64,000 bases of DNA from Eubacteriaceae bacterium CHKCI004. GTDB taxonomy: Bacteria > Bacillota > Clostridia > Lachnospirales > Lachnospiraceae. Each line of letters opens with the position of its first letter. The first letter of the stretch is position 1. A program made the position numbers and the translations under genes. Below the pieces are notes generated by a model that was given only the letters and a program-made list of their open reading frames with translations, made no database searches and was not told the origin of the DNA. The stretch is from positions 186,001-250,000 of the forward strand of contig FCNR01000023.1 in NCBI GenBank assembly GCA_900016875.1. The letters are read 5' to 3'. Shown here piece by piece: positions 1 through 64,000 of this stretch.

Positions 1-1197
1 CTTTGATTCCACGTAATGGCACCAGGTCAGTACATCTCCATTGAGAGATGGCTCGGAGCTGCAGAAAAACGTTCTCGCTATGCTGCCGGTGCGCTGTACA
101 TTTCCTCTCGAATCTATCATCATATAGCAGGTCTTCTGATTCCCGGACACATCTTCCGTACCATAAAGAAGAAGAAACCGGTCGCCATTTATTCTGATAC
201 ATTCCAGATTTCTGACCTGTGTATCGCTGTAGGAAGTGAGCCATTTGAACGTTGATCCCTGCAGATTCTTATCAATGAGGCTCACATAAATATTATTACC
301 TCCCTGGTATGCCGAAAATGCACTGTCGGAAGCAAAAGTATCGTGCGGAATGGATGTTCCCACAACCACATGGTTACTGCTTCCCAGCTCAAATCCATCC
401 ACAGTCACACCCGTGTGCGAATTGCCGTTGCCACCCTTAATATCAATCAGCGAAAAGCGTCGGTAATTCTGGGCATCCTTATTGTACACGGCATCCGTCC
501 GCAGCGTATACGTCTGAAAAAGAACATCCCTCGGACTGCCGTCTCCCAGATCGACCATCATCACCTGATTACCATCGCTTCTGACAAACTGCGTCAGGCT
601 GTGACTGACATAGTTAAATCCGGTCTCCACCGTAATAGGACGCATTGTATTTTTGTCAATATAAAATGTGGCGTTGGCCTGATGTCCGCTCATCATCTGC
701 CTGGACGTGTGAACGATCAGGGTATTGCCAACCAGTGTCATATCACTGTTTCCGGCCTCAAAAGCCAGGGAAGTGTAAACGTCTTTCTTACCAATGCTCG
801 CCACTCCCATCTGCCTCCAGTCGGCGCTGTATTTTGAAATATAAAATGCAATGTCTGAGCCATTGCCGGTAGCCACATAATAGCAGCCGTCCGGCCCATG
901 ATACACCGTGCCGCCCCAGCTCTTTCCCGGAAGCGGAACACTTCTGTGGCTGAGCCTGCTTCCCGAGGCAGAAAAACGGTCCACATACAAAGAAAGCTGC
1001 GTACCGTTCCACACCGAATACATCACCGTCGTGCTCCCATCGCCATTCGGTACGGTATGACATTTGACCGCATACCCGTAATCAGCAATCTTCGTTGATC
1101 CTGACTCCGTAAAACTTCCCGCCGCATGACCAGTCGCCGTAAATGTAATGCAGACCAGAAATACAGCCAGCAACAGAAAAATCCCTCTTTTTTTCAT
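1..1197 (-). CDS. Secreted protein of unknown function, 3' end beyond window
   Basis: Open frame of 399 codons running off the left edge. The ATG at 1197 has an AAGGAGAG ribosome site. Residues 1-25 form a clear signal peptide (MKKR then a hydrophobic run, likely cut after GHAA). The rest is rich in Gly, Ser, Thr, Tyr and Asn, with repeated short beta-type segments such as FYISKYSADW and SLIDKNLQGS, suggesting a beta-propeller or beta-sandwich surface protein. No catalytic motif is visible and no family was recognised. C-terminal anchoring domains would lie outside the window. It ends an apparent transcription unit reading left. Confidence 0.8.
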   Translation of the reverse strand, partial: MKKRGIFLLLAVFLVCITFTATGHAAGSFTESGSTKIADYGYAVKCHTVPNGDGSTTVMYSVWNGTQLSLYVDRFSASGSRLSHRSVPLPGKSWGGTVYHGPDGCYYVATGNGSDIAFYISKYSADWRQMGVASIGKKDVYTSLAFEAGNSDMTLVGNTLIVHTSRQMMSGHQANATFYIDKNTMRPITVETGFNYVSHSLTQFVRSDGNQVMMVDLGDGSPRDVLFQTYTLRTDAVYNKDAQNYRRFSLIDIKGGNGNSHTGVTVDGFELGSSNHVVVGTSIPHDTFASDSAFSAYQGGNNIYVSLIDKNLQGSTFKWLTSYSDTQVRNLECIRINGDRFLLLYGTEDVSGNQKTCYMMIDSRGNVQRTGSIARTFFCSSEPSLNGDVLTWCHYVESK

Positions 1198-1353
1198 ATT
1201 GTTCTCTCCTTATCTACTTCACAGTTTTCTTTTATATTTATCTCCAACTTTTTATAAAATAATTATATCTTCTTTTGTGCTCAAAAACAAGGATTTCCTG
1301 GAGAATTATCAGAAAGACAGATTAGGTATGCTCTTCACATTTTAAACAGAAAG

Positions 1354-1384
1354 ACAGCGCAGCAATCACAAAACTGCTGCGCTG
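1354..1384 (-). terminator. Hairpin terminator after Rpn-like remnant
   Basis: Perfect inverted repeat CAGCGCAGCA / TGCTGCGCTG with a 10-nt loop lies just past the stop of the nuclease remnant and is followed by a T-rich stretch on the minus strand. The A-run on the other side means it could also work on the plus strand. Confidence 0.6.
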
Positions 1385-1392
1385 AAAAAATA

Positions 1393-1945
1393 TCATTTGT
1401 CAATACTATCCTCGTAACTCTCTGCCAGCCACTCCTTCACCTGCTCCTCCGGCATATCCACAATCTCAGCGATAGCTTCCGCATCATATCCCATCCGGCA
1501 CAAACGCAGCGCTGTCTCTCTGGCCTTTTTTATCTGCCCCTGTTTTTCTCCTTTGATTGTTCCTATGGCAATCCCGCGTGCTTCTCCTCGGGCCTCTCCT
1601 CTGGCTTCCCCTCGAGCTTCTCCTCTGGCTTCCCCGCGGGCCTCTGCCTCTTCCTGCATCCTCTGTCTGTGAATGGTATCATCAAAAATTACTCCAATCA
1701 TACTCGTCACCTCTTCCTTCTTCCTGTTCAGATACTCTGTTAAAATATTATGCGCAATGCAGTATTCCACCAGTTTTTCCGCCGCTTCTTTTGTTCTTCC
1801 ATATTCTTTATGAAAACAGATTGCGGAAAACGCTGTCTTTGATTGTTCGCTTTGGTTTTTCGTTATCTTCAATCTTTATCGGTGTGGTGTTTTGGGATTT
1901 TTTTCGTTCTGGTTCATTCTCCTTCGAATGTTTATGATTCAACAC
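1393..1945 (-). pseudogene. Rpn/YhgA-like PD-(D/E)XK nuclease remnant, centre deleted
   Basis: Two frames each hold part of one gene. From a TTG/GTG near 1942-1945 the first frame reads a Lys/Glu-rich start and then KRTIKDSVFRNLFS, typical of the N-terminus of the Rpn-type PD-(D/E)XK nuclease (putative transposase) family, and stops. The second frame, 159 codons up to a stop at 1393, begins abruptly and carries the family C-terminus: HKEYGRTKEAAEKLVEYC, FDDTIH, then tandem GEAR repeats (about six) and a helical tail. The 150 or so residues with the catalytic core are missing between the two parts. The GEAR repeat is also a DNA tandem repeat of 12 bp. Almost certainly non-functional. Confidence 0.8.
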
Positions 1946-2098
1946 CTTCACCTCATATATTATATTATCACAATTGCAATTGTATTTTTATTATACAAAC
2001 AATAACATGAAGATACAAGAGGAAAAATGTAAATATTTTCCTTTTTATACACTGCGTTCCACACAATCTATGTCTTTGTTGCGAAGGAGTTTAAATGA

Positions 2099-2134
2099 AA
2101 AACCCCTTTCATCAGACCTCTATTTTGTCTAACA
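2099..2134 (-). terminator. Possible terminator
   Basis: On the minus strand CCCTTT and AAAGGG form a hairpin with a long loop, followed by TTTTT, downstream of the 47-residue ORF. The loop is large, so this is a weak call. On the plus strand the same bases start a 32-codon frame with an AAGGAG site, which I do not call as a gene. Confidence 0.35.
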
Positions 2135-2165
2135 AAAGGGACACTTCAATAATGACGGTCTCATG

Positions 2166-2309
2166 TTATTCTTTGATGTATCCCATTATATAGTACAGAA
2201 ATTCCAGCGCGCTGCGGTAGGACATTTTCCGTTTTCCGGCCTGAAGGATGCCCTGCCAGCTTCCGTAACGGCGGAATCGGGTCTCCCATCTGCGTCTTCT
2301 TCTATTCAT
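2166..2309 (-). CDS. 47-residue basic protein downstream of sortase remnant
   Basis: ATG at 2309 overlaps the stop codon of the sortase frame (ATGAATAG), a typical translational coupling. The product begins MNRRRRRW and is strongly basic in its first half, with a hydrophobic-aromatic end (ALEFLYYIMGYIKE). No family recognised. Coupling argues that it was once cotranslated with the sortase. It may now be silent because the upstream gene is broken. Confidence 0.45.
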   Translation of the reverse strand: MNRRRRRWETRFRRYGSWQGILQAGKRKMSYRSALEFLYYIMGYIKE

Positions 2310-2800
2310 TTTCTGTTAAGACACCTCCTTCTTCTGTCTTGCTTGTGTCATCTAATCTTCCAAATACAATGACCCGGTTGTTGACGCAGGATAAGAAAAT
2401 GGAACCGGAAAACGCAAACTCGCCGTACACATTTTTGTTGATGTACTCCATGTCGTCCCCGCCCTGCACCATCGGATAGTCGATGTGAGTTTCATCGACC
2501 GTAAGTCATCCCACCAAATCAGGATTTATGGCCATAAGTTCATTGAGCGTAGGATTCTCCTTCTGTCCCGGCGTATTTTTTCGCCCTGTCCCGGCATTCC
2601 GTTCTTTTATTTCTTTCATCTCTGTCCTCCGGTACTCTTTAATGTATGCTCCTGCACATCTGTACATTTTCAGCTTTTGGTTATACTGTGCCATTTTAGC
2701 AACATTATTCGGATTTCCAAAGAACAGAAACAGCGCAGGAATGACAGAATAAATAAATGACAGAAAAAATCCCACAATCAGAAATCTTTTTCCTGATCAT
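2302..2800 (-). pseudogene. Class B sortase remnant (frameshift, nonsense, internal deletion)
   Basis: The reading frame keeps the sortase B pattern: an N-terminal membrane anchor, INPDLVG, then after an in-frame TGA the core strand TVDETHIDYPMVQG, YGEFAFSGSIFL, and finally SCVNNRVIVFGRL, which matches the end of the family around the catalytic Cys. Three lesions are visible. The ATG at 2800 is out of frame because a run of A has five instead of four bases. TGA at 2503-2505 stands where the family has Trp. The segment between the SGSIF strand and the Cys region, including the catalytic His, is absent. Sortase B normally anchors surface proteins; this copy cannot. Confidence 0.8.
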
Positions 2801-2825
2801 GGGATATTCTTCACTCACACATCAG

Positions 2826-3371
2826 TCAGGACAGAAACTCCTCATACAATTCGCAGGTCTGCCGGTCAAATCCGCACAAAATCACTTCTATGGCATAACC
2901 CTCATGCTCTTTCATCCATTGCCACACGGTCTCCGCCGCTATGGGAACCGCTTCCTTAAGCGGATACCCGTACACTCCCGTAGAGATAGCCGGAAATGCA
3001 ATGCTTCTGACGCCGTGCTCCTTCGCCAACTCCAGGGAATTCCAGTAGCAGTCCGCCAGAAGCTCCGCGTCCTTCGGTTTGCCGGAATAGACCGGCCCCA
3101 CCGTGTGAATGACGTAGGCCGCCTTCAGATTATACCCTTTCGTGATCTTCGCCTGTCCTGTCTCGCAGCCGTGAAGCGTCCGGCACTCCTGCAGCAGTCC
3201 CGGCCCCGCCGCCCGGTGGATGGCGCCGTCCACGCCTCCTCCTCCCAGAAGGGAGCGGTTGGCCGCATTAACGATACAATCCACATCCAGCTTCGTGATG
3301 TCGCCCTGGCAGATGGACAGCTTACTGCCCTGGCTCATTTCCAGCATTACTTTCATAGAATTTTCTTTCAT
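2826..3371 (-). CDS. Macro-domain ADP-ribose-binding protein (YmdB-like)
   Basis: About 181 residues. Family hallmarks are in order: QGDITKLDVDCIVNAAN near the N-terminus, LLGGGGVDGAIHRAAG (the ADP-ribose loop), YVIHTVGP, and AFPAISTGVYGYP. Such proteins hydrolyse O-acetyl-ADP-ribose or remove ADP-ribose from macromolecules in the cytoplasm. I prefer the ATG at 3371, preceded by a GGGGGTG stretch; the frame is open to an ATG at 3401 without a ribosome site. It ends just before the sortase remnant, with no clear functional link. Confidence 0.9.
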   Translation of the reverse strand: MKENSMKVMLEMSQGSKLSICQGDITKLDVDCIVNAANRSLLGGGGVDGAIHRAAGPGLLQECRTLHGCETGQAKITKGYNLKAAYVIHTVGPVYSGKPKDAELLADCYWNSLELAKEHGVRSIAFPAISTGVYGYPLKEAVPIAAETVWQWMKEHEGYAIEVILCGFDRQTCELYEEFLS

Positions 3372-3528
3372 AATCAACAACACCCCCATACGTTTTTTCA
3401 TATTTTTTTAAAAAACAAAAATAAAGATTTTCTTTTCTATATTTTTATGATATTATTATTGTTGAAAATATATTTTCTGCTATGTTTTATTTCCAGAACG
3501 ATACTTACCATGAAATGGAGGGATTATC

Positions 3529-3921
3529 ATGAGTATCAACCGAGACAAATTATTAACGATAAGCTGTATCATTATGATCATCGGGCTTCTCTTTGTGGCT
3601 GCGGCCTTCTTCCCGATTCTTGACTGGAGCAGGCATCCTGTATACCTGAACCTCAGAATGTATGTGGCATTCCCGGTTCTCTACTTTATCTGCGGAATAG
3701 CCTTTGCCAACATGATTATCCGGTATTTCTCCCGGGTGAGGGAACGTCTGGCGCTGCTGTCCCGCGAGAAGCGCTCCCGCGGGCTGGCTGTCGTTCTCAT
3801 TCTGCTGGTCATTCTGGAAGTCTGCGTATTTGCTTTCACCCCGGTGCGAATCTTTGTGGCAGTGCGTTTTCCGCTTCTCTATATGATACCGGGGATGGCT
3901 GTGTGCGCGCTCAGTGAGTAA
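3529..3921 (+). CDS. Four-helix membrane protein, unknown
   Basis: 130 residues with a GGAGG site 8 nt before the ATG. Four hydrophobic segments can be seen (about residues 9-28, 44-63, 84-101 and 107-126), with a basic loop (RVRERLALLSREKRSRG) between helices 2 and 3 that should face the cytoplasm. No family recognised. It is monocistronic and converges on the xylulokinase gene. Confidence 0.7.
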   Translation: MSINRDKLLTISCIIMIIGLLFVAAAFFPILDWSRHPVYLNLRMYVAFPVLYFICGIAFANMIIRYFSRVRERLALLSREKRSRGLAVVLILLVILEVCVFAFTPVRIFVAVRFPLLYMIPGMAVCALSE

Positions 3922-3928
3922 ATTATTT

Positions 3929-3958
3929 ATTGAACACACGACTCCGACGTGTTATGTT
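3929..3958. terminator. Hairpin between convergent genes
   Basis: Inverted repeat around GAACACACG / CGTGTTATGTTC between the membrane protein and the xylulokinase stop. It could end transcription of either strand. No long T-run, so weak. Confidence 0.35.
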
Positions 3959-5442
3959 CACTCTTCCATCACATCCCACAGCCGTTCATACAGCTTCCTA
4001 TATTTCTCGTATCCTTTCCGGTAGACGTCCGCGTTTCGCTGATCCGGGAGATATATCCGCTCGTCCATGGAGACAAATCTTCCGCAGGCTTCTTCCAGGG
4101 AAGGAAGGATGCCGGCGCCTACGGCTGCCAGCAGGCAGCTTCCGAGGCAGGCCTGTTCTTTTACCCGGCTTGCCCGGACGGGTTTGCCTAAGATGTCCGC
4201 CTGGATCTGAAGCCACTGTGTGGAGGCTGTGGCTCCGCCGGAGGCGATGATTTCCGGGGCGTCGATGCCCAGTTCCTGTATGATACCGAGGCAGTCTTTC
4301 AGGCTGTAAGCCACGCCTTCCATGACCGCCCGGAGGAAATGTCCCCGTTCCTGCCCGAGGGTCATGCCGAAGAACACGCCTTTGGCGTTCGGATTCATGT
4401 GGGGCGTCCGCTCTCCGGACAGGTACGGCAGATAAATGAGCCCTTCCGCTCCCGGGCGGACTGCCGATACCAGTGCGTTGACTTCCTCATAGCTGTCCAC
4501 ATGCAGCACTTTGTTCTTGGCCCAGTTTAAGGACATACCGCTGCACAGGGTGGCACCAAAGATGGTGTAACCGCCGCGGACCGCATGACAGAAAGTGTTA
4601 GTGCGCAGTTTTTTATCAAAAGACGGCTTCTCCGAAAATGCGGAAATCTGGCCGCCGGTTCCGATGTTGCAGATAATCTGACCACTTTTGATAACGCCGT
4701 TTCCAATGCTCTGGGCCGGCTGATCACCGCTGCCGTATATGACAGGAATCCCTGCCGGAAGACCTGTTTTCGCGGCGCAGGACGGACTGATGGTTCCGGC
4801 AATGTCCGCCGACTCTTTTACCTCCGGGAACAGCCGGGCAGGCAGGCCGAAACGTTCCAGCACATCCCAGGCCCAGTCCCGTTTTGCCGTGTCAAACATG
4901 GTCGTAGAAGAGGCGTCTACCACTTCCGCGCCGATCTCTCCCGTCATTTTATAGCGCAGATAATCCTTCGGACTCAGCACATGAGCCGCACGGGCAAAGG
5001 CATCCGGTTCATTTTCTTTCACCCACAGCAGTGACGGAAAGGCAAATCCGCTGCTGACGCGGTTGCAGAATGTCCGTCCCATCTCTTCTTCCGGCAGGAC
5101 AGCGCTGATCTGCTCCAGCTGCCTGCCCGCCCGCTGGTCAAGCCAGATGATGGCGGGACGCACCGGATATCCGTCATCTCCTGTCAGCACAAGACCATGC
5201 ATCTGACCGGAATATCCCACGGCGCAGACGGCCTCAAAGGCATCGCGGTACATTTCCCGCAGACAGCCAAGAACTTCCACAAGGGAGTCCCACCACATTT
5301 CCGGACTCTGTTCCGCCCAGCCAGGATAGGGAATATCCACACCGTAGTCTTTTGCCTTTACTCCGACCACTCCCCCGTCCACATCCAGCAACATTGCTTT
5401 TACGCTGGATGTGCCCAGATCGATTCCTAATATTGTTCTCAT
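3958..5442 (-). CDS. xylB: Xylulokinase
   Basis: 494 residues, the usual FGGY-kinase length. It shows the phosphate-binding start LGIDLGTSSVKAMLLD, the substrate loop GYSGQMHGLVLTGDD, WLDQRAGRQ, and the FGGY C-terminal signature region YLPYLSGERTPHMNP. It phosphorylates D-xylulose to xylulose 5-phosphate for the pentose phosphate pathway. The ATG has a GAGGAGAG site. It lies 11 nt after the DUF89 gene, so the two are cotranscribed. No xylose isomerase or transporter is next to it, so the true substrate could be another pentulose. Confidence 0.9.
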   Translation of the reverse strand: MRTILGIDLGTSSVKAMLLDVDGGVVGVKAKDYGVDIPYPGWAEQSPEMWWDSLVEVLGCLREMYRDAFEAVCAVGYSGQMHGLVLTGDDGYPVRPAIIWLDQRAGRQLEQISAVLPEEEMGRTFCNRVSSGFAFPSLLWVKENEPDAFARAAHVLSPKDYLRYKMTGEIGAEVVDASSTTMFDTAKRDWAWDVLERFGLPARLFPEVKESADIAGTISPSCAAKTGLPAGIPVIYGSGDQPAQSIGNGVIKSGQIICNIGTGGQISAFSEKPSFDKKLRTNTFCHAVRGGYTIFGATLCSGMSLNWAKNKVLHVDSYEEVNALVSAVRPGAEGLIYLPYLSGERTPHMNPNAKGVFFGMTLGQERGHFLRAVMEGVAYSLKDCLGIIQELGIDAPEIIASGGATASTQWLQIQADILGKPVRASRVKEQACLGSCLLAAVGAGILPSLEEACGRFVSMDERIYLPDQRNADVYRKGYEKYRKLYERLWDVMEE

Positions 5443-5453
5443 AACTCTCCTCC

Positions 5454-6365
5454 TCAGCTGTTCCTTGTATCACGCTCATGAACCAGCATCCCCGAAAATG
5501 GCTCGACACCAAACATATCCGAGAAAATGTGACATTTACATAAAAACAGATAATAAATGTTTTTGCCGCAGCAGCGCAGCGTCTCAAAATTCGCCTGTCC
5601 CTTTGCCATCATCACATCTGCGGACTCCATCCGCGCCAATGCTTCTTCCGATAATTCCGGCAGCCAGGTACCTGCCACATCATTGCCGTTATCTACCACA
5701 TAAGCGATTTCTCCCAACCCCACCTGCGCGGCGTCCATGCGGGTAACATCATTTAATGTTTCCGCTCCTCGGACTACGATAGACACAGAAATCTGTGGAT
5801 ACCGTTTTTTTATTTCCTCAATAAGAAGCTTATCAAGAACCACTTCCCCGCAGTTGTCCGTGAAAAACACAAAACGTTCCGCTTTACTCAAATCCTGCTG
5901 CAGACGAGAATATGTATCTTCATCCACCTTTTGCTCCTTTGCTGTCCCCAGAAGTTGATTCAGCTTTTTTTCGTCCACATTCTTCATAGCTCCAAAATCA
6001 ATATAATTGCCAATCATGGACAACTGCAGCGCCATTTTCAGCGGATCCGCCGCTTCGGCAATCTGCCGCCGGAATTCCTCCTCCTTCTCCATAATGATCT
6101 GATTGAAATGTATTTTGATTCTGGTATAATTATCGGCCTCCCCGAACATTTCCCTGCGCACTTTATCAATATCCCTGACAATGACCGGTATTGCATCGGT
6201 TTTTGGCGCTTCAGCAATCAGAGCCATAACTCTCTGCATATAATCAATCTTAGCTTCTTCCGGGACATCCTCCGGATACTTTCTCAGATATTTGTCGCAG
6301 GTGCAGGTAATGCACTCCGGGCGGAGACGGTGAATCTCCTGTATTTTTTTCGTTTCTTTTGTCAT
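5454..6365 (-). CDS. DUF89/ARMT1-like damage-control phosphatase
   Basis: 303 residues from the ATG at 6365 (GAGGAG site; the open frame runs further upstream but without a start signal). It has the N-terminal CxxC (CITCTC) of the prokaryotic subfamily, the metal-binding FFTDNCGEVVLDKLL and the late NGNDVAGT and KGQANFE motifs. Family members are metal-dependent phosphatases that clear damaged or overflow sugar phosphates. Linkage to a sugar kinase fits: it may remove excess or wrong phosphorylated product made by the XylB-like enzyme. The substrate here is inferred. Confidence 0.85.
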   Translation of the reverse strand: MTKETKKIQEIHRLRPECITCTCDKYLRKYPEDVPEEAKIDYMQRVMALIAEAPKTDAIPVIVRDIDKVRREMFGEADNYTRIKIHFNQIIMEKEEEFRRQIAEAADPLKMALQLSMIGNYIDFGAMKNVDEKKLNQLLGTAKEQKVDEDTYSRLQQDLSKAERFVFFTDNCGEVVLDKLLIEEIKKRYPQISVSIVVRGAETLNDVTRMDAAQVGLGEIAYVVDNGNDVAGTWLPELSEEALARMESADVMMAKGQANFETLRCCGKNIYYLFLCKCHIFSDMFGVEPFSGMLVHERDTRNS

Positions 6366-6668
6366 ATTTTTTCTCCTCGCAACATATGTTTTTGGTAGGC
6401 TGACTATACACAGAAACTTATCATAATGACAAATTCTGACACAGAAAATCATCAGCTTTTATACATTTTTTATAAATTAACTATACTATTCTTCTTATAT
6501 GAATGCAACAAATATACTGATATTTTCAGTAAAACATCATAACACTGCCTGCCTTGATTTTCCTATCATAACAATATATTATATAGGAGGAAATGGGTCT
6601 GACGCGACAATATTTTGACTATAATTTTACAAAATGCCGTTCTTATAAACGGCGGAATGGAGAATTTC

Positions 6669-7214
6669 ATGAAAAGAATTGTTGTAATTTACGAATCCAG
6701 ATACGGCTCAACAAGAAGATATGCAGAATGGATCGCGGAAGCGCTGTCCTGCTCCTTTTATGAGAAAGATATTTTCAAGCCGGAAGATTTCACCAACTAC
6801 GATGTGGTCATTTACGGCGGCGGCCTTTACGCCGGAGGAGTCAGCGGTATCAAGCTGCTCACCAAAAACTGGGAGCTGCTCCGCGACCGGGAGGTGATTC
6901 TTTTTACCTGCGGTCTGGCTGATCCGGAAGATCCGGACAATACCGCTCATATCAGAAAATCTTTGTCCAAAGTTCTTTCCCCGGAAATGTTTGAACACCT
7001 TCATCTGTTTCATCTTCGCGGCGGCATCGACTATGACAAACTGAGCTTTGTACATAAGTCCATGATGGCTATGCTGCGCAAGTCTCTCGCCAGAAAGGAC
7101 AGGGATTCTCTTCGGGAGGAAGACCGGCAGCTGCTGGATACTTACGGCTCCTGCGTTGATTTCACCAGCAAGGAAAGTATCCAGCCAATCGTGCAGTGCG
7201 CGCTGTCGCTGTGA
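6669..7214 (+). CDS. Flavodoxin-domain protein (HemG-like)
   Basis: 181 residues from the ATG at 6669, which has a GGAG site; the upstream in-frame ATGs lack one. The start KRIVVIYESRYGSTRRYAE is a flavodoxin FMN phosphate loop (T/S-rich YGST). YGGGLYAGGVSG and FTCGLADPED are further flavin-contact loops. Size and pattern resemble menaquinone-dependent protoporphyrinogen oxidase-like flavodoxins. In anaerobes these are usually general electron carriers or quinone reductases. Stands alone; it converges on the TauE exporter. Confidence 0.8.
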   Translation: MKRIVVIYESRYGSTRRYAEWIAEALSCSFYEKDIFKPEDFTNYDVVIYGGGLYAGGVSGIKLLTKNWELLRDREVILFTCGLADPEDPDNTAHIRKSLSKVLSPEMFEHLHLFHLRGGIDYDKLSFVHKSMMAMLRKSLARKDRDSLREEDRQLLDTYGSCVDFTSKESIQPIVQCALSL

Positions 7215-7292
7215 GAGCCGCACAGTGCTGCCTGGCAAAGATAACTATCTGCATCTTGAGTCCTGACAAATATAGTTGCCTTATCATCAGTC

Positions 7293-8108
7293 TTATGCTC
7301 CGAGCATTTTCATAACTATATAAAACGTGCTCACCACATTTTCCCATTCGGCAACAATCATGATGGCTCCCAGAATCAGCAGTACCACGCCCGTGATCCT
7401 GTGCGCCCGTTCCGCGGAGATTCTGTTGGCAATGGAGGAGGATACAGCTGAACAGATAAATGTGACGACGGTGCAGATGATCATCGGGATAATGTATCCT
7501 GTCACGTCTCCGAAGGCAAAATGGGATACGGCACCGATAAATGCAGTGAAGGTCATCACAAAGACGCTGGTTCCCACCGCCATTTTCAGCTCATAGCCAA
7601 GAATCACATTGAGGACAAAAAGCATCATGAGGCCGCCGCCAAGGCCGACAAATCCGCAGTACAGTCCGATGTAAGCGCCCGCCAGCAGAGAAAGTATCTT
7701 ACCTCTCTGCCCTTCCCGCAGGAAGCTGCGCCGGCTGTCGCTGCCGCCCGGCTGCAGTACGAATTTTGCCCCCATGAAGAGGGTCATGACCACAGAAAAC
7801 AACCCCATCTCGGTGTCCGGCATATACTGGGAGAGATAGCTGCCGATGATGACCATGACCAGAACAGCCGCCAGCATGAATCTGCCGTTTTTCAAATCCA
7901 CATAGCCGTGTTTTTTGTAGGTTCTCGCCGCAATGGCGGCGGCCGGCACGTCTGCCATCAGTCCGATGCCCACGGCCTCGTACCAAGGGCAGCCAAGAAA
8001 TGCAATGAGCATGGGCGAGAGCACAGTCGCTGCGGACATTCCCACGAAGCCGACCCCGACTCCCGACGCCAGCCCCGCCGCAATGCATACTATACACATT
8101 TTTATCAT
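7293..8108 (-). CDS. TauE/SafE-family sulfite/anion exporter
   Basis: 271 residues with about eight membrane segments and the duplicated family pattern: ASGVGVGFVGMSAATVLSPML near the start and AYIGLYCGFVGLGGGLMMLFVLN in the second half. Family members move sulfite, sulfoacetate or other small organosulfur anions across the membrane. ATG at 8108 with an AAGGACGG site. No sulfur-metabolism neighbours, so the substrate is unknown. Confidence 0.85.
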   Translation of the reverse strand: MIKMCIVCIAAGLASGVGVGFVGMSAATVLSPMLIAFLGCPWYEAVGIGLMADVPAAAIAARTYKKHGYVDLKNGRFMLAAVLVMVIIGSYLSQYMPDTEMGLFSVVMTLFMGAKFVLQPGGSDSRRSFLREGQRGKILSLLAGAYIGLYCGFVGLGGGLMMLFVLNVILGYELKMAVGTSVFVMTFTAFIGAVSHFAFGDVTGYIIPMIICTVVTFICSAVSSSIANRISAERAHRITGVVLLILGAIMIVAEWENVVSTFYIVMKMLGA

Positions 8109-8195
8109 TGGTATCCGTCCTTCTTTTTATACTTATATCGTACAACCTCATTTTTCTTTCTGTATTATACCATTTCTTATTCTGTGTACAAGATA

Positions 8196-8681
8196 TCATT
8201 TCCCGTTAAGCAATTTATTCCCCTTCTCACAGATCTTGTAAATTTCATCGTATTTTTCTTCGATGAGCGGACTGATCCTGGCGGTCTGTTTTCTCACATC
8301 TCTTTTATAGAAGAAATACGGGAAAATCCATCCCAGGAATCCGGGAATCGCCAGAATAATACACAGGAGAATCTGCGGCGGCTCCGCCGTCACTGCAAAT
8401 GTGGAGCCTGCCATGAAGGCGGTTCCCACAATCCCCATGGTGATTGCCCGAATGGTCGGGAACGATGTTTTCTCCTTTTCCAGATGCTCGATTTCGGTCA
8501 CATAAGCCTCGAAGTTTCTCTGGAGTCTGGTAAGTTCCGTTTTATTGATAATCCGGCGGTCTCTTTTGAGCCGGATCGTAATTTTTCCATGCTGAGATGC
8601 GTGATTTTCACCACGGGAAAATACCATCTTTCTGCCGTTGTTTTCTTCCAATGGCCGTCCGTCTTTCCTGACATTTCCTGT
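8196..8681 (-). CDS. Membrane protein, unknown, third gene of small operon
   Basis: About 161 residues, assuming the ATG at 8681 just after the stop of the preceding gene; no good ribosome site is visible, so coupling or a later start (near residue 20) is possible. A basic and coiled N-terminal half (KTELTRLQRNFEAYVTEIEHL) is followed by two membrane helices separated by a short turn (TAEPPQ), and a charged cytoplasmic tail. No family recognised. Confidence 0.6.
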   Translation of the reverse strand, partial: TGNVRKDGRPLEENNGRKMVFSRGENHASQHGKITIRLKRDRRIINKTELTRLQRNFEAYVTEIEHLEKEKTSFPTIRAITMGIVGTAFMAGSTFAVTAEPPQILLCIILAIPGFLGWIFPYFFYKRDVRKQTARISPLIEEKYDEIYKICEKGNKLLNGK

Positions 8682-8689
8682 CATACGGC

Positions 8690-9058
8690 TTATTTTAAGC
8701 CTTTCACGAACGGGATCAGGCAGAGAAGAACCACAATGCCCGCCAGTCCGATGACAATTCCCGGCACCATATTGCTCCAAACCATGGTCATGCACATGCC
8801 GACGCCGAGACCCAGCGCGCCTATAATTCCAATGAGAACAGCCCCGATAGTTTTGCCCGATACTTTAATCGGCGCTTTATTTTCCATCTTTCTCCATACC
8901 AGCACCATAGCGAGCAGCACAACAGCTCCAACCACACCCATGACGACGCCCGGCCGTGACGCGTTCCACTCCGGAATCAGCGTCATGCACATGCCGAGCG
9001 CAAATAAAATGCCTCCGATTGTTCCAAGAATCATTGCTACAAAATTACTTTTTTTCAT
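8690..9058 (-). CDS. Four-helix membrane protein with internal repeat
   Basis: 122 residues, ATG at 9058 preceded by AAAGAAAGGA. Two similar halves can be seen, each a glycine-rich hairpin (ILGTIGGILFALGMCMTLIPEW and VLIGIIGALGLGVGMCMT in sequence), so the gene looks like an internal duplication. Uncharacterised; the second gene of the 9332-8196 operon. The paired GMCMT motifs may line a helix interface. Confidence 0.7.
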   Translation of the reverse strand: MKKSNFVAMILGTIGGILFALGMCMTLIPEWNASRPGVVMGVVGAVVLLAMVLVWRKMENKAPIKVSGKTIGAVLIGIIGALGLGVGMCMTMVWSNMVPGIVIGLAGIVVLLCLIPFVKGLK

Positions 9059-9086
9059 TTTTCCATTCCTTTCTTTTTTGTTGATT

Positions 9087-9332
9087 TTATTTCTCTGCAA
9101 ATGTTTCTTCTGCCTCAACTTCTTCCGGAGCCTTCCTTCTCGCCTGTTGCTCCCGCGCCAGACGTTCCTTCGCTTCCTCCACGGACTCTCCATCCTTCGT
9201 GAGGAACTCATCCACAAATGCGTCTGAGATCTTTCCGAAGCCGCCGACCACTCCGTTTTCGATTTTTTTGTAGCCGGCCACCACATGCTCTGCGATCTTT
9301 TCATTTGCCTTTACTAATTTTGATTTTGCCAA
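9087..9332 (-). CDS. Small helical cytosolic protein, first gene of operon
   Basis: 81 residues, starting at a TTG that has a strong AAGGAG site 8 nt upstream. Repeated Lys/Glu helical stretches (VKANEKIAEHVVAGYKKIENGVV, long amphipathic) and a charged C-terminus (AEETFAEK). I know similar small proteins from Lachnospiraceae genomes without a described role. It lies 28 nt before the four-helix membrane protein gene. Confidence 0.65.
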   Translation of the reverse strand: MAKSKLVKANEKIAEHVVAGYKKIENGVVGGFGKISDAFVDEFLTKDGESVEEAKERLAREQQARRKAPEEVEAEETFAEK

Positions 9333-9525
9333 GTTTTACTCTCCTTCCCTTCCAAGCCACCTTTTCGGACATTTCCTTATCAGTAATCTCTGTTTCGGCT
9401 CTCTGCTGTTTTTGTTTTCCGTTTCTGACTGTAAGATTACGCTCCTTCTGTTTCCGGTTTGTTTGCCAAATGTTTCTGAATTATTATTTTGCGGCATTTC
9501 TGAATTATTAATTTGTGGTCTTAAA

Positions 9526-9554
9526 TTGACATTTCCTCTTTTTCGTGCTAAAGT
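9526..9554 (+). promoter_or_regulatory. Sigma-A-type promoter of the T-box operon
   Basis: TTGACA at 9526-9531, a 17-bp spacer, and TAAAGT at 9549-9554. The start point would fall near 9561, right at the base of T-box stem I. Confidence 0.7.
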
Positions 9555-9560
9555 CTTATT

Positions 9561-9922
9561 AAACCTGTGAAGAAGAGTAAGTACCTCTGGCGGATGCTTT
9601 TCAGAGAGCCGCAGGCGGTGGAATTGCGGCATGTCAAAACCGGAGAGAATGGACTTCTGAGGGCGAGCTGAAAATGTGCTGATAATCATTATGCCGCCGG
9701 ATGGCGCCGCAGATTGAGCGGACTGTATCATGGCGCATGACTGACACATTAGCAAATGAGTAGGCGGGCCGGAGATTTCACTCCGTTATCAAAACAAGCA
9801 TATGTCAGTATGCATGAGTGGGTGCACGGTAAGTGCATCAAGCCGGGTGGCACCGCAGGAGTAATTATGAAATGTATCGCTCTTGTCCCTGCAATATTTT
9901 GCGAGGGACAAGGGCTTTTTTT
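9561..9922 (+). ncRNA. T-box leader, specifier apparently UGG (tryptophan)
   Basis: Stem I shows AGAGTAAGTA at the base, the AGAGAG bulge at 9603-9608 and a GCCGC/GCGGC apical part. The T-box core GGGTGGCACCGC is at 9845-9856 and a terminator follows. In the specifier region, GAA-TGG-A at 9647-9653 follows the usual GAA-codon-A layout, so the codon is UGG. The acceptor-pairing UGGC (9848-9851) calls for a tRNA ending GCCA; bacterial tRNA-Trp has a G discriminator, which agrees. Uncharged tRNA-Trp would turn on the downstream dehydrogenase and transporter. Confidence 0.85.
9882..9922 (+). terminator. T-box-controlled intrinsic terminator
   Basis: CTTGTCCCT pairs with AGGGACAAG (9904-9912), followed by GGGC and seven T. 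It lies directly after the T-box core, as expected for the terminator/antiterminator switch. Confidence 0.85.
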
Positions 9923-9970
9923 ATTTCAAAAAATATTCCGTTGGAAATTCTTTGAAACAAAAAAGCCCGC

Positions 9971-10038
9971 CGGGCAGGATGCGCACTCGCGCGAAGCAGA
10001 AATTTGTCGCAAAAGCGACCGCGCTCGGCGCCAGAGTT
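9971..10038 (+). repeat. 68-bp repeat, copy 1 (inverted partner at 12384)
   Basis: Shares GGATGCGC, then TTTGTCG, AAAGCGACCGCG and TCGGCGC in the same order and spacing with the reverse complement of 12384-12450, roughly 80% identical. The two copies flank the T-box operon genes in opposite orientation. It is followed by a perfect 10-bp palindrome (AGAGTTCCGC / GCGGAACTCT, 10033-10054) just before the ribosome site of the dehydrogenase. Confidence 0.7.
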
Positions 10039-10085
10039 CCGCCTGCGGAACTCTGATTGTTCCTCATTAGGAAAGGAGAATATAT

Positions 10086-11180
10086 ATGAAGCTGGAAAAT
10101 TATGAAGTGCATCTGCCGAATTATTCCATCGGCAGTACCATTTATGACAAAATCGGACCGGTCTGCGAGTCCTATGGAAAGAAGGTTCTTGTGATCGGCG
10201 GCGAGAAAGCGCTGGCTGCCGCCTATGATAAGATCGCCTCCTATGTGGAGAAAACGAATCTTGAGATTATCGGCAAAGAGCTGTTCGGCAAGGACTGCAC
10301 CTACGCCACGGTGGAAAAGCTCCGCGCTCTGCCGGTGTATCAGGAGGCTGATATGGTCTTCGGCGTGGGTGGCGGCAAAGCCCTTGACACGGTGAAATGT
10401 CTTTGCATCACCGATGATAAACCGGTGTTTGCTTTCCCGACTATCGCCTCCAACTGCTCCGCCTGCACGTCGGTCTCCATCATGTACAACGATGACGGCA
10501 CATTTTTAAAGCCTCATTTCTTCGTGCGTCCGGTGATGCATTCGTTTATCGACACGGAAATCATCGCCAAAGCTCCGAGCCAGTACATGTGGGCGGGCAT
10601 CGGAGACACTTACGCCAAATATTATGAGGCGACCATTTCTTCCCGGAATGAGCGCCTGGAGCACTTTACCTCCCTGGGCGTGGCTGTGAGCCGCATGTGC
10701 CGGGATCCGCTCATGGATTACGGCCCGAAGGCTTTCGCCGACCATCAGAAAGGGCTTTGTACCTACGATGTGGAGCAGGTCATCCTCGCCATCGTGGTGA
10801 CCACAGGAATTGCTTCCATTTTCCTGACAAAGGACTTCACGCCGGATTACAACAGCGGTCTTGCCCACGCCATTTTCTATGCCATGACTTCCTATCCGGT
10901 CATCGAGGAACGGCACCTCCACGGAGAAGTGGTGGGCTTCGGCGTACTGCTGGCTCTCCTTGTGGACGGACAGTACGATGAATTTGAGAAGGTTTATGAG
11001 CTGAACCGGGCGGTGGGTCTGCCAGTTTCTCTGGAAGAAATTGAGATTACCGAAGAACAGTGGACGGAATGTATGAACCGGATTCCGGATATGTCCGATG
11101 TGGCACATTATCCGTATAAAGTTACTGTGGAAATGCTCAGCGATGCCATGGAGCGTCTGAAAGAAAGAGCAATGAAATAA
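10086..11180 (+). CDS. Iron-containing alcohol/2-hydroxyacid dehydrogenase (GldA/HcxA type)
   Basis: 364 residues. FGVGGGKALDTVKCL (from about 92) is the NAD(P) loop; D174, H261 and H279 (in GDTYAKYY, GLAHAIFY, HLHGEVVGFG) match the metal ligands of group III dehydrogenases. The family includes glycerol dehydrogenase and the E. coli hydroxycarboxylate dehydrogenase, which reduces 2-oxo acids. An AAAGGAG site precedes the ATG. Control by a tryptophan-type T-box suggests a substrate derived from tryptophan, for example indolepyruvate reduction to indolelactate; this is inference. Confidence 0.8.
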   Translation: MKLENYEVHLPNYSIGSTIYDKIGPVCESYGKKVLVIGGEKALAAAYDKIASYVEKTNLEIIGKELFGKDCTYATVEKLRALPVYQEADMVFGVGGGKALDTVKCLCITDDKPVFAFPTIASNCSACTSVSIMYNDDGTFLKPHFFVRPVMHSFIDTEIIAKAPSQYMWAGIGDTYAKYYEATISSRNERLEHFTSLGVAVSRMCRDPLMDYGPKAFADHQKGLCTYDVEQVILAIVVTTGIASIFLTKDFTPDYNSGLAHAIFYAMTSYPVIEERHLHGEVVGFGVLLALLVDGQYDEFEKVYELNRAVGLPVSLEEIEITEEQWTECMNRIPDMSDVAHYPYKVTVEMLSDAMERLKERAMK

Positions 11181-11201
11181 AAAAGAAAAGGGAAGAAAAC
11201 A

Positions 11202-12371
11202 ATGAAAAATAAAAAATCAGCCGCCATTATCCTTGGCGTATCCTTCGTGTGGTTTACCACACATTTCGGGGGCGGCTTCGCCTCCGGCGCACAGATTTAC
11301 AGTTATTATGTGCGCTACGGTATCTACTGTCTGCTGATGCCGGTCTTTGCCATGCTGTACAATGCGATCTTCTTCGCCTATAGCCTGCGTTTTGCCAGAA
11401 AACATGAAGTTTACGATTACCGTTCCTACAACAACGCCTTTTACGGCAGATTCGCTCCCGTTTTTTCCAACCTCTTTGAGGTTCTGTACATTTGCGTCAT
11501 GTGCGTGGCTCCCGCCGTGGCCTTCGCCACCGGCGGCGCGACACTGAGCGCTCTGACGGGACTGCCGTACCTGCTTTGTACCCTTATCATCGGCGTCTTT
11601 ATCTTTGTGGTTGCCATTTTCGGCACCGACCTGGTGCGCAAGGTGGCATCCGTGCTGTCCATCTGCATCATTGCCGGCCTGCTGATTGTGTACATTCCAA
11701 ATATCATCGCCGGCCTGCCGCAGATTGCCGACGCCATGGACGCTATGACCGCCCAGAAGCTGCCGCTGTCCAGCGCCCTTTACTCCGCGTTTATCTACGG
11801 AACCTTCCAGCTCTCCAACATCGCGGTCTTCGTCCAGCACGCCAAATCCTTTGAGAATCCGGGCGACGCCGTAAAGAGCATGGGCGTCGGCTTCGTGGTC
11901 AACGCCCTGATGATGGTCATGGTAGTTCTCGGTCTGATGACTGTATACACCAACCCGGAAGCAGCCACCCAGGACGTGCCGACCCTTTTCATGGTACAAA
12001 ACGGCGTGGGCGCTTCCTTCATGACGCCGCTCATTTCCATCCTGATCATCCTTGGCGCCGTATCAACGGCAGTCAACATGGTCGCCGCCATGGTAAAACG
12101 AATCTGCGGATCCGGAGAGAAAACAGCAGCGCCGCAGCCGCAGGGTAAAGCTGCCGCTGACAAAAACAATGCAGACAAAACCGGCCTGCGCATTTCCCGC
12201 AAAGAAATCCTCGCCGCCCTCATCTGCTGCATCGTGGACTTCGGCATCGCCCAGTTCGGGCTGCTGACGCTGATTCAGCGGGCGTACAGCATCATCGCCT
12301 ATCTCGCCATTCCTGTGATCCTGATTCCGTATGTGATCCATATGATCGTGACGCGAATGGACACGAAATAG
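11202..12371 (+). CDS. YkvI-like transporter of the APC/LeuT-type fold
   Basis: 389 residues with about ten membrane helices. The first helix contains the broken-helix motif FGGGFASGAQ typical of YkvI-like members of the amino-acid transporter superfamily. A hydrophilic insert of some 30 residues (about 305-335, rich in Ala, Lys and Asn) separates the last helices. It starts 21 nt after the dehydrogenase, so both are read from the T-box. The T-box makes uptake of tryptophan or an indole acid the best guess. Confidence 0.75.
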   Translation: MKNKKSAAIILGVSFVWFTTHFGGGFASGAQIYSYYVRYGIYCLLMPVFAMLYNAIFFAYSLRFARKHEVYDYRSYNNAFYGRFAPVFSNLFEVLYICVMCVAPAVAFATGGATLSALTGLPYLLCTLIIGVFIFVVAIFGTDLVRKVASVLSICIIAGLLIVYIPNIIAGLPQIADAMDAMTAQKLPLSSALYSAFIYGTFQLSNIAVFVQHAKSFENPGDAVKSMGVGFVVNALMMVMVVLGLMTVYTNPEAATQDVPTLFMVQNGVGASFMTPLISILIILGAVSTAVNMVAAMVKRICGSGEKTAAPQPQGKAAADKNNADKTGLRISRKEILAALICCIVDFGIAQFGLLTLIQRAYSIIAYLAIPVILIPYVIHMIVTRMDTK

Positions 12372-12383
12372 CGAACCAGAAAA

Positions 12384-12450
12384 AACTCTCGCGCCGAACG
12401 CGGTCGCTTTAACGACAAAATTCTATTTCGCATGAGGCGCATCCTTCCCG
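12384..12450 (-). repeat. 68-bp repeat, copy 2
   Basis: Inverted relative to the copy at 9971-10038, with conserved blocks GGATGCGC, TTTTGTCG, AAAGCGACCGCG and TCGGCGC. It begins 13 bp after the transporter stop codon. A weaker relative of its 5' part (CTCGCGCGAAGCAGGAAT) lies at 34952-34969 in the ABC-F leader. Confidence 0.65.
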
Positions 12451-12480
12451 GAGAGCTTTTGTATTATAGAAATATCTTAA

Positions 12481-12591
12481 AACAACAAGGACTGCTGCAA
12501 CAGCATATGCCCTCTCAAAATATCGTGTGTACTGTGACATACGATATTTTGATTCCTGAGAATATGCTTTGCGGCAGTCCGTTTTTGTTGT
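12481..12591. repeat. 111-bp imperfect palindrome (MITE-like)
   Basis: Arms pair in blocks: ACAACAAGGACTGC with GCAGTCC-GTTTTTGTTGT, AGCATAT with AATATGCT, and CAAAATATCGT with ACGATATTTTG, leaving a 12-nt loop. No T-run follows directly and no clear target duplication was seen. It fills most of the gap between the transporter and the nuclease remnant, so it could be a small non-autonomous element or a long bidirectional terminator. Confidence 0.55.
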
Positions 12592-12640
12592 CGACTTATG
12601 GTAATATTTTTCTGTTTTATTGTGATGTTTTCAGTTCATT

Positions 12641-14088
12641 TTATTGTACATATTTTTCAATCATACATTCATGCTTTTTGCTCTCCCTATCATAGGCAAT
12701 TCCAACCAAAAGCAGATTATCCATGTAATCTTCCAACGCACCGGCATATTGCTTTTCTTTTATCTGTTTAATGGCTCCCTGTACAGAATGGTTCCATTTC
12801 AGTTCAACTATCAAAGCCGGCTTACTTACATGTTTCCGTGGGATAAATACCATATCGGCATAGCCTTGTCCAATTCAGCAGCTACGGTTTCAGCATCCAT
12901 CCGAATGGTCGCCTCCAATAATTCCTCCGATGCCTGCAGCGCCGCCGAGATTCCTTCCCATCCGCTGTACTCCACCGCATTTTTAAATTCATCAGAAATC
13001 TCCTGATTAGGAATAAAAACTTCTTTGCTTTTCGAATCATAGGCCAGATATCCCAGATGGATTAACAATGTCAAAACATCATCCTTGTTTTTTATATTTG
13101 ACATATCATTCTGGAAGGTTCTTGTATTAATTTTGCATCGAAGCCCTCCCAGCATGGAAATAATAGCCTCTTTTAAACCATCCAGGTTCATATCTATATA
13201 ATATTTTAAAGATTCATACGTCTCTGTTTCTGTCCAATAATCGCCAAATTCTCCGTTTTTTATTGCCTGAATGATAGAATTCGGACTGTATACCGATGGT
13301 ATCCTGCTGAAAGAATATCCGTCATACCATCTTTTTGCTTCGTCAAAATCCAGTTGATAGTCTTCACACAGCCTTTTTACTTCTTCTTCTGTAAATCCAA
13401 CATATTCCGCCAGCTTTGCCGGCTGTATCATTGTGTACTCCTGAAAATCTGTCAGCGCCGACTGCGTACCATACTTTTTGATAGGAAGGATTCCGGTCAT
13501 ATAAGCTGCTTCGATCATCTTATCTGTCACGCTGCTTTTAAACATTCCACGCAGCAGCTGAAGATATTCTTTCTGCAGAACCACATTTTCCTTTGCCTCT
13601 CTGAACAAAGCATCCCATTCATCGATAATAACAATAAATTTATCTCCTGTCCTGTCACTGATATCACTTAATGCAACAGGCAAAGACTTCTGCTCCACTG
13701 TGCTGTCAGGAAAGGCATTTTGCAGCTCTTTGATGACTTCCCGCTGCATATACTTCACGGTATCTTCCACACGCTCTGCAGTAGATATAAACCATGTAAT
13801 ATCAAGATAAATAACATTATAGCGATTTCTGTACTTTTCGAAACTTTCTGTATCTGCTATCTTTAAATCCCTGAATAATTCAGACGAATCACAAGCTTTA
13901 TCATAATAGGCACACAGCATCTGCGTGGCAAATGACTTGCCAAAACGTCTTGGTCTGCTGACACAGGTCAGCTTTTCTTTTGTTCCAAGGGTACTGTTTA
14001 CAAAATCAATCAACATTGATTTGTCAACATATAATCCTTTACGGATGGATGCAAATCCCGCATTTCCCAAATTCAAATACCGACCCAT
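12641..14088 (-). pseudogene. AAA-ATPase_like/PD-(D/E)XK protein, split by internal deletion
   Basis: The first part from ATG 14088 (GGAGAG site) has the AAA-ATPase_like pattern: MGRYLNLGNAGFASIRKG, YVDKSMLIDF, the P-loop RPRRFGKS, and VIIDEWDALF. It runs to TVAAELDKA and ends after a short out-of-frame tail. A second frame (12641-12853) resumes with ADMVFIPRKH and IVELKWN, the D and ExK of the PD-(D/E)XK nuclease domain, to the family end. About 40 residues that normally separate the two are missing and the frame is shifted. Related proteins are abundant anaerobe accessory genes of unknown role. Confidence 0.8.
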
Positions 14089-14311
14089 CTGCAACTCTCC
14101 TTCCCTGTCCATGCAGCACCTGTTTTTACAATTCCCGAACACTACTTCCTTTTATACTATCTGCATCGAGTCCTGACGTCACTCATTCCTGACAGTATTT
14201 ATCTTAATAATCATTATATCAAATTATTCTTATACTGTACAAGGCTCATCTATATACCTTGCGTATATTTCTATCTTATTGGAAGTTATTCTCCGTTGAA
14301 ATATACATTCT

Positions 14312-15277
14312 CTATCCTTCCATTGTATTTCCCGGAAACTCCCGGTACGCCAGCTTCTCTTTCCGGTACTCCCGCGGTGTGCAGCTGTAAAACCGTTTAA
14401 ACATTTTGGAGAAATGACTGGGGCTGTCAAAACCGCAGGACACCGCCGTCTCCGAAATGCTCCTGGACGGTTCTCTGAGCAGAAGCTCCGCTCCCTGCAT
14501 CACTCTGTATTTGAGCGCGTACTGCATGGGCGACATCCGAAGATTACGTCTGAAACAGCGCAGGCATTCCCGCTCTCCAAGGGCCGCCGCTCCGGCAACG
14601 TCCGACAGACTGATATTCTCCTGATAATGATGATGGATAAATTCCAGCATCTCCTGCATCCGGAGATTATCCTGATTCAGCCCCGTCCTGGTTCCTGCTC
14701 GGTTTCCTGTTCCGCTTCCTGTTTTCCCGTTTCCGTCGGTTTCCGGGAACTGCCCGCAGAGAAACAGGCAGATCTTCGATACATTTTCCCGAACCGTAAA
14801 TTCAAAGCCCGGAACATCACCGGCCAGCGCTTCAAACGCCCTGGCAAAGCACCCGATTTGTTCCTGTCCGGTCTCGCCATCCAGATAATATCCGTCAAAC
14901 GACGGATGATTGATGAGGGGCAAAATGTATTTTACCGAGAAAGCTGATTCTTTCTCGCCCGCCACCAGCTTCGGATGGTAGACCAGCGACTGCAGTTCAC
15001 ATTCCGGCGCCGCTGAAATGTAATGGAGAATATTTGAGTTTATGATAAAACAGTCTCCCGCATTCAAATGATACGTTTTCGCCGGGAGCAGCAGCGTGAG
15101 CGCTCCGCTTTTTATGTATATGATTTCCATTTCCTCATGCCAGTGCCACGGAAACTCCCGCCTTGTCTGTTCACTATACCGGTCCCAGTATCCCGCACAG
15201 GGAAATTCAATGCTCCCGTGGGGTTTCAGCTCTTTCCGGCTGGGATTAATATTTATCGAACATGTATTCAGTCCCAT
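14312..15277 (-). CDS. AraC-family transcriptional regulator
   Basis: 321 residues from the ATG at 15277, which has an AAGGAG site. The N-terminal half is a cupin-type sensor (FPWHWHEEMEIIYIKSG, then a gap, LNAGDCFIINSN). The C-terminal half has two helix-turn-helix units, ending with the AraC signature SETAVSCGFDSPSHFSKMFK. Between them is a Gly/Thr-rich linker (about 200-222) encoded by a repetitive stretch. It is transcribed away from the PHP-domain gene, which is its likely target. The ligand is unknown, but the cupin suggests a sugar or small metabolite. Confidence 0.9.
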   Translation of the reverse strand: MGLNTCSININPSRKELKPHGSIEFPCAGYWDRYSEQTRREFPWHWHEEMEIIYIKSGALTLLLPAKTYHLNAGDCFIINSNILHYISAAPECELQSLVYHPKLVAGEKESAFSVKYILPLINHPSFDGYYLDGETGQEQIGCFARAFEALAGDVPGFEFTVRENVSKICLFLCGQFPETDGNGKTGSGTGNRAGTRTGLNQDNLRMQEMLEFIHHHYQENISLSDVAGAAALGERECLRCFRRNLRMSPMQYALKYRVMQGAELLLREPSRSISETAVSCGFDSPSHFSKMFKRFYSCTPREYRKEKLAYREFPGNTMEG

Positions 15278-15566
15278 TTTTATACTCCTTATCATATTCC
15301 ACTCAATCGCGATGACACTTTTCATCATATTCCGGCCAATCACAATGTTTTTGCTGACAGATATTCCCTAATGGCCGTCAAAAAACACTCAAACACAGTA
15401 ATGGTCGTTTTTGTTATAGTATATGTCCAGAATCGCCTTGTTTCAATACTTATATGGCGATATTTTTATCATAAATCTTAATTATATTCTCAGAGACAAA
15501 CAGTGGCAACGCCACATTACGCCACATTTTTCTCTGCATTTTTCAGGTTATCCACAGGAGGCTATC

Positions 15567-16466
15567 ATGATTGATTTACATATGCACAGTTATTACAGCA
15601 ACGATGGGGAATTCTCCCCTTCAGAATTGGTGAAGAAATGTACAGAGCAGGACATTTCTATCATGTCCATCGCGGATCATAACACAGTCCGGGCCACAGA
15701 CGAAGCGCTGGAAGCCGCCCGCGCGGCGGGCATCGCCTTTCTTCCCGGCATAGAAATTGACTGCACCTATGAGAACACAAACTTTCACATGCTTGGGTAC
15801 GGCATCCGCTGGCAAAACCGCATTTTTGCCGAAATCGAAAACAGCATCCGCCGGCAGGGTCAGTCCGTCTCCCTGCATATGCTGGAAAAAACCCGGGAGC
15901 TGGGATTCGATGTGACGGAAGCCGACATGGAGCAAATGGCTGCCGGCAGTTACTGGCCGGAAACCTGGACCGGAGAAATGTTTGCGGAATTCCTTTTATC
16001 TCAACCGCAGTACAAGAATCATCCTCTTTTACTTCCGTACCGGGAAGGCGGCGCCCGCAGCGATAATCCATATGTGAACTTTTACTGGGATTATTATTCA
16101 CAGGGAAAACCCTGCTATGCGGAAATGTATTATCCTGACATGGAACAGATCATCGAAATCATCCACGAAAATGACGGTCTGGCGGTGCTGGCACATCCTC
16201 ACATCAACCTGAAAGGAAAAAAACAGCTCCTCGAAGGAATCATTGGACTTGGCATTGATGGCATCGAAGCATACAGCAGCTACCATTCCCAGACACAGAT
16301 CAACGAGACACTGTCTGCCGCCCGGCAGCACGGACTATTCGTTACCTGCGGCAGCGATTTTCACGGAAAAACAAAGCCTTCCATCGAACTTCGGCAGCAC
16401 GGCTGTACTCTACCGGGAGAACAGATGGAGAAACAAATGGCTCGACTGCTGGAAAAGGCACTGTAA
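15567..16466 (+). CDS. PHP-domain metal phosphoesterase
   Basis: 299 residues from the ATG at 15567 with a strong AGGAGG site. Motifs DLHMHSYYSNDGEFSP, SIADHNTV, LPGIEIDC, VLAHPH and CGSDFHG are the PHP metal ligands in order. Such stand-alone enzymes (YciV/RnaM-like or 3',5'-nucleotide phosphatases) hydrolyse small phosphate esters or short RNA ends. An insert at about 125-175 carries several aromatic residues and is specific to a subfamily. Monocistronic, with a terminator at 16519. Confidence 0.85.
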   Translation: MIDLHMHSYYSNDGEFSPSELVKKCTEQDISIMSIADHNTVRATDEALEAARAAGIAFLPGIEIDCTYENTNFHMLGYGIRWQNRIFAEIENSIRRQGQSVSLHMLEKTRELGFDVTEADMEQMAAGSYWPETWTGEMFAEFLLSQPQYKNHPLLLPYREGGARSDNPYVNFYWDYYSQGKPCYAEMYYPDMEQIIEIIHENDGLAVLAHPHINLKGKKQLLEGIIGLGIDGIEAYSSYHSQTQINETLSAARQHGLFVTCGSDFHGKTKPSIELRQHGCTLPGEQMEKQMARLLEKAL

Positions 16467-16518
16467 GAAAACAGTGGCGCGGCTGAAAAACTTTTGAGAC
16501 TATCTTATAAAACAATAA

Positions 16519-16555
16519 GGGGCGGTATATGTAATCCCGCCTCTTTCTTTTTCTG
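16519..16555 (+). terminator. Terminator after PHP gene
   Basis: GGGGCGG pairs with CCGCCTC across an 11-nt loop, followed by TTTCTTTTT. Confidence 0.75.
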
Positions 16556-16575
16556 TCATAAATATCTTTCATCTG

Positions 16576-16998
16576 TCAGAATGCAATCTCATACCGCACT
16601 CCCTCAGAAAAGAGAATCCCTTCTGTCAAACGAATACACAAGATACAGGTATTCTCATCATCGAAGTCCATGTGACCGTTTTCAATCCACTCGGAAAACG
16701 CCTGTTTTAATTTAGCGGCAATAGACACATTTTCTTCTTTTCCGTAATATCCCAGACTATACGCCTTCCCATGAGCTGTAAACCACTCTCCGGAAACCGC
16801 CACCAAAGGATTTTTCTCAATATGACGCATCTTATTGGACTGCGCATGCGTAATCACATAAAACGCCCCATCACTATAAAATGCGTTGACATTACGCACA
16901 TAAGGCACATTATTTTCCGAAGTTGCCAGCGCAATCAGAGTATCTTTGCCAAACCGTTCTGTCAATATTCGTTCTGTTTTCTCATTTAATTTTTCCAT
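16576..16998 (-). CDS. Pyridoxamine 5'-phosphate oxidase-like flavin protein
   Basis: 140 residues starting at ATG 16998 behind a GGAGGTG site. Split-barrel features: LIALATSENNVPYVRNVNAFY at the start, FYVITHAQSNKMRHIEKNP (phosphate contact) and VSGEWFTAHGKAYSLG. Members bind FMN, F420 or heme and often reduce or sequester small molecules. The exact substrate cannot be predicted. Monocistronic, and convergent with the PHP gene. Confidence 0.8.
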   Translation of the reverse strand: MEKLNEKTERILTERFGKDTLIALATSENNVPYVRNVNAFYSDGAFYVITHAQSNKMRHIEKNPLVAVSGEWFTAHGKAYSLGYYGKEENVSIAAKLKQAFSEWIENGHMDFDDENTCILCIRLTEGILFSEGVRYEIAF

Positions 16999-17234
16999 AA
17001 ACACACCTCCGAAATGCTTTTTCTTACAATAATATATACCCTCTGTAAATGCAACGGTTATTTTTCACAATATCTGCCACAGAGTCAGAGATTATCAGCT
17101 GCAAAGATTCATATCTGCAAAAACAATTTGACAAATACACCTTCCAGTCCTATGATGATTACATTGTAAAAAACATAAAATATGACCATTTCAGAGCAGC
17201 CCGCTCCATCTGCGCCGCTGCCAAAGGAGGAACC

Positions 17235-17654
17235 ATGGAATACAGAAGATTTGACAATACGATCATCGCGCGCATCGACAAAGGCGAAGAGATTCTGGAA
17301 CAGGTAAAGGCCATCGCCCTTCAGGAGAATATCAAGCTTGCCAGTGTGCAGGCTCTCGGCGCCGTCAATCATTTCATCGCCGGCGTCTTCAAGACTGACG
17401 AGAAAAAATATTACTCCAACACATTTGACGGCAGCTTTGAGATTGTATCCCTCACGGGAACCATCAACACCATGAACGATGAATTTTACTGTCATCTGCA
17501 CATGAGTGCCGGCGACGACAAAGGCCATGTCTTCGGCGGTCATCTGAACGAAGCGACAGTCAGCGCCACCTGCGAGATGGTCATTCAGATCATCGGCGGC
17601 AAAGTGGACCGGTATTTTGATGAGGAGATTGGATTGAATCTGTTTCGGTTTTAA
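17235..17654 (+). CDS. PCC/DUF296-domain protein
   Basis: 139 residues, ATG at 17235 with an AAAGGAGG site. Pattern ARIDKGEEILEQVKAIA, SVQALGAVNHFIAGVF, LTGTINTM, CHLHMSAGD and VFGGHLNEATVSATCEM is that of PCC-domain proteins, which form trimers and in plants bind AT-rich DNA. In bacteria they are uncharacterised. The three conserved His/Glu of CHLH and GGHL may bind a metal. Followed by a strong terminator. Confidence 0.85.
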   Translation: MEYRRFDNTIIARIDKGEEILEQVKAIALQENIKLASVQALGAVNHFIAGVFKTDEKKYYSNTFDGSFEIVSLTGTINTMNDEFYCHLHMSAGDDKGHVFGGHLNEATVSATCEMVIQIIGGKVDRYFDEEIGLNLFRF

Positions 17655-17691
17655 CTATGTATTACCGGGAAACTTTATATTAGCTAAAAAC

Positions 17692-17735
17692 GGGGACGCA
17701 GGCGGCATACTTTTTTCGCCTACGTCCCCTTTGTT
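17692..17735 (+). terminator. Terminator after PCC-domain gene
   Basis: GGGGACGCAGGCG pairs with CGCCTACGTCCCC (one 2-nt internal mismatch) around a loop containing TTTTTT, then TTTGTTTTC. Confidence 0.8.
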
Positions 17736-17788
17736 TTCAGTTTTACACCTGCCTGTCCCACACCCGACTTCAGTCATTCGTTTATTGC

Positions 17789-17820
17789 GCCTGCTTATTC
17801 CACAACTATCCCAGAATATC
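17789..17820 (-). repeat. Duplicated fragment of the XRE gene 3' end
   Basis: About 32 bp (GCCTGCTTATTCCACAACT, then TCCCAGAATATCC) repeat 18439-18471, which encodes the last residues (GQLWNKQA) of the XRE regulator, with a single substitution. It is a direct repeat about 650 bp away, in the same orientation, and lies just downstream of the truncated HEPN gene. Confidence 0.75.
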
Positions 17821-17845
17821 CATTTCTTCAATCATCTGATTGTTC

Positions 17846-17944
17846 CTAATTATTATCAAAACACATTTTTGCGCTTCTGTAAGTTTCTTCCGCAAGAGAA
17901 AATCTGTATTTTGACAATTCTGCATCTTTACCTATATCATGCAC
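17846..17944 (-). pseudogene. HEPN-domain fragment, partner of the nucleotidyltransferase
   Basis: A GTG overlaps the stop of the nucleotidyltransferase gene (GTGCATGA). The frame reads AELSKYRFSLAEETYRSAKMCF and DNN and then stops after 32 codons. This is the first helix of a HEPN protein, normally about 130 residues; the RxxxxH active site is absent. Sequence beyond the stop is unrelated and includes the duplicated XRE tail, so the gene was cut by a rearrangement. Confidence 0.6.
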
Positions 17945-18272
17945 TCAGCCTTACCCCCTCGTCTCTGACATTACGATAATAAGGCAGATTGTCTGCCCAA
18001 TAGTTAAAATGATCCGTATTAATTATCACAGGTGAAATATCAATCTCATGCTTCATAAGATAGTCAAAGGCAAGATCACTGATTTGATCAAATATCTCCT
18101 TTATCTGATTTTCCGTCAAAGAAACCAAGATCATGACATCAACATCTGAAAATTCAGAATAATCGCCTCTTGCATATGATCCATACACAATAACACTATC
18201 AAGAGAATCACCCAATAGTTCTCTTACATTTTTTGCAAAATCCTGTATTATATCTAAAATATAAACTGGCAT
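17937..18272 (-). CDS. MNT-type minimal nucleotidyltransferase
   Basis: 111 residues, ATG at 18272 with an AGAGGTG site. GSYARGDYSEFSDVDVMI is the GSX10DXD nucleotidyltransferase motif. Such proteins usually neutralise a HEPN RNase toxin by AMPylation. Here the HEPN partner directly downstream is reduced to 32 codons, so the antitoxin is an orphan. The start of the pair still shows the usual overlap. Confidence 0.85.
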   Translation of the reverse strand: MPVYILDIIQDFAKNVRELLGDSLDSVIVYGSYARGDYSEFSDVDVMILVSLTENQIKEIFDQISDLAFDYLMKHEIDISPVIINTDHFNYWADNLPYYRNVRDEGVRLSA

Positions 18273-18427
18273 ACAATCTCACCTCTTTCCTTCTATAAAC
18301 AAAATATTATCGCAGTATTTTTCTTTTATTATACCGTAAACCACAAAATTTGTACACTGATTCGTATAATGCGCTACTCCACAATTTCTAAATCTAACAT
18401 TCCAAAAATGAATCTAAATACAATATT

Positions 18428-18883
18428 TCACTTGTTGGCCTGCTTATTCCACAACTGTCCCAGAATATCCTTCAGCACCAAAAATGCATCCAGCGAGTTA
18501 TATCCGTATTCCCTTTCCACATTGGCGAGCAGCTTCTCCAGCTGTTCCTCATAACCAGCCACATCCACTTCATCCTGATACCGGGCGAGAATCGGATATT
18601 TCTCCGCCCACACCTTCGTCCAGTCTACTTTATTGACGGTCTCCTCTGTGGTTTTGTTGATCACTTCCTGTATTTCCTGCACATCGGCGTCAAATTCGAT
18701 CAGCTCATCCAGCGTCAAACCGTACAGCACTGCCAGCTTTTTTGCCTGTCGGATATCCGGCAGAGTCTCGTCGGTCTCCCATTTGGAAATGGTCTGCCGG
18801 CTGACGCCCAACTTCTCAGCCACCGCTTCCTGAGACAATCCCTTCTTTTTCCTGGCCTGAAATAAATTTTCTCCTAAATTCAT
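18428..18883 (-). CDS. XRE-family transcriptional regulator
   Basis: 151 residues. The N-terminal helix-turn-helix is canonical: LFQARKKKGLSQEAVAEKLG, SRQTISKWETDETLP. The rest is acidic and helical, without membrane segments, and ends GQLWNKQANK. It is probably a homodimeric repressor. No obvious target besides its own promoter; the MFS efflux gene lies 500 bp upstream in the other direction. Confidence 0.85.
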   Translation of the reverse strand: MNLGENLFQARKKKGLSQEAVAEKLGVSRQTISKWETDETLPDIRQAKKLAVLYGLTLDELIEFDADVQEIQEVINKTTEETVNKVDWTKVWAEKYPILARYQDEVDVAGYEEQLEKLLANVEREYGYNSLDAFLVLKDILGQLWNKQANK

Positions 18884-19231
18884 AATAATTCTTCCCTGTG
18901 TATTCCCTGTTTGTTTTTACAATCTGTTTTTATCTGCTCTCCGGAAATTTTCTTGCTGTATTTTAATACGGTATACTATATTTTAATACTGTACAGTACA
19001 TTTTCCGGCAGATATTCTTATTATAATTCTTTTGAGAGAAAAATGCTGCAAAGGAAAGAAGGAAATTTCGCACGAAATAATGACAGTTCTTCGGAACATC
19101 CTGACAAATCGGACAGCCGGCGCCGATGGACGAAGAAACTGCCAACCTGTTCAGGCAGTTGGCGAAAAAGAGGATTGAGCAGGCTGGGAAATAGTCGTAT
19201 AATAGAAAACACAGCATGGGGAGGTGTTAAA
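18884..19231. other. Intergenic stretch, no confident gene
   Basis: No convincing gene. A hairpin CTGCCAAC / GTTGGC lies at about 19138-19162. A 22-codon frame starting MDEETANLFRQLAKKR (19127-19195) looks like the tail of a lost gene but has no start signals. The rest is AT-rich and holds the promoters of the divergent XRE and MFS genes. Confidence 0.5.
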
Positions 19232-19318
19232 ATGCTATGTTTATGTCATAGAATAATCGATTTAAGCAATCAACTCTGTACAAAATCTGATGATAAGGCG
19301 ACATTTGTACAGAGTTAA
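19232..19318 (+). CDS. 28-residue leader peptide of the MFS efflux gene
   Basis: ATG at 19232 with a GGGGAGGTG site; the peptide begins MLCLCHRIIDLSNQ and ends FVQS at 19318. Its codons overlap a perfect 13-bp hairpin (19272-19284 with 19304-19316). A third segment downstream (19335-19345) is perfectly complementary to 19277-19287, so two alternative stems are possible. The layout matches ribosome-mediated attenuators of drug efflux genes. No protein evidence is possible here. Confidence 0.55.
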   Translation: MLCLCHRIIDLSNQLCTKSDDKATFVQS

Positions 19319-19345
19319 TTTTCGCCGAACATTGGATTTTGTACA
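19272..19345 (+). promoter_or_regulatory. Candidate attenuator with mutually exclusive stems
   Basis: AACTCTGTACAAA (19272) pairs perfectly with TTTGTACAGAGTT (19304). TGTACAAAATC (19277-19287) pairs perfectly with GATTTTGTACA (19335-19345). The stems exclude each other. A ribosome paused in the leader peptide would decide which forms. A further weak stem (AATTCTGA / TCAGATT) covers the area of the MFS ribosome site. Confidence 0.6.
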
Positions 19346-19387
19346 ATTCAATTCTGAAAAATCAAGAATCAGATTGGAGAAAATTCA

Positions 19388-20665
19388 ATGGAAAATTTTA
19401 AAAGATACATAGTTTTATGGGTAAGTCAAAGCATTTCGCAGCTTGGAAGTTCCATGACTGCATTTGCTCTCATTTTATGGACATACGGACAAACAGGTTC
19501 GGCCCTTTCGGTTTCGATCATGTCATTTTGCAACTATGTGCCATATATTTTGATAAGTATATTTGTCGGTGCGTTTGTTGACAGCCACCATAAAAAAACT
19601 GTTATGCTTGTTGCAGACAGTATCGCCGCACTGGCTTCACTGCTTATTCTGGCATTTTCACTGACAGGAACTCTCGCAGCAGGGCACATTTATATTTTTA
19701 ATGTTGTTGTCGGAACAACTACGGCATTTCAACAGCCGGCATCTTCTGTGGCAATAGCCAGAATTGTACCAAAAAATAAACTGGCTAATGTAAGCGGAAT
19801 GAACTCTTTTTCCAGCAATTTGATCGTTGTATTCAGTCCAATGCTGGCGGCTGTTCTCTTCTCAGCAGGTGGTCTGCCGCTGATCTTGCTGTTTGATTTA
19901 CTGAGTTTTGCCGTAGCCTTTTGTGTTCTGCTATTTTTGATCCATATACCGGAGCAGATCATAAGGGAGAAGTTCACATCTCCATTTGCAGGAATAAAGG
20001 TTGGATTTCATTTTTTGAAAAATGAAACCGGGATTTTGTATATCATGCTTACCATGGCAACGATAAACTTTTTTTCCCGACTGACCTATGAAAATATATT
20101 ATCCCCAATGATTTTATCAAGAAGTTCAGGAAATAACGTTGTGTTAGGAATCGTAAATGCCTGCATGGGCATCGGTGGAATCATTGGCGGTCTGCTTGTT
20201 TCTGTAAAAAAAGAAAGCAGGAAAAAAGCAAATATAATTTATATTTCTGCTGCAATATCCTTTTTGCTTGGCGATTTGACAATGGCAATTGGCAAAAATG
20301 TATTTTTTTGGTCATTTGCCGCCTTTGCTGCAAGTTTACCTATTCCGTTTATTACGGCAGAACAAAATATCATACTCTACAAAAAAATCCCTGAAAAAAT
20401 ACAAGGAAGAGTATTTGCTGTAAGAAATGCTATCCAATACAGCACGATTCCTTTTGGTATTCTTTTGGGAGGATACTTAGCCGATTATATATTTGAGCCA
20501 TTTATGCGCTCTGACGCAGATATTGTGTCTTTTTTAGAAATGCTTGTGGGAAATGGTGCAGGCAGCGGCATGGCTGTTATGTTTTTATGCACAGGAATCT
20601 GTGGCTTCGCCATGAGTATTTTGTCTCTGCGCAGCAAAAAAATTCAGGAATTAAATGACTATTGA
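19388..20665 (+). CDS. MFS efflux transporter (MefA/MFS_3-like)
   Basis: 425 residues, twelve membrane helices. Start FKRYIVLWVSQSISQLGSSM and the loop GAFVDSHHKKTVMLVADS (motif A-like, between helices 2 and 3) are typical of the MFS_3 group, which includes macrolide efflux pumps such as Mef. The ATG follows a TTGGAG site. The preceding leader peptide and hairpins suggest drug-inducible expression. The actual substrate is not known. Confidence 0.8.
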   Translation: MENFKRYIVLWVSQSISQLGSSMTAFALILWTYGQTGSALSVSIMSFCNYVPYILISIFVGAFVDSHHKKTVMLVADSIAALASLLILAFSLTGTLAAGHIYIFNVVVGTTTAFQQPASSVAIARIVPKNKLANVSGMNSFSSNLIVVFSPMLAAVLFSAGGLPLILLFDLLSFAVAFCVLLFLIHIPEQIIREKFTSPFAGIKVGFHFLKNETGILYIMLTMATINFFSRLTYENILSPMILSRSSGNNVVLGIVNACMGIGGIIGGLLVSVKKESRKKANIIYISAAISFLLGDLTMAIGKNVFFWSFAAFAASLPIPFITAEQNIILYKKIPEKIQGRVFAVRNAIQYSTIPFGILLGGYLADYIFEPFMRSDADIVSFLEMLVGNGAGSGMAVMFLCTGICGFAMSILSLRSKKIQELNDY

Positions 20666-20773
20666 TGTTTAAGTATATGACTAAGCATATCTGCTATCTT
20701 ATTTCTACTATATTATTTCTGCTATACTATTTACATTGCAAATATATTTTATTGCAATAAGCAGATAGTTTTG

Positions 20774-20802
20774 GCTCTCGTTTCATAATCAACGAGAGCC
20801 AT
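20774..20802. repeat. Short perfect palindrome
   Basis: GGCTCTCGT and ACGAGAGCC with an 11-nt loop, between the MFS gene and the 105-residue protein gene. It lacks a T-run on either strand but is placed as a bidirectional terminator would be. Confidence 0.45.
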
Positions 20803-20849
20803 ACCTGTGATATGCCCTTTGCCATATTATTCACCGAAATAGCTCTTCC

Positions 20850-21167
20850 TTATCTCGCAATTATCTCCTTAACGGCTTCCTGCAGTTCCTCACTATAATC
20901 TTCCAGATCATCGATAGTTATTACATTTAACTTTATAAGATTAACAATATCAAAAAAAGCTCTTGATTTTTTCCGTTCAAGAATTACCCCGGGATGTCTT
21001 CTGTCCTGTTTAATTCTTTTCTCCAGCTCCCAAAATCTGTCAGACGGATTCCCCTCTTTTGAACTGAGTAATTCAATATACTCTTTGTTCAAACGATCCA
21101 TATAATTTTCCTGCCATTGGGCTATCTTCTCACGATAAAGTTTCCAGTCACGTTTAGAAATCTCCAT
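20850..21167 (-). CDS. Small cytosolic protein, unknown
   Basis: 105 residues with a GGAGAG site before the ATG. It is strongly charged and helical (KRDWKLYREKIAQWQENYMD, DDLEDYSEELQEAVKEII). Similar proteins are widespread in Lachnospiraceae but carry no known function as far as I can tell. The N-terminal WxxYREKIAxWQxxYMxRL block looks like the conserved core. No catalytic residues can be named. Confidence 0.75.
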   Translation of the reverse strand: MEISKRDWKLYREKIAQWQENYMDRLNKEYIELLSSKEGNPSDRFWELEKRIKQDRRHPGVILERKKSRAFFDIVNLIKLNVITIDDLEDYSEELQEAVKEIIAR

Positions 21168-21235
21168 ATTTCATCTCTCCATTCTGACATCTTTCCCTTT
21201 AATTTTTTCAGATGCCATGTAAATATCTTAAAGAA

Positions 21236-21751
21236 TCATTTTTCACTTTTTTCGTATTTTTCCGCAACAAAATCCAACACAGCCTCTTCATCTGTAAATC
21301 TTTTCAATTTCTCACCATAAGCAGAGAGGGATGATATGATTTGTGTGCGTTTTCGATTAAATTCTGCCACCCATAGAATATTCGCATACAGAAATCGAAG
21401 AGTTGGCCTGGAATTATAATTTTCTTTACCCATTCTCTGTCTTAACCATCTGCGAAATACACGGAACAATCTGGTAAATGTATTGATATCCAACAAAATA
21501 ATGTAATCACAACAGGCAAAGCTTTCCTGCAAAATATCCCGGGGTGAGCCTTCCACAATCCAATGCTCCTGTACCAATATCTGACGGAACATTTTATCCC
21601 TTTCTTCCGGATTTCTCCTTTTATCTCCATCCGGTGTCCGCTCCCAGACAATATTATCTTTTTCATAAAATGGTATCTGATATTGTGCCGACAGTTTCCT
21701 GGCAAGGGTAGTCTTACCACTGGCAACAGACCCGATGATATCTAATCTCAT
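21236..21751 (-). CDS. P-loop kinase, topology-modulation (FlaR) type
   Basis: 171 residues from the ATG at 21751 with an AAAGGA site. It starts with the Walker A loop IIGSVASGKTT, followed by EKDNIVWERTPDGDKRRN and a mid-protein VEGSPRD. Size and order resemble the FlaR/adenylate-kinase-like group, small nucleotide or shikimate-like kinases of unknown substrate. A terminator-like pair of hairpins and the Hol_Tox gene lie immediately upstream on the opposite strand. Confidence 0.8.
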   Translation of the reverse strand: MRLDIIGSVASGKTTLARKLSAQYQIPFYEKDNIVWERTPDGDKRRNPEERDKMFRQILVQEHWIVEGSPRDILQESFACCDYIILLDINTFTRLFRVFRRWLRQRMGKENYNSRPTLRFLYANILWVAEFNRKRTQIISSLSAYGEKLKRFTDEEAVLDFVAEKYEKSEK

Positions 21752-21788
21752 AAGCGATATTCCTTTTGCTACATTTGCTGGCAGCTTA

Positions 21789-21845
21789 CCCTCCAGCTTT
21801 CGGAGGGCAGTAAAACACCCTCCAGACAAAAGAAAGGAGGGTGAT
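21789..21845. repeat. Two GC-rich hairpins 5' of Hol_Tox
   Basis: CCCTCC / GGAGGG (21790-21807) and CACCCTCC / GGAGGGTG (21816-21843). The second hairpin includes the ribosome site of the holin-like toxin, so folding would mask translation, as is common in type I toxin mRNAs. Confidence 0.6.
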
Positions 21846-21849
21846 GACA

Positions 21850-21975
21850 ATGGTTACATATTCTGATTTGATTCAGTTTTGTATACTAATGTTTTCTTCT
21901 TTTATCAATATACCATACCTGTTTATTCACTTCAAGAGCTTTATTGGAATGTATCGTCATATATTCATTCCGTGA
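21850..21975 (+). CDS. Holin-like type I toxin (Hol_Tox), C-terminus diverged
   Basis: 41 residues: MVTYSDLIQFCILMF matches the start of the putative holin-like toxin family, whose members are single-helix membrane peptides of about 30 residues. An AAAGGAGGGTG site is present, with an in-frame ATG six bases upstream. The part after residue 20 (NIPYLFIHFKSF) does not look like the usual short basic end, so this copy may be frameshifted or decayed. The antitoxin would be an antisense RNA, not visible by motif. Confidence 0.6.
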   Translation: MVTYSDLIQFCILMFSSFINIPYLFIHFKSFIGMYRHIFIP

Positions 21976-22002
21976 TTTTATGGTATCTCCACAAAATCTT
22001 TC

Positions 22003-22788
22003 TCATATCTTTTTCAACTCTGCCATCGCCCCATAGTGCAGCACATCAAATTCTTCCGGAGCTATTTCTGCCAGCAGCCTCTTATGTTCCTTCTCCCACA
22101 TGGCTATTTCTTTATCTGGGAGAGATGCACCAATGCCCCGGCAGGCTTTCATGCGCCCATGCCAGCTCTCACGGGTAAAATGTACCTTTATCGGATATTC
22201 GTCATGATAAATCAGTTGAAATTTTTTATTGCAGCAGTCTGGTATGTCAATGGCATGAATGGTCTCTCCCGCACCGCTCCAATCCGGATTGTATTTTAAA
22301 ACCAGTTTCTCACTGGATTCTGCTATGGCGTCCTCGTATGGCAGCCATGCCATATACAACAACAGCAGGCTTCCGCCATCTTTTAGCATACGGGAAAGTT
22401 TCGGCAGAATTCGTTCATGGTCAAAATACCAGAAACATTGACAGGCTGTTATCACATCAAAGGATTGATTCGGAAAATCAATTTCTTCCGCAGCACAGAC
22501 TACATATTGAATATCCATTCCTTCTGACAGCCGCCGTGCCTGGGCGATCTGATTGTCAGAAATATCTGTCCCTGTCCATTTTGCTCCATATGGATACATA
22601 TTTCTTGGAAGAACTCCGGTCCCTGTACCAAGATCAAGTACTTTCTGACCACTGATACATAAATTCCTCTGAAGAATCCTATCGTAAAATTCCTGCGGAT
22701 AAATATCCCGGAACCTGGCATAATCTGACGAAGTTCTTCCCCAGTCAAAGGCTTTTCCTGCATCTATATTTTTATTGATGATATTCAT
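22003..22788 (-). CDS. Class I SAM-dependent methyltransferase
   Basis: 261 residues from the ATG at 22788. The AdoMet loop VLDLGTGTGVLPRN sits at about residue 48, followed by GTDISDNQIAQARRLSE and FDVITACQCFWYFDHE. Methyltransferase_11-type fold. The C-terminal half (VHFTRESWHGRMKACRGIG) is typical of small-molecule methyltransferases. It starts 17 nt after the DUF5655 gene and is likely cotranscribed with it. The acceptor is unknown. Confidence 0.85.
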   Translation of the reverse strand: MNIINKNIDAGKAFDWGRTSSDYARFRDIYPQEFYDRILQRNLCISGQKVLDLGTGTGVLPRNMYPYGAKWTGTDISDNQIAQARRLSEGMDIQYVVCAAEEIDFPNQSFDVITACQCFWYFDHERILPKLSRMLKDGGSLLLLYMAWLPYEDAIAESSEKLVLKYNPDWSGAGETIHAIDIPDCCNKKFQLIYHDEYPIKVHFTRESWHGRMKACRGIGASLPDKEIAMWEKEHKRLLAEIAPEEFDVLHYGAMAELKKI

Positions 22789-22804
22789 ATCTTTCCCCGA
22801 CTCT

Positions 22805-23182
22805 TTACTTTCTCTCCGCAAATTCCGCCGCTTCTTCCACCCAGTCCATCAATTCTTCATTGATTTCTGCCACGTCAGATATGAGCAGATGGTGAGTCCA
22901 TCGGTTCGGGTATGGTTCTGTGGCGATATCTACCCTCGGCGATTCCAGCTTATGGCTGAGACTGATGGTCACAACTATAAAGTTCTCCGGGCAGTCTTTC
23001 TTTTTCCGCACCCTGGCAAAGGAAACGCAGGCGAACATATGCTTATTATAAAAAGAAATCTGCGTTTTCTGTACTTTAATACGGACATCACTGACAATAT
23101 TTCTCACCTTGTCCTCAAATGTCTCGTAAAGCGGCAGGGCATCGGGATGTTTGTCAAAAAAATACAATACTTCTTCGTTCAT
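22805..23182 (-). CDS. DUF5655-type protein
   Basis: 125 residues from ATG 23182 with a GAGGAAA site. EVLYFFDKHPDALPLYETFE, KTQISFYNKHMFACVSF and NRWTHHLLISDVAEINEELM are typical of the DUF5655/DUF4287-like family, small mixed alpha/beta proteins that bind unknown ligands. It is the first gene of a two-gene unit with the methyltransferase. Confidence 0.75.
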   Translation of the reverse strand: MNEEVLYFFDKHPDALPLYETFEDKVRNIVSDVRIKVQKTQISFYNKHMFACVSFARVRKKKDCPENFIVVTISLSHKLESPRVDIATEPYPNRWTHHLLISDVAEINEELMDWVEEAAEFAERK

Positions 23183-23311
23183 TTTTCCTCTTTCCTGACG
23201 CATTTGCTGCGTCAATAATGGTAGATTTGGAAGTTCACTACCAAACTTTCCCTCCACAAATATATTTTACTATACCGCTCCTATTGGAACAAGGAAATTT
23301 ATCGTTCTTCC

Positions 23312-23974
23312 CTAAAGAAGCTCAAAATGATTCCTGTTAAATTTTAGGATTCCTTCGTCCCGCATCCGGCACAGTTCCCCGGACATGGCACTTCTGTCCA
23401 CCGAGAGATAATCGGCCATTTGCTGCCGATTGAAAGGGATATCAAAAACCGGACTACCCGCTTTCATGGACTGCTCCGACAAATAGGACAACAATTTCTC
23501 CCTGGTGGTCCGCTGAGACATATGTGTAATCTTTCTGGTCAACATCAGATTCTTTTGCGCCATTATGGAAATCAGATTCTGTATCAGCCGGCTATGAAAA
23601 TCGCAGGCGGAAGGGCAAGTGGTCAGCACCCGGTTGATATCCAGAAAAAGCACGGTGCTTGGCTTGACTGCCACCGCATTGTTCTGCATTTTCTCCCCGT
23701 CCAGGCAGGCATATACTTCTCCAAAAATCTCGCCTTCCACGATTTCGCTCAAAATACTCAGATTCCCCCAGTAATCTTCTTTTTGAATATGGACAGCCCC
23801 CTCCAGCAGCATCGCCACACTGGTAATCCGACTGCCTCTCTGAAAAATGCAGTCTCCTTTCTCATAACCCCTTATAAATGAGGAGAGACAGTCCATCATA
23901 GCTGTAATTTCCTTCTCCGTGATACCAGAAAACAGCTTTGTCTTCGCTAACATTGAAATGTATCGTTCCATCAT
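23312..23974 (-). CDS. Crp/Fnr-family transcriptional regulator
   Basis: 220 residues from the ATG at 23974 with a GAGGAAAA site. The cyclic-nucleotide-binding fold spans about 10-125 (YEKGDCIFQRG, GEIFGEVYACL) and the winged helix 145-215 (NRQQMADYLSVDRSAMSGELCRM, with recognition helix SVDRSAMSGELC). No four-Cys cluster site is seen, so it is not a classical FNR. Together with nearby hcp and a ferredoxin it resembles HcpR-type regulators of nitrosative stress. A perfect palindrome upstream of hcp is a likely operator. Confidence 0.85.
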   Translation of the reverse strand: MMERYISMLAKTKLFSGITEKEITAMMDCLSSFIRGYEKGDCIFQRGSRITSVAMLLEGAVHIQKEDYWGNLSILSEIVEGEIFGEVYACLDGEKMQNNAVAVKPSTVLFLDINRVLTTCPSACDFHSRLIQNLISIMAQKNLMLTRKITHMSQRTTREKLLSYLSEQSMKAGSPVFDIPFNRQQMADYLSVDRSAMSGELCRMRDEGILKFNRNHFELL

Positions 23975-24145
23975 TTTTCCTCTCAAATATAAAATATTAA
24001 GAAAACGATTCAGCCATGCGCCTGACAGAATGAGCGCAGCATCCAAAGTTTATTTTCCTAAACGTTTTTACTCTGGCAGGCATAACAGATTATTGTTGTT
24101 CAGTATATCAAATTTCTTTGGGGATTTCCATTATCAAATGAGGAT

Positions 24146-24196
24146 TTGTAAATCTCTGTGCAATACGCGGCAGTCTACGTGCATAGAGATTTACAA
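24146..24196. repeat. Strong 51-bp hairpin
   Basis: TTGTAAATCTCT pairs perfectly with AGAGATTTACAA; inside it TGCAATACG pairs with CGTGCA, leaving a loop of about ten bases. The 12-bp perfect arms and the lack of a T-run make it unlike an ordinary terminator. Confidence 0.65.
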
Positions 24197-24248
24197 GAAT
24201 CCTGTACCTTCGTGGCAAAGTAGAGGGCTGTAGCAATTTTTGACTGTT

Positions 24249-24425
24249 GAACGGTTCTATCGTCGGAAATTAAAATTCAACGGTACTTTTCACTTTGGTA
24301 AAACGGTTATTTTACAGACTGTTGCAATTTTAACCGTGATTGCACCATAAAAAACGGTTGCATCATAAACTCTTGCATTTTAAACCGTGATTTCTGCCAG
24401 AATATAACGGTTATTTCATAGACTA
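24249..24425. repeat. Tandem array of ~52-bp hairpin units (3-4 copies)
   Basis: AACGGTT occurs at 24250, 24302, 24353 and 24406, spacing 51-53 bp. In the second and third units AACCGTGAT follows (24332, 24383), so each unit can fold as AACGGTT / AACCGT. The segment after AACGGTT (ATTTTACAGACT, GCATCATAAACT, ATTTCATAGACT) is also related between units. The first unit is degenerate. Confidence 0.7.
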
Positions 24426-24881
24426 TGACGATTCTGATAGTAATTTATGTTCCTTATAATGTTGACTATACTCTGCTCTCTGATGAATGGCTGCAATTTT
24501 TGCACATATCATTAAAAAGTCGGGATAGACACCGACAATCCCGGCGAGCCAGCCAATCTGGTACAGATTTCGTCGGTTTGAATCCGGTGACTTTGCCATA
24601 ATCCGGGTAATGCAGAAGACAGGGATTTGCGGCTTTGTATGTATCATAGCAAGCCACAAATCCCGTCTGTTCATCTTCACCCGGATAATTTCAAAACTTA
24701 TAGATTCAAAGCGATAAATACCTATCTATCCGTTGCAAAAACAACAGATTATTCCACATCCATATAGTATACTACGATTGTCAACAACAACTCCAAACAG
24801 GAAATTATATTCTTTCCTTTCATTTATGACACGAAATCACTATAATTACTAAATATATGTCTTTACGAGGAGGCCAGTGAA

Positions 24882-25631
24882 ATGATACGAAGAATTATTC
24901 AGATTGATGAAGAGAAATGTAATGGCTGTGGTGCCTGTGCCGCTGCCTGTCACGAGGGAGCCATCGGCATGGTGGACGGAAAAGCGAAGCTTCTCCGGGA
25001 TGATTACTGTGATGGTCTGGGCGACTGCCTGCCGGCCTGTCCTATGGATGCCATTCATTTTGTAGAGCGGGAAGCGGCGGCATATGATACTGAAGCAGTG
25101 AAGGCAGCGCAGGAAGCCGCCGCCCGAAAAACTGCCGAGCAGACCGAAGCACCGCTTCCCTGCGGATGCCCGGGTTCTAATGTAAAAGAGATCAAACGAC
25201 CATCCGGCGGATGTCCAGGCTCCAATGTGAAAGAAAGCAAATGGCCGGCCGGCGGATGTCCGGGCAGTCAGTTATCCCAGTGGCCGGTGCAGATCAAGCT
25301 TGTGCCGATAAACGCTCCGTATTTTGACGGGGCCAATCTGCTCATTGCCGCCGACTGTACCGCTTACGCCTATGGTGATTTCCACAACCGTTTCATCCGA
25401 AACCGGATCACGCTGGTGGGCTGCCCGAAGTTGGATGAGGGGGATTATACGGAAAAACTCACCGCCATCATCCGGGAAAATAACATTAAAAGCGTTACTA
25501 TCGTTCGCATGGAAGTACCGTGCTGCGGCGGTCTGGAACGCGCCGCCGTGCAGGCGCTGAAAGACAGCGGTAAGTTTATTCCGTGGCAGGTGGTCGTCAT
25601 CTCCACCGACGGCAGGATTATCAGCGAATAG
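24882..25631 (+). CDS. 4Fe-4S ferredoxin-domain protein with CPG repeats
   Basis: 249 residues. Two ferredoxin clusters: CNGCGACAAACHEGA and then CDGLGDCLPACPMDA. A linker follows with three repeats of a G-C-P-G-S motif at about 95-130, then a C-terminal domain with VGCPKLDEGDYTEKL and VPCCGGLERA. Proteins of this type often sit beside Hcp or Crp/Fnr regulators in clostridia and are proposed electron donors. An AGGAGG site precedes the ATG. Upstream lies the hairpin-rich stretch, downstream a BceAB-type operon. Confidence 0.85.
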   Translation: MIRRIIQIDEEKCNGCGACAAACHEGAIGMVDGKAKLLRDDYCDGLGDCLPACPMDAIHFVEREAAAYDTEAVKAAQEAAARKTAEQTEAPLPCGCPGSNVKEIKRPSGGCPGSNVKESKWPAGGCPGSQLSQWPVQIKLVPINAPYFDGANLLIAADCTAYAYGDFHNRFIRNRITLVGCPKLDEGDYTEKLTAIIRENNIKSVTIVRMEVPCCGGLERAAVQALKDSGKFIPWQVVVISTDGRIISE

Positions 25632-25678
25632 TTCTGCGATTTAGCGCCACCCTGCTACTTGCAAAAGAATCCCGCGGT

Positions 25679-27820
25679 TTAAGACGCCGATGTACGATTT
25701 ACAATCTTGTAGTAAGTCCGGGAGGTCAGACCGTACACGGCGGAATAAATGACCGCAAATATGAGGTAACATATCAGCATCACCCTGTTTAGGAGAGGCC
25801 GGTTGTCAATGACAGCATAATTCAGAAGGATATAGATGATATTCGATGTGAATACAAAATGCACACCGGCAACCAGCAGGGGCAGAAGGAATACTGTGAG
25901 CATCTGGGAACGGATGCTCTTTTTGATTTCTGTTTTCGTCATGCCGATTTTCTGCATGATGGTGAAACGCGCCTGATCTTCATATCCTTCCGATATCTGT
26001 TTATAATACATGATCAATGCCGTCACAAACACAAACAAAATGTTCATGATGATGGCAAGGAAAAGGAGACCGCCCGCCAGGCCGTAGAAACGCTCTCCCC
26101 GTTCTGCTTTCAGGTAGCAGACAGTATCCGAGGAATCATCCGATTGTCCCGGCAGTTTCTCAACCGCAGCGTTCATTTTCTCGTAAATGTCTTGTTTTTC
26201 CTGGTCTGTGTCGTCGATGTTGACGCCGTACTCCCAGTGGTACGCCATATAGTTTGCCTCTTTGTACCGCACAGCGCCTTCTTCCCCTCCCATAAAGGAA
26301 TACAGATCCGGGACAGCCAGGTATATTTCATCACAGTTATAGACATCCAGGGCAATGCCGTCCAGCCGCACGCCTGTCATTACCGGGACTTGCCGGGTCT
26401 GATCTTTTATGATCGCTTTTTTTCCATCATAAAGTATCATATGATCAAAGTCATATCTGACATCTTCTGACGCCAGAAGAACTTCATTTTGCGCCAGCGT
26501 ATAGGAGGTGCCGCACAGACGGTTATAATCATCCAGCGACAGCACATGAACATAGACAATTTTCTGACTGCCCTGCTCCCAGCCGGTAAAATATCCGGGC
26601 GTGTACCAGGTATCCCGCATATCCAGGCGCAGATCCAGGCAGCCATTTTCCATCACCGCCATGAGATTGGCAGAATAATCCTCTGAAATTTCTGTTCCTT
26701 TCTTATTTTGGTAGCTTTCCGTTGCATTTTCCAGATCCGCGCGAAGCCCCTTCGTATAAGAACCCGACGTCATTTCTTCCGAAACATTTGCTGCAGGAAT
26801 CTCCACAGAAACGCCGGCATCGTACGGATAATGATTGTTGACCGTGCCGATAGAACCACTGTAAAAGGCGACGGCAAATGACAAAATGGCAAGAATCAAC
26901 GTTACCAGAATACAGATGGCCGCCAGACTGGCGCCGTTTCGTTTCATCCGGAAGGACATGGTCGATACGGTGACAAAATGTGCCGTCTTATAATAGTATT
27001 TTTTATTATTCTGCAAGATCCGGCACAGGAAAATCGAGGCGCAGATAAACAGTAAAAATGTGCCGACGATGAGAAGCGCGCCCGCTGCGGCCACTTCTCC
27101 CGTCTTTATAGGATTTTTCATCCTTATGACAATGACATAGGCTGCCGCCAGAAACAGAAGTCCAATCATTGTCGGAACCTTCCGGCTTTTCGGCGGCCGT
27201 TCGCCCATGGAGCCGCCGTGCAAAAGCTCGATGGGGTTATTTTTGTTAATCTGATAGAGGGAATTCATCAGAATAAGAAAATAAATGACCGCAAAGAGCG
27301 CTGCCGCCGTCAGGGCAGATTTCCCATCTATATAAATACGGTAATTGACCTGTTTATCCATGATATTGACCAGACCAAGCTCCGCCACTTTGGAGAAAGC
27401 CACGCCCAGAAAAAGGCCGCCGACCAGGACAATAATGTACGAAATCACTGTTTCCCAGAACAAAATGTGAAAGAGATTTCCTTTGTTCATGCCGAGAATA
27501 TTATAAAGTCCCAGTTCCTTTTTCCGGCTTTTAATGAGTCCCGCGCTGGTATAAAACAAAAACGGAACAGAAAACGCTCCGATTCCCCAGCCGCCCACAT
27601 CGAACAGTACCGGCAGAACCTCCTTGCCCGGCAGGCTTCCCACCACCTCAGAAGCACCGAGGAAACGGAAAATGTAAAATACCATGACCATGACCATGCC
27701 GGCCACAAAATACGGATAATATAACTGCCTGTTTTTCCGGATTCCGGTCCAGGCCAGCCGGAAATAAATGCTTCTGCCTGGACGCTGGTCTCTGCTTTCT
27801 TGTCCCCGCCACATTTTCAT
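25679..27820 (-). CDS. BceB-type ABC permease
   Basis: 713 residues, with ten membrane helices and the large extracellular domain between helices 7 and 8 (about 330-590) that marks BceB-like permeases. FtsX-type helical domains lie on both sides. Its ATG overlaps the stop of the ATPase gene (ATGA). BceAB transporters free lipid II-cycle intermediates from peptide antibiotics such as bacitracin and also signal to the sensor kinase. The partner kinase and regulator are upstream. The peptide recognised is not predictable. Confidence 0.9.
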   Translation of the reverse strand: MKMWRGQESRDQRPGRSIYFRLAWTGIRKNRQLYYPYFVAGMVMVMVFYIFRFLGASEVVGSLPGKEVLPVLFDVGGWGIGAFSVPFLFYTSAGLIKSRKKELGLYNILGMNKGNLFHILFWETVISYIIVLVGGLFLGVAFSKVAELGLVNIMDKQVNYRIYIDGKSALTAAALFAVIYFLILMNSLYQINKNNPIELLHGGSMGERPPKSRKVPTMIGLLFLAAAYVIVIRMKNPIKTGEVAAAGALLIVGTFLLFICASIFLCRILQNNKKYYYKTAHFVTVSTMSFRMKRNGASLAAICILVTLILAILSFAVAFYSGSIGTVNNHYPYDAGVSVEIPAANVSEEMTSGSYTKGLRADLENATESYQNKKGTEISEDYSANLMAVMENGCLDLRLDMRDTWYTPGYFTGWEQGSQKIVYVHVLSLDDYNRLCGTSYTLAQNEVLLASEDVRYDFDHMILYDGKKAIIKDQTRQVPVMTGVRLDGIALDVYNCDEIYLAVPDLYSFMGGEEGAVRYKEANYMAYHWEYGVNIDDTDQEKQDIYEKMNAAVEKLPGQSDDSSDTVCYLKAERGERFYGLAGGLLFLAIIMNILFVFVTALIMYYKQISEGYEDQARFTIMQKIGMTKTEIKKSIRSQMLTVFLLPLLVAGVHFVFTSNIIYILLNYAVIDNRPLLNRVMLICYLIFAVIYSAVYGLTSRTYYKIVNRTSAS

Positions 27821-28581
27821 CGTCCCTCACCTCCGGTCATGAGAATTGTAAGGGTGTCCGAAATCTTCTGATAGAGCTGCTCATCGCTGTCTTCACCCCG
27901 GTAAATCTGATGGAATACTTCTCCGTCCTTGATGAACAGCACCCGGTTTGCCTTGCTGGCAGCCGCCGTGGAATGGGTCACCATCAGGATTGTCTGTCCT
28001 GACTGATTCACCGCAGAAAACAACCGCAAAAGTTCTTCCGATGAACGGGAATCCAGGGCGCCCGTGGGCTCGTCGGCCAATATCAGCTTCGGCTCCGTGA
28101 TCAGCGCCCGTGCCACCGCTGCCCTCTGTTTCTGCCCGCCGGACACTTCATAAGGATACTTTTTCAGTAAATCTTTGATACCAAGCATTTTTGCGATGGG
28201 ATGCAGCCGCTTTACCATCTGTTTGTACGTTACATTTGCCAGCACCAGGGGAAGATAAATATTATCCTCCAGACTAAAGGTGTCCAGCAGATTAAAATCC
28301 TGGAACACAAATCCCAGATTGTCCCGGCGAAACTGCGCCAGCCTGCTCTCGGAAATCTGCGTGATATCCTTGCCGTTTAACAGCACGGAACCGCTGGTGG
28401 GTTTGTCAAGAGCCGCCAGAATGTTAAGAAGCGTCGTCTTTCCGGAGCCGGATTCGCCCATGATTGCCACGAACTCTCCCTGATTCACAGAGAAATTCAC
28501 ATTTTTGAGGGCCGTCACCTGATTGGCTCCGAACCGTGTAGTATACACTTTTTTCAATGCTTTTACTTCCAGAATACTCAT
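27817..28581 (-). CDS. BceA-type ABC ATPase
   Basis: 254 residues, with Walker A GESGSGKTT, Q-loop, signature SGGQKQRAAVARAL, and Walker B LILADEPTGALDSRSSEELL. Energises the neighbouring BceB permease. ATG with a GAAGGAGG site. The region upstream (28582-28682) has its own promoter elements: a possible regulator box and a TATGAT, so it can be induced separately from the two-component genes. Confidence 0.9.
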   Translation of the reverse strand: MSILEVKALKKVYTTRFGANQVTALKNVNFSVNQGEFVAIMGESGSGKTTLLNILAALDKPTSGSVLLNGKDITQISESRLAQFRRDNLGFVFQDFNLLDTFSLEDNIYLPLVLANVTYKQMVKRLHPIAKMLGIKDLLKKYPYEVSGGQKQRAAVARALITEPKLILADEPTGALDSRSSEELLRLFSAVNQSGQTILMVTHSTAAASKANRVLFIKDGEVFHQIYRGEDSDEQLYQKISDTLTILMTGGEGR

Positions 28582-28604
28582 AAATGATACCTCCTTCTGA
28601 CAGC

Positions 28605-28680
28605 ATCATACCAAAAAAGGGAAAATGCATTCCATGGATTCAGCTTACATTTTCCCCGGCACTTCTAACATTTTTGTAAG
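28605..28680 (-). promoter_or_regulatory. Promoter of bceAB-like genes with response-regulator box
   Basis: On the minus strand CTTACA-AAAA-TGTTAG (28665-28680) is an inverted repeat of the TTACA-N4-TGTAA type, with an extra TGTAAG at 28644-28649. A -10 TATGAT lies at 28605-28610 with no good -35, as expected for a regulator-dependent promoter. Confidence 0.55.
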
Positions 28681-28682
28681 AT

Positions 28683-29681
28683 TTAAAACTGCCCGTCCAC
28701 CGGACTTTGCGGCGCCAGATCAATCCGCACCGTTGTCCCCTCGTCCACCACAGAGCTTATGGCAATCCGGTGCCCCAGCCGCCGGCAGATTTCCCGGCAG
28801 AGATAGAGCCCGATGCCGCTGGCCCGCTTATCCCCGCGGCCATTGCCGCCGGTGAATCCCTTCTCAAAGATGCGCGGGATATCTTCCGGCGCGATGCCGA
28901 TTCCCGTGTCGGCAATGCAGAGCGTTTCGGGACTTTCCATATAAATCCGGACAGAACCTTCCTTCGTATATTTGAGAGCGTTGGACAGAATCTGTTCCAC
29001 CACAAAAGAAAGCCATTTCTCATCGGAAACCACAGTCTTCTCCACCGGCTCATACACAAGCCGTAATTTCTTTATGATAAAATCGCCCCGGAACTTGCGA
29101 ATGGCCTCACGAATCATTTTGTCCAGGCTTACCTCACGAAAAACATAATCTGTACTTTCCGAACCCATTTTCAAATAAGTGAGCACCATCTCCACATATT
29201 GTTCAATATGAAGAAGCTCCGACCGGAGTCGTCTCGCCAGGGCAGAATCTTCCGTGCCAAGCTGCAGGCCCATGGACGCAATGGGCGTCTTGATCTGATG
29301 GACCCACAAAGTATAATACTGAAAAGCGTCATCTCTGGCCTGCGCCGCCTCATCCTGCATCCGCTGCCTTTCCCGGCAGAGATTCACAATGATACGCTGG
29401 TAATCTTTATCTTTTAATCCCCGGTTTTCCTCACAGAGTTCCCGCAGACTTTCCTCGCTTACATACTGCATTTCTTCCAGACGCCTATGCTGCCGGTACG
29501 CTTTCCAGACGGCTGCGCCGGCAAACAACAGCCACAGCAATGCGCTGAGCGCCGCCGGATACAACACCGCCATCAGCGGCAGATGATACAGATAAAAAAC
29601 GCCGGCAAAGATACCGGCAGACAGGATTTTCAGCAGAATGATATATTTATGATCCCAGAGGTATTGTGCTGTGAATTGCAT
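28683..29681 (-). CDS. BceS-type sensor histidine kinase
   Basis: 332 residues. Two short membrane helices near the N-terminus (about 14-60) with almost no extracellular loop make it an intramembrane-sensing kinase. The phospho-acceptor box is LWVHQIKTPIASM, the N-box ILSNALKYT and the ATP lid ADTGIGIAPEDIPRIFEKGFTG. It depends on the BceAB transporter for sensing. Cotranscribed with the response regulator, 21 nt apart. Confidence 0.92.
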   Translation of the reverse strand: MQFTAQYLWDHKYIILLKILSAGIFAGVFYLYHLPLMAVLYPAALSALLWLLFAGAAVWKAYRQHRRLEEMQYVSEESLRELCEENRGLKDKDYQRIIVNLCRERQRMQDEAAQARDDAFQYYTLWVHQIKTPIASMGLQLGTEDSALARRLRSELLHIEQYVEMVLTYLKMGSESTDYVFREVSLDKMIREAIRKFRGDFIIKKLRLVYEPVEKTVVSDEKWLSFVVEQILSNALKYTKEGSVRIYMESPETLCIADTGIGIAPEDIPRIFEKGFTGGNGRGDKRASGIGLYLCREICRRLGHRIAISSVVDEGTTVRIDLAPQSPVDGQF

Positions 29682-29702
29682 TTTAGGTCCTCCTTTTCCC
29701 CT

Positions 29703-30395
29703 CTATTTCCCATCGGCCTTTTCTTCCTGGATAAAATATCCCACGCCAAACTTTGTTCCGATAAAATTCTCCAGTCCACTGGCTTCCAGCTTCTTCCGAA
29801 GGCGGTTCACGTTGACGGACAGCGTATTGTCATCCACATAGCAGTCTGACTCCCACAGGGCGTCCATGAGGCGCTCCCGGCTGACGATGGCTCCTTTATT
29901 TTCCATGAGAAGAGACAGAATCCGGTGTTCATTTTTGGTCAGTTCAATGACCGCGTTACCGTATTGGAGCGTATTGTTTTCCAGATTGAGGAAAGCGCCC
30001 CGGCATTCCAGCACCGGCATATGCCCGGCAAAGTCGTAAGCCCGGCGCAGCAGCGCCTGGATTTTGGCGATGAGCACATCGTAGTCAAAGGGTTTTGCGA
30101 TAAAGTCATCGCCGCCCATGTTCATGGCCATGACCTGGTTCATATTGTCGGCCGCAGAAGAAAGAAACAGGATTGGCACGTTGGATATTCTGCGAATCTC
30201 CCGGCACCAGTGGTAGCCGTCAAAGGCCGGCAGACCGATATCCATAATAACCAGCTGCGGCTGGCGTTCCACAAATTCCGTGAGGATATTTCGGTAATTC
30301 TCCACGCCGTACACCTCCAGCTCCCATTTTGCACAGCGGTCTTTCACTGCATCCAAAATTCCCTTGTCATCTTCTATCATAAAAATGCGGTACAT
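29703..30395 (-). CDS. BceR-type response regulator (OmpR family)
   Basis: 230 residues. Receiver domain with the acidic pocket IEDD and phospho-acceptor Asp in LVIMDIGLPAFDGYHW, Lys in IAKPFDYD. The winged helix follows (LTKNEHRILSLLMENKGAIVSRERL, then NRLRKKLEASG). Activates the promoter of the adjacent ABC genes on peptide stress. Divergent from hcp. Ribosome site GGAGGG. Confidence 0.92.
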   Translation of the reverse strand: MYRIFMIEDDKGILDAVKDRCAKWELEVYGVENYRNILTEFVERQPQLVIMDIGLPAFDGYHWCREIRRISNVPILFLSSAADNMNQVMAMNMGGDDFIAKPFDYDVLIAKIQALLRRAYDFAGHMPVLECRGAFLNLENNTLQYGNAVIELTKNEHRILSLLMENKGAIVSRERLMDALWESDCYVDDNTLSVNVNRLRKKLEASGLENFIGTKFGVGYFIQEEKADGK

Positions 30396-30517
30396 TTTTC
30401 CCTCCGTCTGTATGTCACTTTAAATCATTCTTTCATTTTTCGCTTAATGCCACTACGTTTTTATAATAATTCATTTGAAAAAGTATGGCAAGAAATGTAT
30501 CGAAAACTTATATTTCT

Positions 30518-30559
30518 GTTGTTATAACAACCGAATCTTTTTATCTCTCATACTATAAT
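30518..30559 (+). promoter_or_regulatory. hcp promoter with palindrome at -41.5
   Basis: GTTGTTATAACAAC (30518-30531) is a perfect 14-bp palindrome. TATAAT at 30554-30559 puts the start at about 30566, so the palindrome centre is at -41.5, the standard class II position for Crp/Fnr activators. The -35 position (CCGAAT) is poor, consistent with activator dependence. Confidence 0.7.
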
Positions 30560-30616
30560 CTGAATCGAAACATGAGAAAACCCTTTCATACTGACAATAG
30601 ACAGGAGAGATATATT

Positions 30617-32284
30617 ATGGCAAATCAAATGTTTTGTTTTCAATGTGAACAGACCGCCGGGTGTACCGGCTGTACCGGAGGCGCCGGCGTGTGCGGCAAA
30701 AATGCTGTCGCAGCCAATTTGCAGGATGAGCTTACCGGCGCACTGATCGGACTGGCCCGCGCGGCAGACCGCGCCATACCTTCTTCCGATACTCACCGGG
30801 TTATGATAGAAGGTCTCTTTACCACCATCACCAATGTAAACTTTAATGAGGAAACGCTGCGACAGCAGATAGAAAATGTCCACCGGGCAAAACAGCTTCT
30901 GCTGGCACAAAGGAATGACAACAGCACTGCTGGAGAAACCGGCAATGCGATTTCCGGCAATACATCTTCCTCCTTCGATGCAGCCATTTCTGATAGCAGC
31001 GTAAAAATCTCTGATTACGATATGCAGAATCTCTGGAACGCCGATGAAGATATCCGCTCTCTGAAATCCCTCATCTTATTTGGACTGCGCGGCATGGCGG
31101 CATACGCGTATCATGCCATGGTTCTCGGATATACCGACGATGAAGTCAACGCATTTTTCTATGAGGGACTGGCCGCTGTGGGCGAGGACTACAATATGGA
31201 GCAGCTTCTTCCCCTGGTCCAGAAAGTCGGGGAAATCAATCTGAAATGTATGGCTCTCCTGGACCGGGCCAACACGGAGACCTACGGCAACCCGGCGCCG
31301 ACCACCGTGCCGCTCACTGTGGAAAAAGGCCCATTCATCGTCATCACCGGTCATGATTTAAAAGATCTGGAACTTCTCTTAAAACAGACAGAAGGCAAAG
31401 GCATCAACATTTACACCAACGGCGAAATGCTTCCTGCTCACGCTTATCCAAAGCTGAAGGCCTATCCACATTTGAAAGGCAACTTCGGCACCGCCTGGCA
31501 CAATCAGCAGAAGGAATTTGCCAATATCCCGGCTCCGGTCCTGTTTACCACCAACTGTCTGATGCCGCCGAAAGCCAGCTACGCTGACCGTGTCTTCACC
31601 ACCGAAGTGGTCTCCTATCCGGGCGTCACTCACATCGGAGAAGACAAAGACTTCACACCTGTCATCGAGAAGGCGCTGGAGCTGGGCGGTTACGCGGAAG
31701 ACACAACATTTACCGGCATCAACGGCGGCAGCGCCGTTACCACCGGTTTCGGTCATAATGCCGTGTTATCTGTGGCCGATAAGGTGATTGACGCCGTAAA
31801 AGACGGCGCCCTCCGGCACATTTTCCTGGTGGGCGGTTGCGACGGCATGAGAAAAGGGCGCAGCTACTACACAGATTTTGTCAGACAGACTCCTGCGGAC
31901 ACAGCCGTTCTCACCCTGGCCTGTGGCAAATATCGCTTCAACGACCTTGACCTGGGTACTATCGGCGGACTGCCACGGATCATGGATATGGGACAGTGCA
32001 ACGACGCTTACAGTGCCATCAAAGTGGCCGCCGTCCTGGCTGACGCTTTCGGATGCGGCATTAACGATCTCCCGCTGACGCTGGTACTCTCCTGGTATGA
32101 ACAGAAGGCCGTCTGTATCCTGCTGACCCTCCTGCACCTGGGACTGAAAAACATTTACCTGGGCCCTACCTTACCGGCTTTTCTGTCCCCGAATGTACTG
32201 AATTTCCTTGTGGAGAACTACAATATCCATCCAACGACTACACCGGAGGCGGACCTGGCGCAGATTCTAGGAACGGAAGCGTAA
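30617..32284 (+). CDS. hcp: Hydroxylamine reductase / hybrid-cluster protein
   Basis: 555 residues from the ATG at 30617 (AGGAGAG site), the usual length. The N-terminal cluster motif CFQCEQTAGCTGC then VCGK is present, as are late hybrid-cluster ligands in TNCLMPP, VGGCDG and LACGKYRFN. It reduces nitric oxide or hydroxylamine using ferredoxin-type electrons. A divergent promoter with a likely Crp/Fnr site precedes it. The Crp/Fnr regulator and ferredoxin protein 6 kb away fit a shared nitrosative-stress response. Confidence 0.93.
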   Translation: MANQMFCFQCEQTAGCTGCTGGAGVCGKNAVAANLQDELTGALIGLARAADRAIPSSDTHRVMIEGLFTTITNVNFNEETLRQQIENVHRAKQLLLAQRNDNSTAGETGNAISGNTSSSFDAAISDSSVKISDYDMQNLWNADEDIRSLKSLILFGLRGMAAYAYHAMVLGYTDDEVNAFFYEGLAAVGEDYNMEQLLPLVQKVGEINLKCMALLDRANTETYGNPAPTTVPLTVEKGPFIVITGHDLKDLELLLKQTEGKGINIYTNGEMLPAHAYPKLKAYPHLKGNFGTAWHNQQKEFANIPAPVLFTTNCLMPPKASYADRVFTTEVVSYPGVTHIGEDKDFTPVIEKALELGGYAEDTTFTGINGGSAVTTGFGHNAVLSVADKVIDAVKDGALRHIFLVGGCDGMRKGRSYYTDFVRQTPADTAVLTLACGKYRFNDLDLGTIGGLPRIMDMGQCNDAYSAIKVAAVLADAFGCGINDLPLTLVLSWYEQKAVCILLTLLHLGLKNIYLGPTLPAFLSPNVLNFLVENYNIHPTTTPEADLAQILGTEA

Positions 32285-32311
32285 TACAAACGCCTGTCCG
32301 CTGTTCTGAGT

Positions 32312-32425
32312 AAAGCTTTGCGTATAGACTTATTTGCTGTTATAAACGAAACTTTGCGTATAGGCTTATTCGCTGTCCTAAACAGAACTTTGCGTGTACG
32401 TTTATCCGCTATTCTAAGCGGAACT
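32312..32425 (+). repeat. 36-bp tandem repeat, ~3.3 copies, after hcp
   Basis: Units start CTTTGCGTATAGACTTATT, CTTTGCGTATAGGCTTATT, CTTTGCGTGTACGTTTATC, then CTTTACTTATATTT. The period of 36 bp is 12 codons, and in one frame it reads as LRIGLFAVLN-like repeats, but that frame has only a TTG start and no ribosome site. Probably non-coding. Confidence 0.7.
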
Positions 32426-32528
32426 TTACTTATATTTCCGCCGCCGGCTGCCGAAACGGGGTTTCTCTTTCATCAAAAAAAGAGTACAATAAATGTACTC
32501 AAATAACAAAAATCTAGGAGAAATACCC

Positions 32529-33353
32529 ATGTACATCGATACATTTCAGCCGGCAGCTTCTTCCCTCCGAGAGGAAGTTTTTGCCTTCGCTGCCAGAGAA
32601 TATAACACAATACCGGAATATCCCTGGGCGAAAAGCCCCGGCTATGCCGTCCTGCGTCATACAGACAACCGCAAATGGTATGGGGTCATCATGGAGGTTC
32701 CCCGGAAGCGGCTGGGGATTGACACTGACGGCGCAAATCTGCCGACATCTCCGGATGTGGACATTTTAAATGTAAAATGTGATCCGGTACTCTCCGGCTC
32801 CCTGCGGATGCAGCCGGGCATTTTGCCTGCCTACCATATGAATAAAGAGAACTGGATCTCCATTTTGCTGGACGGCACTGTGGACGTGGAACAGATATTT
32901 ACATTCCTTGATATGAGCTTTGAGCTGACTGCCAGAAAGGCCAAAGCAAAAACTTCCGCCGTTCATAATACCGACTGGCTTATTCCCGCCAATCCAAAAT
33001 ATTATGACATTGAGACAGCCCTCGCCGAACATCCGGACGAGCCGTTTTTCTGGAAGCAGAGCAATAACATTTTTGTGGGCGATATCGTTTACATCTATCT
33101 CACCGCTCCGGTGTCTTCTCTGCTGTTTAAATGCCGCGCGCTGGAGGTGGACATTCCCCGGCAGTCCGAAAACAAAAACATACGGATGCAGCGGGCCATG
33201 AAGCTTAAGCTTCTGGAAACCTACCCGCACGGCGCCATAGGCCGGGACAAGTTGAAAGAGCACGGCATCTATGCGGTCCGGGGACCGCGGAGTATGCCAA
33301 AAACATTGATAACAGAGATAGATCACATGGCAGACGGAACGCCAAAAACATAA
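32529..33353 (+). CDS. MmcQ/YjbR-type protein with EVE-like C-terminal domain
   Basis: 274 residues from the ATG at 32529 with an AGGAG site. The N-terminal half (EYPWAKSPGYAVLRH, RKWYGVIMEVPRKRLG, YHMNKENWISILLDG) is the MmcQ/YjbR fold, thought to bind DNA. The second half (ANPKYYDIETALAEHP, FFWKQSNNIFVGDIVYIY, CRALEVDIP) resembles an EVE/PUA-like domain, which reads modified bases. The combination suggests nucleic-acid recognition; target unknown. Confidence 0.75.
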   Translation: MYIDTFQPAASSLREEVFAFAAREYNTIPEYPWAKSPGYAVLRHTDNRKWYGVIMEVPRKRLGIDTDGANLPTSPDVDILNVKCDPVLSGSLRMQPGILPAYHMNKENWISILLDGTVDVEQIFTFLDMSFELTARKAKAKTSAVHNTDWLIPANPKYYDIETALAEHPDEPFFWKQSNNIFVGDIVYIYLTAPVSSLLFKCRALEVDIPRQSENKNIRMQRAMKLKLLETYPHGAIGRDKLKEHGIYAVRGPRSMPKTLITEIDHMADGTPKT

Positions 33354-33372
33354 TGGCGTCCCGTCCGTCTAT
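33333..33372 (+). terminator. Terminator spanning the MmcQ stop codon
   Basis: GACGGAACGCC pairs with GGCGTCCCGTC; the TAA stop of the gene lies in the 11-nt loop. A T-run ATTTTTC follows. On the other strand it may also end ABC-F transcription. Confidence 0.75.
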
Positions 33373-34910
33373 TTTTCTCCGATATTAATCACTCTTTGTA
33401 CCCATCCCCTGTAAAAACTCTCCTCATGGGAAACCAGAAGTACTGTACCCGGGAAGTCTGCTAACGCCTCTTTCAATGCATTTTTAGCCTGTTCATCCAG
33501 ATGATTGGTTGGTTCGTCCAGAATGAGAAAATTACAAGGCCGCAGGGTAAGAAGGCACAATTTTACTTTTGCCTGCTCTCCTCCGCTCAGAGTTCCGACA
33601 GATTGCAGTGCGTGTTTTTTAGAGATTCCGCACCGTGCCAGACTTCGACGTACCTCTTTGGATGATAGCCGTGGATAAGTATCCGATATAATTTTCACCG
33701 GCGTTTGTTCTCTGTCTGTCCATAGAAGATCCTGTGCAAAATATCCGATGACGGCCTGAGAGGAAAACATAGCTTCCCCCTGCATGGATGAAAGTTCTCC
33801 CACCAGCGTTTTTAACAGTGTAGATTTTCCGATACCGTTAAAACCTGTAATGACGATCTTCTGTCCGCCACGCACAGAAAAGTTCAGCCCGGTTAAGAGC
33901 GGATACTGGTATCCCACAGCCAGATGTTTCACTATGAGATGATCCGTATCTGTCAACGGCAGCGCCGGAAAACGAAAAGAAGCCTGAAGTTCTACCTGCT
34001 CCGGCGCTTCCATTTTATCCATTCGTTCTAACTGCTTTCTTCGTCCCCTGGCCATTTTTGATTTTCTTCCGGCAATGTTTTTTCTGATGAATTCTTCGGT
34101 CTCCCTGATTTTCTTCTGCTGTGCCGCATACTGGCGGATATACTCTTCTCTCAACAGTGTTTTCTTTTTAAGAAATTCCGAATAGGTTCCATGATATTTC
34201 ATGATCGTCCCATTATCAATATCGCAGATACAGTCAGAGATTCTTTCCAAAAACTCATAATCATGGGACACCACCAAAAATGCATTTTCCAGCTCTGAAA
34301 GATAGTCTGCCAACCAGGTGACATGTTCTTTATCAAGAAAATTAGTCGGCTCATCCAACAACAGTACATCCGGCTTCTGAAGCAGTAACTTCGCCAGAAT
34401 AACTTTCGCCCTCTGACCTCCGCTCATCTTTGCCACCGGCCGTTCCATCCCGATGGTCCTCAGACCCAGTCCTTCCGCTACCCGTTCCATGGCAGTATCT
34501 ATCCCGTAAAAATCTTTGGTCTCCAACCGCTGCTGACACTCCGCCGCCAATTGCAGCCATTTTTCGCTGTCATTGGAGGATTCCGAAGCTTTCTCATAGT
34601 ATTTCATCATTTTCTCTTCTGTCTGATACAAGTTTTCAAAAGCCGACCGCAAAAACTCTTTCACAGTAAGCGTCCCCTTAATCTCCGCATATTGATCCAG
34701 ATAACCAATGGTGATATCCGGCTGCCACCACACCCGCCCTTCATCCGGCAAAATCTGTCCGGTACATATTTTGATAAGAGTGCTTTTTCCTGTGCCATTT
34801 GGCCCTACGACCCCCATATGCTCCCCTTTATTTAATGTCAGCGCCGTATTTCTATACAATACATTTTCTCCAAAAGAATGGGTAAGTCCCTTTATTTCCA
34901 ATAAACTCAT
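33369..34910 (-). CDS. ABC-F ATPase, ribosome-protection type
   Basis: 513 residues with two ABC domains and no membrane part. First Walker A GPNGTGKST, signature MSGGQRAKVILAKLL; second FNGIGKSTLL, LSGGEQAKVKLCLLTL. The interdomain linker (about 235-305, KKKTLLREEYIRQYAAQQ) is the antibiotic-resistance/P-site tip region. Such proteins displace antibiotics from ribosomes or ease stalls. The ATG at 34910 has an AAAGGA site. A long structured leader precedes it, which supports drug-inducible control. Confidence 0.88.
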   Translation of the reverse strand: MSLLEIKGLTHSFGENVLYRNTALTLNKGEHMGVVGPNGTGKSTLIKICTGQILPDEGRVWWQPDITIGYLDQYAEIKGTLTVKEFLRSAFENLYQTEEKMMKYYEKASESSNDSEKWLQLAAECQQRLETKDFYGIDTAMERVAEGLGLRTIGMERPVAKMSGGQRAKVILAKLLLQKPDVLLLDEPTNFLDKEHVTWLADYLSELENAFLVVSHDYEFLERISDCICDIDNGTIMKYHGTYSEFLKKKTLLREEYIRQYAAQQKKIRETEEFIRKNIAGRKSKMARGRRKQLERMDKMEAPEQVELQASFRFPALPLTDTDHLIVKHLAVGYQYPLLTGLNFSVRGGQKIVITGFNGIGKSTLLKTLVGELSSMQGEAMFSSQAVIGYFAQDLLWTDREQTPVKIISDTYPRLSSKEVRRSLARCGISKKHALQSVGTLSGGEQAKVKLCLLTLRPCNFLILDEPTNHLDEQAKNALKEALADFPGTVLLVSHEESFYRGWVQRVINIGEK

Positions 34911-34937
34911 TTTTCTCAAATCCTTTCCAGATTATTT

Positions 34938-35072
34938 TTATAAACAATATTCCTGCTTCGCGCGAGCTCGCGTCCCGCAAAACATTTTTTCTTTCATAGA
35001 AACACAGTTTTCCATGAAAAAAAGACAGAAAGCCAAATACACAAAATGTATCAGCCTTCTGCCTCCATACAT
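34938..35072 (-). CDS. 44-residue leader ORF of ABC-F
   Basis: ATG at 35072 with a GAGGA site; begins MYGGRRLIHFVYLAF and ends EYCL at 34938, 27 nt before the ABC-F start. Its early codons cover the terminator hairpin at 35026-35061, so translation and termination are linked. This is the layout of ribosome-mediated attenuators upstream of ABC-F resistance genes. Confidence 0.5.
   Translation of the reverse strand: MYGGRRLIHFVYLAFCLFFMENCVSMKEKMFCGTRARAKQEYCL
35017..35061 (-). terminator. Attenuator terminator inside the leader ORF
   Basis: CAGAA-GC...ATACA pairs with TGTAT...GC-TTCTG (35026-35061), followed on the minus strand by CTTTTTTTC. Confidence 0.65.
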
Positions 35073-35150
35073 CTATTCCTCAGAGCAGCATTTCTGCCCT
35101 CCTGGAATCATCCCATGAGATACGATACACTAAAAAACATACCCCTCTAT

Positions 35151-35189
35151 ACAACAAAAGGCCGCAGACAAAACATTGTCCACAGCCTT
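35151..35189 (-). terminator. Upstream terminator in ABC-F leader
   Basis: AAGGCTGTGGAC pairs with GTCTGCGGCCTT, followed by TTGTTGT on the minus strand. It precedes the 44-residue leader ORF, so transcription must pass two terminators before ABC-F. Confidence 0.65.
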
Positions 35190-35230
35190 AAATATTCATT
35201 CCAGGATTCTACAACCACAAAATCACTTCT

Positions 35231-35301
35231 TCGGAAAACAGCGCACTCTATTATGCGCTCTCAAGGGAGTACACGGGCACACTACTCCCCTTGTTTTCCG
35301 A
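35231..35301 (-). repeat. Three-way-junction RNA element in ABC-F leader
   Basis: Outer stem TCGGAAAACA / TGTTTTCCGA is perfect over 10 bp. It encloses two hairpins, AAGGGAGTA / TACTCCCCTT and GCGCACTC...GCGCTC. The 3' part of the outer stem overlaps CCGATGAAA (35298-35306), which can pair instead with TTTCATCGG at 35345-35353. Confidence 0.6.
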
Positions 35302-35320
35302 TGAAATCCTGCCGCGCTCT

Positions 35321-35410
35321 CTATACGCCATACTCTGTACAATGTTTCATCGGATGGAATTGTACAGAGTTAAGTTTCTCTTTAATCTGATCTGTATAAT
35401 AAATACCCAT
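35321..35410 (-). CDS. 29-residue leader peptide at the start of the ABC-F leader
   Basis: ATG at 35410 with an AAAGGAG site 9 nt upstream. Begins MGIYYTDQIKEKLNSVQ and ends CTEYGV. The codons overlap the perfect 12-bp hairpin 35332-35343 / 35359-35370. It resembles in layout the 28-residue leader of the MFS gene and shares the AACTCTGTACAA block. The frame stays open upstream of the ATG for about 20 codons without a start signal. Confidence 0.5.
   Translation of the reverse strand: MGIYYTDQIKEKLNSVQFHPMKHCTEYGV
35332..35370 (-). repeat. ACTCTGTACAAT hairpin shared with the MFS leader
   Basis: ACTCTGTACAAT and ATTGTACAGAGT, perfect 12-bp arms, 15-nt loop. The same arm sequence ACTCTGTACAA forms the hairpin at 19272-19316 before the MFS efflux gene. 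Confidence 0.7.
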
Positions 35411-35599
35411 GGCGGGTTCTCCTTTTCCCAGTAAATCTTTCCAAACTACCCCGGCTTCAACAAATTCCTGCCGCAAAATATAAAAATATATACGCAGATA
35501 AGAACTTGTATGACAACCACGCCGGAATGGTGCTGTTATATTTTCAGATAATACAGGAAGAAAGAAAATATGTCAATGTAGAGAAAACTTTTAATTTTA

Positions 35600-36061
35600 T
35601 TATCTCCCGCAATACACCTTAATCGCCTCCGCAGCAAACCGTGCGGTACCTTCCCCACCAGCCTTATCTATGTTTGCCGTAAATTCGCCGTTAGCCGCGT
35701 ACATTTCTCCGAGGCTGGAAAGGATTTCATTGGAGCATTGATAAAAATGTTCCGAAATGTATTCCTGCAGTTTCTTTACCTGCTCCTGAACCTCCTGTTC
35801 CTCCGGGCTGTGCCCTTTCATCTCGCCAAACTCCGCAAAGAGCTGTATAAAATTCTGTATGATCTCCTTAATCTCTTTTAGAGGAAATTCCAATTCCCGA
35901 AACAATAGAATCTGCTGCAATGTCTCAAGGGCCGCATCGTCATACAGCCGATAACCGGATTCTGTATATCCCGTCGGATGCAGCAATCCAATCTTATCGT
36001 AATATTGCAGGGTGCGTATACTCACTCCGGCCAGCCGGCTGGCCTCCTTTATTGTCATCAT
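35600..36061 (-). CDS. TipAS-type MerR regulator, internally shortened
   Basis: 153 residues; intact TipA-like proteins have about 245. The MerR helix-turn-helix (MTIKEASRLAGVSIRTLQYYDKIGLL, RLYDDAALETLQQ) is followed by LKEIKEIIQN and then jumps directly to the end of the TipAS antibiotic-binding domain (HFYQCSNEILSSLGEMY, FTANIDKAGGEG, AIKVYC). Some 90 residues with most of the dimer helix and drug pocket are lost in frame. DNA binding may persist, but drug sensing is unlikely. Start at 36061 or 36058, GGAAA site. Confidence 0.75.
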   Translation of the reverse strand: MMTIKEASRLAGVSIRTLQYYDKIGLLHPTGYTESGYRLYDDAALETLQQILLFRELEFPLKEIKEIIQNFIQLFAEFGEMKGHSPEEQEVQEQVKKLQEYISEHFYQCSNEILSSLGEMYAANGEFTANIDKAGGEGTARFAAEAIKVYCGR

Positions 36062-36198
36062 TTTCCTTTTCTCCTTCCGTGTGATCATAGCATAAACTAT
36101 AACGCATCGTAGGAGTCAATACCTATTTTATTTTTTGTTCTGGTTTTCATCTTTCTATACTTCTTTTCATTCTTCTGTACGATTTTTCATTTTTCGCA

Positions 36199-36510
36199 TT
36201 ATTTCATTATCAACGAAACAATTGTCATAACAGCCCAGGCCAGAAACAGAAAGCCATCAAACTTTGCCAGAACATCCAGCACCCTGTTATACATTTTCTC
36301 TCCCGCAAACAACACTTTGCAATTCAAAATAGAAAATGTAAGAATCAGCAGCGAGTAGCTGGAAATATTATTCTGATTCCCGATATAAAGCGCCCGTCCG
36401 TACCCGATCCAGAAAAGCGGCAGGACAATCAATGTTATTATCTGAAATATCTTTTCACCTTTCTGCCTGTTAATGACTTCCATTTTCTTATCCATTCTTT
36501 TATCCGTCAT
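36199..36510 (-). CDS. Three-helix membrane protein, last gene of LytTR-controlled operon
   Basis: 103 residues from the ATG at 36510, with a GAGGAG site overlapping the end of the DUF3267 gene. A basic start (KRMDKKMEVINRQKGEK) precedes helices at about 21-40, 46-65 and 80-100. No family recognised. The last gene of the 37477-36199 unit. Confidence 0.65.
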   Translation of the reverse strand: MTDKRMDKKMEVINRQKGEKIFQIITLIVLPLFWIGYGRALYIGNQNNISSYSLLILTFSILNCKVLFAGEKMYNRVLDVLAKFDGFLFLAWAVMTIVSLIMK

Positions 36511-36514
36511 GCTA

Positions 36515-37120
36515 TTACTCCTCTCCTCTAAACAATGCCACAAATCCAGCTTCATCCGGGCTGTCTGCCACCATGTCCGCTCCGCTTCGAAGAACCTTAT
36601 ATGCGATCGCAAGATCCGCGCCCGATAAGGTCAGATTAACCAATGCAGTAAGCAGCGATACTGTTCCCGGACAGATAACGAGATAGATAAAACTTCCGCT
36701 TCCCAGCACGGCAAAAGGCAGCAAAGTTCCTGTAAGGTACGCCCGCACTATAAGCACCGCTCTGCAGGTACACATGGGCATTCCATGGCAAAATATCATG
36801 GAAATCTGCCCTCTGTTAAGCCGTCCGCCCCATTTCCATCCAAGACCATGAAGCGCCTCATGAACCGGAAGGCTCACCGCTGCTGCCGCCAGAAGAATGA
36901 TTCCTGTGTGATCAAGCAGCACCGCCCGTTCCAGCAGAAAAGTGCGGTACATACCTCCGGCCAGAAGCAGAAACGGGAGTGCAAACAGGATTCCCTGCAG
37001 ATATGTCTGTCTGCCGCTCATGGTATAGGTTCTAACGTGCCATCCGTTTTCCTGTAAATAATTAGTTTCCTGTAAATCCTTCATCTTTTTATCAGTTATC
37101 ATAATCCGCCCGATTGCCAT
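36515..37120 (-). CDS. DUF3267 membrane zincin-like protein
   Basis: 201 residues. Four to five hydrophobic segments and the HExxH motif in SLPVHEALHGLGWKWGG, the putative zinc site of DUF3267. The remainder includes two further helices and a charged C-terminus. Function is unknown; the motif suggests a membrane protease. ATG at 37120 with a GGAAAGGA site. Member of the operon behind the LytTR-type promoter. Confidence 0.75.
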   Translation of the reverse strand: MAIGRIMITDKKMKDLQETNYLQENGWHVRTYTMSGRQTYLQGILFALPFLLLAGGMYRTFLLERAVLLDHTGIILLAAAAVSLPVHEALHGLGWKWGGRLNRGQISMIFCHGMPMCTCRAVLIVRAYLTGTLLPFAVLGSGSFIYLVICPGTVSLLTALVNLTLSGADLAIAYKVLRSGADMVADSPDEAGFVALFRGEE

Positions 37121-37142
37121 AAGCCATTCCTTTCCTTTCGCT

Positions 37143-37477
37143 TTATAACTTTTTCAGCGTCTCCAGCACAGCATCCAGATTGGTTCGGTGCCAGTTCTCT
37201 ACTTTAAGGAATCCGGAAGCAGCCGCACCGGTGTTTAAAACACTCATGCCTGCGGCCAGGGTTCCGGAGGAACGGAACTCGCTCAGCTCTTTTTGCTAAA
37301 CGGCACCAGCACCAAAGAATTCTCACACATCTGCAAAACAAAAAATTCATTGGAGAAAAAACGGGTGATTTTCTCACTGAGATTAGCCGGGGCGTAAGTC
37401 ACGATAATAGCACGCCCTTCCATTGGGTTATATCCTGCTTCTTTTAAAATAGTATTGATTTTCTTTTCGGTTGCCAT
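37143..37477 (-). pseudogene. PH-like/DUF protein with centre deleted
   Basis: The first 64 codons (MATEKKINTILKEAGYNPME, VTYAPANLSEKITRFF, ENSLVLVPFS) end at a TGA directly after KKS. The gene resumes in another frame with QKELSEFRSSGTLAAG, GFLKVENWHRTNLDAVLETL. Both parts look like the two ends of one pleckstrin-like small protein family known from Lachnospiraceae operons, with about 60-70 residues missing. Start has an AGGGGG site. First gene behind the LytTR box. Confidence 0.6.
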
Positions 37478-37507
37478 CTTTTTGTCCCCCTTTGTTTTGT
37501 TGCCCTG

Positions 37508-37575
37508 AGTATATCAGAACAAAGGAGAGTACGACCGATTCTTTCGCCAACGGTCTTTTTCACTTCGCCAACGGT
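37508..37575 (-). promoter_or_regulatory. LytTR-type promoter: two direct repeats 21 bp apart
   Basis: ACCGTTGGCGAA (minus strand) occurs at 37564-37575 and 37543-37554, start-to-start 21 bp, i.e. two helical turns, fitting the LytTR site pattern (W-M-CGTT-N-R). A weak -35 (GGTCGT, 37531-37536) and TATACT (37508-37513) follow. It drives the 37477-36199 genes. Confidence 0.75.
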
Positions 37576-37627
37576 TACCACAACCACGAAAAAAGCCGCC
37601 GCGAAAATCTTTTCGCAGGCAGCTCGC

Positions 37628-38359
37628 TCAATTCTTTTTCTGATATTCACTTTTTGCTTTGCGGGACAGCAGGCAGGTCTCACCGTTGTCAAGTTCCACC
37701 AGCTGCTCTTTCAGATGCACTGCCCGGATGCGGGAGCGGTTGACCAGAAAGCTCCGGTGGCAGCGCCAGAAATTCTCTCCCAACTCCTCTGCAAAATGAT
37801 CCAGACTGCTGTTGAATTCCAGCAGTTCTTCGTCCAGATGCAGCTGAAGAGTATGCCGGCGTCCCACAGCTTCAAAGTAAAGGATGCTATCCACGGGGAT
37901 ATGCCGCACAGTGTCGAGAATCTTTATGGTACAGTAATTTCCCTGCCCGGGCCGCTGGGCTTCTATCCTCTCCTGGATGCTTTCAAGACATTTCTGCACC
38001 CGAAGGGTCATTGAGTCCGTGTCTCCTTTTACAATATAGTCCAGAGCCTCCAGCCGCAGGCGGAAGGTCTCAAATGCCAGGTCTCCGTGAGCGGTGATAA
38101 ATACGATAAATCCCCGCGGGTCATACTGCCGCAGTTTCTGTGCCAGCTCCAGCCCGCTGATTCTGCCCGGAAAGTCAATATCCAGAAAATAAATGGCCGG
38201 CACAGCATTTTCCTTCTGCCTCGCCAGAAGAATCTCCGGATCATCCACCGCATGAACCGGCCCCATATCATTGTCAAGAATCATAATCTGCTGTGACACA
38301 ATATGCGTAAGCTTCTCCCGAACCGGCTCTTCATCATCACAAATGTATACAGGTATCAT
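37628..38359 (-). CDS. LytTR response regulator
   Basis: 243 residues. Receiver domain (YICDDEEPVREKL, phospho-acceptor region IYFLDIDFPGRISGLE, FITAHGD) followed by a LytTR DNA-binding domain (SILYFEAVGRRHTLQLHLDE, FWRCHRSFLVNRSRI). AgrA-like. It is preceded by its GHKL kinase, 18 nt apart. The direct repeats at 37543-37575 directly downstream are probable binding sites. Confidence 0.9.
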   Translation of the reverse strand: MIPVYICDDEEPVREKLTHIVSQQIMILDNDMGPVHAVDDPEILLARQKENAVPAIYFLDIDFPGRISGLELAQKLRQYDPRGFIVFITAHGDLAFETFRLRLEALDYIVKGDTDSMTLRVQKCLESIQERIEAQRPGQGNYCTIKILDTVRHIPVDSILYFEAVGRRHTLQLHLDEELLEFNSSLDHFAEELGENFWRCHRSFLVNRSRIRAVHLKEQLVELDNGETCLLSRKAKSEYQKKN

Positions 38360-38377
38360 TGTTTTCTCCTTATATTT

Positions 38378-39745
38378 CTACACCGCAGGAATATGCAGCT
38401 CCTGCACAAACATATCATCTTTCAGATACGTGCGCGTGGCGCACCCTTTATACCGGCTTACAATCTTACGGTAGCTGGAAAGGCCGGTGCCGTGACCCTT
38501 GCCCTTCGTCGTGTAGCCTTTTCGGGTCAGCGCCGACAGATTCGGCGCTGCGTCATAATTATTGGCGATAGCCAGATACAGTTCCTTCTCTTCCTGAAGC
38601 AGCACAATCCGCACCAGACCATCCTGACCGGCGGCCGCTTCCACAGCGTTATCCAGCAGAATCCCCACGCACCGCAGCAGATCATTCACGTCCATACTCT
38701 GCTCTTCACGCACGGGATGGAGCACCTCCAGCACCGCCCGTACATTTTCCTGCCGCATCTTTGCCAGCTTCGTGGTCAGAAGACTTCGCAGCGGATACAT
38801 GCCGACGTTATTAAGACCGTCCATCTGCGCAATCTCACTGCCCAGCTTCTCATCAAAATAACTGCTGGTCTTCTTCATAAACTCCTGAATCCCTGCCAGA
38901 TCTCCTTCCTGCGCCTGGAGGGTCAGTCCGGAAAACAGATTGGTGACATCATGACGAAACGCCCGGATTTCCTGCTGCAGTTCTTCCAGCAGAGCCATGT
39001 GAGCCTGCTGCTGCAGAATGGTCTCCTCCTGTGCCTTAATCCTGTCCTGACCTGCCACATACATGGCGGTAAACTGCATCAAAAACAACCCTGCTACGAT
39101 CAGTGCGAAGAAAAACATGGCGTAGCCCGCATCCGGCGCCGCATCGGGCGAGATCAGTCCGATCACCGGAAGCGTACACATGAGGGCGTAGCTCACCAAC
39201 AGCGTCAGAACCGCCCTTGCCCGGCTGCGGAACATCGCCGAAAAATAACGGTAAAACTCTGATTTGCGCAGTATCAGCGCCGCCAGGCACGCCAGCCCGA
39301 AAAGAACCGTATACGGAACATAAAAATGTATAAAAACAAGAAAATGCTGCCGGTCAAAGAGCGGGCTGTAAGTCTGCACCGCATCGGTAATCACTGAACC
39401 GGCTGTCAGAATAATAAATGTACTGAGAACCGCCGCCGTCAGCGTGTGCAGAAAGGGCAGGCGGTACGCCCTGCACAGCAGCCCTCCCAGTATAATGGCG
39501 GTAACAGTATAACAAAACAGATCATAGATAGAATAAGAAATAATCTCCGGATTAATGCCCATGACATATAAAAGCAGCTGAACTCCCAGCACAAGCCCCT
39601 GCACCGCAAAGGAACAGCCCCAGAACATCGCCAGATAGCCCCACCGGATTTTCCTTCCCAGAATACCCACGGCGAGCACAAACAACGCAAAAGCAGTAAA
39701 AGAAAATGTATAGCCCACTGAAAACAGACGAAATGCCAAACTCAT
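38378..39745 (-). CDS. GHKL-type sensor histidine kinase (AgrC-like)
   Basis: 455 residues. Six to seven membrane helices fill residues 1-230, then a coiled segment and the phospho-acceptor HxxxxN-like box (EIRAFRHDVTNLFSGL), followed by DVNDLLRCVGILLDNAVEAA and GHGTGLSSYRKIVS. It senses an unknown signal with the membrane part. No AgrB/AgrD genes nearby, so it need not be a quorum sensor. Confidence 0.88.
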   Translation of the reverse strand: MSLAFRLFSVGYTFSFTAFALFVLAVGILGRKIRWGYLAMFWGCSFAVQGLVLGVQLLLYVMGINPEIISYSIYDLFCYTVTAIILGGLLCRAYRLPFLHTLTAAVLSTFIILTAGSVITDAVQTYSPLFDRQHFLVFIHFYVPYTVLFGLACLAALILRKSEFYRYFSAMFRSRARAVLTLLVSYALMCTLPVIGLISPDAAPDAGYAMFFFALIVAGLFLMQFTAMYVAGQDRIKAQEETILQQQAHMALLEELQQEIRAFRHDVTNLFSGLTLQAQEGDLAGIQEFMKKTSSYFDEKLGSEIAQMDGLNNVGMYPLRSLLTTKLAKMRQENVRAVLEVLHPVREEQSMDVNDLLRCVGILLDNAVEAAAGQDGLVRIVLLQEEKELYLAIANNYDAAPNLSALTRKGYTTKGKGHGTGLSSYRKIVSRYKGCATRTYLKDDMFVQELHIPAV

Positions 39746-39874
39746 AATTTTCTTCCCCTTAGAATAAAACTTACAGTCTGAACTGCATTTTCCAGTATAA
39801 CAGATGTTGGAATATTGTAAAAGATGATTTTTCCCATTGAATAAAAACAGGTTTTGCTATGTCAAAGTACTTTT

Positions 39875-42436
39875 TTATTCAAACCTCCCTATCCCTTCCG
39901 TGATCTGCCTTGTCTTCCAGGATTTCAGTATTCCAAAGGAAAGAGCCACGCAGATTGCCAGCACACACGCCGCCACCAGGGCAAATTCCGCGTAGGCGAA
40001 GTGGAATCCATGACCGAACGCTCGCATATCTGATATACGGTACAGGTATCTCAGCACCGGATGGGAAAGCAGGAAGGCTGCCAGAACAGCCGCCGCTCCC
40101 AATATCACATTTTCAAACAGCATTACTTTCCTTGTCATTGCCACGCTCATGCCGACGGCGCGCAGCATACAGATCTCCTTTGTTCGTTTTTGCATCCGGT
40201 ATCTGAAGTTGTTCATTACATTTATCATGACCAGCATCAATGTAATGGCTGATATACCATAAATGTACACCATCTGCTTGTGGTAAAACATTTCATTCTG
40301 CTCTATCTCCGCGATGAGGCTGCGGGTTGATATGTTGGAATCCTGGCTGCCAATCCGAATGAGCTGTTGTTCGAGAATGTTCTGCTGCCGCGTGGTCAGA
40401 CCTGTGTTTCCGTCACAATACATACATTGAATCCCGCCCTCCGGCGCCATCTGCTGTATGTACCGGTCGCCGGTGATCAGCAGCGGATACATGGTTCTGT
40501 TGCACTCAAACATATACGGAAAGGATACGATTGCTTTCACCTTGTAAGTCTTATAAATGTACTCCGCATCGTGGTCTTTGAGCGCCTCGTACTCGCCGGA
40601 GCTTGTCTGCAGATCCTTTCGGTATTTTACAGTAATCTCATCGCCCGGGTGGTAGTCCATCAGAGGCGTGCCTTCTTTGTAATATCCGGGCAGATCATTA
40701 TTTTGAGTGTCATCCATGCGGAGCACTGACAGAATCACTTCATCGTCCTCCAGATCATCCGGGGCGAACTCGCCCTCGATCACATATTTTTGCAGGGCGT
40801 TGAGTGCCTCCGCATTGTATCCCAGCAGCATGGACTGATAAACCTGATTGGTTCCATCGTATCCGCTTTTGCCGTATCCATATATCTCTTTCAATCTTTC
40901 ATTGTACTCATCGTAGTACGCATCTTTTCTTTGCACATCACCTTTGTCAACGACACGAATCGGGAAGCCCGAACTGGTTTTTACCGACCGTATTCCTTCC
41001 AGATTCCTGATTTTCTCTGCATTTTCTCTCGAGATTCCCTCTTCCACATTATTAAAATGCAGCATGGTCAGCGCGTACTCCCCGTTCAAATAGTACATTT
41101 CCTTCGTATCTTCCCGGTATAGTTCCAAAGTCTTTGCCCGGTAAGCCAGTCCTGTGAACAGCGTGACTCCGAGGCAGATGGTCAGAACGGCGAAACCGCT
41201 TGTTTTTAAGTCTCTGAAAATATACTTGCAGCTCAGCCGGAATAATGTTCCCGTTTTGTTGTCTTTCTGGCGGATTGGGAAAAGCCGCTTTCCGTTCTCT
41301 GTTTCTTTTCCCGATATGGTATTAATGACCGAATTGGCCGTAACCTTTCTTCCGAATCGATATCCGATTACGCTGATCAGAGCAAATGTAATGACAACGC
41401 ACAGAAGAATCGGCCACACCGGTATCACCAGCCGGAAACGTACCGCCTCGCCCAAAAGATATACTTCCAGGTCTCTGTCGCCCGATGCCAACATGACCAG
41501 CCAGGCAGCGAAAATGCCGCACAATATTCCCACCGGCACACTGATCCGGTAAATATCAAATAATTCCAGCAGCAGCATTTTACAAAGCTGTCCTCTTTTC
41601 ATGCCGATGGCTCTCAGTATTCCATACTGCTGCGTTCTCGACAACACCGTGATGCGGTAGACGCCATAAAACACAACCATGCAGATCAGCAAGAGCACGC
41701 TGATCAGCCCTGCGTCCATCAGATATAACTCCCGCAGATTTTCTCTTGCCGGACATTCTTTTATCTGGTTTCTGCCGACTCCCAGCACTTCTCTCAATTC
41801 TTCAACTTTGCTTTCGTAATTCACGGAATCCTGAAATCCCATGTAAATAAGATACGAATCTGTGCTGCCTGCGTCCATGGCAGTATACAGATTTAAGGTT
41901 CCGTATTTTTTATTTCCGTAGATATCCGACAAAATTCCTGTCAGGACAAATCTCTTTTCTTCTCCTGTCTCCTCATCCGTGATAAAGATTTCCTGATTGA
42001 TGACGGGCTCGATGCCGAGATTCAGGAGCACCCATCTTTCCGCCGCGATTTCCCCGGATTGCTGCGGCAGCCTGCCCTCCGTCAGCTTCGCCATCATTGT
42101 AATCGCTGCATCATCATTTCTTGTGAGAAATACATTTTGTTCATTACATTTGTAAAGGTCATACGTACCCTGCTGCAGCGCCGTCCACTGAATGTCCGGG
42201 TCTTTTCGCAGCAGATCAACCTGCGCCTGGGACAGCCCGTCCACATAGCAGTCCGACGGGGTAAACTCCGCTTTCAACTGTACATTTTCTATCTTGTGAT
42301 TGGTGTGCAGCAAAGTCAGCAGCACCGTCAACAGCATAAATGTCAACGCAAAACTGAAAAAAACGGCCAGCGTATTTTTCTTGTAATTCCTTATGAAATG
42401 TTTATGCAGTCTGATATCTTTTCCATCCCCAAACAT
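39875..42436 (-). CDS. FtsX-type ABC permease, large
   Basis: 853 residues from the ATG at 42436, with an AGGTGAG site; a GTG at 42445 directly after the ATPase stop is also possible. One N-terminal helix, an extracellular domain, helices around 270-370, a second extracellular domain and a C-terminal three-helix FtsX domain. The MacB/FtsX arrangement with two extracellular parts is typical of peptide- or lipoprotein-related transporters controlled by two-component systems. Partner ATPase is directly upstream. Confidence 0.88.
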   Translation of the reverse strand: MFGDGKDIRLHKHFIRNYKKNTLAVFFSFALTFMLLTVLLTLLHTNHKIENVQLKAEFTPSDCYVDGLSQAQVDLLRKDPDIQWTALQQGTYDLYKCNEQNVFLTRNDDAAITMMAKLTEGRLPQQSGEIAAERWVLLNLGIEPVINQEIFITDEETGEEKRFVLTGILSDIYGNKKYGTLNLYTAMDAGSTDSYLIYMGFQDSVNYESKVEELREVLGVGRNQIKECPARENLRELYLMDAGLISVLLLICMVVFYGVYRITVLSRTQQYGILRAIGMKRGQLCKMLLLELFDIYRISVPVGILCGIFAAWLVMLASGDRDLEVYLLGEAVRFRLVIPVWPILLCVVITFALISVIGYRFGRKVTANSVINTISGKETENGKRLFPIRQKDNKTGTLFRLSCKYIFRDLKTSGFAVLTICLGVTLFTGLAYRAKTLELYREDTKEMYYLNGEYALTMLHFNNVEEGISRENAEKIRNLEGIRSVKTSSGFPIRVVDKGDVQRKDAYYDEYNERLKEIYGYGKSGYDGTNQVYQSMLLGYNAEALNALQKYVIEGEFAPDDLEDDEVILSVLRMDDTQNNDLPGYYKEGTPLMDYHPGDEITVKYRKDLQTSSGEYEALKDHDAEYIYKTYKVKAIVSFPYMFECNRTMYPLLITGDRYIQQMAPEGGIQCMYCDGNTGLTTRQQNILEQQLIRIGSQDSNISTRSLIAEIEQNEMFYHKQMVYIYGISAITLMLVMINVMNNFRYRMQKRTKEICMLRAVGMSVAMTRKVMLFENVILGAAAVLAAFLLSHPVLRYLYRISDMRAFGHGFHFAYAEFALVAACVLAICVALSFGILKSWKTRQITEGIGRFE

Positions 42437-42445
42437 CCGTCTCAC

Positions 42446-43114
42446 CTACCTTGTGACCAGCTGCCCGTCTTCTATTCTCAGAATCCGGTCCGCCAGCTGC
42501 GCGATTTCTTCATTGTGCGTGATCATGATGATCGTCTGATTGAATCTACTGCCGGTGATTTTCAACAGACCCAACACGTCCTGGCTGGTTCTGGAATCGA
42601 GGTTTCCCGTGGGCTCGTCGGCCAAAACCAGAGCCGGTTTCGTTGCCAGCGCCCTCGCGATGGCCACCCTCTGCTGCTGCCCTCCTGACAGCTGATTGGG
42701 AAGACATTTTAATTTCTTATCAATGCCCAGCAGCTGCGTGACTTCCAGTACATACTTTTCGTCCACTTTTCTGCCATCCAGCTTCAGCGGCAGAATAATA
42801 TTTTCCCAGACGCTGAGCATCTGAATTAAATTATACTGCTGGAAAATAAATCCAATCTTTCTGCGGCGGAACACCGTCAGCTCATCATCGGACAATTCCT
42901 GAATTTTTTTCTGATCCACGATAATCTCGCCGCCGGTGGGCACATCCAGCCCTCCGACTATATTCAAAAACGTCGTTTTTCCGCTTCCCGACGAGCCGAC
43001 GATCGCCACAAATTCTCCCCGTTCCACTGTGAGATTGATGCCATCCAGCGCCCGCACCTGGGTCTCGCCGGCGCCGTATATCTTCCTCAGATTTTTTATC
43101 TCTAAAATATTCAT
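42446..43114 (-). CDS. MacB/LolD-type ABC ATPase
   Basis: 222 residues from ATG 43114 behind an AGGGGG site. Walker A GSSGSGKTT, signature LSGGQQQRVAIARAL and Walker B LVLADEPTGNLDSRTS are intact. It pairs with the FtsX permease that follows immediately. Between it and the kinase gene is a terminator-like hairpin, so it may have separate expression. Confidence 0.92.
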   Translation of the reverse strand: MNILEIKNLRKIYGAGETQVRALDGINLTVERGEFVAIVGSSGSGKTTFLNIVGGLDVPTGGEIIVDQKKIQELSDDELTVFRRRKIGFIFQQYNLIQMLSVWENIILPLKLDGRKVDEKYVLEVTQLLGIDKKLKCLPNQLSGGQQQRVAIARALATKPALVLADEPTGNLDSRTSQDVLGLLKITGSRFNQTIIMITHNEEIAQLADRILRIEDGQLVTR

Positions 43115-43141
43115 CGCGTTTTTTCCCCCTAATAAAAAAAT

Positions 43142-43172
43142 ATAGCCTGTATGTTTTCTATACAGACTATAC
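43142..43172 (-). terminator. Hairpin with T-run between kinase and ABC ATPase
   Basis: ATAGTCTGTAT pairs with ATACAGGCTAT; on the minus strand it is followed by ATTTTTTTATT. It could end the two-component transcript or act as an attenuator for the ABC genes. Confidence 0.65.
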
Positions 43173-43206
43173 CACATTATTATCACAAACCAGTCTCCAC
43201 AATCTC

Positions 43207-44160
43207 TCACTTTTGAGACATTTCCTCTTTCATAAAAAACAGAGAAAATGTACTGCCCTCATCGATTTTTGAAGAGAGTTTGATATATCCATTTTGCGCT
43301 CTCATAACCTCTCTTGCCAGGTAGAGACCAATGCCGACGCCGGGGCTGTCGCTCACCGTCTCAGAACGGTAAAATCTTAAGAATACCTTTGCCTGTTCCG
43401 CCTCCGGTATCCCCGGCCCGTTGTCCGCAATATCTATTCTGACCAGTGAGGGATACGACTGCACGCGCACCGTCACATTTCCGCCCCGGGGAGTGTATTT
43501 GATGGCGTTATCCACAATATTGGCCACTGCCTCAATGGTCCACTTCAGGTCAAAGGCGGCCATCTCACCGGTGTCGGTCACTTCCAATTGTATCTCTTTC
43601 TGCGCCGCTATAGCCTGAAACTGATTCCTGACCGCATCAAGAACAGCCTGCAGCGGCTGCTTCCTTACATTAACCCGGATGATTCCTGTCTCCAGCCGGG
43701 ACAGCTTCACCAGAGATTCAATCAAAAAATCCAGCGTCTCCGCCTGTTCTCCGATGGCCGTCAGTGCATCCCTGATATTTTGTCTGTCCTCCGGATTCTG
43801 CGTCTCCGTCCACTCTTCCAGAAGCTGTGAATACAGCATAATGTTCGAGATAGGGATGACTGCCTGATGGGAAATATCTGAGATCTGTTCCTGCATCTGC
43901 TCCCGTTCTTTCGTCATCCTGCTGATCTTCCTTTCATGGTCGCAAAGATACCGCCACATATTATTTTCAATCACAGACATACGGGATTCATCCAGATGCT
44001 GCTCCTGAAATCTTCCTGAAACCGCATCTTCCAGCATGTCTTCCATACTTCCGGCGAATTTCTTTTCCCGCCTCGTAAAGTAAATGATTACGCCCGCCAG
44101 GCCGCAGATCAAAAACAAAATTACGGCTGCCAGCACAGTGATTACAACATTCTCATTCAT
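43207..44160 (-). CDS. Sensor histidine kinase
   Basis: 317 residues. A single N-terminal helix (about 7-28), a short linker, then the DHp box DISHQAVIPISNI (with H-Q-A-V-I-P in place of the usual H-E-L-K-T-P), N-box VDNAIKYT and G-boxes DNGPGIPE and GVGIGLYLA. Intramembrane-sensing type. Works with the response regulator upstream. Confidence 0.9.
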   Translation of the reverse strand: MNENVVITVLAAVILFLICGLAGVIIYFTRREKKFAGSMEDMLEDAVSGRFQEQHLDESRMSVIENNMWRYLCDHERKISRMTKEREQMQEQISDISHQAVIPISNIMLYSQLLEEWTETQNPEDRQNIRDALTAIGEQAETLDFLIESLVKLSRLETGIIRVNVRKQPLQAVLDAVRNQFQAIAAQKEIQLEVTDTGEMAAFDLKWTIEAVANIVDNAIKYTPRGGNVTVRVQSYPSLVRIDIADNGPGIPEAEQAKVFLRFYRSETVSDSPGVGIGLYLAREVMRAQNGYIKLSSKIDEGSTFSLFFMKEEMSQK

Positions 44161-44170
44161 ACCTTCTCCG

Positions 44171-44235
44171 ATTCTTCTGGTTATTCTGGATTATTCTAGT
44201 TATTCTAAATTATTCTGGTTATTCTGGATGATTCT
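44171..44235. repeat. Helically phased TTATTCT repeats
   Basis: TTATTCT occurs at 44181, 44191, 44200, 44210 and 44219, with degenerate copies (ATTCTT at 44171, ATTCTG at 44231). Spacing alternates 9 and 10 bp. It fills the gap between the response regulator and kinase genes and includes the region upstream of the kinase ribosome site. Confidence 0.7.
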
Positions 44236-44240
44236 GATAA

Positions 44241-44903
44241 TCAGTTTCTCACCCATTTATATCCCACTCCGTACACCGTTTTGATACATTCGGGCTGACT
44301 GCCAAGCTTATTCCGAAGCCGGTTCACCACAACGGTGAGGGCATGTTCCTCCACATATTCCGTATCGCCCTGCCAGATGTAATCAATCAGCTGGCTCCGG
44401 CTCAGATTCTTTCCCCTGTTTTCCAGCAGACATCTCAGCAGCCGCTGCTCCGTTTTACTCAGTTCCAGGATGTCATTTCCTCTCATGAACTCCATTTTGC
44501 CAAAATCAAAACTAAAATCATCGATTTTGTACACGCCCGATGAAGTCTTTCGATCTCTTAACTGTACGCCGACTCTGGCCCGCAGAACCATCAGACTGAA
44601 CGGTTTCGTGATATAGTCATTGGCGCCCAGCTCCAAGCCGGATACAATATCCATCTCCATCTTATTGGCAGTCAGCAGTATGATCGGCACATCGTCCGTC
44701 TTCCGAATCTCCGTCAAAAAGTCCATGCCATTTCCATCCGGCAGATTCACATCCAGTATGATAAGATCTGCAGACTGCTCTTTATATATGTCCGAAGCCG
44801 ACCGGAGCGAAGAAGCCTGCAGGCAGCGAAACTCGTTCCGCAGAGCCAGCTTAATCCCGTCATTCAGTTTCTTATCGTCTTCAACAATGAGGATTGTTTT
44901 CAT
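44241..44903 (-). CDS. OmpR-family response regulator
   Basis: 220 residues. IVEDDKKLNDGIK at the start, phospho-acceptor in LIILDVNLPDGNGMDF, Lys in ITKPFSLM, then a winged helix (LSKTEQRLLRCLLENRGKNLSRSQL). Partner of the next kinase gene. Likely controls the ABC genes further down. Confidence 0.92.
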   Translation of the reverse strand: MKTILIVEDDKKLNDGIKLALRNEFRCLQASSLRSASDIYKEQSADLIILDVNLPDGNGMDFLTEIRKTDDVPIILLTANKMEMDIVSGLELGANDYITKPFSLMVLRARVGVQLRDRKTSSGVYKIDDFSFDFGKMEFMRGNDILELSKTEQRLLRCLLENRGKNLSRSQLIDYIWQGDTEYVEEHALTVVVNRLRNKLGSQPECIKTVYGVGYKWVRN

Positions 44904-44932
44904 TTCTTTCGGCGACCTCCCTGCTATGCGGA

Positions 44933-44975
44933 AGAAGAGCCAGAGTTTTTCTCTGTTACTCTGGCTTCTTCTTAT
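44933..44975 (-). terminator. Hairpin after RelE/ParE toxin gene
   Basis: AAGAAGAGCCAGAG pairs with CTCTGGCTTCTTCTT around a 13-nt loop, next to the toxin stop codon. The T-run is poor. Confidence 0.5.
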
Positions 44976-45274
44976 ATATTTCGTCCCTGATACTGTACAG
45001 TCACAACGTAAACTGTTTTATTCGATTCATCAATTCTGAAGATGGCAATATAATTCTCTATGAGTAATTGCCGGTATCCTTTGCCGGCATATTTCCCTTC
45101 GGTCCGTTCTTGATGCGACTGGGGAAAAATTTCTAATTTTTTTAATGCCTCCCAAATCCGGTTCGTCTGTCCTTTCGCATTTTCCGGTGATAATTTTTCC
45201 AAAGCAATATAGGCAAAAATATCATTAATTTCCCGAAATGCCTGTTGATTTAATCTGACTCTATACTTATCCAT
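44972..45274 (-). CDS. RelE/ParE-family toxin
   Basis: 100 residues. YRVRLNQQAFREINDIFAYIA at the start and YRQLLIENYIAIFRIDESNKTVYVVTVQYQGRN at the end are typical of the RelE/ParE fold (a run of basic and aromatic residues in the C-terminal strands). It would cleave ribosome-bound mRNA or inhibit gyrase. It overlaps the antitoxin gene by 8 nt. Confidence 0.88.
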   Translation of the reverse strand: MDKYRVRLNQQAFREINDIFAYIALEKLSPENAKGQTNRIWEALKKLEIFPQSHQERTEGKYAGKGYRQLLIENYIAIFRIDESNKTVYVVTVQYQGRNI

Positions 45275-45530
45275 AATATTCTCTATTCAATTTATTAAAT
45301 GCTTCATCAAGATCAATGGAAACTCCACCTTCTTCCATCTCTTTCTCAGATTCATAGATTGCCTGATCAATACGATTGGTTTTTGCAAATTTATCGTATA
45401 ATTCACTGCTCATTACAACTAAATCACTGTATCCGTTTTTAGTAATAAAAATCGGTTCCTGAATTTTATGGGCCATATCAGATATCTCACTTGTATTACG
45501 AAGTTCTTTGATTGGCATAATAACCGGCAT
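45267..45530 (-). CDS. Phd/YefM-family antitoxin
   Basis: 87 residues from the ATG at 45530 with an AAAGGAG site. MPIKELRNTSEISDMAHK and EPIFITKNGYSDLVVMS are the Phd/YefM DNA-binding part; the C-terminal acidic helix binds the toxin. Autoregulates the pair. Precedes and overlaps the toxin gene as usual. Confidence 0.9.
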   Translation of the reverse strand: MPVIMPIKELRNTSEISDMAHKIQEPIFITKNGYSDLVVMSSELYDKFAKTNRIDQAIYESEKEMEEGGVSIDLDEAFNKLNREYYG

Positions 45531-45664
45531 AATATCAGCTCCTTTCATCTTTTGACATGATTATAGCATAATTATGTCTACAAGTACACTGAATTATGTG
45601 CTCTTTTCTCATTACCAATACTCCTGGATTTAAAAAATGATTTTTTCCTATATCGTTCCTATCT

Positions 45665-46300
45665 TTACCTTATCCTGCTTAACTGCTCCACACAGCCCGA
45701 CTGGATGGCCGCAATATTTTCTCTTATGACTTCTTCCGGCCAGTCCCACCACCGGAGCCCCAGCAGTTCCTCCACGGTATCCTCGTCGAATCTCCTTCGA
45801 ATGGTCTTGGCGGGAACGCCTCCCACAATGGTATAAGGCGGCACGTCCTTTGTGACAACCGCCCGGCTGCCGATCACTGCGCCGTCTCCGATGGTCACTC
45901 CCGCAAGAATCACCGCCTCATAGCCAATCCACACATCGTTTCCGATGACAATATCTCCTTTATGATCCCATGCGTCTTTCATCTTGTCCCACGGCAGCCC
46001 CCATTCCTCAAAAAACAGAGAAAATGTATAGGTAGATAAAGAATCCAGCGTATGATTGGCGCTGTTAAACAGAAACTTCGCTCCGCAGGCAATGGAGCTG
46101 AACTTTCCGATGATGAGTTTATCTCCATTGATCGGGTAGTGATATAACACATTATTTTGCTGAAATCCCCGCGGGTCGTGGACGAAATCATTGTATACTG
46201 TATAATCGCCCACCTGGATATTTGGATTCGTGATGACATTTTTCAGATAAATGGTCTGGGTGTCTCCGGTTCTTGGGTAAATTTTGTCTGGCATAGCCAT
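45665..46300 (-). CDS. Hexapeptide-repeat xenobiotic acetyltransferase (CatB/Vat-like)
   Basis: 211 residues. The left-handed beta-helix repeats ([31 protein letters not shown]) and the conserved NSANHT with active-site His are those of the CatB/Vat group, which acetylate chloramphenicol or streptogramin A. The end [13 protein letters not shown] is typical. Many members act on other substrates, so resistance is not certain. ATG with an AAAGGA site. Monocistronic. Confidence 0.85.
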
Positions 46301-46420
46301 GTTTCTTCATCCTTTCTTTCCTGGTGCTGAATTATAGGATACATGGCTATTTTACTTTTCAGAAAATATACTTTCAATCCACAGAACGCTGCTGTATTGT
46401 TTAGTAGATGTAATAACAGA

Positions 46421-46756
46421 TTATTTGATTTTCTCTAATTCTGCTATCAGGACAGGCAACTCTTCAAAAACAACATCTGCAATAATGTTCCAATTCGTGC
46501 CATCGTAATCGTGAACCAGGCGATGCCTAAGCCCTGAAATCATCAACCAGGGAATTTTATCATACGTCTTTTTATAATTATCAGACAAATTATAAACATG
46601 TTCGCCAATATTGTATAGAGGAGTTGTTACAAGCCACTGTAACGGAATGCTCGTAAGCAATTCTTCCTTCTTGATATTGTTTTCTACAATATAATTGTGT
46701 AGTTTTACCGCATTTTCATAAATCTTTTTAATGCTCTGCTCATCTGAATATTTCAT
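46421..46756 (-). CDS. HepT-like HEPN RNase toxin (DUF86)
   Basis: 111 residues, all-helical. LRHRLVHDYDG holds the RxxxxH-type active site of HEPN/DUF86 RNases. Its ATG overlaps the stop of the nucleotidyltransferase gene by 4 nt. In MntA/HepT pairs the nucleotidyltransferase AMPylates the tyrosine after the His (here HDY) and so silences the RNase. The needed Tyr is present. Confidence 0.88.
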   Translation of the reverse strand: MKYSDEQSIKKIYENAVKLHNYIVENNIKKEELLTSIPLQWLVTTPLYNIGEHVYNLSDNYKKTYDKIPWLMISGLRHRLVHDYDGTNWNIIADVVFEELPVLIAELEKIK

Positions 46757-47055
46757 GCTACGCGAAGCCTCTCTTTCATGATTGTCTTATAAAACTCACT
46801 GTCTTGATTGATTTCGTTTATTTCAAACACATCCACATTTTTATTTAGAATTGCACGCAATTCTTCTGCAAGTGAAAAAATCATTGTAAGCTTGAAATTT
46901 CGTCCGCCAAATACAAGAAAATCCAAATCACTGTTTTGATTCGCCTCATTTCTCGCATAAGAACCAAACAAATAAATTTCATCTACATTATATTTTTCTG
47001 CGATAGGCTTTACTAACGCTTTGATATCAGTTATCGTAAAAATTTTGTCATTCAT
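46753..47055 (-). CDS. MntA-like nucleotidyltransferase antitoxin
   Basis: 100 residues from the ATG at 47055 (AAAGGA site). LFGSYARNEANQNSDLDFLVF is the GSX10DXD catalytic motif. AMPylating antitoxin to the HEPN partner. An intact system, in contrast with the broken pair at 17.8-18.3 kb. Confidence 0.88.
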   Translation of the reverse strand: MNDKIFTITDIKALVKPIAEKYNVDEIYLFGSYARNEANQNSDLDFLVFGGRNFKLTMIFSLAEELRAILNKNVDVFEINEINQDSEFYKTIMKERLRVA

Positions 47056-47118
47056 TTTCTGAAATCCTTTCTTGTAATTCAACACTTCAGTCATAACAGT
47101 TAAACGCCAACCTATCTT

Positions 47119-47439
47119 TCATGATTGTTTGCGGCAATTTTCGTTTTCCCTACCGCTTTCTTTGCTCTTCTTCTGTTTCTTTTGATAAATAATCTTTCTG
47201 ATAGCAGAAGTTGAAAGGCTGTACCGGTCAGCCAGCTCTTCCACAGAATCGCCCTGGCGGTATTCTGATATAATCTTTCCGTTGCGTTTCTCAAGTTCCT
47301 CCCGATAACCGGACAATTCGCCCCAGGCCTTGTGCTGCTCTTCCCTGGCAGGTACATAAATGTATCCCGCCTGAACATATTTCTGCAGCTCCTCGACCAA
47401 CTCATCAGGAAGAATTACATTTGCATTGATATATTTCAT
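47119..47439 (-). CDS. CD3324-family protein, copy 1
   Basis: 106 residues, ATG at 47439. MKYINANVILPDELVEELQKYV, GYIYVPAREEQHKAWGELSGYREEL, then a helix-turn-helix-like end (SVEELADRYSLSTSAIRKII). CD3324-family proteins are common in clostridia and probably bind DNA through the C-terminal part. The tail is very basic (KKQKKSKESGREN). Function unknown. Confidence 0.8.
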   Translation of the reverse strand: MKYINANVILPDELVEELQKYVQAGYIYVPAREEQHKAWGELSGYREELEKRNGKIISEYRQGDSVEELADRYSLSTSAIRKIIYQKKQKKSKESGRENENCRKQS

Positions 47440-47473
47440 ATGCAGGCTCCTTCCCCGATTGATCATTCAGGAA

Positions 47474-47545
47474 GCAAAGCCAGTCATATGCAAGCGACTA
47501 TTCGGGCTCTCTCCACGCAAATGTCGCTCTTTTCACTGGCTTTGC
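47474..47545. repeat. 72-bp palindromic element
   Basis: GCAAAGCCAGT and ACTGGCTTTGC form perfect 11-bp arms; GCGAC and GTCGC pair further in. The region between 47440 and 47754 otherwise has no gene. Could be a terminator of neither strand (no T-run) or a small mobile palindrome. Confidence 0.6.
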
Positions 47546-47754
47546 GTGGAGCCATGCATCGTTTTTTCGTTTTTTATTTCGGCACATTTTTATCACCTTT
47601 GTCTGTTAATTCTTTCTGGCAGATATTTTTTATCTTGCCCCGAGTATACCAAAAAACACTCTCGAATTCAACGTAGCAACTGGTCTGTATCATCATACTG
47701 AAATCAAAAAGGACATCCCCAAAAACGTTTCCGATGATATTTCCGTACCAGCAG

Positions 47755-48123
47755 CTAAGAATTGCTGCCCGAAAAAATAAGTACTATCTCTTTCCTCAGC
47801 CTGCACTTTCGTAAATCAGTTTCCGGGATACTTCTCACTCTTCCGTCGTCGATTAATTTTAAATAGTCTTTTTGCGACAGATGAAGCTTTTTTCTTATGA
47901 TGGAAGCAACTCTGATATTTATTGAATGTTTACTTTTAATTTCCAGCATCACTTCTTCATCGGGAGAAAATGTATCGCCGATTACATGATACACAGACAA
48001 ACCTGTTTCCACTTTGTTTCGCCTGAGAAAGTCCGAATCCACAGATATTTGCCTGGCGAGGGCTTCGTCATTTCCGTAAAAAGCTTCCAGCAGTTCCGGT
48101 TTTATGGCCTGTGGGGAACCCAA
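47755..48123 (-). pseudogene. DUF1062 C-terminal fragment
   Basis: 122 codons opening at a TTG, with an in-frame stop five codons upstream and no ribosome site. LLEAFYGNDEALARQISVD, LRRNKVETGL, KLHLSQKDYLKLIDDGRVRSIPETD and LRKEIVLIF match my memory of the end of DUF1062 proteins, whose zinc-binding N-terminal part is absent. Between the two CD3324 genes. Most likely an N-terminally truncated remnant. Confidence 0.5.
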
Positions 48124-48151
48124 CCGAATACTCTTTTACGAAAGAAATATG

Positions 48152-48185
48152 AGCCGGGATGATTTTTCAACCATACCGGCTCATG
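48152..48185 (-). terminator. Terminator after CD3324 copy 2
   Basis: ATGAGCCGG pairs with CCGGCTCAT across an 18-nt loop, directly past the stop codon, followed by ATTTCTTTC. Confidence 0.7.
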
Positions 48186-48186
48186 A

Positions 48187-48468
48187 TTATTTACTATGTT
48201 CTTTTTTCAACTGCCTGATGATCCGCTGAATACTTTTCAAAGACAGAAAATATTTATCGGCCAGCGCCTCCATTCTCTGTCCAGCAAGATATTCCACATA
48301 TATCTGCTCGTTTCGGTCATGCAGCTCCTGACGGGTTGTGGTGGTCTCTCCCCAGCCTTTTTTATTGTCCGAAGCCCTGGGAATATATATAAATTCCCCG
48401 TCCACATATTCCTGCACTTTCCGCAGCAGCTCTTCCGGCAGAACGTGTGCTGCTTTTTTGTAGCTCAT
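48187..48468 (-). CDS. CD3324-family protein, copy 2
   Basis: 93 residues from the ATG at 48468 with an AAGGAGAG site. MSYKKAAHVLPEELLRKVQEYV, EFIYIPRASDNKKGWGETT and LADKYFLSLKSIQRIIRQL parallel copy 1, at perhaps 40% identity by eye. Helix-turn-helix-like C-terminus. Two diverged copies within 1.4 kb suggest an old duplication or repeated acquisition. Confidence 0.82.
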   Translation of the reverse strand: MSYKKAAHVLPEELLRKVQEYVDGEFIYIPRASDNKKGWGETTTTRQELHDRNEQIYVEYLAGQRMEALADKYFLSLKSIQRIIRQLKKEHSK

Positions 48469-48977
48469 CTTGCTCTCCTTCGTCATTTTTACGGGAACAG
48501 CAAGGCATATCGCAACACATATTTTATTTTCATTGCGCTTAGCCTTGCTCACGCAATCATAACGATAGGATTAAGCATAAAAACATTCCTCCTTTTCGTG
48601 GTTTCCCATGTGATTTCCTATTATATTGTAAAATAGCATAGAACAGGAGGAAACCTCAACTTTATTTACGAGATGAAATTGAGACTTCCTATAAAAATTG
48701 ACACACGCTATTTTATCGGCAATAATTCTATTTTTGTATGTCGAAATCCACGTCCTTTTTTGCTGTTACTGGAAATTTTATTTTTTCCTTATATACTCTA
48801 TGTTTTGCAGAAGTCAGCGAAACTTAGCAGAACTTAAAATTTATTTTATTTTCAATTATTTAGTATAAAAATGGTGTTGAAAATCTGAAAAATTAACGCT
48901 TTTTCAGCGTTCTTAAATCTTTTTCTCTAAAATAATCTTGTATCCAAATACTCAAACAAAACTTAGCGAAACTTAAA
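48469..48977. other. Gene-less AT-rich stretch with direct-repeat boundary
   Basis: No gene found. It contains the left copy of the 34-bp direct repeat (48807-48840), a palindrome AACGCTTTTTCAGCGTT at 48893-48909 and a partial repeat (ACTTAGCGAAACTTAAAT, 48961-48978). Confidence 0.6.
48807..48840 (+). repeat. 34-bp direct repeat, left copy
   Basis: Identical to 57313-57346 except one C/T. The repeat itself contains three ~10-bp units (GAAGTCAGC, GAAACTTAGC, AGAACTTAAA). Candidate left end of an 8.5-kb mobile segment. Confidence 0.7.
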
Positions 48978-50256
48978 TCATGCCCAATAGGGGATATATT
49001 TTTTGTATCTAGGTGCTGTATCAGGATCCATTACTTTAATAAGGCCATTTTCAACAGTATTAGTAATAATCCTTGATGCTTTGGACTTTTCTTTTTCCTT
49101 TAAGCCAAAAATCTTACGTATATCGGCATTTGAAATTCCTTCAAAATTAACATATGCCACATTTATGCATAAATCCAGCAATATTTTCGTTCCGTGATAT
49201 AGGTACAGAATCTACAATACGATCAATTGCCACTAACGGTGCTCCAGCATTAGAAAACTCAATTCTATTCTTAAACACTTCAACCATTGGATTTGTTCCT
49301 CTCTGTTGAAAGTCCTGATGTATCATCGCATTCGCCAACATTTCACGAATCGCAATTTCAGGAAAACTGACAATAGATTTTCTGGTAGCCTCTACAATAA
49401 CCTCTTCTTGAGGAATAATGGTCATAATATACTGAACTATTTCCTCATGTGAAAATGCATAACCAGCAGAAAATTCCTTCTCCCTGATTGCATCCAGTCT
49501 TGAATTCTCCTTATAACATATGACTCGCACGGAGCGTCTATGCAAGGATTCAAATTTCTTCAAATCTTTTGCAATCATCAAAGCCCCTATATTTGTAATA
49601 TCCCATGTACCTGCATCATTTCTTTGGATAAATTTTTCATGCTGTAAGTCTTCCAAGACTTTATCTCTGTTTCTTGGAATTGGCATTTCAAGCTTATCAT
49701 AATATTTAGAATAATCCAGCAGTGATATCATCTCATCTTCTTCTAAACCTCCCATTGCAATCCGCAATTCATAAGGTGTAGAATCAAATGTCCTCCATAG
49801 TTCTCGTTCTTTATCAGGATATTCTTTCAAATTCTTTTTATTTGTTCCAATCCGTATATATTCAACTCCTGAAAATCGAACTGGTTGCTTTTCGGCACAC
49901 GGAATCTCCATCAGCACAACTATTCCTTCATCCATTGGAATCTCAAAAAAATGGAAATTAATCCTCGGTGAAAGCATTCTGGAAAGCCATGCTTCTAATT
50001 CCTCACTTCCCTTTTTCATTTTTCGATATTGAAATTCAGTTCCTACAATTTTATGAGTTTCATCATCTATTCCCCAAACCAAATATGCTTTGGGCCTTTC
50101 ACATAATGCAGCCGAATTACTAAGAGCAGAAATATATTCACCAATCATCTGAGGCTGTTTGTTATTACATTTAAATTCAACCCACTCTGTCTCATCCGGC
50201 AGCTTAGCAAGCTCCCGTACAAGACTTTTTAAGTATTCTATTGATCTTGCTGCCAT
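48978..50256 (-). pseudogene. AlbA_2/Schlafen-like ATP-binding regulator, split by internal deletion
   Basis: From ATG 50256 the frame has the AlbA_2 domain (ETEWVEFKCNN, YISALSNSAALCE, YLVWGIDDETHKIVGT) and the HATPase-like part (IAIREMLANAMIHQDFQQRGT, FSNAGAPL, NENIAGFMHKCGI) and then stops. A second frame (48978-49181) resumes with AYVNFEGISNADIRKIFGL and ends with DPDTAPRYKKYIPYWA, the family winged-helix end. About 60 residues in the middle are lost with a frame change. Such proteins are common in defence and mobile islands. Confidence 0.85.
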
Positions 50257-50371
50257 CAAATCACCCTTTCTCCGTATTACAATCTCCAGTCCGCGAACTT
50301 TTCTTATCTATTTATTATAATAAAAGGCTTTCTATGATTTATTATTTTATCACAGAAAACCTTTATTTTAA

Positions 50372-51904
50372 TCAAAATTCATTATTTATAGCAATTTTAT
50401 CCCCGCTTTTATACACCCTGTACTCCACCTGAAAATACGGCTCTTCCCCGTATACCGGCACCAGCACCTCGCTGCTGCTGTACTGAGCCTGGCGAAATTC
50501 GTAGCCACAGCATTGGAAGGCGGCCTCCACGGTGATTCCCGCTTCCGAAAATGTAAAGTCCTGAAATGTGTCGGCGCTTTCTTTGATTCGCCTGTAAAGC
50601 AGAGATGGCGGGGCAGCGGTCAGATTATAGCTATCCTGCGCGCAGATAAAAGACAGCGCTGTCAGCGCCATCAAATCTCCGTAAGATGCAATTTCTATGT
50701 TTTCATTCTTATATTCTGCGGAAAAGGAAACTCCTGTCAGCACGCCGTCCATTTCCTCAAAATGGAGCTGCGGGAGAGCGGCATAAGCGTTGGCTGTATT
50801 GACAATATAGGTTCCTCCGTTCCTTTTCTCCCATGTTCCGCTGTCGGTCAGCCGCAGGCTGGAATCTCCATCCGGTGTCAGATAGAATTCCGGCAGGTTC
50901 AGCTGACGGTCTGTCTGATAAAATGTCTGCATCTCGTTGAAGTTCTCAGCATACTGGGCCGCGCTTATATTTCCTCTGTTTTTCGGGATTGCACCTGCCT
51001 GCCATATGTAAAATGTCGCTCCGGTCAGCAGCATCATGAGAAAGACTGCACCGACTGCTTTTGCCGGCGCATATCGCCGGTTCAGCCAGAGTACATTTTC
51101 TTCTTCCCATTCCATGTTTTCTCCCACCCTGCAATCCCGGTACGATTTATATTCCCGGATGAGCCGGTACACCGGAATATGGAAACCGGAACCTTTGCCC
51201 AGCACCAGCCACGTTCTTTGAAAGGCTTCTCTCCAGGTGAGGCGCGCGCCGCTTTCCGCTGACACCCTGAGGCCGAACAATATTTTCCCCGGAGTTATGC
51301 CGAAGCACGAGAGCAGCGTGGGCTCAATCAACAGCAGGATGCAGGCAGTCATGATTAATTCCACAACCCAGCCCAGCCAGCTCATTTCCATAATATTGAT
51401 ATGAAAGAAGCATGCAAGAACCGCATCCCACAAAAGCGCATAGATGCTCTCGTCAATCATGCGGGCAAAGTACCGGCGCCACGGCGCGGTCACCTTTGGC
51501 ACCGAGTCCTCTTTCAGTTCCGGCGGGACTTCCGATAAAGAGTGGTTCAGCATATCAAGATAGTGCTGTGCGTCAAAACTGCGGTAAGACGCCTGCGCGC
51601 CGCACAGCTGCTCGCAGATGAATCTGGACTGTTCCAGATCCTGATTTTTTTCTTTTAATTTTATCAAATGTGCCGGCAGCAGCTCGGTCAGCTCAAAGAC
51701 GTTTTCATTTAACGCCTTGATATCCTCAAGGCTGATATGAATAGACCGAAGAAGCCGGATACGTTTTAACGTTTCCACGTCTTCTTCTGTATAATCCCTG
51801 TATCCGTTGGATTTTCTCTGCGGAGAAAGAAGTCCCTCTTTCTCATAAAATCGGATATTGGCCCTTGTCATTCCTGACAATTCTTCCACCTCTTTGATCT
51901 TCAT
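50372..51904 (-). CDS. MerR DNA-binding domain fused to RDD membrane domain
   Basis: 510 residues. Residues 1-70 are a MerR helix-turn-helix (KIKEVEELSGMTRANIRFYEKEGLL, LKRIRLLRSIHISLEDIKAL), followed by a coil to 110. Residues 135-260 form an RDD domain (RYFARMIDESIYALLWD, GITPGKILFGLRV) with two helices. A further helix lies at about 286-305 and the last 200 residues should be extracytoplasmic. AGGAGG site. It looks like a one-component membrane-anchored regulator; the ligand would be sensed outside. Confidence 0.85.
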   Translation of the reverse strand: MKIKEVEELSGMTRANIRFYEKEGLLSPQRKSNGYRDYTEEDVETLKRIRLLRSIHISLEDIKALNENVFELTELLPAHLIKLKEKNQDLEQSRFICEQLCGAQASYRSFDAQHYLDMLNHSLSEVPPELKEDSVPKVTAPWRRYFARMIDESIYALLWDAVLACFFHINIMEMSWLGWVVELIMTACILLLIEPTLLSCFGITPGKILFGLRVSAESGARLTWREAFQRTWLVLGKGSGFHIPVYRLIREYKSYRDCRVGENMEWEEENVLWLNRRYAPAKAVGAVFLMMLLTGATFYIWQAGAIPKNRGNISAAQYAENFNEMQTFYQTDRQLNLPEFYLTPDGDSSLRLTDSGTWEKRNGGTYIVNTANAYAALPQLHFEEMDGVLTGVSFSAEYKNENIEIASYGDLMALTALSFICAQDSYNLTAAPPSLLYRRIKESADTFQDFTFSEAGITVEAAFQCCGYEFRQAQYSSSEVLVPVYGEEPYFQVEYRVYKSGDKIAINNEF

Positions 51905-51980
51905 ATGACATTTCCTCCTGTATATGATATCCGATTATAAAGGATAAAGGGACTTTACAGTCAAGTACCTATCGCAGCCT

Positions 51981-53351
51981 CTACTTCTCCGCGATCTTCC
52001 TTGCCACATAGACACCGCTGGCTGATGCATGGGACAGGGAGTGGGTCACGCCGCTTCCGTCTCCGATCACATAGAACCCTTTGTGCGTCGTCTCCAGATT
52101 CTCATCAAGTTGTACTTCCATATTGTAGAACTTCACTTCCACACCGTAGAGCAGCGTATCATCATTCGCCGTTCCCGGCGCGATCTTGTCGAGCGCATAC
52201 ACCATCTCAATGATACCGTCAAGGATACGTTTCGGCAGTACCAGACTCAGATCTCCGGGCTCCGCTGAAAGTGTAGGGCGCACAAATCCTTCTTCAATCC
52301 TCTTTGCCGTACTTCTCCTGCCGCGGATCAGATCGCCAAATCTCTGAACAAGCACTCCGCCGCCCAGCATATTGGAAAGCCGTGCAATGCTTTCACCGTA
52401 TCCGTTACTGTCCTTAAAAGGCTCAGAGAAATGCTTTTCCACCAGAAGGGCGAAGTTTGTATTCTCCGTCTGCTTTGCAGGATCTTCATAGCTGTGCCCG
52501 TTTACAGTCACAATCCCGTTGGTATTCTCATTTACAACAATACCGTAAGGATTCATACAGAACGTCCTTACCTTGTCCTCAAACTTTTCCGTGCGGTACA
52601 CGATCTTGCTCTCATAGAGCTCATCGGTCAGATGTGAGAAGATCACAGCAGGAAGTTCAACTCTCACGCCTAGATCCACCCGGTTTGACTTCGTCGAGAT
52701 GTTCAGCCTTTCACAGATTTTCTCCATCCATTTGCTTCCGCTCCTGCCTACTGAGACGATACACTTGTCACACTCATAAACCGTATCCCCGCATATCACC
52801 CGGTAACCGTCGCCGCTGGCCTCCAGATCATCCACATAGCTGTTAAAATGAAACTCAATCTTCTCTTTCAGTTCAGCGTACATATTTTCCAGTACGACAT
52901 AATTGATGTCCGTACCCAGATGACGTACCGATGCATCCAGCAGTTTCAGTTTGTTTTGCATACACAGTTTCTTGAACTTCGTACCCGCAGTGGAGTACAT
53001 CTTTGTACCCTCTCCGCCGTAGCGCACATTGATCTCATCCACATAGTGCATCAGATCAATGGCTGTGCTTTTTCCGATATATTCATAGAGCGTACCGCCA
53101 AAATCATTGGTAATATTATATTTTCCATCCGAAAATGCACCTGCTCCGCCAAAACCACTCATAATCGCACATGTTTTACAATTGACACAGCTCTTTATTT
53201 TCTTCCCGTCAATGGGGCATCTTCTTTTCTCGAGAGGATTTCCTGACTCAAATACTGCTACTTTCAGTTCCGGCGCTTTCTGCATCAGCTCATACGCCGC
53301 AAATATCCCGCCAGGTCCCGCCCCGATTATGATTACGTCATATCTGTTCAT
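51981..53351 (-). CDS. FAD-dependent oxidoreductase (NAD(FAD)-utilising dehydrogenase type)
   Basis: 456 residues. Dinucleotide loop VIIIGAGPGGIFAAYELM at the start, a CPIDGKKIKSCVNCKTC cysteine cluster at about 45-61, FGGAGAFSDGKYN, and GDGSGVTHSLSHASASGVYVA at the end. This family of FAD proteins is widespread in clostridia without a firm function. The four Cys may hold a metal. ATG with an AAGGAAAG site. Confidence 0.85.
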   Translation of the reverse strand: MNRYDVIIIGAGPGGIFAAYELMQKAPELKVAVFESGNPLEKRRCPIDGKKIKSCVNCKTCAIMSGFGGAGAFSDGKYNITNDFGGTLYEYIGKSTAIDLMHYVDEINVRYGGEGTKMYSTAGTKFKKLCMQNKLKLLDASVRHLGTDINYVVLENMYAELKEKIEFHFNSYVDDLEASGDGYRVICGDTVYECDKCIVSVGRSGSKWMEKICERLNISTKSNRVDLGVRVELPAVIFSHLTDELYESKIVYRTEKFEDKVRTFCMNPYGIVVNENTNGIVTVNGHSYEDPAKQTENTNFALLVEKHFSEPFKDSNGYGESIARLSNMLGGGVLVQRFGDLIRGRRSTAKRIEEGFVRPTLSAEPGDLSLVLPKRILDGIIEMVYALDKIAPGTANDDTLLYGVEVKFYNMEVQLDENLETTHKGFYVIGDGSGVTHSLSHASASGVYVARKIAEK

Positions 53352-53472
53352 AGTGACTCTTTCCTTCCTTATACTTTAGCAAATGTAACACACTCTGCGA
53401 AAGAGTTGTCATCTGCCTCTTTTGTTGAAAATGAGTTATTCAACTCCTTATTATATACAGGTATTTCTACCC

Positions 53473-53640
53473 TTAACCATAATATAGCATACCTGCAAAG
53501 CTTTTTCGACGTTTCTTGCAACCCAGATCACATATTTGGCTTTCGCAATTGGTAGCCTTTTTTATTGCATCAATTTTACTTTTTCTGGACATAAAACACC
53601 CCCAAGTAGGTTTTTCTATTTTTGTATCCTACTTGAGGGT
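53473..53640 (-). mobile_element. IS3-type element remnant (left end and orfA start)
   Basis: A hairpin CCCTCAAGTAGGAT / CCTACTTGGGGG (53599-53638) precedes ATG 53592, from which 39 codons read MSRKSKIDAIKKATNC, like the start of IS150/IS3 OrfA, before a stop at 53473. No other transposase part is left. The hairpin may be the old element end. Confidence 0.5.
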
Positions 53641-53760
53641 ATCATATCAAAACGGGGAATTCAAACTGTAGACACCTATGTATACAGATGTCTTAGCATG
53701 TATAAATACCTGTATCATGTTTTTCGATATTGAGATATTCCTGCCCCGGCTTAGGCAGAT

Positions 53761-54090
53761 TCATTTTTTATGTAGTACCAGATTAGGAATCGCCTGTTTT
53801 GTATGATAACAGTAAAGCCTTTCTCCGTGAGCACATACATTCCGAAATCCAGTCAGTACGATTAGAATCTTCGACAACTGACTTTCATTAATCCCATCAA
53901 AATTTATGGAAATTTTTGCCTGAATATCGTATCTGGACAGCACGTAAAATTTGGAAATATTTCCAAAGGTCAGGGCGTTAATCAATACCCACAATGGTAC
54001 ATTCCCGTACTTCGTACTAGCGTGATTAATGTAATGATAATCCGTGTTTCCTTCTGTATACCTCTTAAGGATTTTAATCAGTCTGTCGAC
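53761..54090 (-). pseudogene. Abi-like (AbiD/AbiF, Abi_2) fragment
   Basis: Open frame without a start codon: LIKILKRYTEGNTDYHYIN, YGNVPLWVLINALTFGNISKFY, and FRNVCAHGERLY, the HEPN-type RxxxxH end of Abi_2 phage-exclusion proteins, then a stop. About 110 of some 300 residues remain; the N-terminus is lost. An in-frame stop lies just before 54090. It sits beside the recombinase. Confidence 0.7.
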
Positions 54091-54149
54091 TTAAATCCAA
54101 TCAACCCCCGTTGCAATCCTCCGCTGCCAAAAAACAGACACCAATGCAT

Positions 54150-54293
54150 TTACGCATCAGCAGCTTCCGATTTAAGTTCCATGTATTTTGGGTTGCTAAG
54201 GAGGCACACAGTCTCCACATGTGTCGGCAGTCCCTGGGGAACATATTTCCCCAGCCCCGTTACTGCCTGATGAGCACATTTTTTCTGATACAT
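54150..54293 (-). CDS. 47-residue ORF after recombinase, tail-like
   Basis: ATG at 54293 with a GGAAAG site. It contains GLPTHVETVCLLSN, a phrase I associate with the C-terminus of rRNA uracil methyltransferases (HVETVxLLS), so it may be a displaced gene tail. The overlapping frame (54203-54331, beginning MELENKDILERN) is coupled to the recombinase stop by TAATG. Only one of the two can be real. Low certainty. Confidence 0.3.
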   Translation of the reverse strand: MYQKKCAHQAVTGLGKYVPQGLPTHVETVCLLSNPKYMELKSEAADA

Positions 54294-54326
54294 TTCTTTC
54301 CAAAATATCTTTATTTTCCAGCTCCA

Positions 54327-56021
54327 TTATGACACCTTTTTCCCTTTCTGATTTGCTTTATAGTCTGCTTTTGCATCGTCCACTTTCAAGTCCTGATTAC
54401 ATTTCAGAACAAAAGTCAGTTTATATGGAGAAGGATCGCCGTTTTCATCATAGCCACCGACAATTACCTTTTCCACGATGCTTTCAAACACGATACGGTC
54501 AAATTCATCCAGGATATCTTCATTTTCCAGTGTCTTCCGAAGCTGTTCCATACGCTTGCTTATATTCTTTTGCTGTCCGATATTTTCTTCCAGATAAGCC
54601 TTTTCTTCTGTCATCTGATGAAGTTTCCGCTGAAAACTCAGCTTCTTTTCATCATAGTCTTCCTGCTCTATTTTACCATCAATCAACAGATCTGTTAACC
54701 TGCTTTTTTTCGTTTCAATACTGGATATATCCTTCTCCAGCTGCTTTACCCGTTTTAATTCAGTATCATCTTTCAAGACATCTTCAATGGTACACAATAC
54801 GGAATCCAGAACATCATCAAAGTTATCTGCCAACAGTCGGAATGCATCCAGAAATGCATTTTCAATAATTACTTCATCAATCGCTTTACAATTGGGACAA
54901 TTACTGATTCCATTCTTGGTTGCATTCATGCACTGCCAGACTGGTTTTTTCGTTGTAGTCGTCTGGTGTCTTGTTCTGCGGGAAAGTTTATGACCGCAAT
55001 ACCCACACTCCAGCATACTGCTGAATGTAAATTGTCTGGTGTATCGTTCTCTGTTCCCGGTTGTCTCCATCAGCCTTGGTCTTACACGCTTCAGGCGAAT
55101 TTGCTCTGCCTTATCCCAGATTTCTCTTGAAACAATTGGTTCATGGTGGTCCCTGATATAATACCGCTCCTCTTCCCCCATATTGGCAAGCCGTCTCTTC
55201 GATATGGGATCAACCGTAAATGTTTTACCAAGAAGAACATCTCCCTTATATTTCTCATTTTTGATGATTCCCATCACTCCATGCGTATGCCATTCTACAG
55301 TTCCACACCTATTTTTGATTCCTAATTCCATCAACCTTCTAGCAATAGTTGAAGTACCGTATCCCTGCAGATACAGATCATAAATCAGACGTACTGTTTC
55401 TGCTTCCTGTTCATTCACAGTAATTGTCTTAGTCTCCCGGTCGTAATCATATCCCAGGCATCCATTGAATCCAATCAGTTCGCCCCGCTTCATTTTCATC
55501 CGTAATCCCATCTTCACATTCTCCGAAAGGGATTCCACTTCTCCCTGCGAAAGAGAACTAAGGATGGTAAGGAGCATTTCACCATTCATGTCCAGTGTAT
55601 TAATATTTTCTTTTTCAAATATAACGGCTATATTCCGGTCACGGAGCATACGCACATATTTCAACGTATCCTGTGTATTTCTGGAAAACCGGGAAATGGA
55701 TTTTGTAAGGATCATATCAATTTTCCCATTCTGACACTCCCTTATCATTTCCTGAAATCCTTCCCGTTTGTCCACTTTCGTTCCGGTGATTGCTTCATCT
55801 GCAAAAATACCCGCCAGCACCCATTCTTTGTTTTGACGTATTTTCTCTTCATAATAAGACTTCTGAGATACAAAGCTGCCAAGCTGCTCATCTCCGTCCG
55901 TAGACACACGGCAGTATGCCGCAACACGGATACGCTGAACCGGCATCCCCATACTCCGTCTTCCCACACTGTTTGTTGTTGTTTTCGTTGCTTCTAAAAT
56001 CTGAACTTGTCTCATACCCAT
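54327..56021 (-). CDS. Large serine recombinase
   Basis: 564 residues. Catalytic Ser in VAAYCRVSTDGDEQLGS, LTKSISRFSRNTQDTL with the active-site Arg pair, recombinase domain GFNGCLGYDYDRETK, zinc ribbon MLECGYCGHKL and CPNCKAID, and a coiled C-terminus (LEKDISSIETKKSRLTDLL). Integrase/excisionase of mobile elements. ATG with a GGAGGTAG site. It lies near the XRE repressor at the right end of the 34-bp-repeat interval. Confidence 0.93.
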   Translation of the reverse strand: MGMRQVQILEATKTTTNSVGRRSMGMPVQRIRVAAYCRVSTDGDEQLGSFVSQKSYYEEKIRQNKEWVLAGIFADEAITGTKVDKREGFQEMIRECQNGKIDMILTKSISRFSRNTQDTLKYVRMLRDRNIAVIFEKENINTLDMNGEMLLTILSSLSQGEVESLSENVKMGLRMKMKRGELIGFNGCLGYDYDRETKTITVNEQEAETVRLIYDLYLQGYGTSTIARRLMELGIKNRCGTVEWHTHGVMGIIKNEKYKGDVLLGKTFTVDPISKRRLANMGEEERYYIRDHHEPIVSREIWDKAEQIRLKRVRPRLMETTGNRERYTRQFTFSSMLECGYCGHKLSRRTRHQTTTTKKPVWQCMNATKNGISNCPNCKAIDEVIIENAFLDAFRLLADNFDDVLDSVLCTIEDVLKDDTELKRVKQLEKDISSIETKKSRLTDLLIDGKIEQEDYDEKKLSFQRKLHQMTEEKAYLEENIGQQKNISKRMEQLRKTLENEDILDEFDRIVFESIVEKVIVGGYDENGDPSPYKLTFVLKCNQDLKVDDAKADYKANQKGKKVS

Positions 56022-56171
56022 AAACTACCTCCATTTCTTTTACCTGCCACATTTTTCTTCTTTTCCATCTGACTTGTTTCTTATTTTGCAATATGATTTT
56101 ATCTAAAATAATAAATGTGAACGAATGTTGCATTGCTGTGTCTTCCATTGTCTTTCTCAACTTTCTACTTT

Positions 56172-56336
56172 TTATGCGATTGCCTTCCTTGGATCATCGC
56201 TGCGTTCCCCTGCAATCAGATAATTGTCCATCAGCTTCCGTCTGATTCTTTCATATTCTTTTTCTGTCAGAAGTTCCAAACGGAATAACTTTGCAAGCAA
56301 AGCTATTTTCTTTACATATTCCAGTTCTTTCCTCAT
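56172..56336 (-). CDS. Small SHOCT-like protein upstream of recombinase
   Basis: 54 residues from the ATG at 56336 with an AGGGGGGG-type site. Basic and helical; LAKLFRLELLTEKEYERIRRKLM resembles the SHOCT-type short C-terminal motif. Small genes of this type often precede serine recombinases in clostridial elements, possibly as a directionality or accessory factor. Confidence 0.6.
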   Translation of the reverse strand: MRKELEYVKKIALLAKLFRLELLTEKEYERIRRKLMDNYLIAGERSDDPRKAIA

Positions 56337-56604
56337 TTCTTCTTCCCCCCCTTTCCTCATGATTTTTCGGCATCACTCCCTTCGATTAAAAATCTTGCAT
56401 TTGTTTTGGCTTCCATTTGTACTATCTGCTGTCAGTGTTACAACTGACCTCTATCAGACCTGAATCTGAAAACTGGCAGCTTCCTCTAGGGCATACCAGC
56501 CGTTGCCGGAGTATCTTCAACGCTCGCCTGCATATAAAATACTACAGGGTCGTGGCATCCTTGTTGGCAGATCATACAGCTCATTTCATTTTCAAGGTTC
56601 AAGC

Positions 56605-56690
56605 ATTCGCTTTTATGCGAATTATATTATACTGTCATTATATTTCGCTTTTCTGTTAATGTCAAGCTCGCCATTCGCTTTTTAGCGAAT
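56605..56690. promoter_or_regulatory. Two palindromic operators between divergent genes
   Basis: ATTCGCTTTTATGCGAAT (56605-56622) and ATTCGCTTTTTAGCGAAT (56673-56690) are near-identical 18-bp palindromes 68 bp apart, in the divergent region between the SHOCT-like/recombinase genes and the XRE gene. They are probable binding sites of the XRE repressor on both promoters. Confidence 0.75.
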
Positions 56691-56757
56691 GTTTCTGTTT
56701 ACAAAACCGCATTATGAGGTTAAAATATTAATATCAATAAGAAAGCAGGGATCTGAT

Positions 56758-57333
56758 ATGACGATTGGAGATAAAATAAAAAAAATCCGGACATTCCGAA
56801 AAATGACACAGGCTGAACTTGGTACAGCCCTTGGGTGGGGTGAAAAAGGGGCGAATCGTCTTGCCCAATATGAAACCAATTACCGGGTTCCCAAAAAAGA
56901 ACTGGTAACAGAAATGGCTAAAATCCTGGATGTAAATCCATGGGCACTATACGATGCCACAACAATGGACGCTACTGAATTCATGGAGCTTCTGTTCTGG
57001 ATAGACGAATTCAATCCGTCTGCAATCAACTTATTCCAAATGGAAACTTATTCCGGAGAAAAATGCAATTCTTCCGAAGATACCGCTGTCCGTTATCACG
57101 ATAACGATAACTGGCCTGCACATCCACCTGTGGGATTATGGATTAATTATGGGCTTGTCAATAATTTCATGAAAGAATGGGTAATCCGGAAAGAAGAACT
57201 CAAATCCGGTAAAATTACAAAAGACGAGTATTTTGAATGGAAAATCAACTGGCCGCAGACCTGTGATGACTGTGGGAAACATGAACCGATGAAGCAGTGG
57301 AGAAAATTTTCTGCAGAAGTTAGCGAAACTTAG
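56758..57333 (+). CDS. XRE-family repressor of mobile element
   Basis: 191 residues from ATG 56758. The helix-turn-helix (KIKKIRTFRKMTQAELGTAL, NRLAQYETNYRVPKKE) is followed by a middle part with several Trp and a C-terminal CDDCG motif. Divergent from the recombinase, with two palindromic operators between. The end of the gene (SAEVSET) lies inside the right 34-bp repeat. Confidence 0.88.
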   Translation: MTIGDKIKKIRTFRKMTQAELGTALGWGEKGANRLAQYETNYRVPKKELVTEMAKILDVNPWALYDATTMDATEFMELLFWIDEFNPSAINLFQMETYSGEKCNSSEDTAVRYHDNDNWPAHPPVGLWINYGLVNNFMKEWVIRKEELKSGKITKDEYFEWKINWPQTCDDCGKHEPMKQWRKFSAEVSET

Positions 57334-57346
57334 CAGAACTTAAAAT
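57313..57346 (+). repeat. 34-bp direct repeat, right copy
   Basis: Matches 48807-48840 at 33 of 34 positions and overlaps the last codons and stop of the XRE gene. Candidate right end (attR-like) of the mobile segment. Confidence 0.7.
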
Positions 57347-57460
57347 CTCCCCTCATTATGTATTTGACTATTATGGCATTAAAAAGCACTGAAAATCCTA
57401 AAATGGTTTTTTCAGTGCTCTTTGCCTCGTATTTTTCAATTTATATATATCAAATAAATC

Positions 57461-57883
57461 TTAGTTTGTTTGTAATAATCGAATGGTGTTTTCATCTTTC
57501 TTGCCATCAAAGAATTTATCAATGACTTTTCCAAACACAGAATCATATCCTGCAATTTCTGCAAACAAGGTCATAGAAGAACAAAGTTTTATTCCATCAA
57601 TCCACCCCATCACCTGATACGGATTATTATTATCCAGCAAAAGTAAAGCCTGGCTTATTTCTCTGAGTCTTTCTCCAAGAACCGGATGTTTAAGATATTC
57701 CGTCGCTTCTTCTATGCTTTCTATCCCATAATATTTTGCTGTGGAACTTTGACCAAGCTGTTTTAGCTGTGGAAATATATACCATATCCAATGACTTTCT
57801 TTACGACCATTCTGAATTTCCTTTAATGCATCCACATAACTGTATTCCTGAGCTTCTACAAATCGAGTCAAATTATAATTCAT
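57461..57883 (-). CDS. DUF1810-family protein
   Basis: 140 residues. NLTRFVEAQEYSYVDALKEI, SHWIWYIFPQLKQLG, YGIESIEEATEYLKHPVLG and KFFDGKKDENTIRLL are the DUF1810 landmarks. Calpastatin-like small helical proteins of unknown role. ATG with a GGGGAG site. Just outside the direct repeat. Confidence 0.88.
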   Translation of the reverse strand: MNYNLTRFVEAQEYSYVDALKEIQNGRKESHWIWYIFPQLKQLGQSSTAKYYGIESIEEATEYLKHPVLGERLREISQALLLLDNNNPYQVMGWIDGIKLCSSMTLFAEIAGYDSVFGKVIDKFFDGKKDENTIRLLQTN

Positions 57884-57946
57884 GCCAAAATCTCCCCTTT
57901 CATAATGTCCCCTCTCTTTCTAAACCAAAATCCTCATGCAATTTCA

Positions 57947-58669
57947 TTACACCATTCCAAGCAAAGTGGCTGCATTACCAAAAGCAATCTGATCAATATA
58001 CTCTTTTTCAAAATGCTCGTATAAGTACTGCAATCCATATTTCACACTTGGCGGCCGGAATATTGTTCTATGAGCATCTGAGCCAAGAAATGTGACTCGC
58101 TTTTCTTTTACCAATTGTATTGCATTTGCTTTAATGTTTTCGTTTTCTTCATCAAATACACTATATGTATTTATCTGAAACATACATCCATTTCTTTGAA
58201 GTTCCTCTATACAGCTGTCATTTCTGAATAATTCTCCGTATCTTTCCACATGTGCCAAAACCGGGACCCAACCTTCCTCTGACAATCGTTCTGTACATTT
58301 TATGACTTCCTCTGATTCAACGGACGTTGAAAACTCTGCCAATACATACCGGGTATTATTTAAAGCCGGTATCCTGTGTTCTTTTAGACTTGTCAATATC
58401 TCATCAATCACCTGATTACCACACCGAATCTCACATCCAAAATAAATCTCCAGATCCGGCAAATAATTTACTGCCATCTCCTTAAGCTGTAAAAAAAGTG
58501 TTTCTACTTCCTGATTTCCACATTCTACAAATGCGCTGCTATGAGGTGTTGCAATTATTTTTCGAATTCCTTGTTCATATGACATGTACAGCAAAGTTTT
58601 TGACATGTCCATGTCCCAACTTCCATCATCTACCCCTGGAATGATGTGCATATGAATATCGTACATTTT
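57947..58669 (-). CDS. CpsB/YwqE-type PHP tyrosine phosphatase
   Basis: 240 residues from the ATG at 58669 behind GGGGGA. YDIHMHIIPGVDDGSWDMD, TPHSS, GCEIRC, VLAHVERYG and GSDAHRT are the metal ligands of manganese-dependent PHP tyrosine phosphatases that dephosphorylate capsule/exopolysaccharide tyrosine kinases. The start lies inside the preceding gene (44-nt overlap), so the two are translationally linked. No polysaccharide kinase is near. Confidence 0.9.
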   Translation of the reverse strand, partial: KMYDIHMHIIPGVDDGSWDMDMSKTLLYMSYEQGIRKIIATPHSSAFVECGNQEVETLFLQLKEMAVNYLPDLEIYFGCEIRCGNQVIDEILTSLKEHRIPALNNTRYVLAEFSTSVESEEVIKCTERLSEEGWVPVLAHVERYGELFRNDSCIEELQRNGCMFQINTYSVFDEENENIKANAIQLVKEKRVTFLGSDAHRTIFRPPSVKYGLQYLYEHFEKEYIDQIAFGNAATLLGMV

Positions 58670-59825
58670 CATCGGCATTTCCCCCAGACTCTGCTTCATA
58701 CTCTTCGTGCAATAATACTGGAATCTTGTATTCTCCGAATACCAAATATAATACAAGCAAAATGTCTGCAGGATTCCGAAGAAGCGGCATACCAATATCT
58801 GCCGAAGTAATCAAAAACATATCCGCTAAAATTCCCAATACTGTATATAGTAATACGGATGCCATCAAAATTTTTACAAGAGGTTTTTTGCCGGCACCTT
58901 TGATTTTCACAATCATCACAATACAATACAGTAGAGTAAGTTCCATGATTATCACAATCAATGCAGGAAGCCAGCCGTTTTGGTACTTAATCCAAAACAG
59001 CGGACATTCATATATACTTTCTGAAATCCAGCCATTTTTCAAAAATGACAAATTGCCCAGCCAGACATCTGAGAATAGGGAAATGCGGTATCCGATCCAG
59101 TTTATCTCTACCAGATTGTCTGTTGCAACCGATGTAACCGGATTTCTCAAGCTTCCTATGATTTGTAGTATTCTATCATGATCCCAGAAAAGAAATACAC
59201 AACTCATTACTGGCAATATCCCGTTTATCAGAGAATATTTATGTTTATTCAAATCAGATTGGCCCTGCACTGCAGCTATCCATGACAGAATCCCTATCAC
59301 CAGCATATATATCATTTCCACAGGATTCCTGCGGAAAAATTCTGACATAACGAGTTTATATTGAATCAACCAAATCCCCACTGTAAAAATTATATAATAA
59401 AGAACCACTTCCACTATGTAAGGCAACGGTTTGCTCTTTCTTTTCAATCCCAGCAGTCTTACAGCTAACAAATATGTAAATACAGGCCATAGAGTTAAAC
59501 ACAATCCTTTTACCGTATATCCTAAATCATATCCTAACCATGTCCTAAGTAAACAGTAAAGGATACATTCTGAAATAAAGAGGGTTCCGACATAGATTTT
59601 GTTTTTACTGATCTTCCATACAAATACACACAAAAAACCTGACAACAGAAAATAACAAAATCTCAACATGTATTTAGATCCATAACGATTACTGGCCCAT
59701 GCAATATAAGGATCCGATACCGATGTGCTTTTCAGACTCCAGACATATATCGAAACGCTGATCAAAATAGTGATGACTGCTCCCAATTGGAATAAGCGAG
59801 TTTTACCTTGCATCGTACTTTTCAT
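58626..59825 (-). CDS. SEDS-like (FtsW/RodA-type) polytopic membrane protein
   Basis: 399 residues from the ATG at 59825 with a GAGGGGAG site. About ten membrane helices. The order of loops near the end (IGYRISLFSD, ECPLFWIKYQNGWLPALIV, ITSADIGMPLLRNPADILL) parallels the glycosyltransferase SEDS proteins FtsW/RodA, but the GVPLPFISYGG motif is replaced. A diverged paralogue acting on a cell-wall or polysaccharide lipid is possible. Overlaps the CpsB-like gene. Confidence 0.55.
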   Translation of the reverse strand: MKSTMQGKTRLFQLGAVITILISVSIYVWSLKSTSVSDPYIAWASNRYGSKYMLRFCYFLLSGFLCVFVWKISKNKIYVGTLFISECILYCLLRTWLGYDLGYTVKGLCLTLWPVFTYLLAVRLLGLKRKSKPLPYIVEVVLYYIIFTVGIWLIQYKLVMSEFFRRNPVEMIYMLVIGILSWIAAVQGQSDLNKHKYSLINGILPVMSCVFLFWDHDRILQIIGSLRNPVTSVATDNLVEINWIGYRISLFSDVWLGNLSFLKNGWISESIYECPLFWIKYQNGWLPALIVIIMELTLLYCIVMIVKIKGAGKKPLVKILMASVLLYTVLGILADMFLITSADIGMPLLRNPADILLVLYLVFGEYKIPVLLHEEYEAESGGNADENVRYSYAHHSRGR

Positions 59826-60014
59826 ATAAATACTCCCCTCTGCTTTTTGACGAATCACTCTGTTCGCCTTGTTTCTGCTCAATGTTAACAGGTTTTTATA
59901 AATGCAAATCCCTGATCATACCAATTTTAGCGTTCATATTCTTCACGAAAACAGACAATATCCTAGCATAAAATAATCTAAAATTAGTGTTTTGTTATTC
60001 TGAAGCGCTTTTAG

Positions 60015-60061
60015 AAAAAACGGCTACATCACCTATATTGCCAGGTTTATAGCCGTTTTTT
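60015..60061 (-). terminator. Terminator of the AAA/membrane operon
   Basis: AAAAAACGGCTA pairs with TAGCCGTTTTTT around a 23-nt loop; both strands end in a T-run. It lies 100 bp past the last gene of the operon and in the gap to the SEDS-like gene. The rest of 59826-60161 holds no gene. Confidence 0.8.
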
Positions 60062-60161
60062 GTTTTCCATCTGTCAATGGCAGGATTCCCGCTTATTTTA
60101 AAAAAATGTTCAACTCTTTCCTGTAAAGATTTATTTTATTCATGTCATTTTCACTGTTTTA

Positions 60162-61286
60162 TTATGCCTGTACATATTCTCCTGTAAGTTCTTCCTGTTC
60201 TTTTCTGGTTGCCTGTGTACTTTGCGCCTGAGATGTATGTTCTTCCTGGGCATTATCCGTTACAAGTGCAGCGATTCTTTTCTTGATTTTCTCCCAGAAA
60301 GCATCCAGCCTTGGACCGATAGTCTCGTGATACCAAAGGGCTAATCTTTCCTTACCTTCCGTCACCTTATCACTGATTCCGGTTTTTTCGCTGATCCATT
60401 TTCCCGCCTCTAAAATAGGGGTTATTATGCTTACGCCGTGAATCATCCCAAAAATACAAGCAGTCACTGTTCCGATGATTCCCATTCCGACAACAGCCTG
60501 TACGATAATAAATATAAAAGAAGCGGTAAATACCGCAAGCTTCAATCCAATAAAAGCCATAAGTGTCAGAAGTGCGGCTCCTGCAATAAGTTTCAGCTTT
60601 TCTTTCACTTTTTCCCATGAAAGCTTCCCTAGAAGCCATTCGTGGATCGCTAACTGTGTTTCAAAAGATGCGGCAGTGGAAACACCGATTTCCTGCTCTG
60701 ATATGGCAGCCGGGATATCTTCCAGTTCCCCGGTCACTTTAAGAATGTAAATAGCTAAAGCTGTGTAAAGTTCCTGCTTTTCTTTTTCGCTTGCATCTGT
60801 TAATGCCTTTATATCCTTCTCTTTCAGTTCATCCGCAATCAGCTCTGCCGCTTCACAATCCATAGTTAAAATAGCGTATTCACAAATATATTCCTGAACC
60901 ATTCCCTTAAGTTCTCCAAGCGACAGCTTCTGAAATTTTTCATCTGACATTTCCTGACCGGAGATTTCAGCGCAAGCACTGATAATATCCAAAAGAAGCA
61001 TTCTTTGATTATTTTCATCATACCGTTCAAGCATGCTGGAAAGCTTTTCATCCGCTAAAGCTTTTAATCCTTTGCCTTTTCCAGCTTCATAATTTTCATA
61101 AAAAGACCGGATTCCTTCTTTAAGCCCTGACACAATCTTATCTCCGTCAACATCAAGACGGCTGTTCAGTGAATCTGCCAGATTCTGTTCCACACTCTGT
61201 TCCGTCTTTTCTTCATTCATCAGCTCTCTGACCAGTTTTTCGGCTTTTTCCATCTGCTCTTTTGTCCATGTTTTGTTATTCTTCAT
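60162..61286 (-). CDS. Membrane protein with long helical N-terminal domain, unknown (third gene of AAA operon)
   Basis: 374 residues. Residues 1-230 are cytosolic, acidic and helical (KEQMEKAEKLVRELMNEEK, ALADEKLSSMLERYDEN). Two to three membrane helices lie at about 232-300 (LIAGAALLTLMAFIGL and FIFIIVQAVVGMGIIGTVTA), followed by an amphipathic helix and a Gln/Thr-rich tail. No family recognised. The same layout as the next gene: helical domain, glycine-rich membrane hairpin, short tail. Confidence 0.75.
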   Translation of the reverse strand: MKNNKTWTKEQMEKAEKLVRELMNEEKTEQSVEQNLADSLNSRLDVDGDKIVSGLKEGIRSFYENYEAGKGKGLKALADEKLSSMLERYDENNQRMLLLDIISACAEISGQEMSDEKFQKLSLGELKGMVQEYICEYAILTMDCEAAELIADELKEKDIKALTDASEKEKQELYTALAIYILKVTGELEDIPAAISEQEIGVSTAASFETQLAIHEWLLGKLSWEKVKEKLKLIAGAALLTLMAFIGLKLAVFTASFIFIIVQAVVGMGIIGTVTACIFGMIHGVSIITPILEAGKWISEKTGISDKVTEGKERLALWYHETIGPRLDAFWEKIKKRIAALVTDNAQEEHTSQAQSTQATRKEQEELTGEYVQA

Positions 61287-61343
61287 CCTAAAAACCTCCT
61301 ACTTAACCTTTATTCCATTCCATACTGCATTTTCTCAAAGATA

Positions 61344-62411
61344 TTACGCTTTTACAGTCTGAGTTTCCTGTTCCTCCGTTGAATTGCGGGCACCCCTCTG
61401 CCGTAAATGATGAGGTGCATCTGTCTGCCACTTTCCGATCATGGATGTATGTTCCTGATAAAAACTCCTGGCCTTTCCTAATCCCAGATATGCCGCTGCC
61501 GCTGCCGCCACACCGGTTCCAACTCCCATTAATGGAATCAGAGATAAAAACGGTTGAATCCAAAGCCTTAAGGTGCTGTGCATTAACCACTGTGTTACCG
61601 AAGGACCTAAAAGGGATGTGACCCCTGTAACTACAGCGTTCCCGGCAGCTACAATGTGGGGTCCGGCGACCACGGCTACGCCAATGCCCACGACCACAGC
61701 TACAACTCCGGCAATCACTTTAAAAACCACTTCATTCCGGTCTTTGCAATCCGGTATATTTTGGACTGCATCTGCCGATGCTTTGCAAGCAGCCATGCAT
61801 ACCCCAAGCATGAAGGGCTGCTGCTGAAAACTCATAGGCACTTCCCCATCTACACCGGCCACATAAGTTGCTGCTGACAAGATCATCATATCCGCATTTG
61901 CATCACAAAGTTCCTCTCTCCCACCGGCATCCTTTAAAATATCACAAGTCAGCAGATCCGCCAGCGTTTCCATCTGTCCGGCTACCATATCCTTCATTTC
62001 TTCTTCTGACCATCCGGCTAATTCTGACGCACTATCCGCTTCCTCTGCTTCCAAAACACCATTTTGGAAATGAAGCTGCCGGAATTGTTCATAACTTTGA
62101 AGATAAAACCCTTTCGCCTGAGAAGGGGTCATATCCTTTGTAAGATATTCCAGTACTCTCCGATGGTCTACAGGATTATTCATGACAGATTCTTCATTCT
62201 GACATGACTCATAGACCTGGTTGAACTTATCCATTCCCGCCTTAATCTCTTTGCAGGCTTCAAGCAGTTCCTGATCTGAACTGTTAGGACACATATAAGC
62301 CATTATTTCGGCTACATTCTCAATATCTGCGGGATCACCTTCCAGTCTGGCTTTGATCAACTCATATTTTTCTTTAATGCATTGCTGTTGCTGTAGTGTC
62401 AACGCTTTCAT
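61344..62411 (-). CDS. Membrane protein with helical N-terminal domain, unknown (second gene of AAA operon)
   Basis: 355 residues. A helical N-terminal domain (1-225) includes ATYVAGVDGEVPMSF, a little like TerB-type helices. Glycine- and valine-rich membrane helices cover about 228-310 (VIAGVVAVVVGIGVAVVAG, LMGVGTGVAAAAAAYLGL). The tail is polar. No family recognised. Cotranscribed with its neighbours, 57 nt to the next gene. The amphipathic, small-residue-rich helices could insert as an oligomer. Confidence 0.75.
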   Translation of the reverse strand: MKALTLQQQQCIKEKYELIKARLEGDPADIENVAEIMAYMCPNSSDQELLEACKEIKAGMDKFNQVYESCQNEESVMNNPVDHRRVLEYLTKDMTPSQAKGFYLQSYEQFRQLHFQNGVLEAEEADSASELAGWSEEEMKDMVAGQMETLADLLTCDILKDAGGREELCDANADMMILSAATYVAGVDGEVPMSFQQQPFMLGVCMAACKASADAVQNIPDCKDRNEVVFKVIAGVVAVVVGIGVAVVAGPHIVAAGNAVVTGVTSLLGPSVTQWLMHSTLRLWIQPFLSLIPLMGVGTGVAAAAAAYLGLGKARSFYQEHTSMIGKWQTDAPHHLRQRGARNSTEEQETQTVKA

Positions 62412-62476
62412 GTCGCTCCCCCTTTCTGATTGTTATTATAATATGTATTTTTCAGAAAAACACGGAACTGAATTCC

Positions 62477-64000
62477 TCAAAATCGGTCTCTGCAATTTAT
62501 TTTTTCCTGCAGATTACAGATTTCCTCTTGTATCCGTTCAAACATCTGCCGATCGTATTCATTATCTGTCTCTGGCCTTTTTAAAAACTGAGGTTTTCTG
62601 CGTAAAGTCTCCTTCTCATCATAGATACCTTCATCAAAATTTCTGAAAGAAAACAAATCCCCCTTGCCAGCCTGCATATACTGATTCTGCCGTGCCTCCA
62701 ACCAGGAAAGGGCGATATCCTTCATGTTCGTCTCACCATAGGGCTGACTATCGCCACCGATTGCAGTCTGAAACAACGCGTCTCTGTACCCTTCGAAAGT
62801 GATCTTACTTACGTCATGGCAGCTTCTTCTCAGGGCTCGGTGAGTCTGAAGAATCAGACTTTCGATATTGGCTCCTGTATAAAACAAATTGCGTTTCTCT
62901 TTTTTTCCATAATCAGCGATTCTGTCAAAAAAATCGGATGCCAGTTTATCATACTGGTCTCTAAAATCATTACAAAGTATATTTCCGGAAAGCTGATCTG
63001 CTTTTTTTAGATGAAATTTAAAAATTTCTATAAGCTCCTCTTTGGCGGGCATAAATACATAGAACCGCATATCAAACCGCCCGTCTCTAAGAAGCTCCGG
63101 ACGCAGTCCCTTAACGCTGTTGCTCGTAGCAAAAAAGAAAATAGCCTTATTATTTTCCTGAAGCCAGTCTAAAAGAGCCGCCAAAAGATTCATCTTCACC
63201 TCATGGCTTCCACCCATATCTTCAGTACCAAAAAGCTTCTCCAATTCGTCAATTAGGACAACACATGGAGCCAGCGCCTCGATCCGTTTACGGCACCGCT
63301 TAAAGTTTGCCTCGGAATCTCCTACAAGACCTCCCAAAAGATTGTCCATACGAAACTGTACAAGAGGAACATTCATCTGGTAAGCTGTCAGCTTTGCCGC
63401 CTGAGTTTTTCCGCTTCCCGGGACGCCTGAGAGCAACACCCCTTTTGGCGGACGCATCCCCCACAGTTGGCATTCATCCGGATGGAGCATGTCGTCCTTA
63501 ATTTCTTTCAACCAGTTTTTATATCCATCCAGACCGGATACAGATTTTTGGGGATCAAGTAAAGTCACAGTGCTGTCATAGCGTGCCGACTCCTCTTTGT
63601 AACTTTTTACCAAGCTGCGGCGTTTTTCCTGAATCTCTTTTATATTCTCCGGCTTGCCACAGGGCGTATTGCTCATACCAAAAAAACTTCCATTACTGCT
63701 GCGCAAAGCCTCAACAATTTCCATAATATCCCTTCTTGACATACCTTTAAAATCTTTTGCCGCTTCCTCTATTCTTTCCCGGTCCGCTTTGCACAGGTCT
63801 TCCTCATACACCTCCCACAATGCTTTATTATTATTCTGTTCCTTCACTGCTTCCGCCGAAAGAAGCTCTGTAATATCTTCCTCATCCATTTCCGGAACGT
63901 CAATAATTTCTGTCACTGATTCAAATCCCGCCGGAAGCATTAAAATATTGCTGATAAGGAAAAGATAAACGGGATGATTATTTTTTTCCTGCTCTTTTGC
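62477..64000 (-). CDS. Ycf46-like AAA+ ATPase, 5' end beyond window
   Basis: The frame is open to the right edge (AKEQEKNNHPVYLFLISNIL reads into the first visible Met, counted as residue 1), so the true start is outside. The visible N-terminus (FLISNILMLPAGFESV, EIIDVPEMDEEDI) matches the degenerate first domain of Ycf46-type proteins. Then a full AAA+ domain: Walker A GVPGSGKT (172-179), Walker B VVLIDELEK, sensor ATSN, arginine finger RDGRFDMRF. Cytosolic. First gene of a unit with two membrane proteins. Confidence 0.85.
   Translation of the reverse strand, partial: AKEQEKNNHPVYLFLISNILMLPAGFESVTEIIDVPEMDEEDITELLSAEAVKEQNNNKALWEVYEEDLCKADRERIEEAAKDFKGMSRRDIMEIVEALRSSNGSFFGMSNTPCGKPENIKEIQEKRRSLVKSYKEESARYDSTVTLLDPQKSVSGLDGYKNWLKEIKDDMLHPDECQLWGMRPPKGVLLSGVPGSGKTQAAKLTAYQMNVPLVQFRMDNLLGGLVGDSEANFKRCRKRIEALAPCVVLIDELEKLFGTEDMGGSHEVKMNLLAALLDWLQENNKAIFFFATSNSVKGLRPELLRDGRFDMRFYVFMPAKEELIEIFKFHLKKADQLSGNILCNDFRDQYDKLASDFFDRIADYGKKEKRNLFYTGANIESLILQTHRALRRSCHDVSKITFEGYRDALFQTAIGGDSQPYGETNMKDIALSWLEARQNQYMQAGKGDLFSFRNFDEGIYDEKETLRRKPQFLKRPETDNEYDRQMFERIQEEICNLQEKINCRDRF

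Follow-up and report, generated by a model that had tools for sequence, protein, structure and literature searches.

A candidate conflict operon joining an Hsp70-like ATPase, a p97-type AAA+ ATPase and two membrane-hairpin proteins in Lachnospiraceae

Genes and features of the locus

The window analysed here is a stretch of 64,000 nucleotides, in which the open reading frame listing places three minus-strand frames between positions 60162 and 64000. These encode, in order, an AAA+ ATPase (62477–64000), membrane-hairpin protein B (61344–62411, 355 residues) and membrane-hairpin protein A (60162–61286, 374 residues). The AAA frame is open at the right edge of the window and comprises the C-terminal 507 of 637 residues; on the longer contig, where the same locus is termed L002, the whole gene occupies L002:4478–6391 and runs 390 bases past the edge. 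Gaps of 65 bases (AAA–B) and 57 bases (B–A) separate the genes, and Shine-Dalgarno-like sequences precede A and B. As the initial annotation proposed, a single Rho-independent terminator ends the unit (60015–60061, minus strand, −23.3 kcal/mol, z −4.97): none of 200 shuffles folded as well, and a T run lies in and after the 3' arm. This terminator is absent from the list of a separate terminator scan of the window.

The same annotation described a three-gene system and recommended a look at the genes past the right edge. Six further same-strand genes were found upstream of the AAA gene, extending the system to an operon-like row of at least nine genes with intergenic gaps of −74 to 65 bases. 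The gene order is a 160-residue protein, a 2H-phosphoesterase fusion, a 438-residue adapter-type protein, two accessory proteins, an Hsp70-like ATPase, AAA+, B and A. The contig stops ~0.4 kb beyond the last frame (144 residues), where the upstream view of the operon ends.

The AAA+ assignment was borne out. The whole protein matched Pfam AAA (2.4e-27), and GVPGSGKT at 322, DE at 381–382 and GRFD at 437 correspond to Walker A, Walker B and the arginine finger, a reading also set in an alignment of the protein with five relatives. Its nearest models and chains are of the CDC48/FtsH/p97 type, and two stretches of it align with p97-type chains. The Walker A at 322 is the only one in the 637 residues, the N-terminal half having none; by motif, the C-terminal AAA domain is the predicted active half, and the N-terminal half probably adopts an ATPase fold. 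When the nine operon proteins were compared with the PADLOC models, the AAA alone matched, weakly, as IetA, TRIP13 and mads_8. On a Treponema plasmid, a contractile-injection locus includes a related AAA.

Proteins A and B share the layout first noted for them: a long stretch without hydrophobic segments is followed by the hairpin segments (residues 244–262 and 264–282 in A, 232–250 and 288–306 in B) and a polar tail. A contains eight glycines in 75 residues, i.e. a weak glycine zipper. Structure prediction, an early suggestion, gave an AlphaFold model of A that consists of helices throughout, at low confidence (mean pLDDT 52.4), and an unusable one of B (39.6), both being too poor for a pore to be discerned. 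Foldseek returned no match to the A model at E 0.001, and a second fold search with A (Z-score at most 7.2, mostly on low-confidence residues) gives no fold claim.

The suggestion that A and B are remote paralogues was upheld by profile-to-profile comparison, with scores of 53.9 (E 1.6e-6) and 68.1 (E 1.2e-8); their equal architecture is thus more than chance. In a control run of 244 sequences (122 proteins, family members included, and their 122 reversals), the A profile scored B alone at 44.0, its best other score being 29.9 for reversed A. The reciprocal score, B profile against A alone, was 25.4, under the best unrelated score of 27.8, and BLASTP at E 0.01 did not pair the two. ApoL, SLATT, ThrE and phage holins were rejected as identities of A and B, each being a single sub-threshold Pfam match in one member; no SLATT match exceeded its curated cut-off, and SLATT_4 reached E 0.0038 in one of ten A/B family members and in neither window protein. 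Two hairpin proteins of L042 (E 0.011–0.24) and the "Y" hairpin proteins (534–584 residues, beside shorter AAAs in L049, L058, L059, L060, L062 and L063; E 0.0026–0.0062) resemble A in layout only, without significant homology.

The Hsp70-like ATPase exceeded the curated cut-off of Pfam HSP70 (PF00012; 22.2 versus 20.6 bits), the best stretch covering residues 379–417 only, and a three-sequence profile matched solved DnaK chains at 3.7e-9 with a best stretch of ~60 residues. It scored under all NCBIfam DnaK cut-offs. Nucleotide motifs are present in it. The accessory proteins (272 and 289 residues) are a paralogous pair (E 5.6e-11), one of them with an N-terminal hydrophobic anchor; neither had any Pfam match at 0.05, a comparison with solved chains listed no GrpE out to E 10, and the accessory pair of relative L028 is hardly linked to them (E 0.0005 to 0.29). 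The 438-residue protein has a short N-terminal domain common to proteins beside other AAA genes (E 3.1e-6). The WG proteins of L031 and L032 were rejected as sharers of this domain (E 0.28), and an Hsp70 identity was not supported for a 345-residue protein of L030 (E 0.01).

Relatives in other genomes

The AAA and hairpin proteins recur in scattered Lachnospiraceae. Within the family, five of 299 genomes carry A, and these five belong to different genera; a search of 195 relatives with the A profile recovered one, namely the own genome. BLASTP relatives of A lie in L027, L028 (two), L030 and L031, with further ones in the alignment; the counterpart of B is L027:11697–12746 (24% identity). Among genome contigs, the AAA found the L027 record plus a single remote AAA, and B found no relative; viral contigs contained no relative of the AAA. 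Between L002 and L027, A and B are 24–30% identical, the AAA 55% and the Hsp70-like ATPase 34%. Fast change is thus not special to A and B, because the Hsp70 and the accessory pair have diverged too.

Around this core the other genes are swapped between genomes. Hsp70 accompanies it in L002, L027 and L028, DO-GTPase2 in L030 (29.2 bits, cut-off 27) and, under the cut-off, in L042 (13.7 bits), and WG repeats in L031 and L032, while the AAA and the hairpin proteins are constant. An Hsp90-family gene adjoins L030. Tandem hairpin paralogues occur in L002, L027, L028 (54% identical to each other) and L031; L030 and L032 have a single hairpin gene each within the stretch fetched.

The adjacency of AAA and hairpin proteins, an early expectation, held across genomes, although the three genes are not the whole unit. 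Hydrophobicity lists and reading of the sequences placed a hairpin-type protein nearby in 14 of the 17 family loci whose AAA reaches E ≤1e-30; the exceptions are L041 (a 3.7-kb contig), L057 (no hairpin protein) and L061 (doubtful). A simple neighbour test scored hairpin proteins at 12 of 23 loci; counted by protein, 17 of 68 neighbours qualified, compared with 6 of 104 in the background (Fisher 4e-4). This test is crude: the window and L002 entered it as two loci although they are the same one, the match in L047 is uncertain, of the six background matches three come from these systems themselves, and the rule overlooked the clear members L028, L040, L046, L058, L060 and L062. An Exiguobacterium hairpin protein gave only short glycine-rich matches in the phylum (seven of 348 genomes); among plasmids it found itself and a Microcystis protein, which in turn found only itself.

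Comparison with known systems

According to PMC11090510, extended Type III-A CoCoNuT operons place a SpoVK/p97-like AAA beside a glycine-zipper ("bacteriocin-like") protein, whose middle part is an inactivated PD-(D/E)xK domain, as a predicted defence extension. A family related to A, here called Z, adjoins an AAA. On two plasmids the row reads VWA, Z, AAA, CARF, VWA or a hypothetical protein, PP2C, kinase and an AAA-domain protein, which fits the extended operon of that account.

The Z profile matched the A profile at E 4.5e-6 in the hairpin region, and A matched Z at E 7.3e-5 in the N-terminal domain, CoCoNuT members included; with two Z sequences the two directions gave E 2.1e-5 and 0.0014. 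The Z profile placed seven of eight A-family members within the 15 best of 244 sequences, with a reversed control ranking third, and reversed controls reached 34.4 and 36.4, exceeding most single A-family scores. B did not match Z significantly (E 0.25). We conclude with modest confidence that A is distantly homologous to the CoCoNuT glycine-zipper protein, so the initial statement that neither partner is recognised no longer applies to A.

Similar to CoCoNuT, the p97-type AAA of the operon has Walker motifs in its C-terminal half only and a neighbour with a helical N-terminus and a C-terminal membrane hairpin, and it is 37% identical to the CoCoNuT-type AAA over 259 residues (E 3e-43). A is ~145 residues shorter than Z (374 versus 517–523), and its model is of low confidence; because A aligns to Z at the two ends only, the middle part seems to be absent from A. 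Unlike CoCoNuT, the operon has two hairpin paralogues and adds an Hsp70-like ATPase, and the Pfam scan of its proteins and of flanking ones revealed no gene for VWA, McrB, CARF, a kinase or a phosphatase, on a contig ending ~0.4 kb beyond the last frame. The AAA–hairpin core thus looks like a rewired, hitherto uncharacterised variant of the CoCoNuT-type pair, itself part of a predicted anti-phage module.

GTPase-centred conflict systems with DO-GTPase2, GAP1-N2, HSP70 and GrpE offer a second comparison (Kaur et al. 2020, PMC7159879). They likewise combine an HSP70-type ATPase with a multi-gene, probably membrane-directed system in Firmicutes, and L030 and L042 share DO-GTPase2 with them. In contrast, a p97-type AAA is central in the operon, GrpE is without sequence support, and no GTPase was found in the window operon, TRAFAC/DO-GTPase exceeding the cut-off in L030 only. 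GAP1-N2 (PF20013) exceeded its cut-off in none of seven genomes, one chance-level match (11.1 bits) lying elsewhere in the own genome, and was rejected for the paired proteins of L030 and L042. Like IetAS, the operon has an AAA domain that matches IetA models, the score on the 507-residue part being 58.6 against a cut-off of 510 bits; unlike IetAS, in which the AAA has a serine protease as partner, no protease family was found by Pfam among the operon proteins. No description of the composite operon (Hsp70, AAA and hairpin pair) was found in the literature searched.

Possible function of the operon

Taken together, the gene content suggests a nine-gene, chaperone-gated membrane-effector system for conflict (anti-phage or anti-mobile-element, abortive type), to which we assign a probability of roughly 0.45. 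It probably acts on the membrane of its own cell. The Hsp70-like ATPase, its partners and the adapter protein would sense a trigger, e.g. a misfolded or assembled viral protein; the Hsp70-like module would set the threshold and gate the AAA hexamer, which would thread or remodel the hairpin proteins so that they leave a restrained state and oligomerise in the cytoplasmic membrane. This oligomer may depolarise or reshape the membrane, arresting the infected cell. More tentatively, the operon may embody a dedicated Hsp70-to-AAA relay, i.e. DnaK–ClpB logic used as an immune switch, in which a p97-type hexamer receives an activated protein from the Hsp70-like sensor and builds an A/B pore. The front-end sensor would then be modular, with DO-GTPase2 or a WG-repeat propeller standing in, while the AAA–hairpin execution core stays.

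A less likely reading is membrane-protein quality control, in which the AAA, like Msp1/ATAD1 or p97, extracts hairpin or aggregated proteins supplied by the Hsp70-like ATPase in a DnaK–ClpB-like relay, with A and B as anchors or docking platforms, not toxins. The CDC48/FtsH/p97-type affinity of the AAA, the adjoining Hsp70-like gene and the Hsp90-family gene beside L030 are all consistent with it, but the occurrence is patchy, unlike housekeeping, the rest of the row is swapped between genomes, and the homologous pair is located in a predicted defence operon. The low identity of A and B relative to the AAA also argues against it, though the Hsp70 is scarcely better conserved. Secretion and membrane remodelling had been listed beside defence at the outset, and defence is also our best guess; that the AAA and hairpin scaffolds remodel membranes or belong to an apparatus for injection or vesicles is rather improbable. 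The related AAA in the Treponema contractile-injection locus speaks for it; against it, Pfam detected neither injection nor tail genes in the operon and its scanned flanks, the scan of the relatives covering some of their genes. Least probable is a toxin–antitoxin-like pair, with one hairpin protein as membrane toxin, the other as immunity partner and the AAA and Hsp70 holding the toxin inactive: the tandem paralogues of four loci suit it, but the single hairpin genes of L030 and L032 do not, and the L028 pair is unusually similar for toxin and antitoxin.

In the literature found, the AAA and glycine-zipper pair is described solely as an addition to the CoCoNuT restriction operon, its function not demonstrated. 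The operon described here holds a related pair that lacks the CoCoNuT core and has a chaperone front end and swappable partners, and because of this it is a small, testable unit. It raises the question of whether an Hsp70 signal can make a p97-type AAA switch membrane-active proteins on or off. If the chaperone-gated conflict system is real, it would link bacterial immunity to protein-quality-control machines.

A nine-gene row ending in two hairpin genes

The initial annotation had reported three genes at the right end of the window (C60:186001-250000, within a 4.0-Mb, 86-contig genome), and inspection of the open frames confirmed that they are real. They lie on the minus strand and encode a 374-aa membrane-hairpin protein (A, 60162..61286), a 355-aa membrane-hairpin protein (B, 61344..62411) and an AAA+ ATPase (AAA) cut by the window edge (62477..64000 visible). 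The contig extends 8.3 kb past this edge, where the AAA gene is completed to 637 aa and is preceded by six further same-strand genes. The resulting row opens with a protein of 160 aa, followed by a 450-aa protein that contains a LigT/2H-phosphoesterase part (L002:11520-12872 in the extended locus; Pfam 8e-8, motifs HITL and HVTL). Next come a protein of 438 aa, one of 289 aa whose N-terminus has a hydrophobic segment, and a 272-aa remote paralogue of the 289-aa protein; a 670-aa Hsp70-like ATPase, AAA, B and A complete the row. Intergenic gaps are -74, 15, 39, -29, 53, 31, 65 and 57 bases, and a terminator lies 3' of A. Because the first two frames overlap by 74 bases, the 450-aa frame probably starts later than listed. 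The upstream side of the operon is partly visible, the contig ending ~0.4 kb past the last operon-strand frame (144 aa, L002:13529-13963). Searches gave no support for a GrpE identity of the 289-aa and 272-aa accessory pair.

Relatives of the hairpin proteins and the ATPase

Neither A nor B matched Pfam or NCBIfam over curated cut-offs; the best PHROGs E value was 0.086, and PADLOC gave no match. BLASTP identified relatives of A at L027 (28%), L028 (a tandem pair, 54% identical to each other), L030 and, for one of two proteins, L031, all loci in other genomes; the second L031 protein and an L032 protein were added to the family via alignment. Profile comparison of A with B (E 1.6e-6 over 212 columns and 1.2e-8 over 229 columns) shows the two to be remote paralogues, a relation that single-sequence comparison alone would miss. 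Structure models of both proteins and a fold search with A were too weak for any fold statement.

AAA matched Pfam AAA at 2.4e-27, and a six-sequence alignment contained 46 invariant columns. Its sole Walker A lies at residue 322, and Walker B and an arginine finger are present. The AAA profile matched p97/Cdc48 chains, along two stretches in most of the best 60 of 266, and its N-terminal half appears to be an ATPase domain that has degenerated. An AAA of this type is common by itself, with some match in 1542 plasmid and 140 phage records.

Exchange of neighbours around a common core

Across 299 genomes of the family, probably Lachnospiraceae, with every genome from a different genus, A was found in 5 and AAA (E ≤1e-30) in 16, at 18 places. 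In the class, the A-family profile matched 4 of 391 genomes including its own, the other three weakly (6.5e-6 to 6.9e-4); among 195 relatives it matched the own genome only. The DNA just downstream of the operon (57400-60100) gave just a 41- and a 44-base match when compared with 23 further genomes from the same genus, so the region is accessory. A large serine recombinase (Resolvase, Recombinase, zinc ribbon) at 54327-56021, 4 kb from the operon, may mark where a mobile element ends.

The more extensive type of system was found at seven loci. L002 and L027 have one gene order in common, in which the 438/450-aa protein is followed by the accessory pair, Hsp70, AAA, B and A. L028 carries two A-type genes, a helix-turn-helix-like protein, a 438-aa protein, a pair, Hsp70 and AAA; L030 carries DO-GTPase2 (29.2 bits, cut-off 27), a different pair, 345-aa and 439-aa proteins, AAA and A. 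At L042, a DO-GTPase2-like protein (13.7 bits; BLASTP E 9e-5 against L030) accompanies a pair and AAA; for the two hairpin proteins of this locus, no link to A was established. L031 and L032 combine AAA and one or more hairpin proteins with WG repeats, which score over cut-off, and with a helix-turn-helix-like protein, which stays under it. From these gene contents, AAA plus a hairpin protein form the core, and the remaining genes are exchanged.

The C-terminal domain of the 450-aa protein stands alone at L027:3622-4224 (41%) and its 2H-phosphoesterase part at L032:3935-4645 (38%), which points to a gene that was fused or split among systems of this kind. Downstream of the L030 hairpin gene lies an Hsp90-family gene (L030:5038-7146, Pfam HSP90 3e-67), which may be ordinary htpG or belong to the system.

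Another hairpin family (534-584 aa) lies beside 501-534-aa AAAs at L058, L059, L060, L062, L063 and L049, a streptococcal satellite phage; profile comparison detected no sequence relation between this family and A. In that satellite, Javan368 (L049:3115-7068), a 573-aa protein whose C-terminal part forms a two-segment hairpin is accompanied by a protein of 154 aa and an AAA of 525 aa, which makes a pair of the same layout within a phage satellite.

A putative link to predicted defence operons

At two loci found via AAA, L040 and L043, the neighbour of AAA is a protein of 517-522 aa (Z) whose C-terminal part holds a glycine-rich hairpin region. Both also carry proteins opening with a 50-residue domain (VRNLEELxENFD...) that matches the N-terminus of the 438-aa-type proteins of L002, L027, L028 and L030 (E 3.1e-6 and a probability of 88 in a single profile comparison without a reversed control). 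Relatives of Z occur on 15 Enterobacteriaceae plasmids, the match continuing into the next gene in 15/15; the annotation of this gene is AAA on 13 plasmids and hypothetical on two. On the two plasmids examined the row reads VWA, Z, AAA, CARF, VWA (hypothetical in one), PP2C, kinase and AAA-domain protein, which fits an extended Type III-A CoCoNuT operon, a predicted defence extension (PMC11090510).

With four Z sequences, Z matched A over the hairpin region (E 4.5e-6, 121 columns) and, in the reverse direction, A matched Z over the N-terminal domain (E 7.3e-5, 64 columns); a comparison based on two Z sequences gave weaker values (E 2.1e-5 and 0.0014). Across 244 sequences, the Z profile placed seven of eight A-family members within the best 15. 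A Z protein ranked first, and the highest control, a reversed sequence (34.4), scored below one A member (40.9) and above six. A and Z thus appear to be distant relatives. Hairpin-type proteins one gene from AAA on Exiguobacterium and Microcystis plasmids matched Z at 6e-11 and 1.7e-5, so that pairs of this kind are present in at least three phyla.

The L040 Z protein (L040:1718-3271) matched PADLOC PDC-M09B in its middle part (residues 120-288, E 1.8e-5); its relative L043:2611-4179 gave no match to this model at 0.01. A frame 43% identical to Z in an unverified phage clone (L069:49-1596), presumably transposase-like at its start, reflects either the junction of an insertion or a clone of chimeric origin. 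Homologous regulator genes (L040:8273-9244 and L058:10256-11020, 46% identical), which we take to be WYL-type from their appearance, precede AAA and hairpin loci in two genera; defence genes are often governed by such regulators.

Proteins are threaded by p97-type AAA hexamers, Hsp70 can pass substrates to an AAA disaggregase (DnaK-ClpB), and glycine-zipper hairpins can oligomerise in membranes. Judging from the anatomy, the sensing part would consist of the adapter-type 438-aa protein together with the Hsp70-like ATPase and the two partners of this ATPase, and AAA would assemble or release an A/B oligomer in the membrane. Sequence identity is 24-30% for A and B, 55% for AAA and 34% for Hsp70; the low A/B value relative to AAA fits a role in conflict, but Hsp70 is also low. 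Given the patchy occurrence and the link to an operon with a predicted role in defence, we favour a conflict role over housekeeping.
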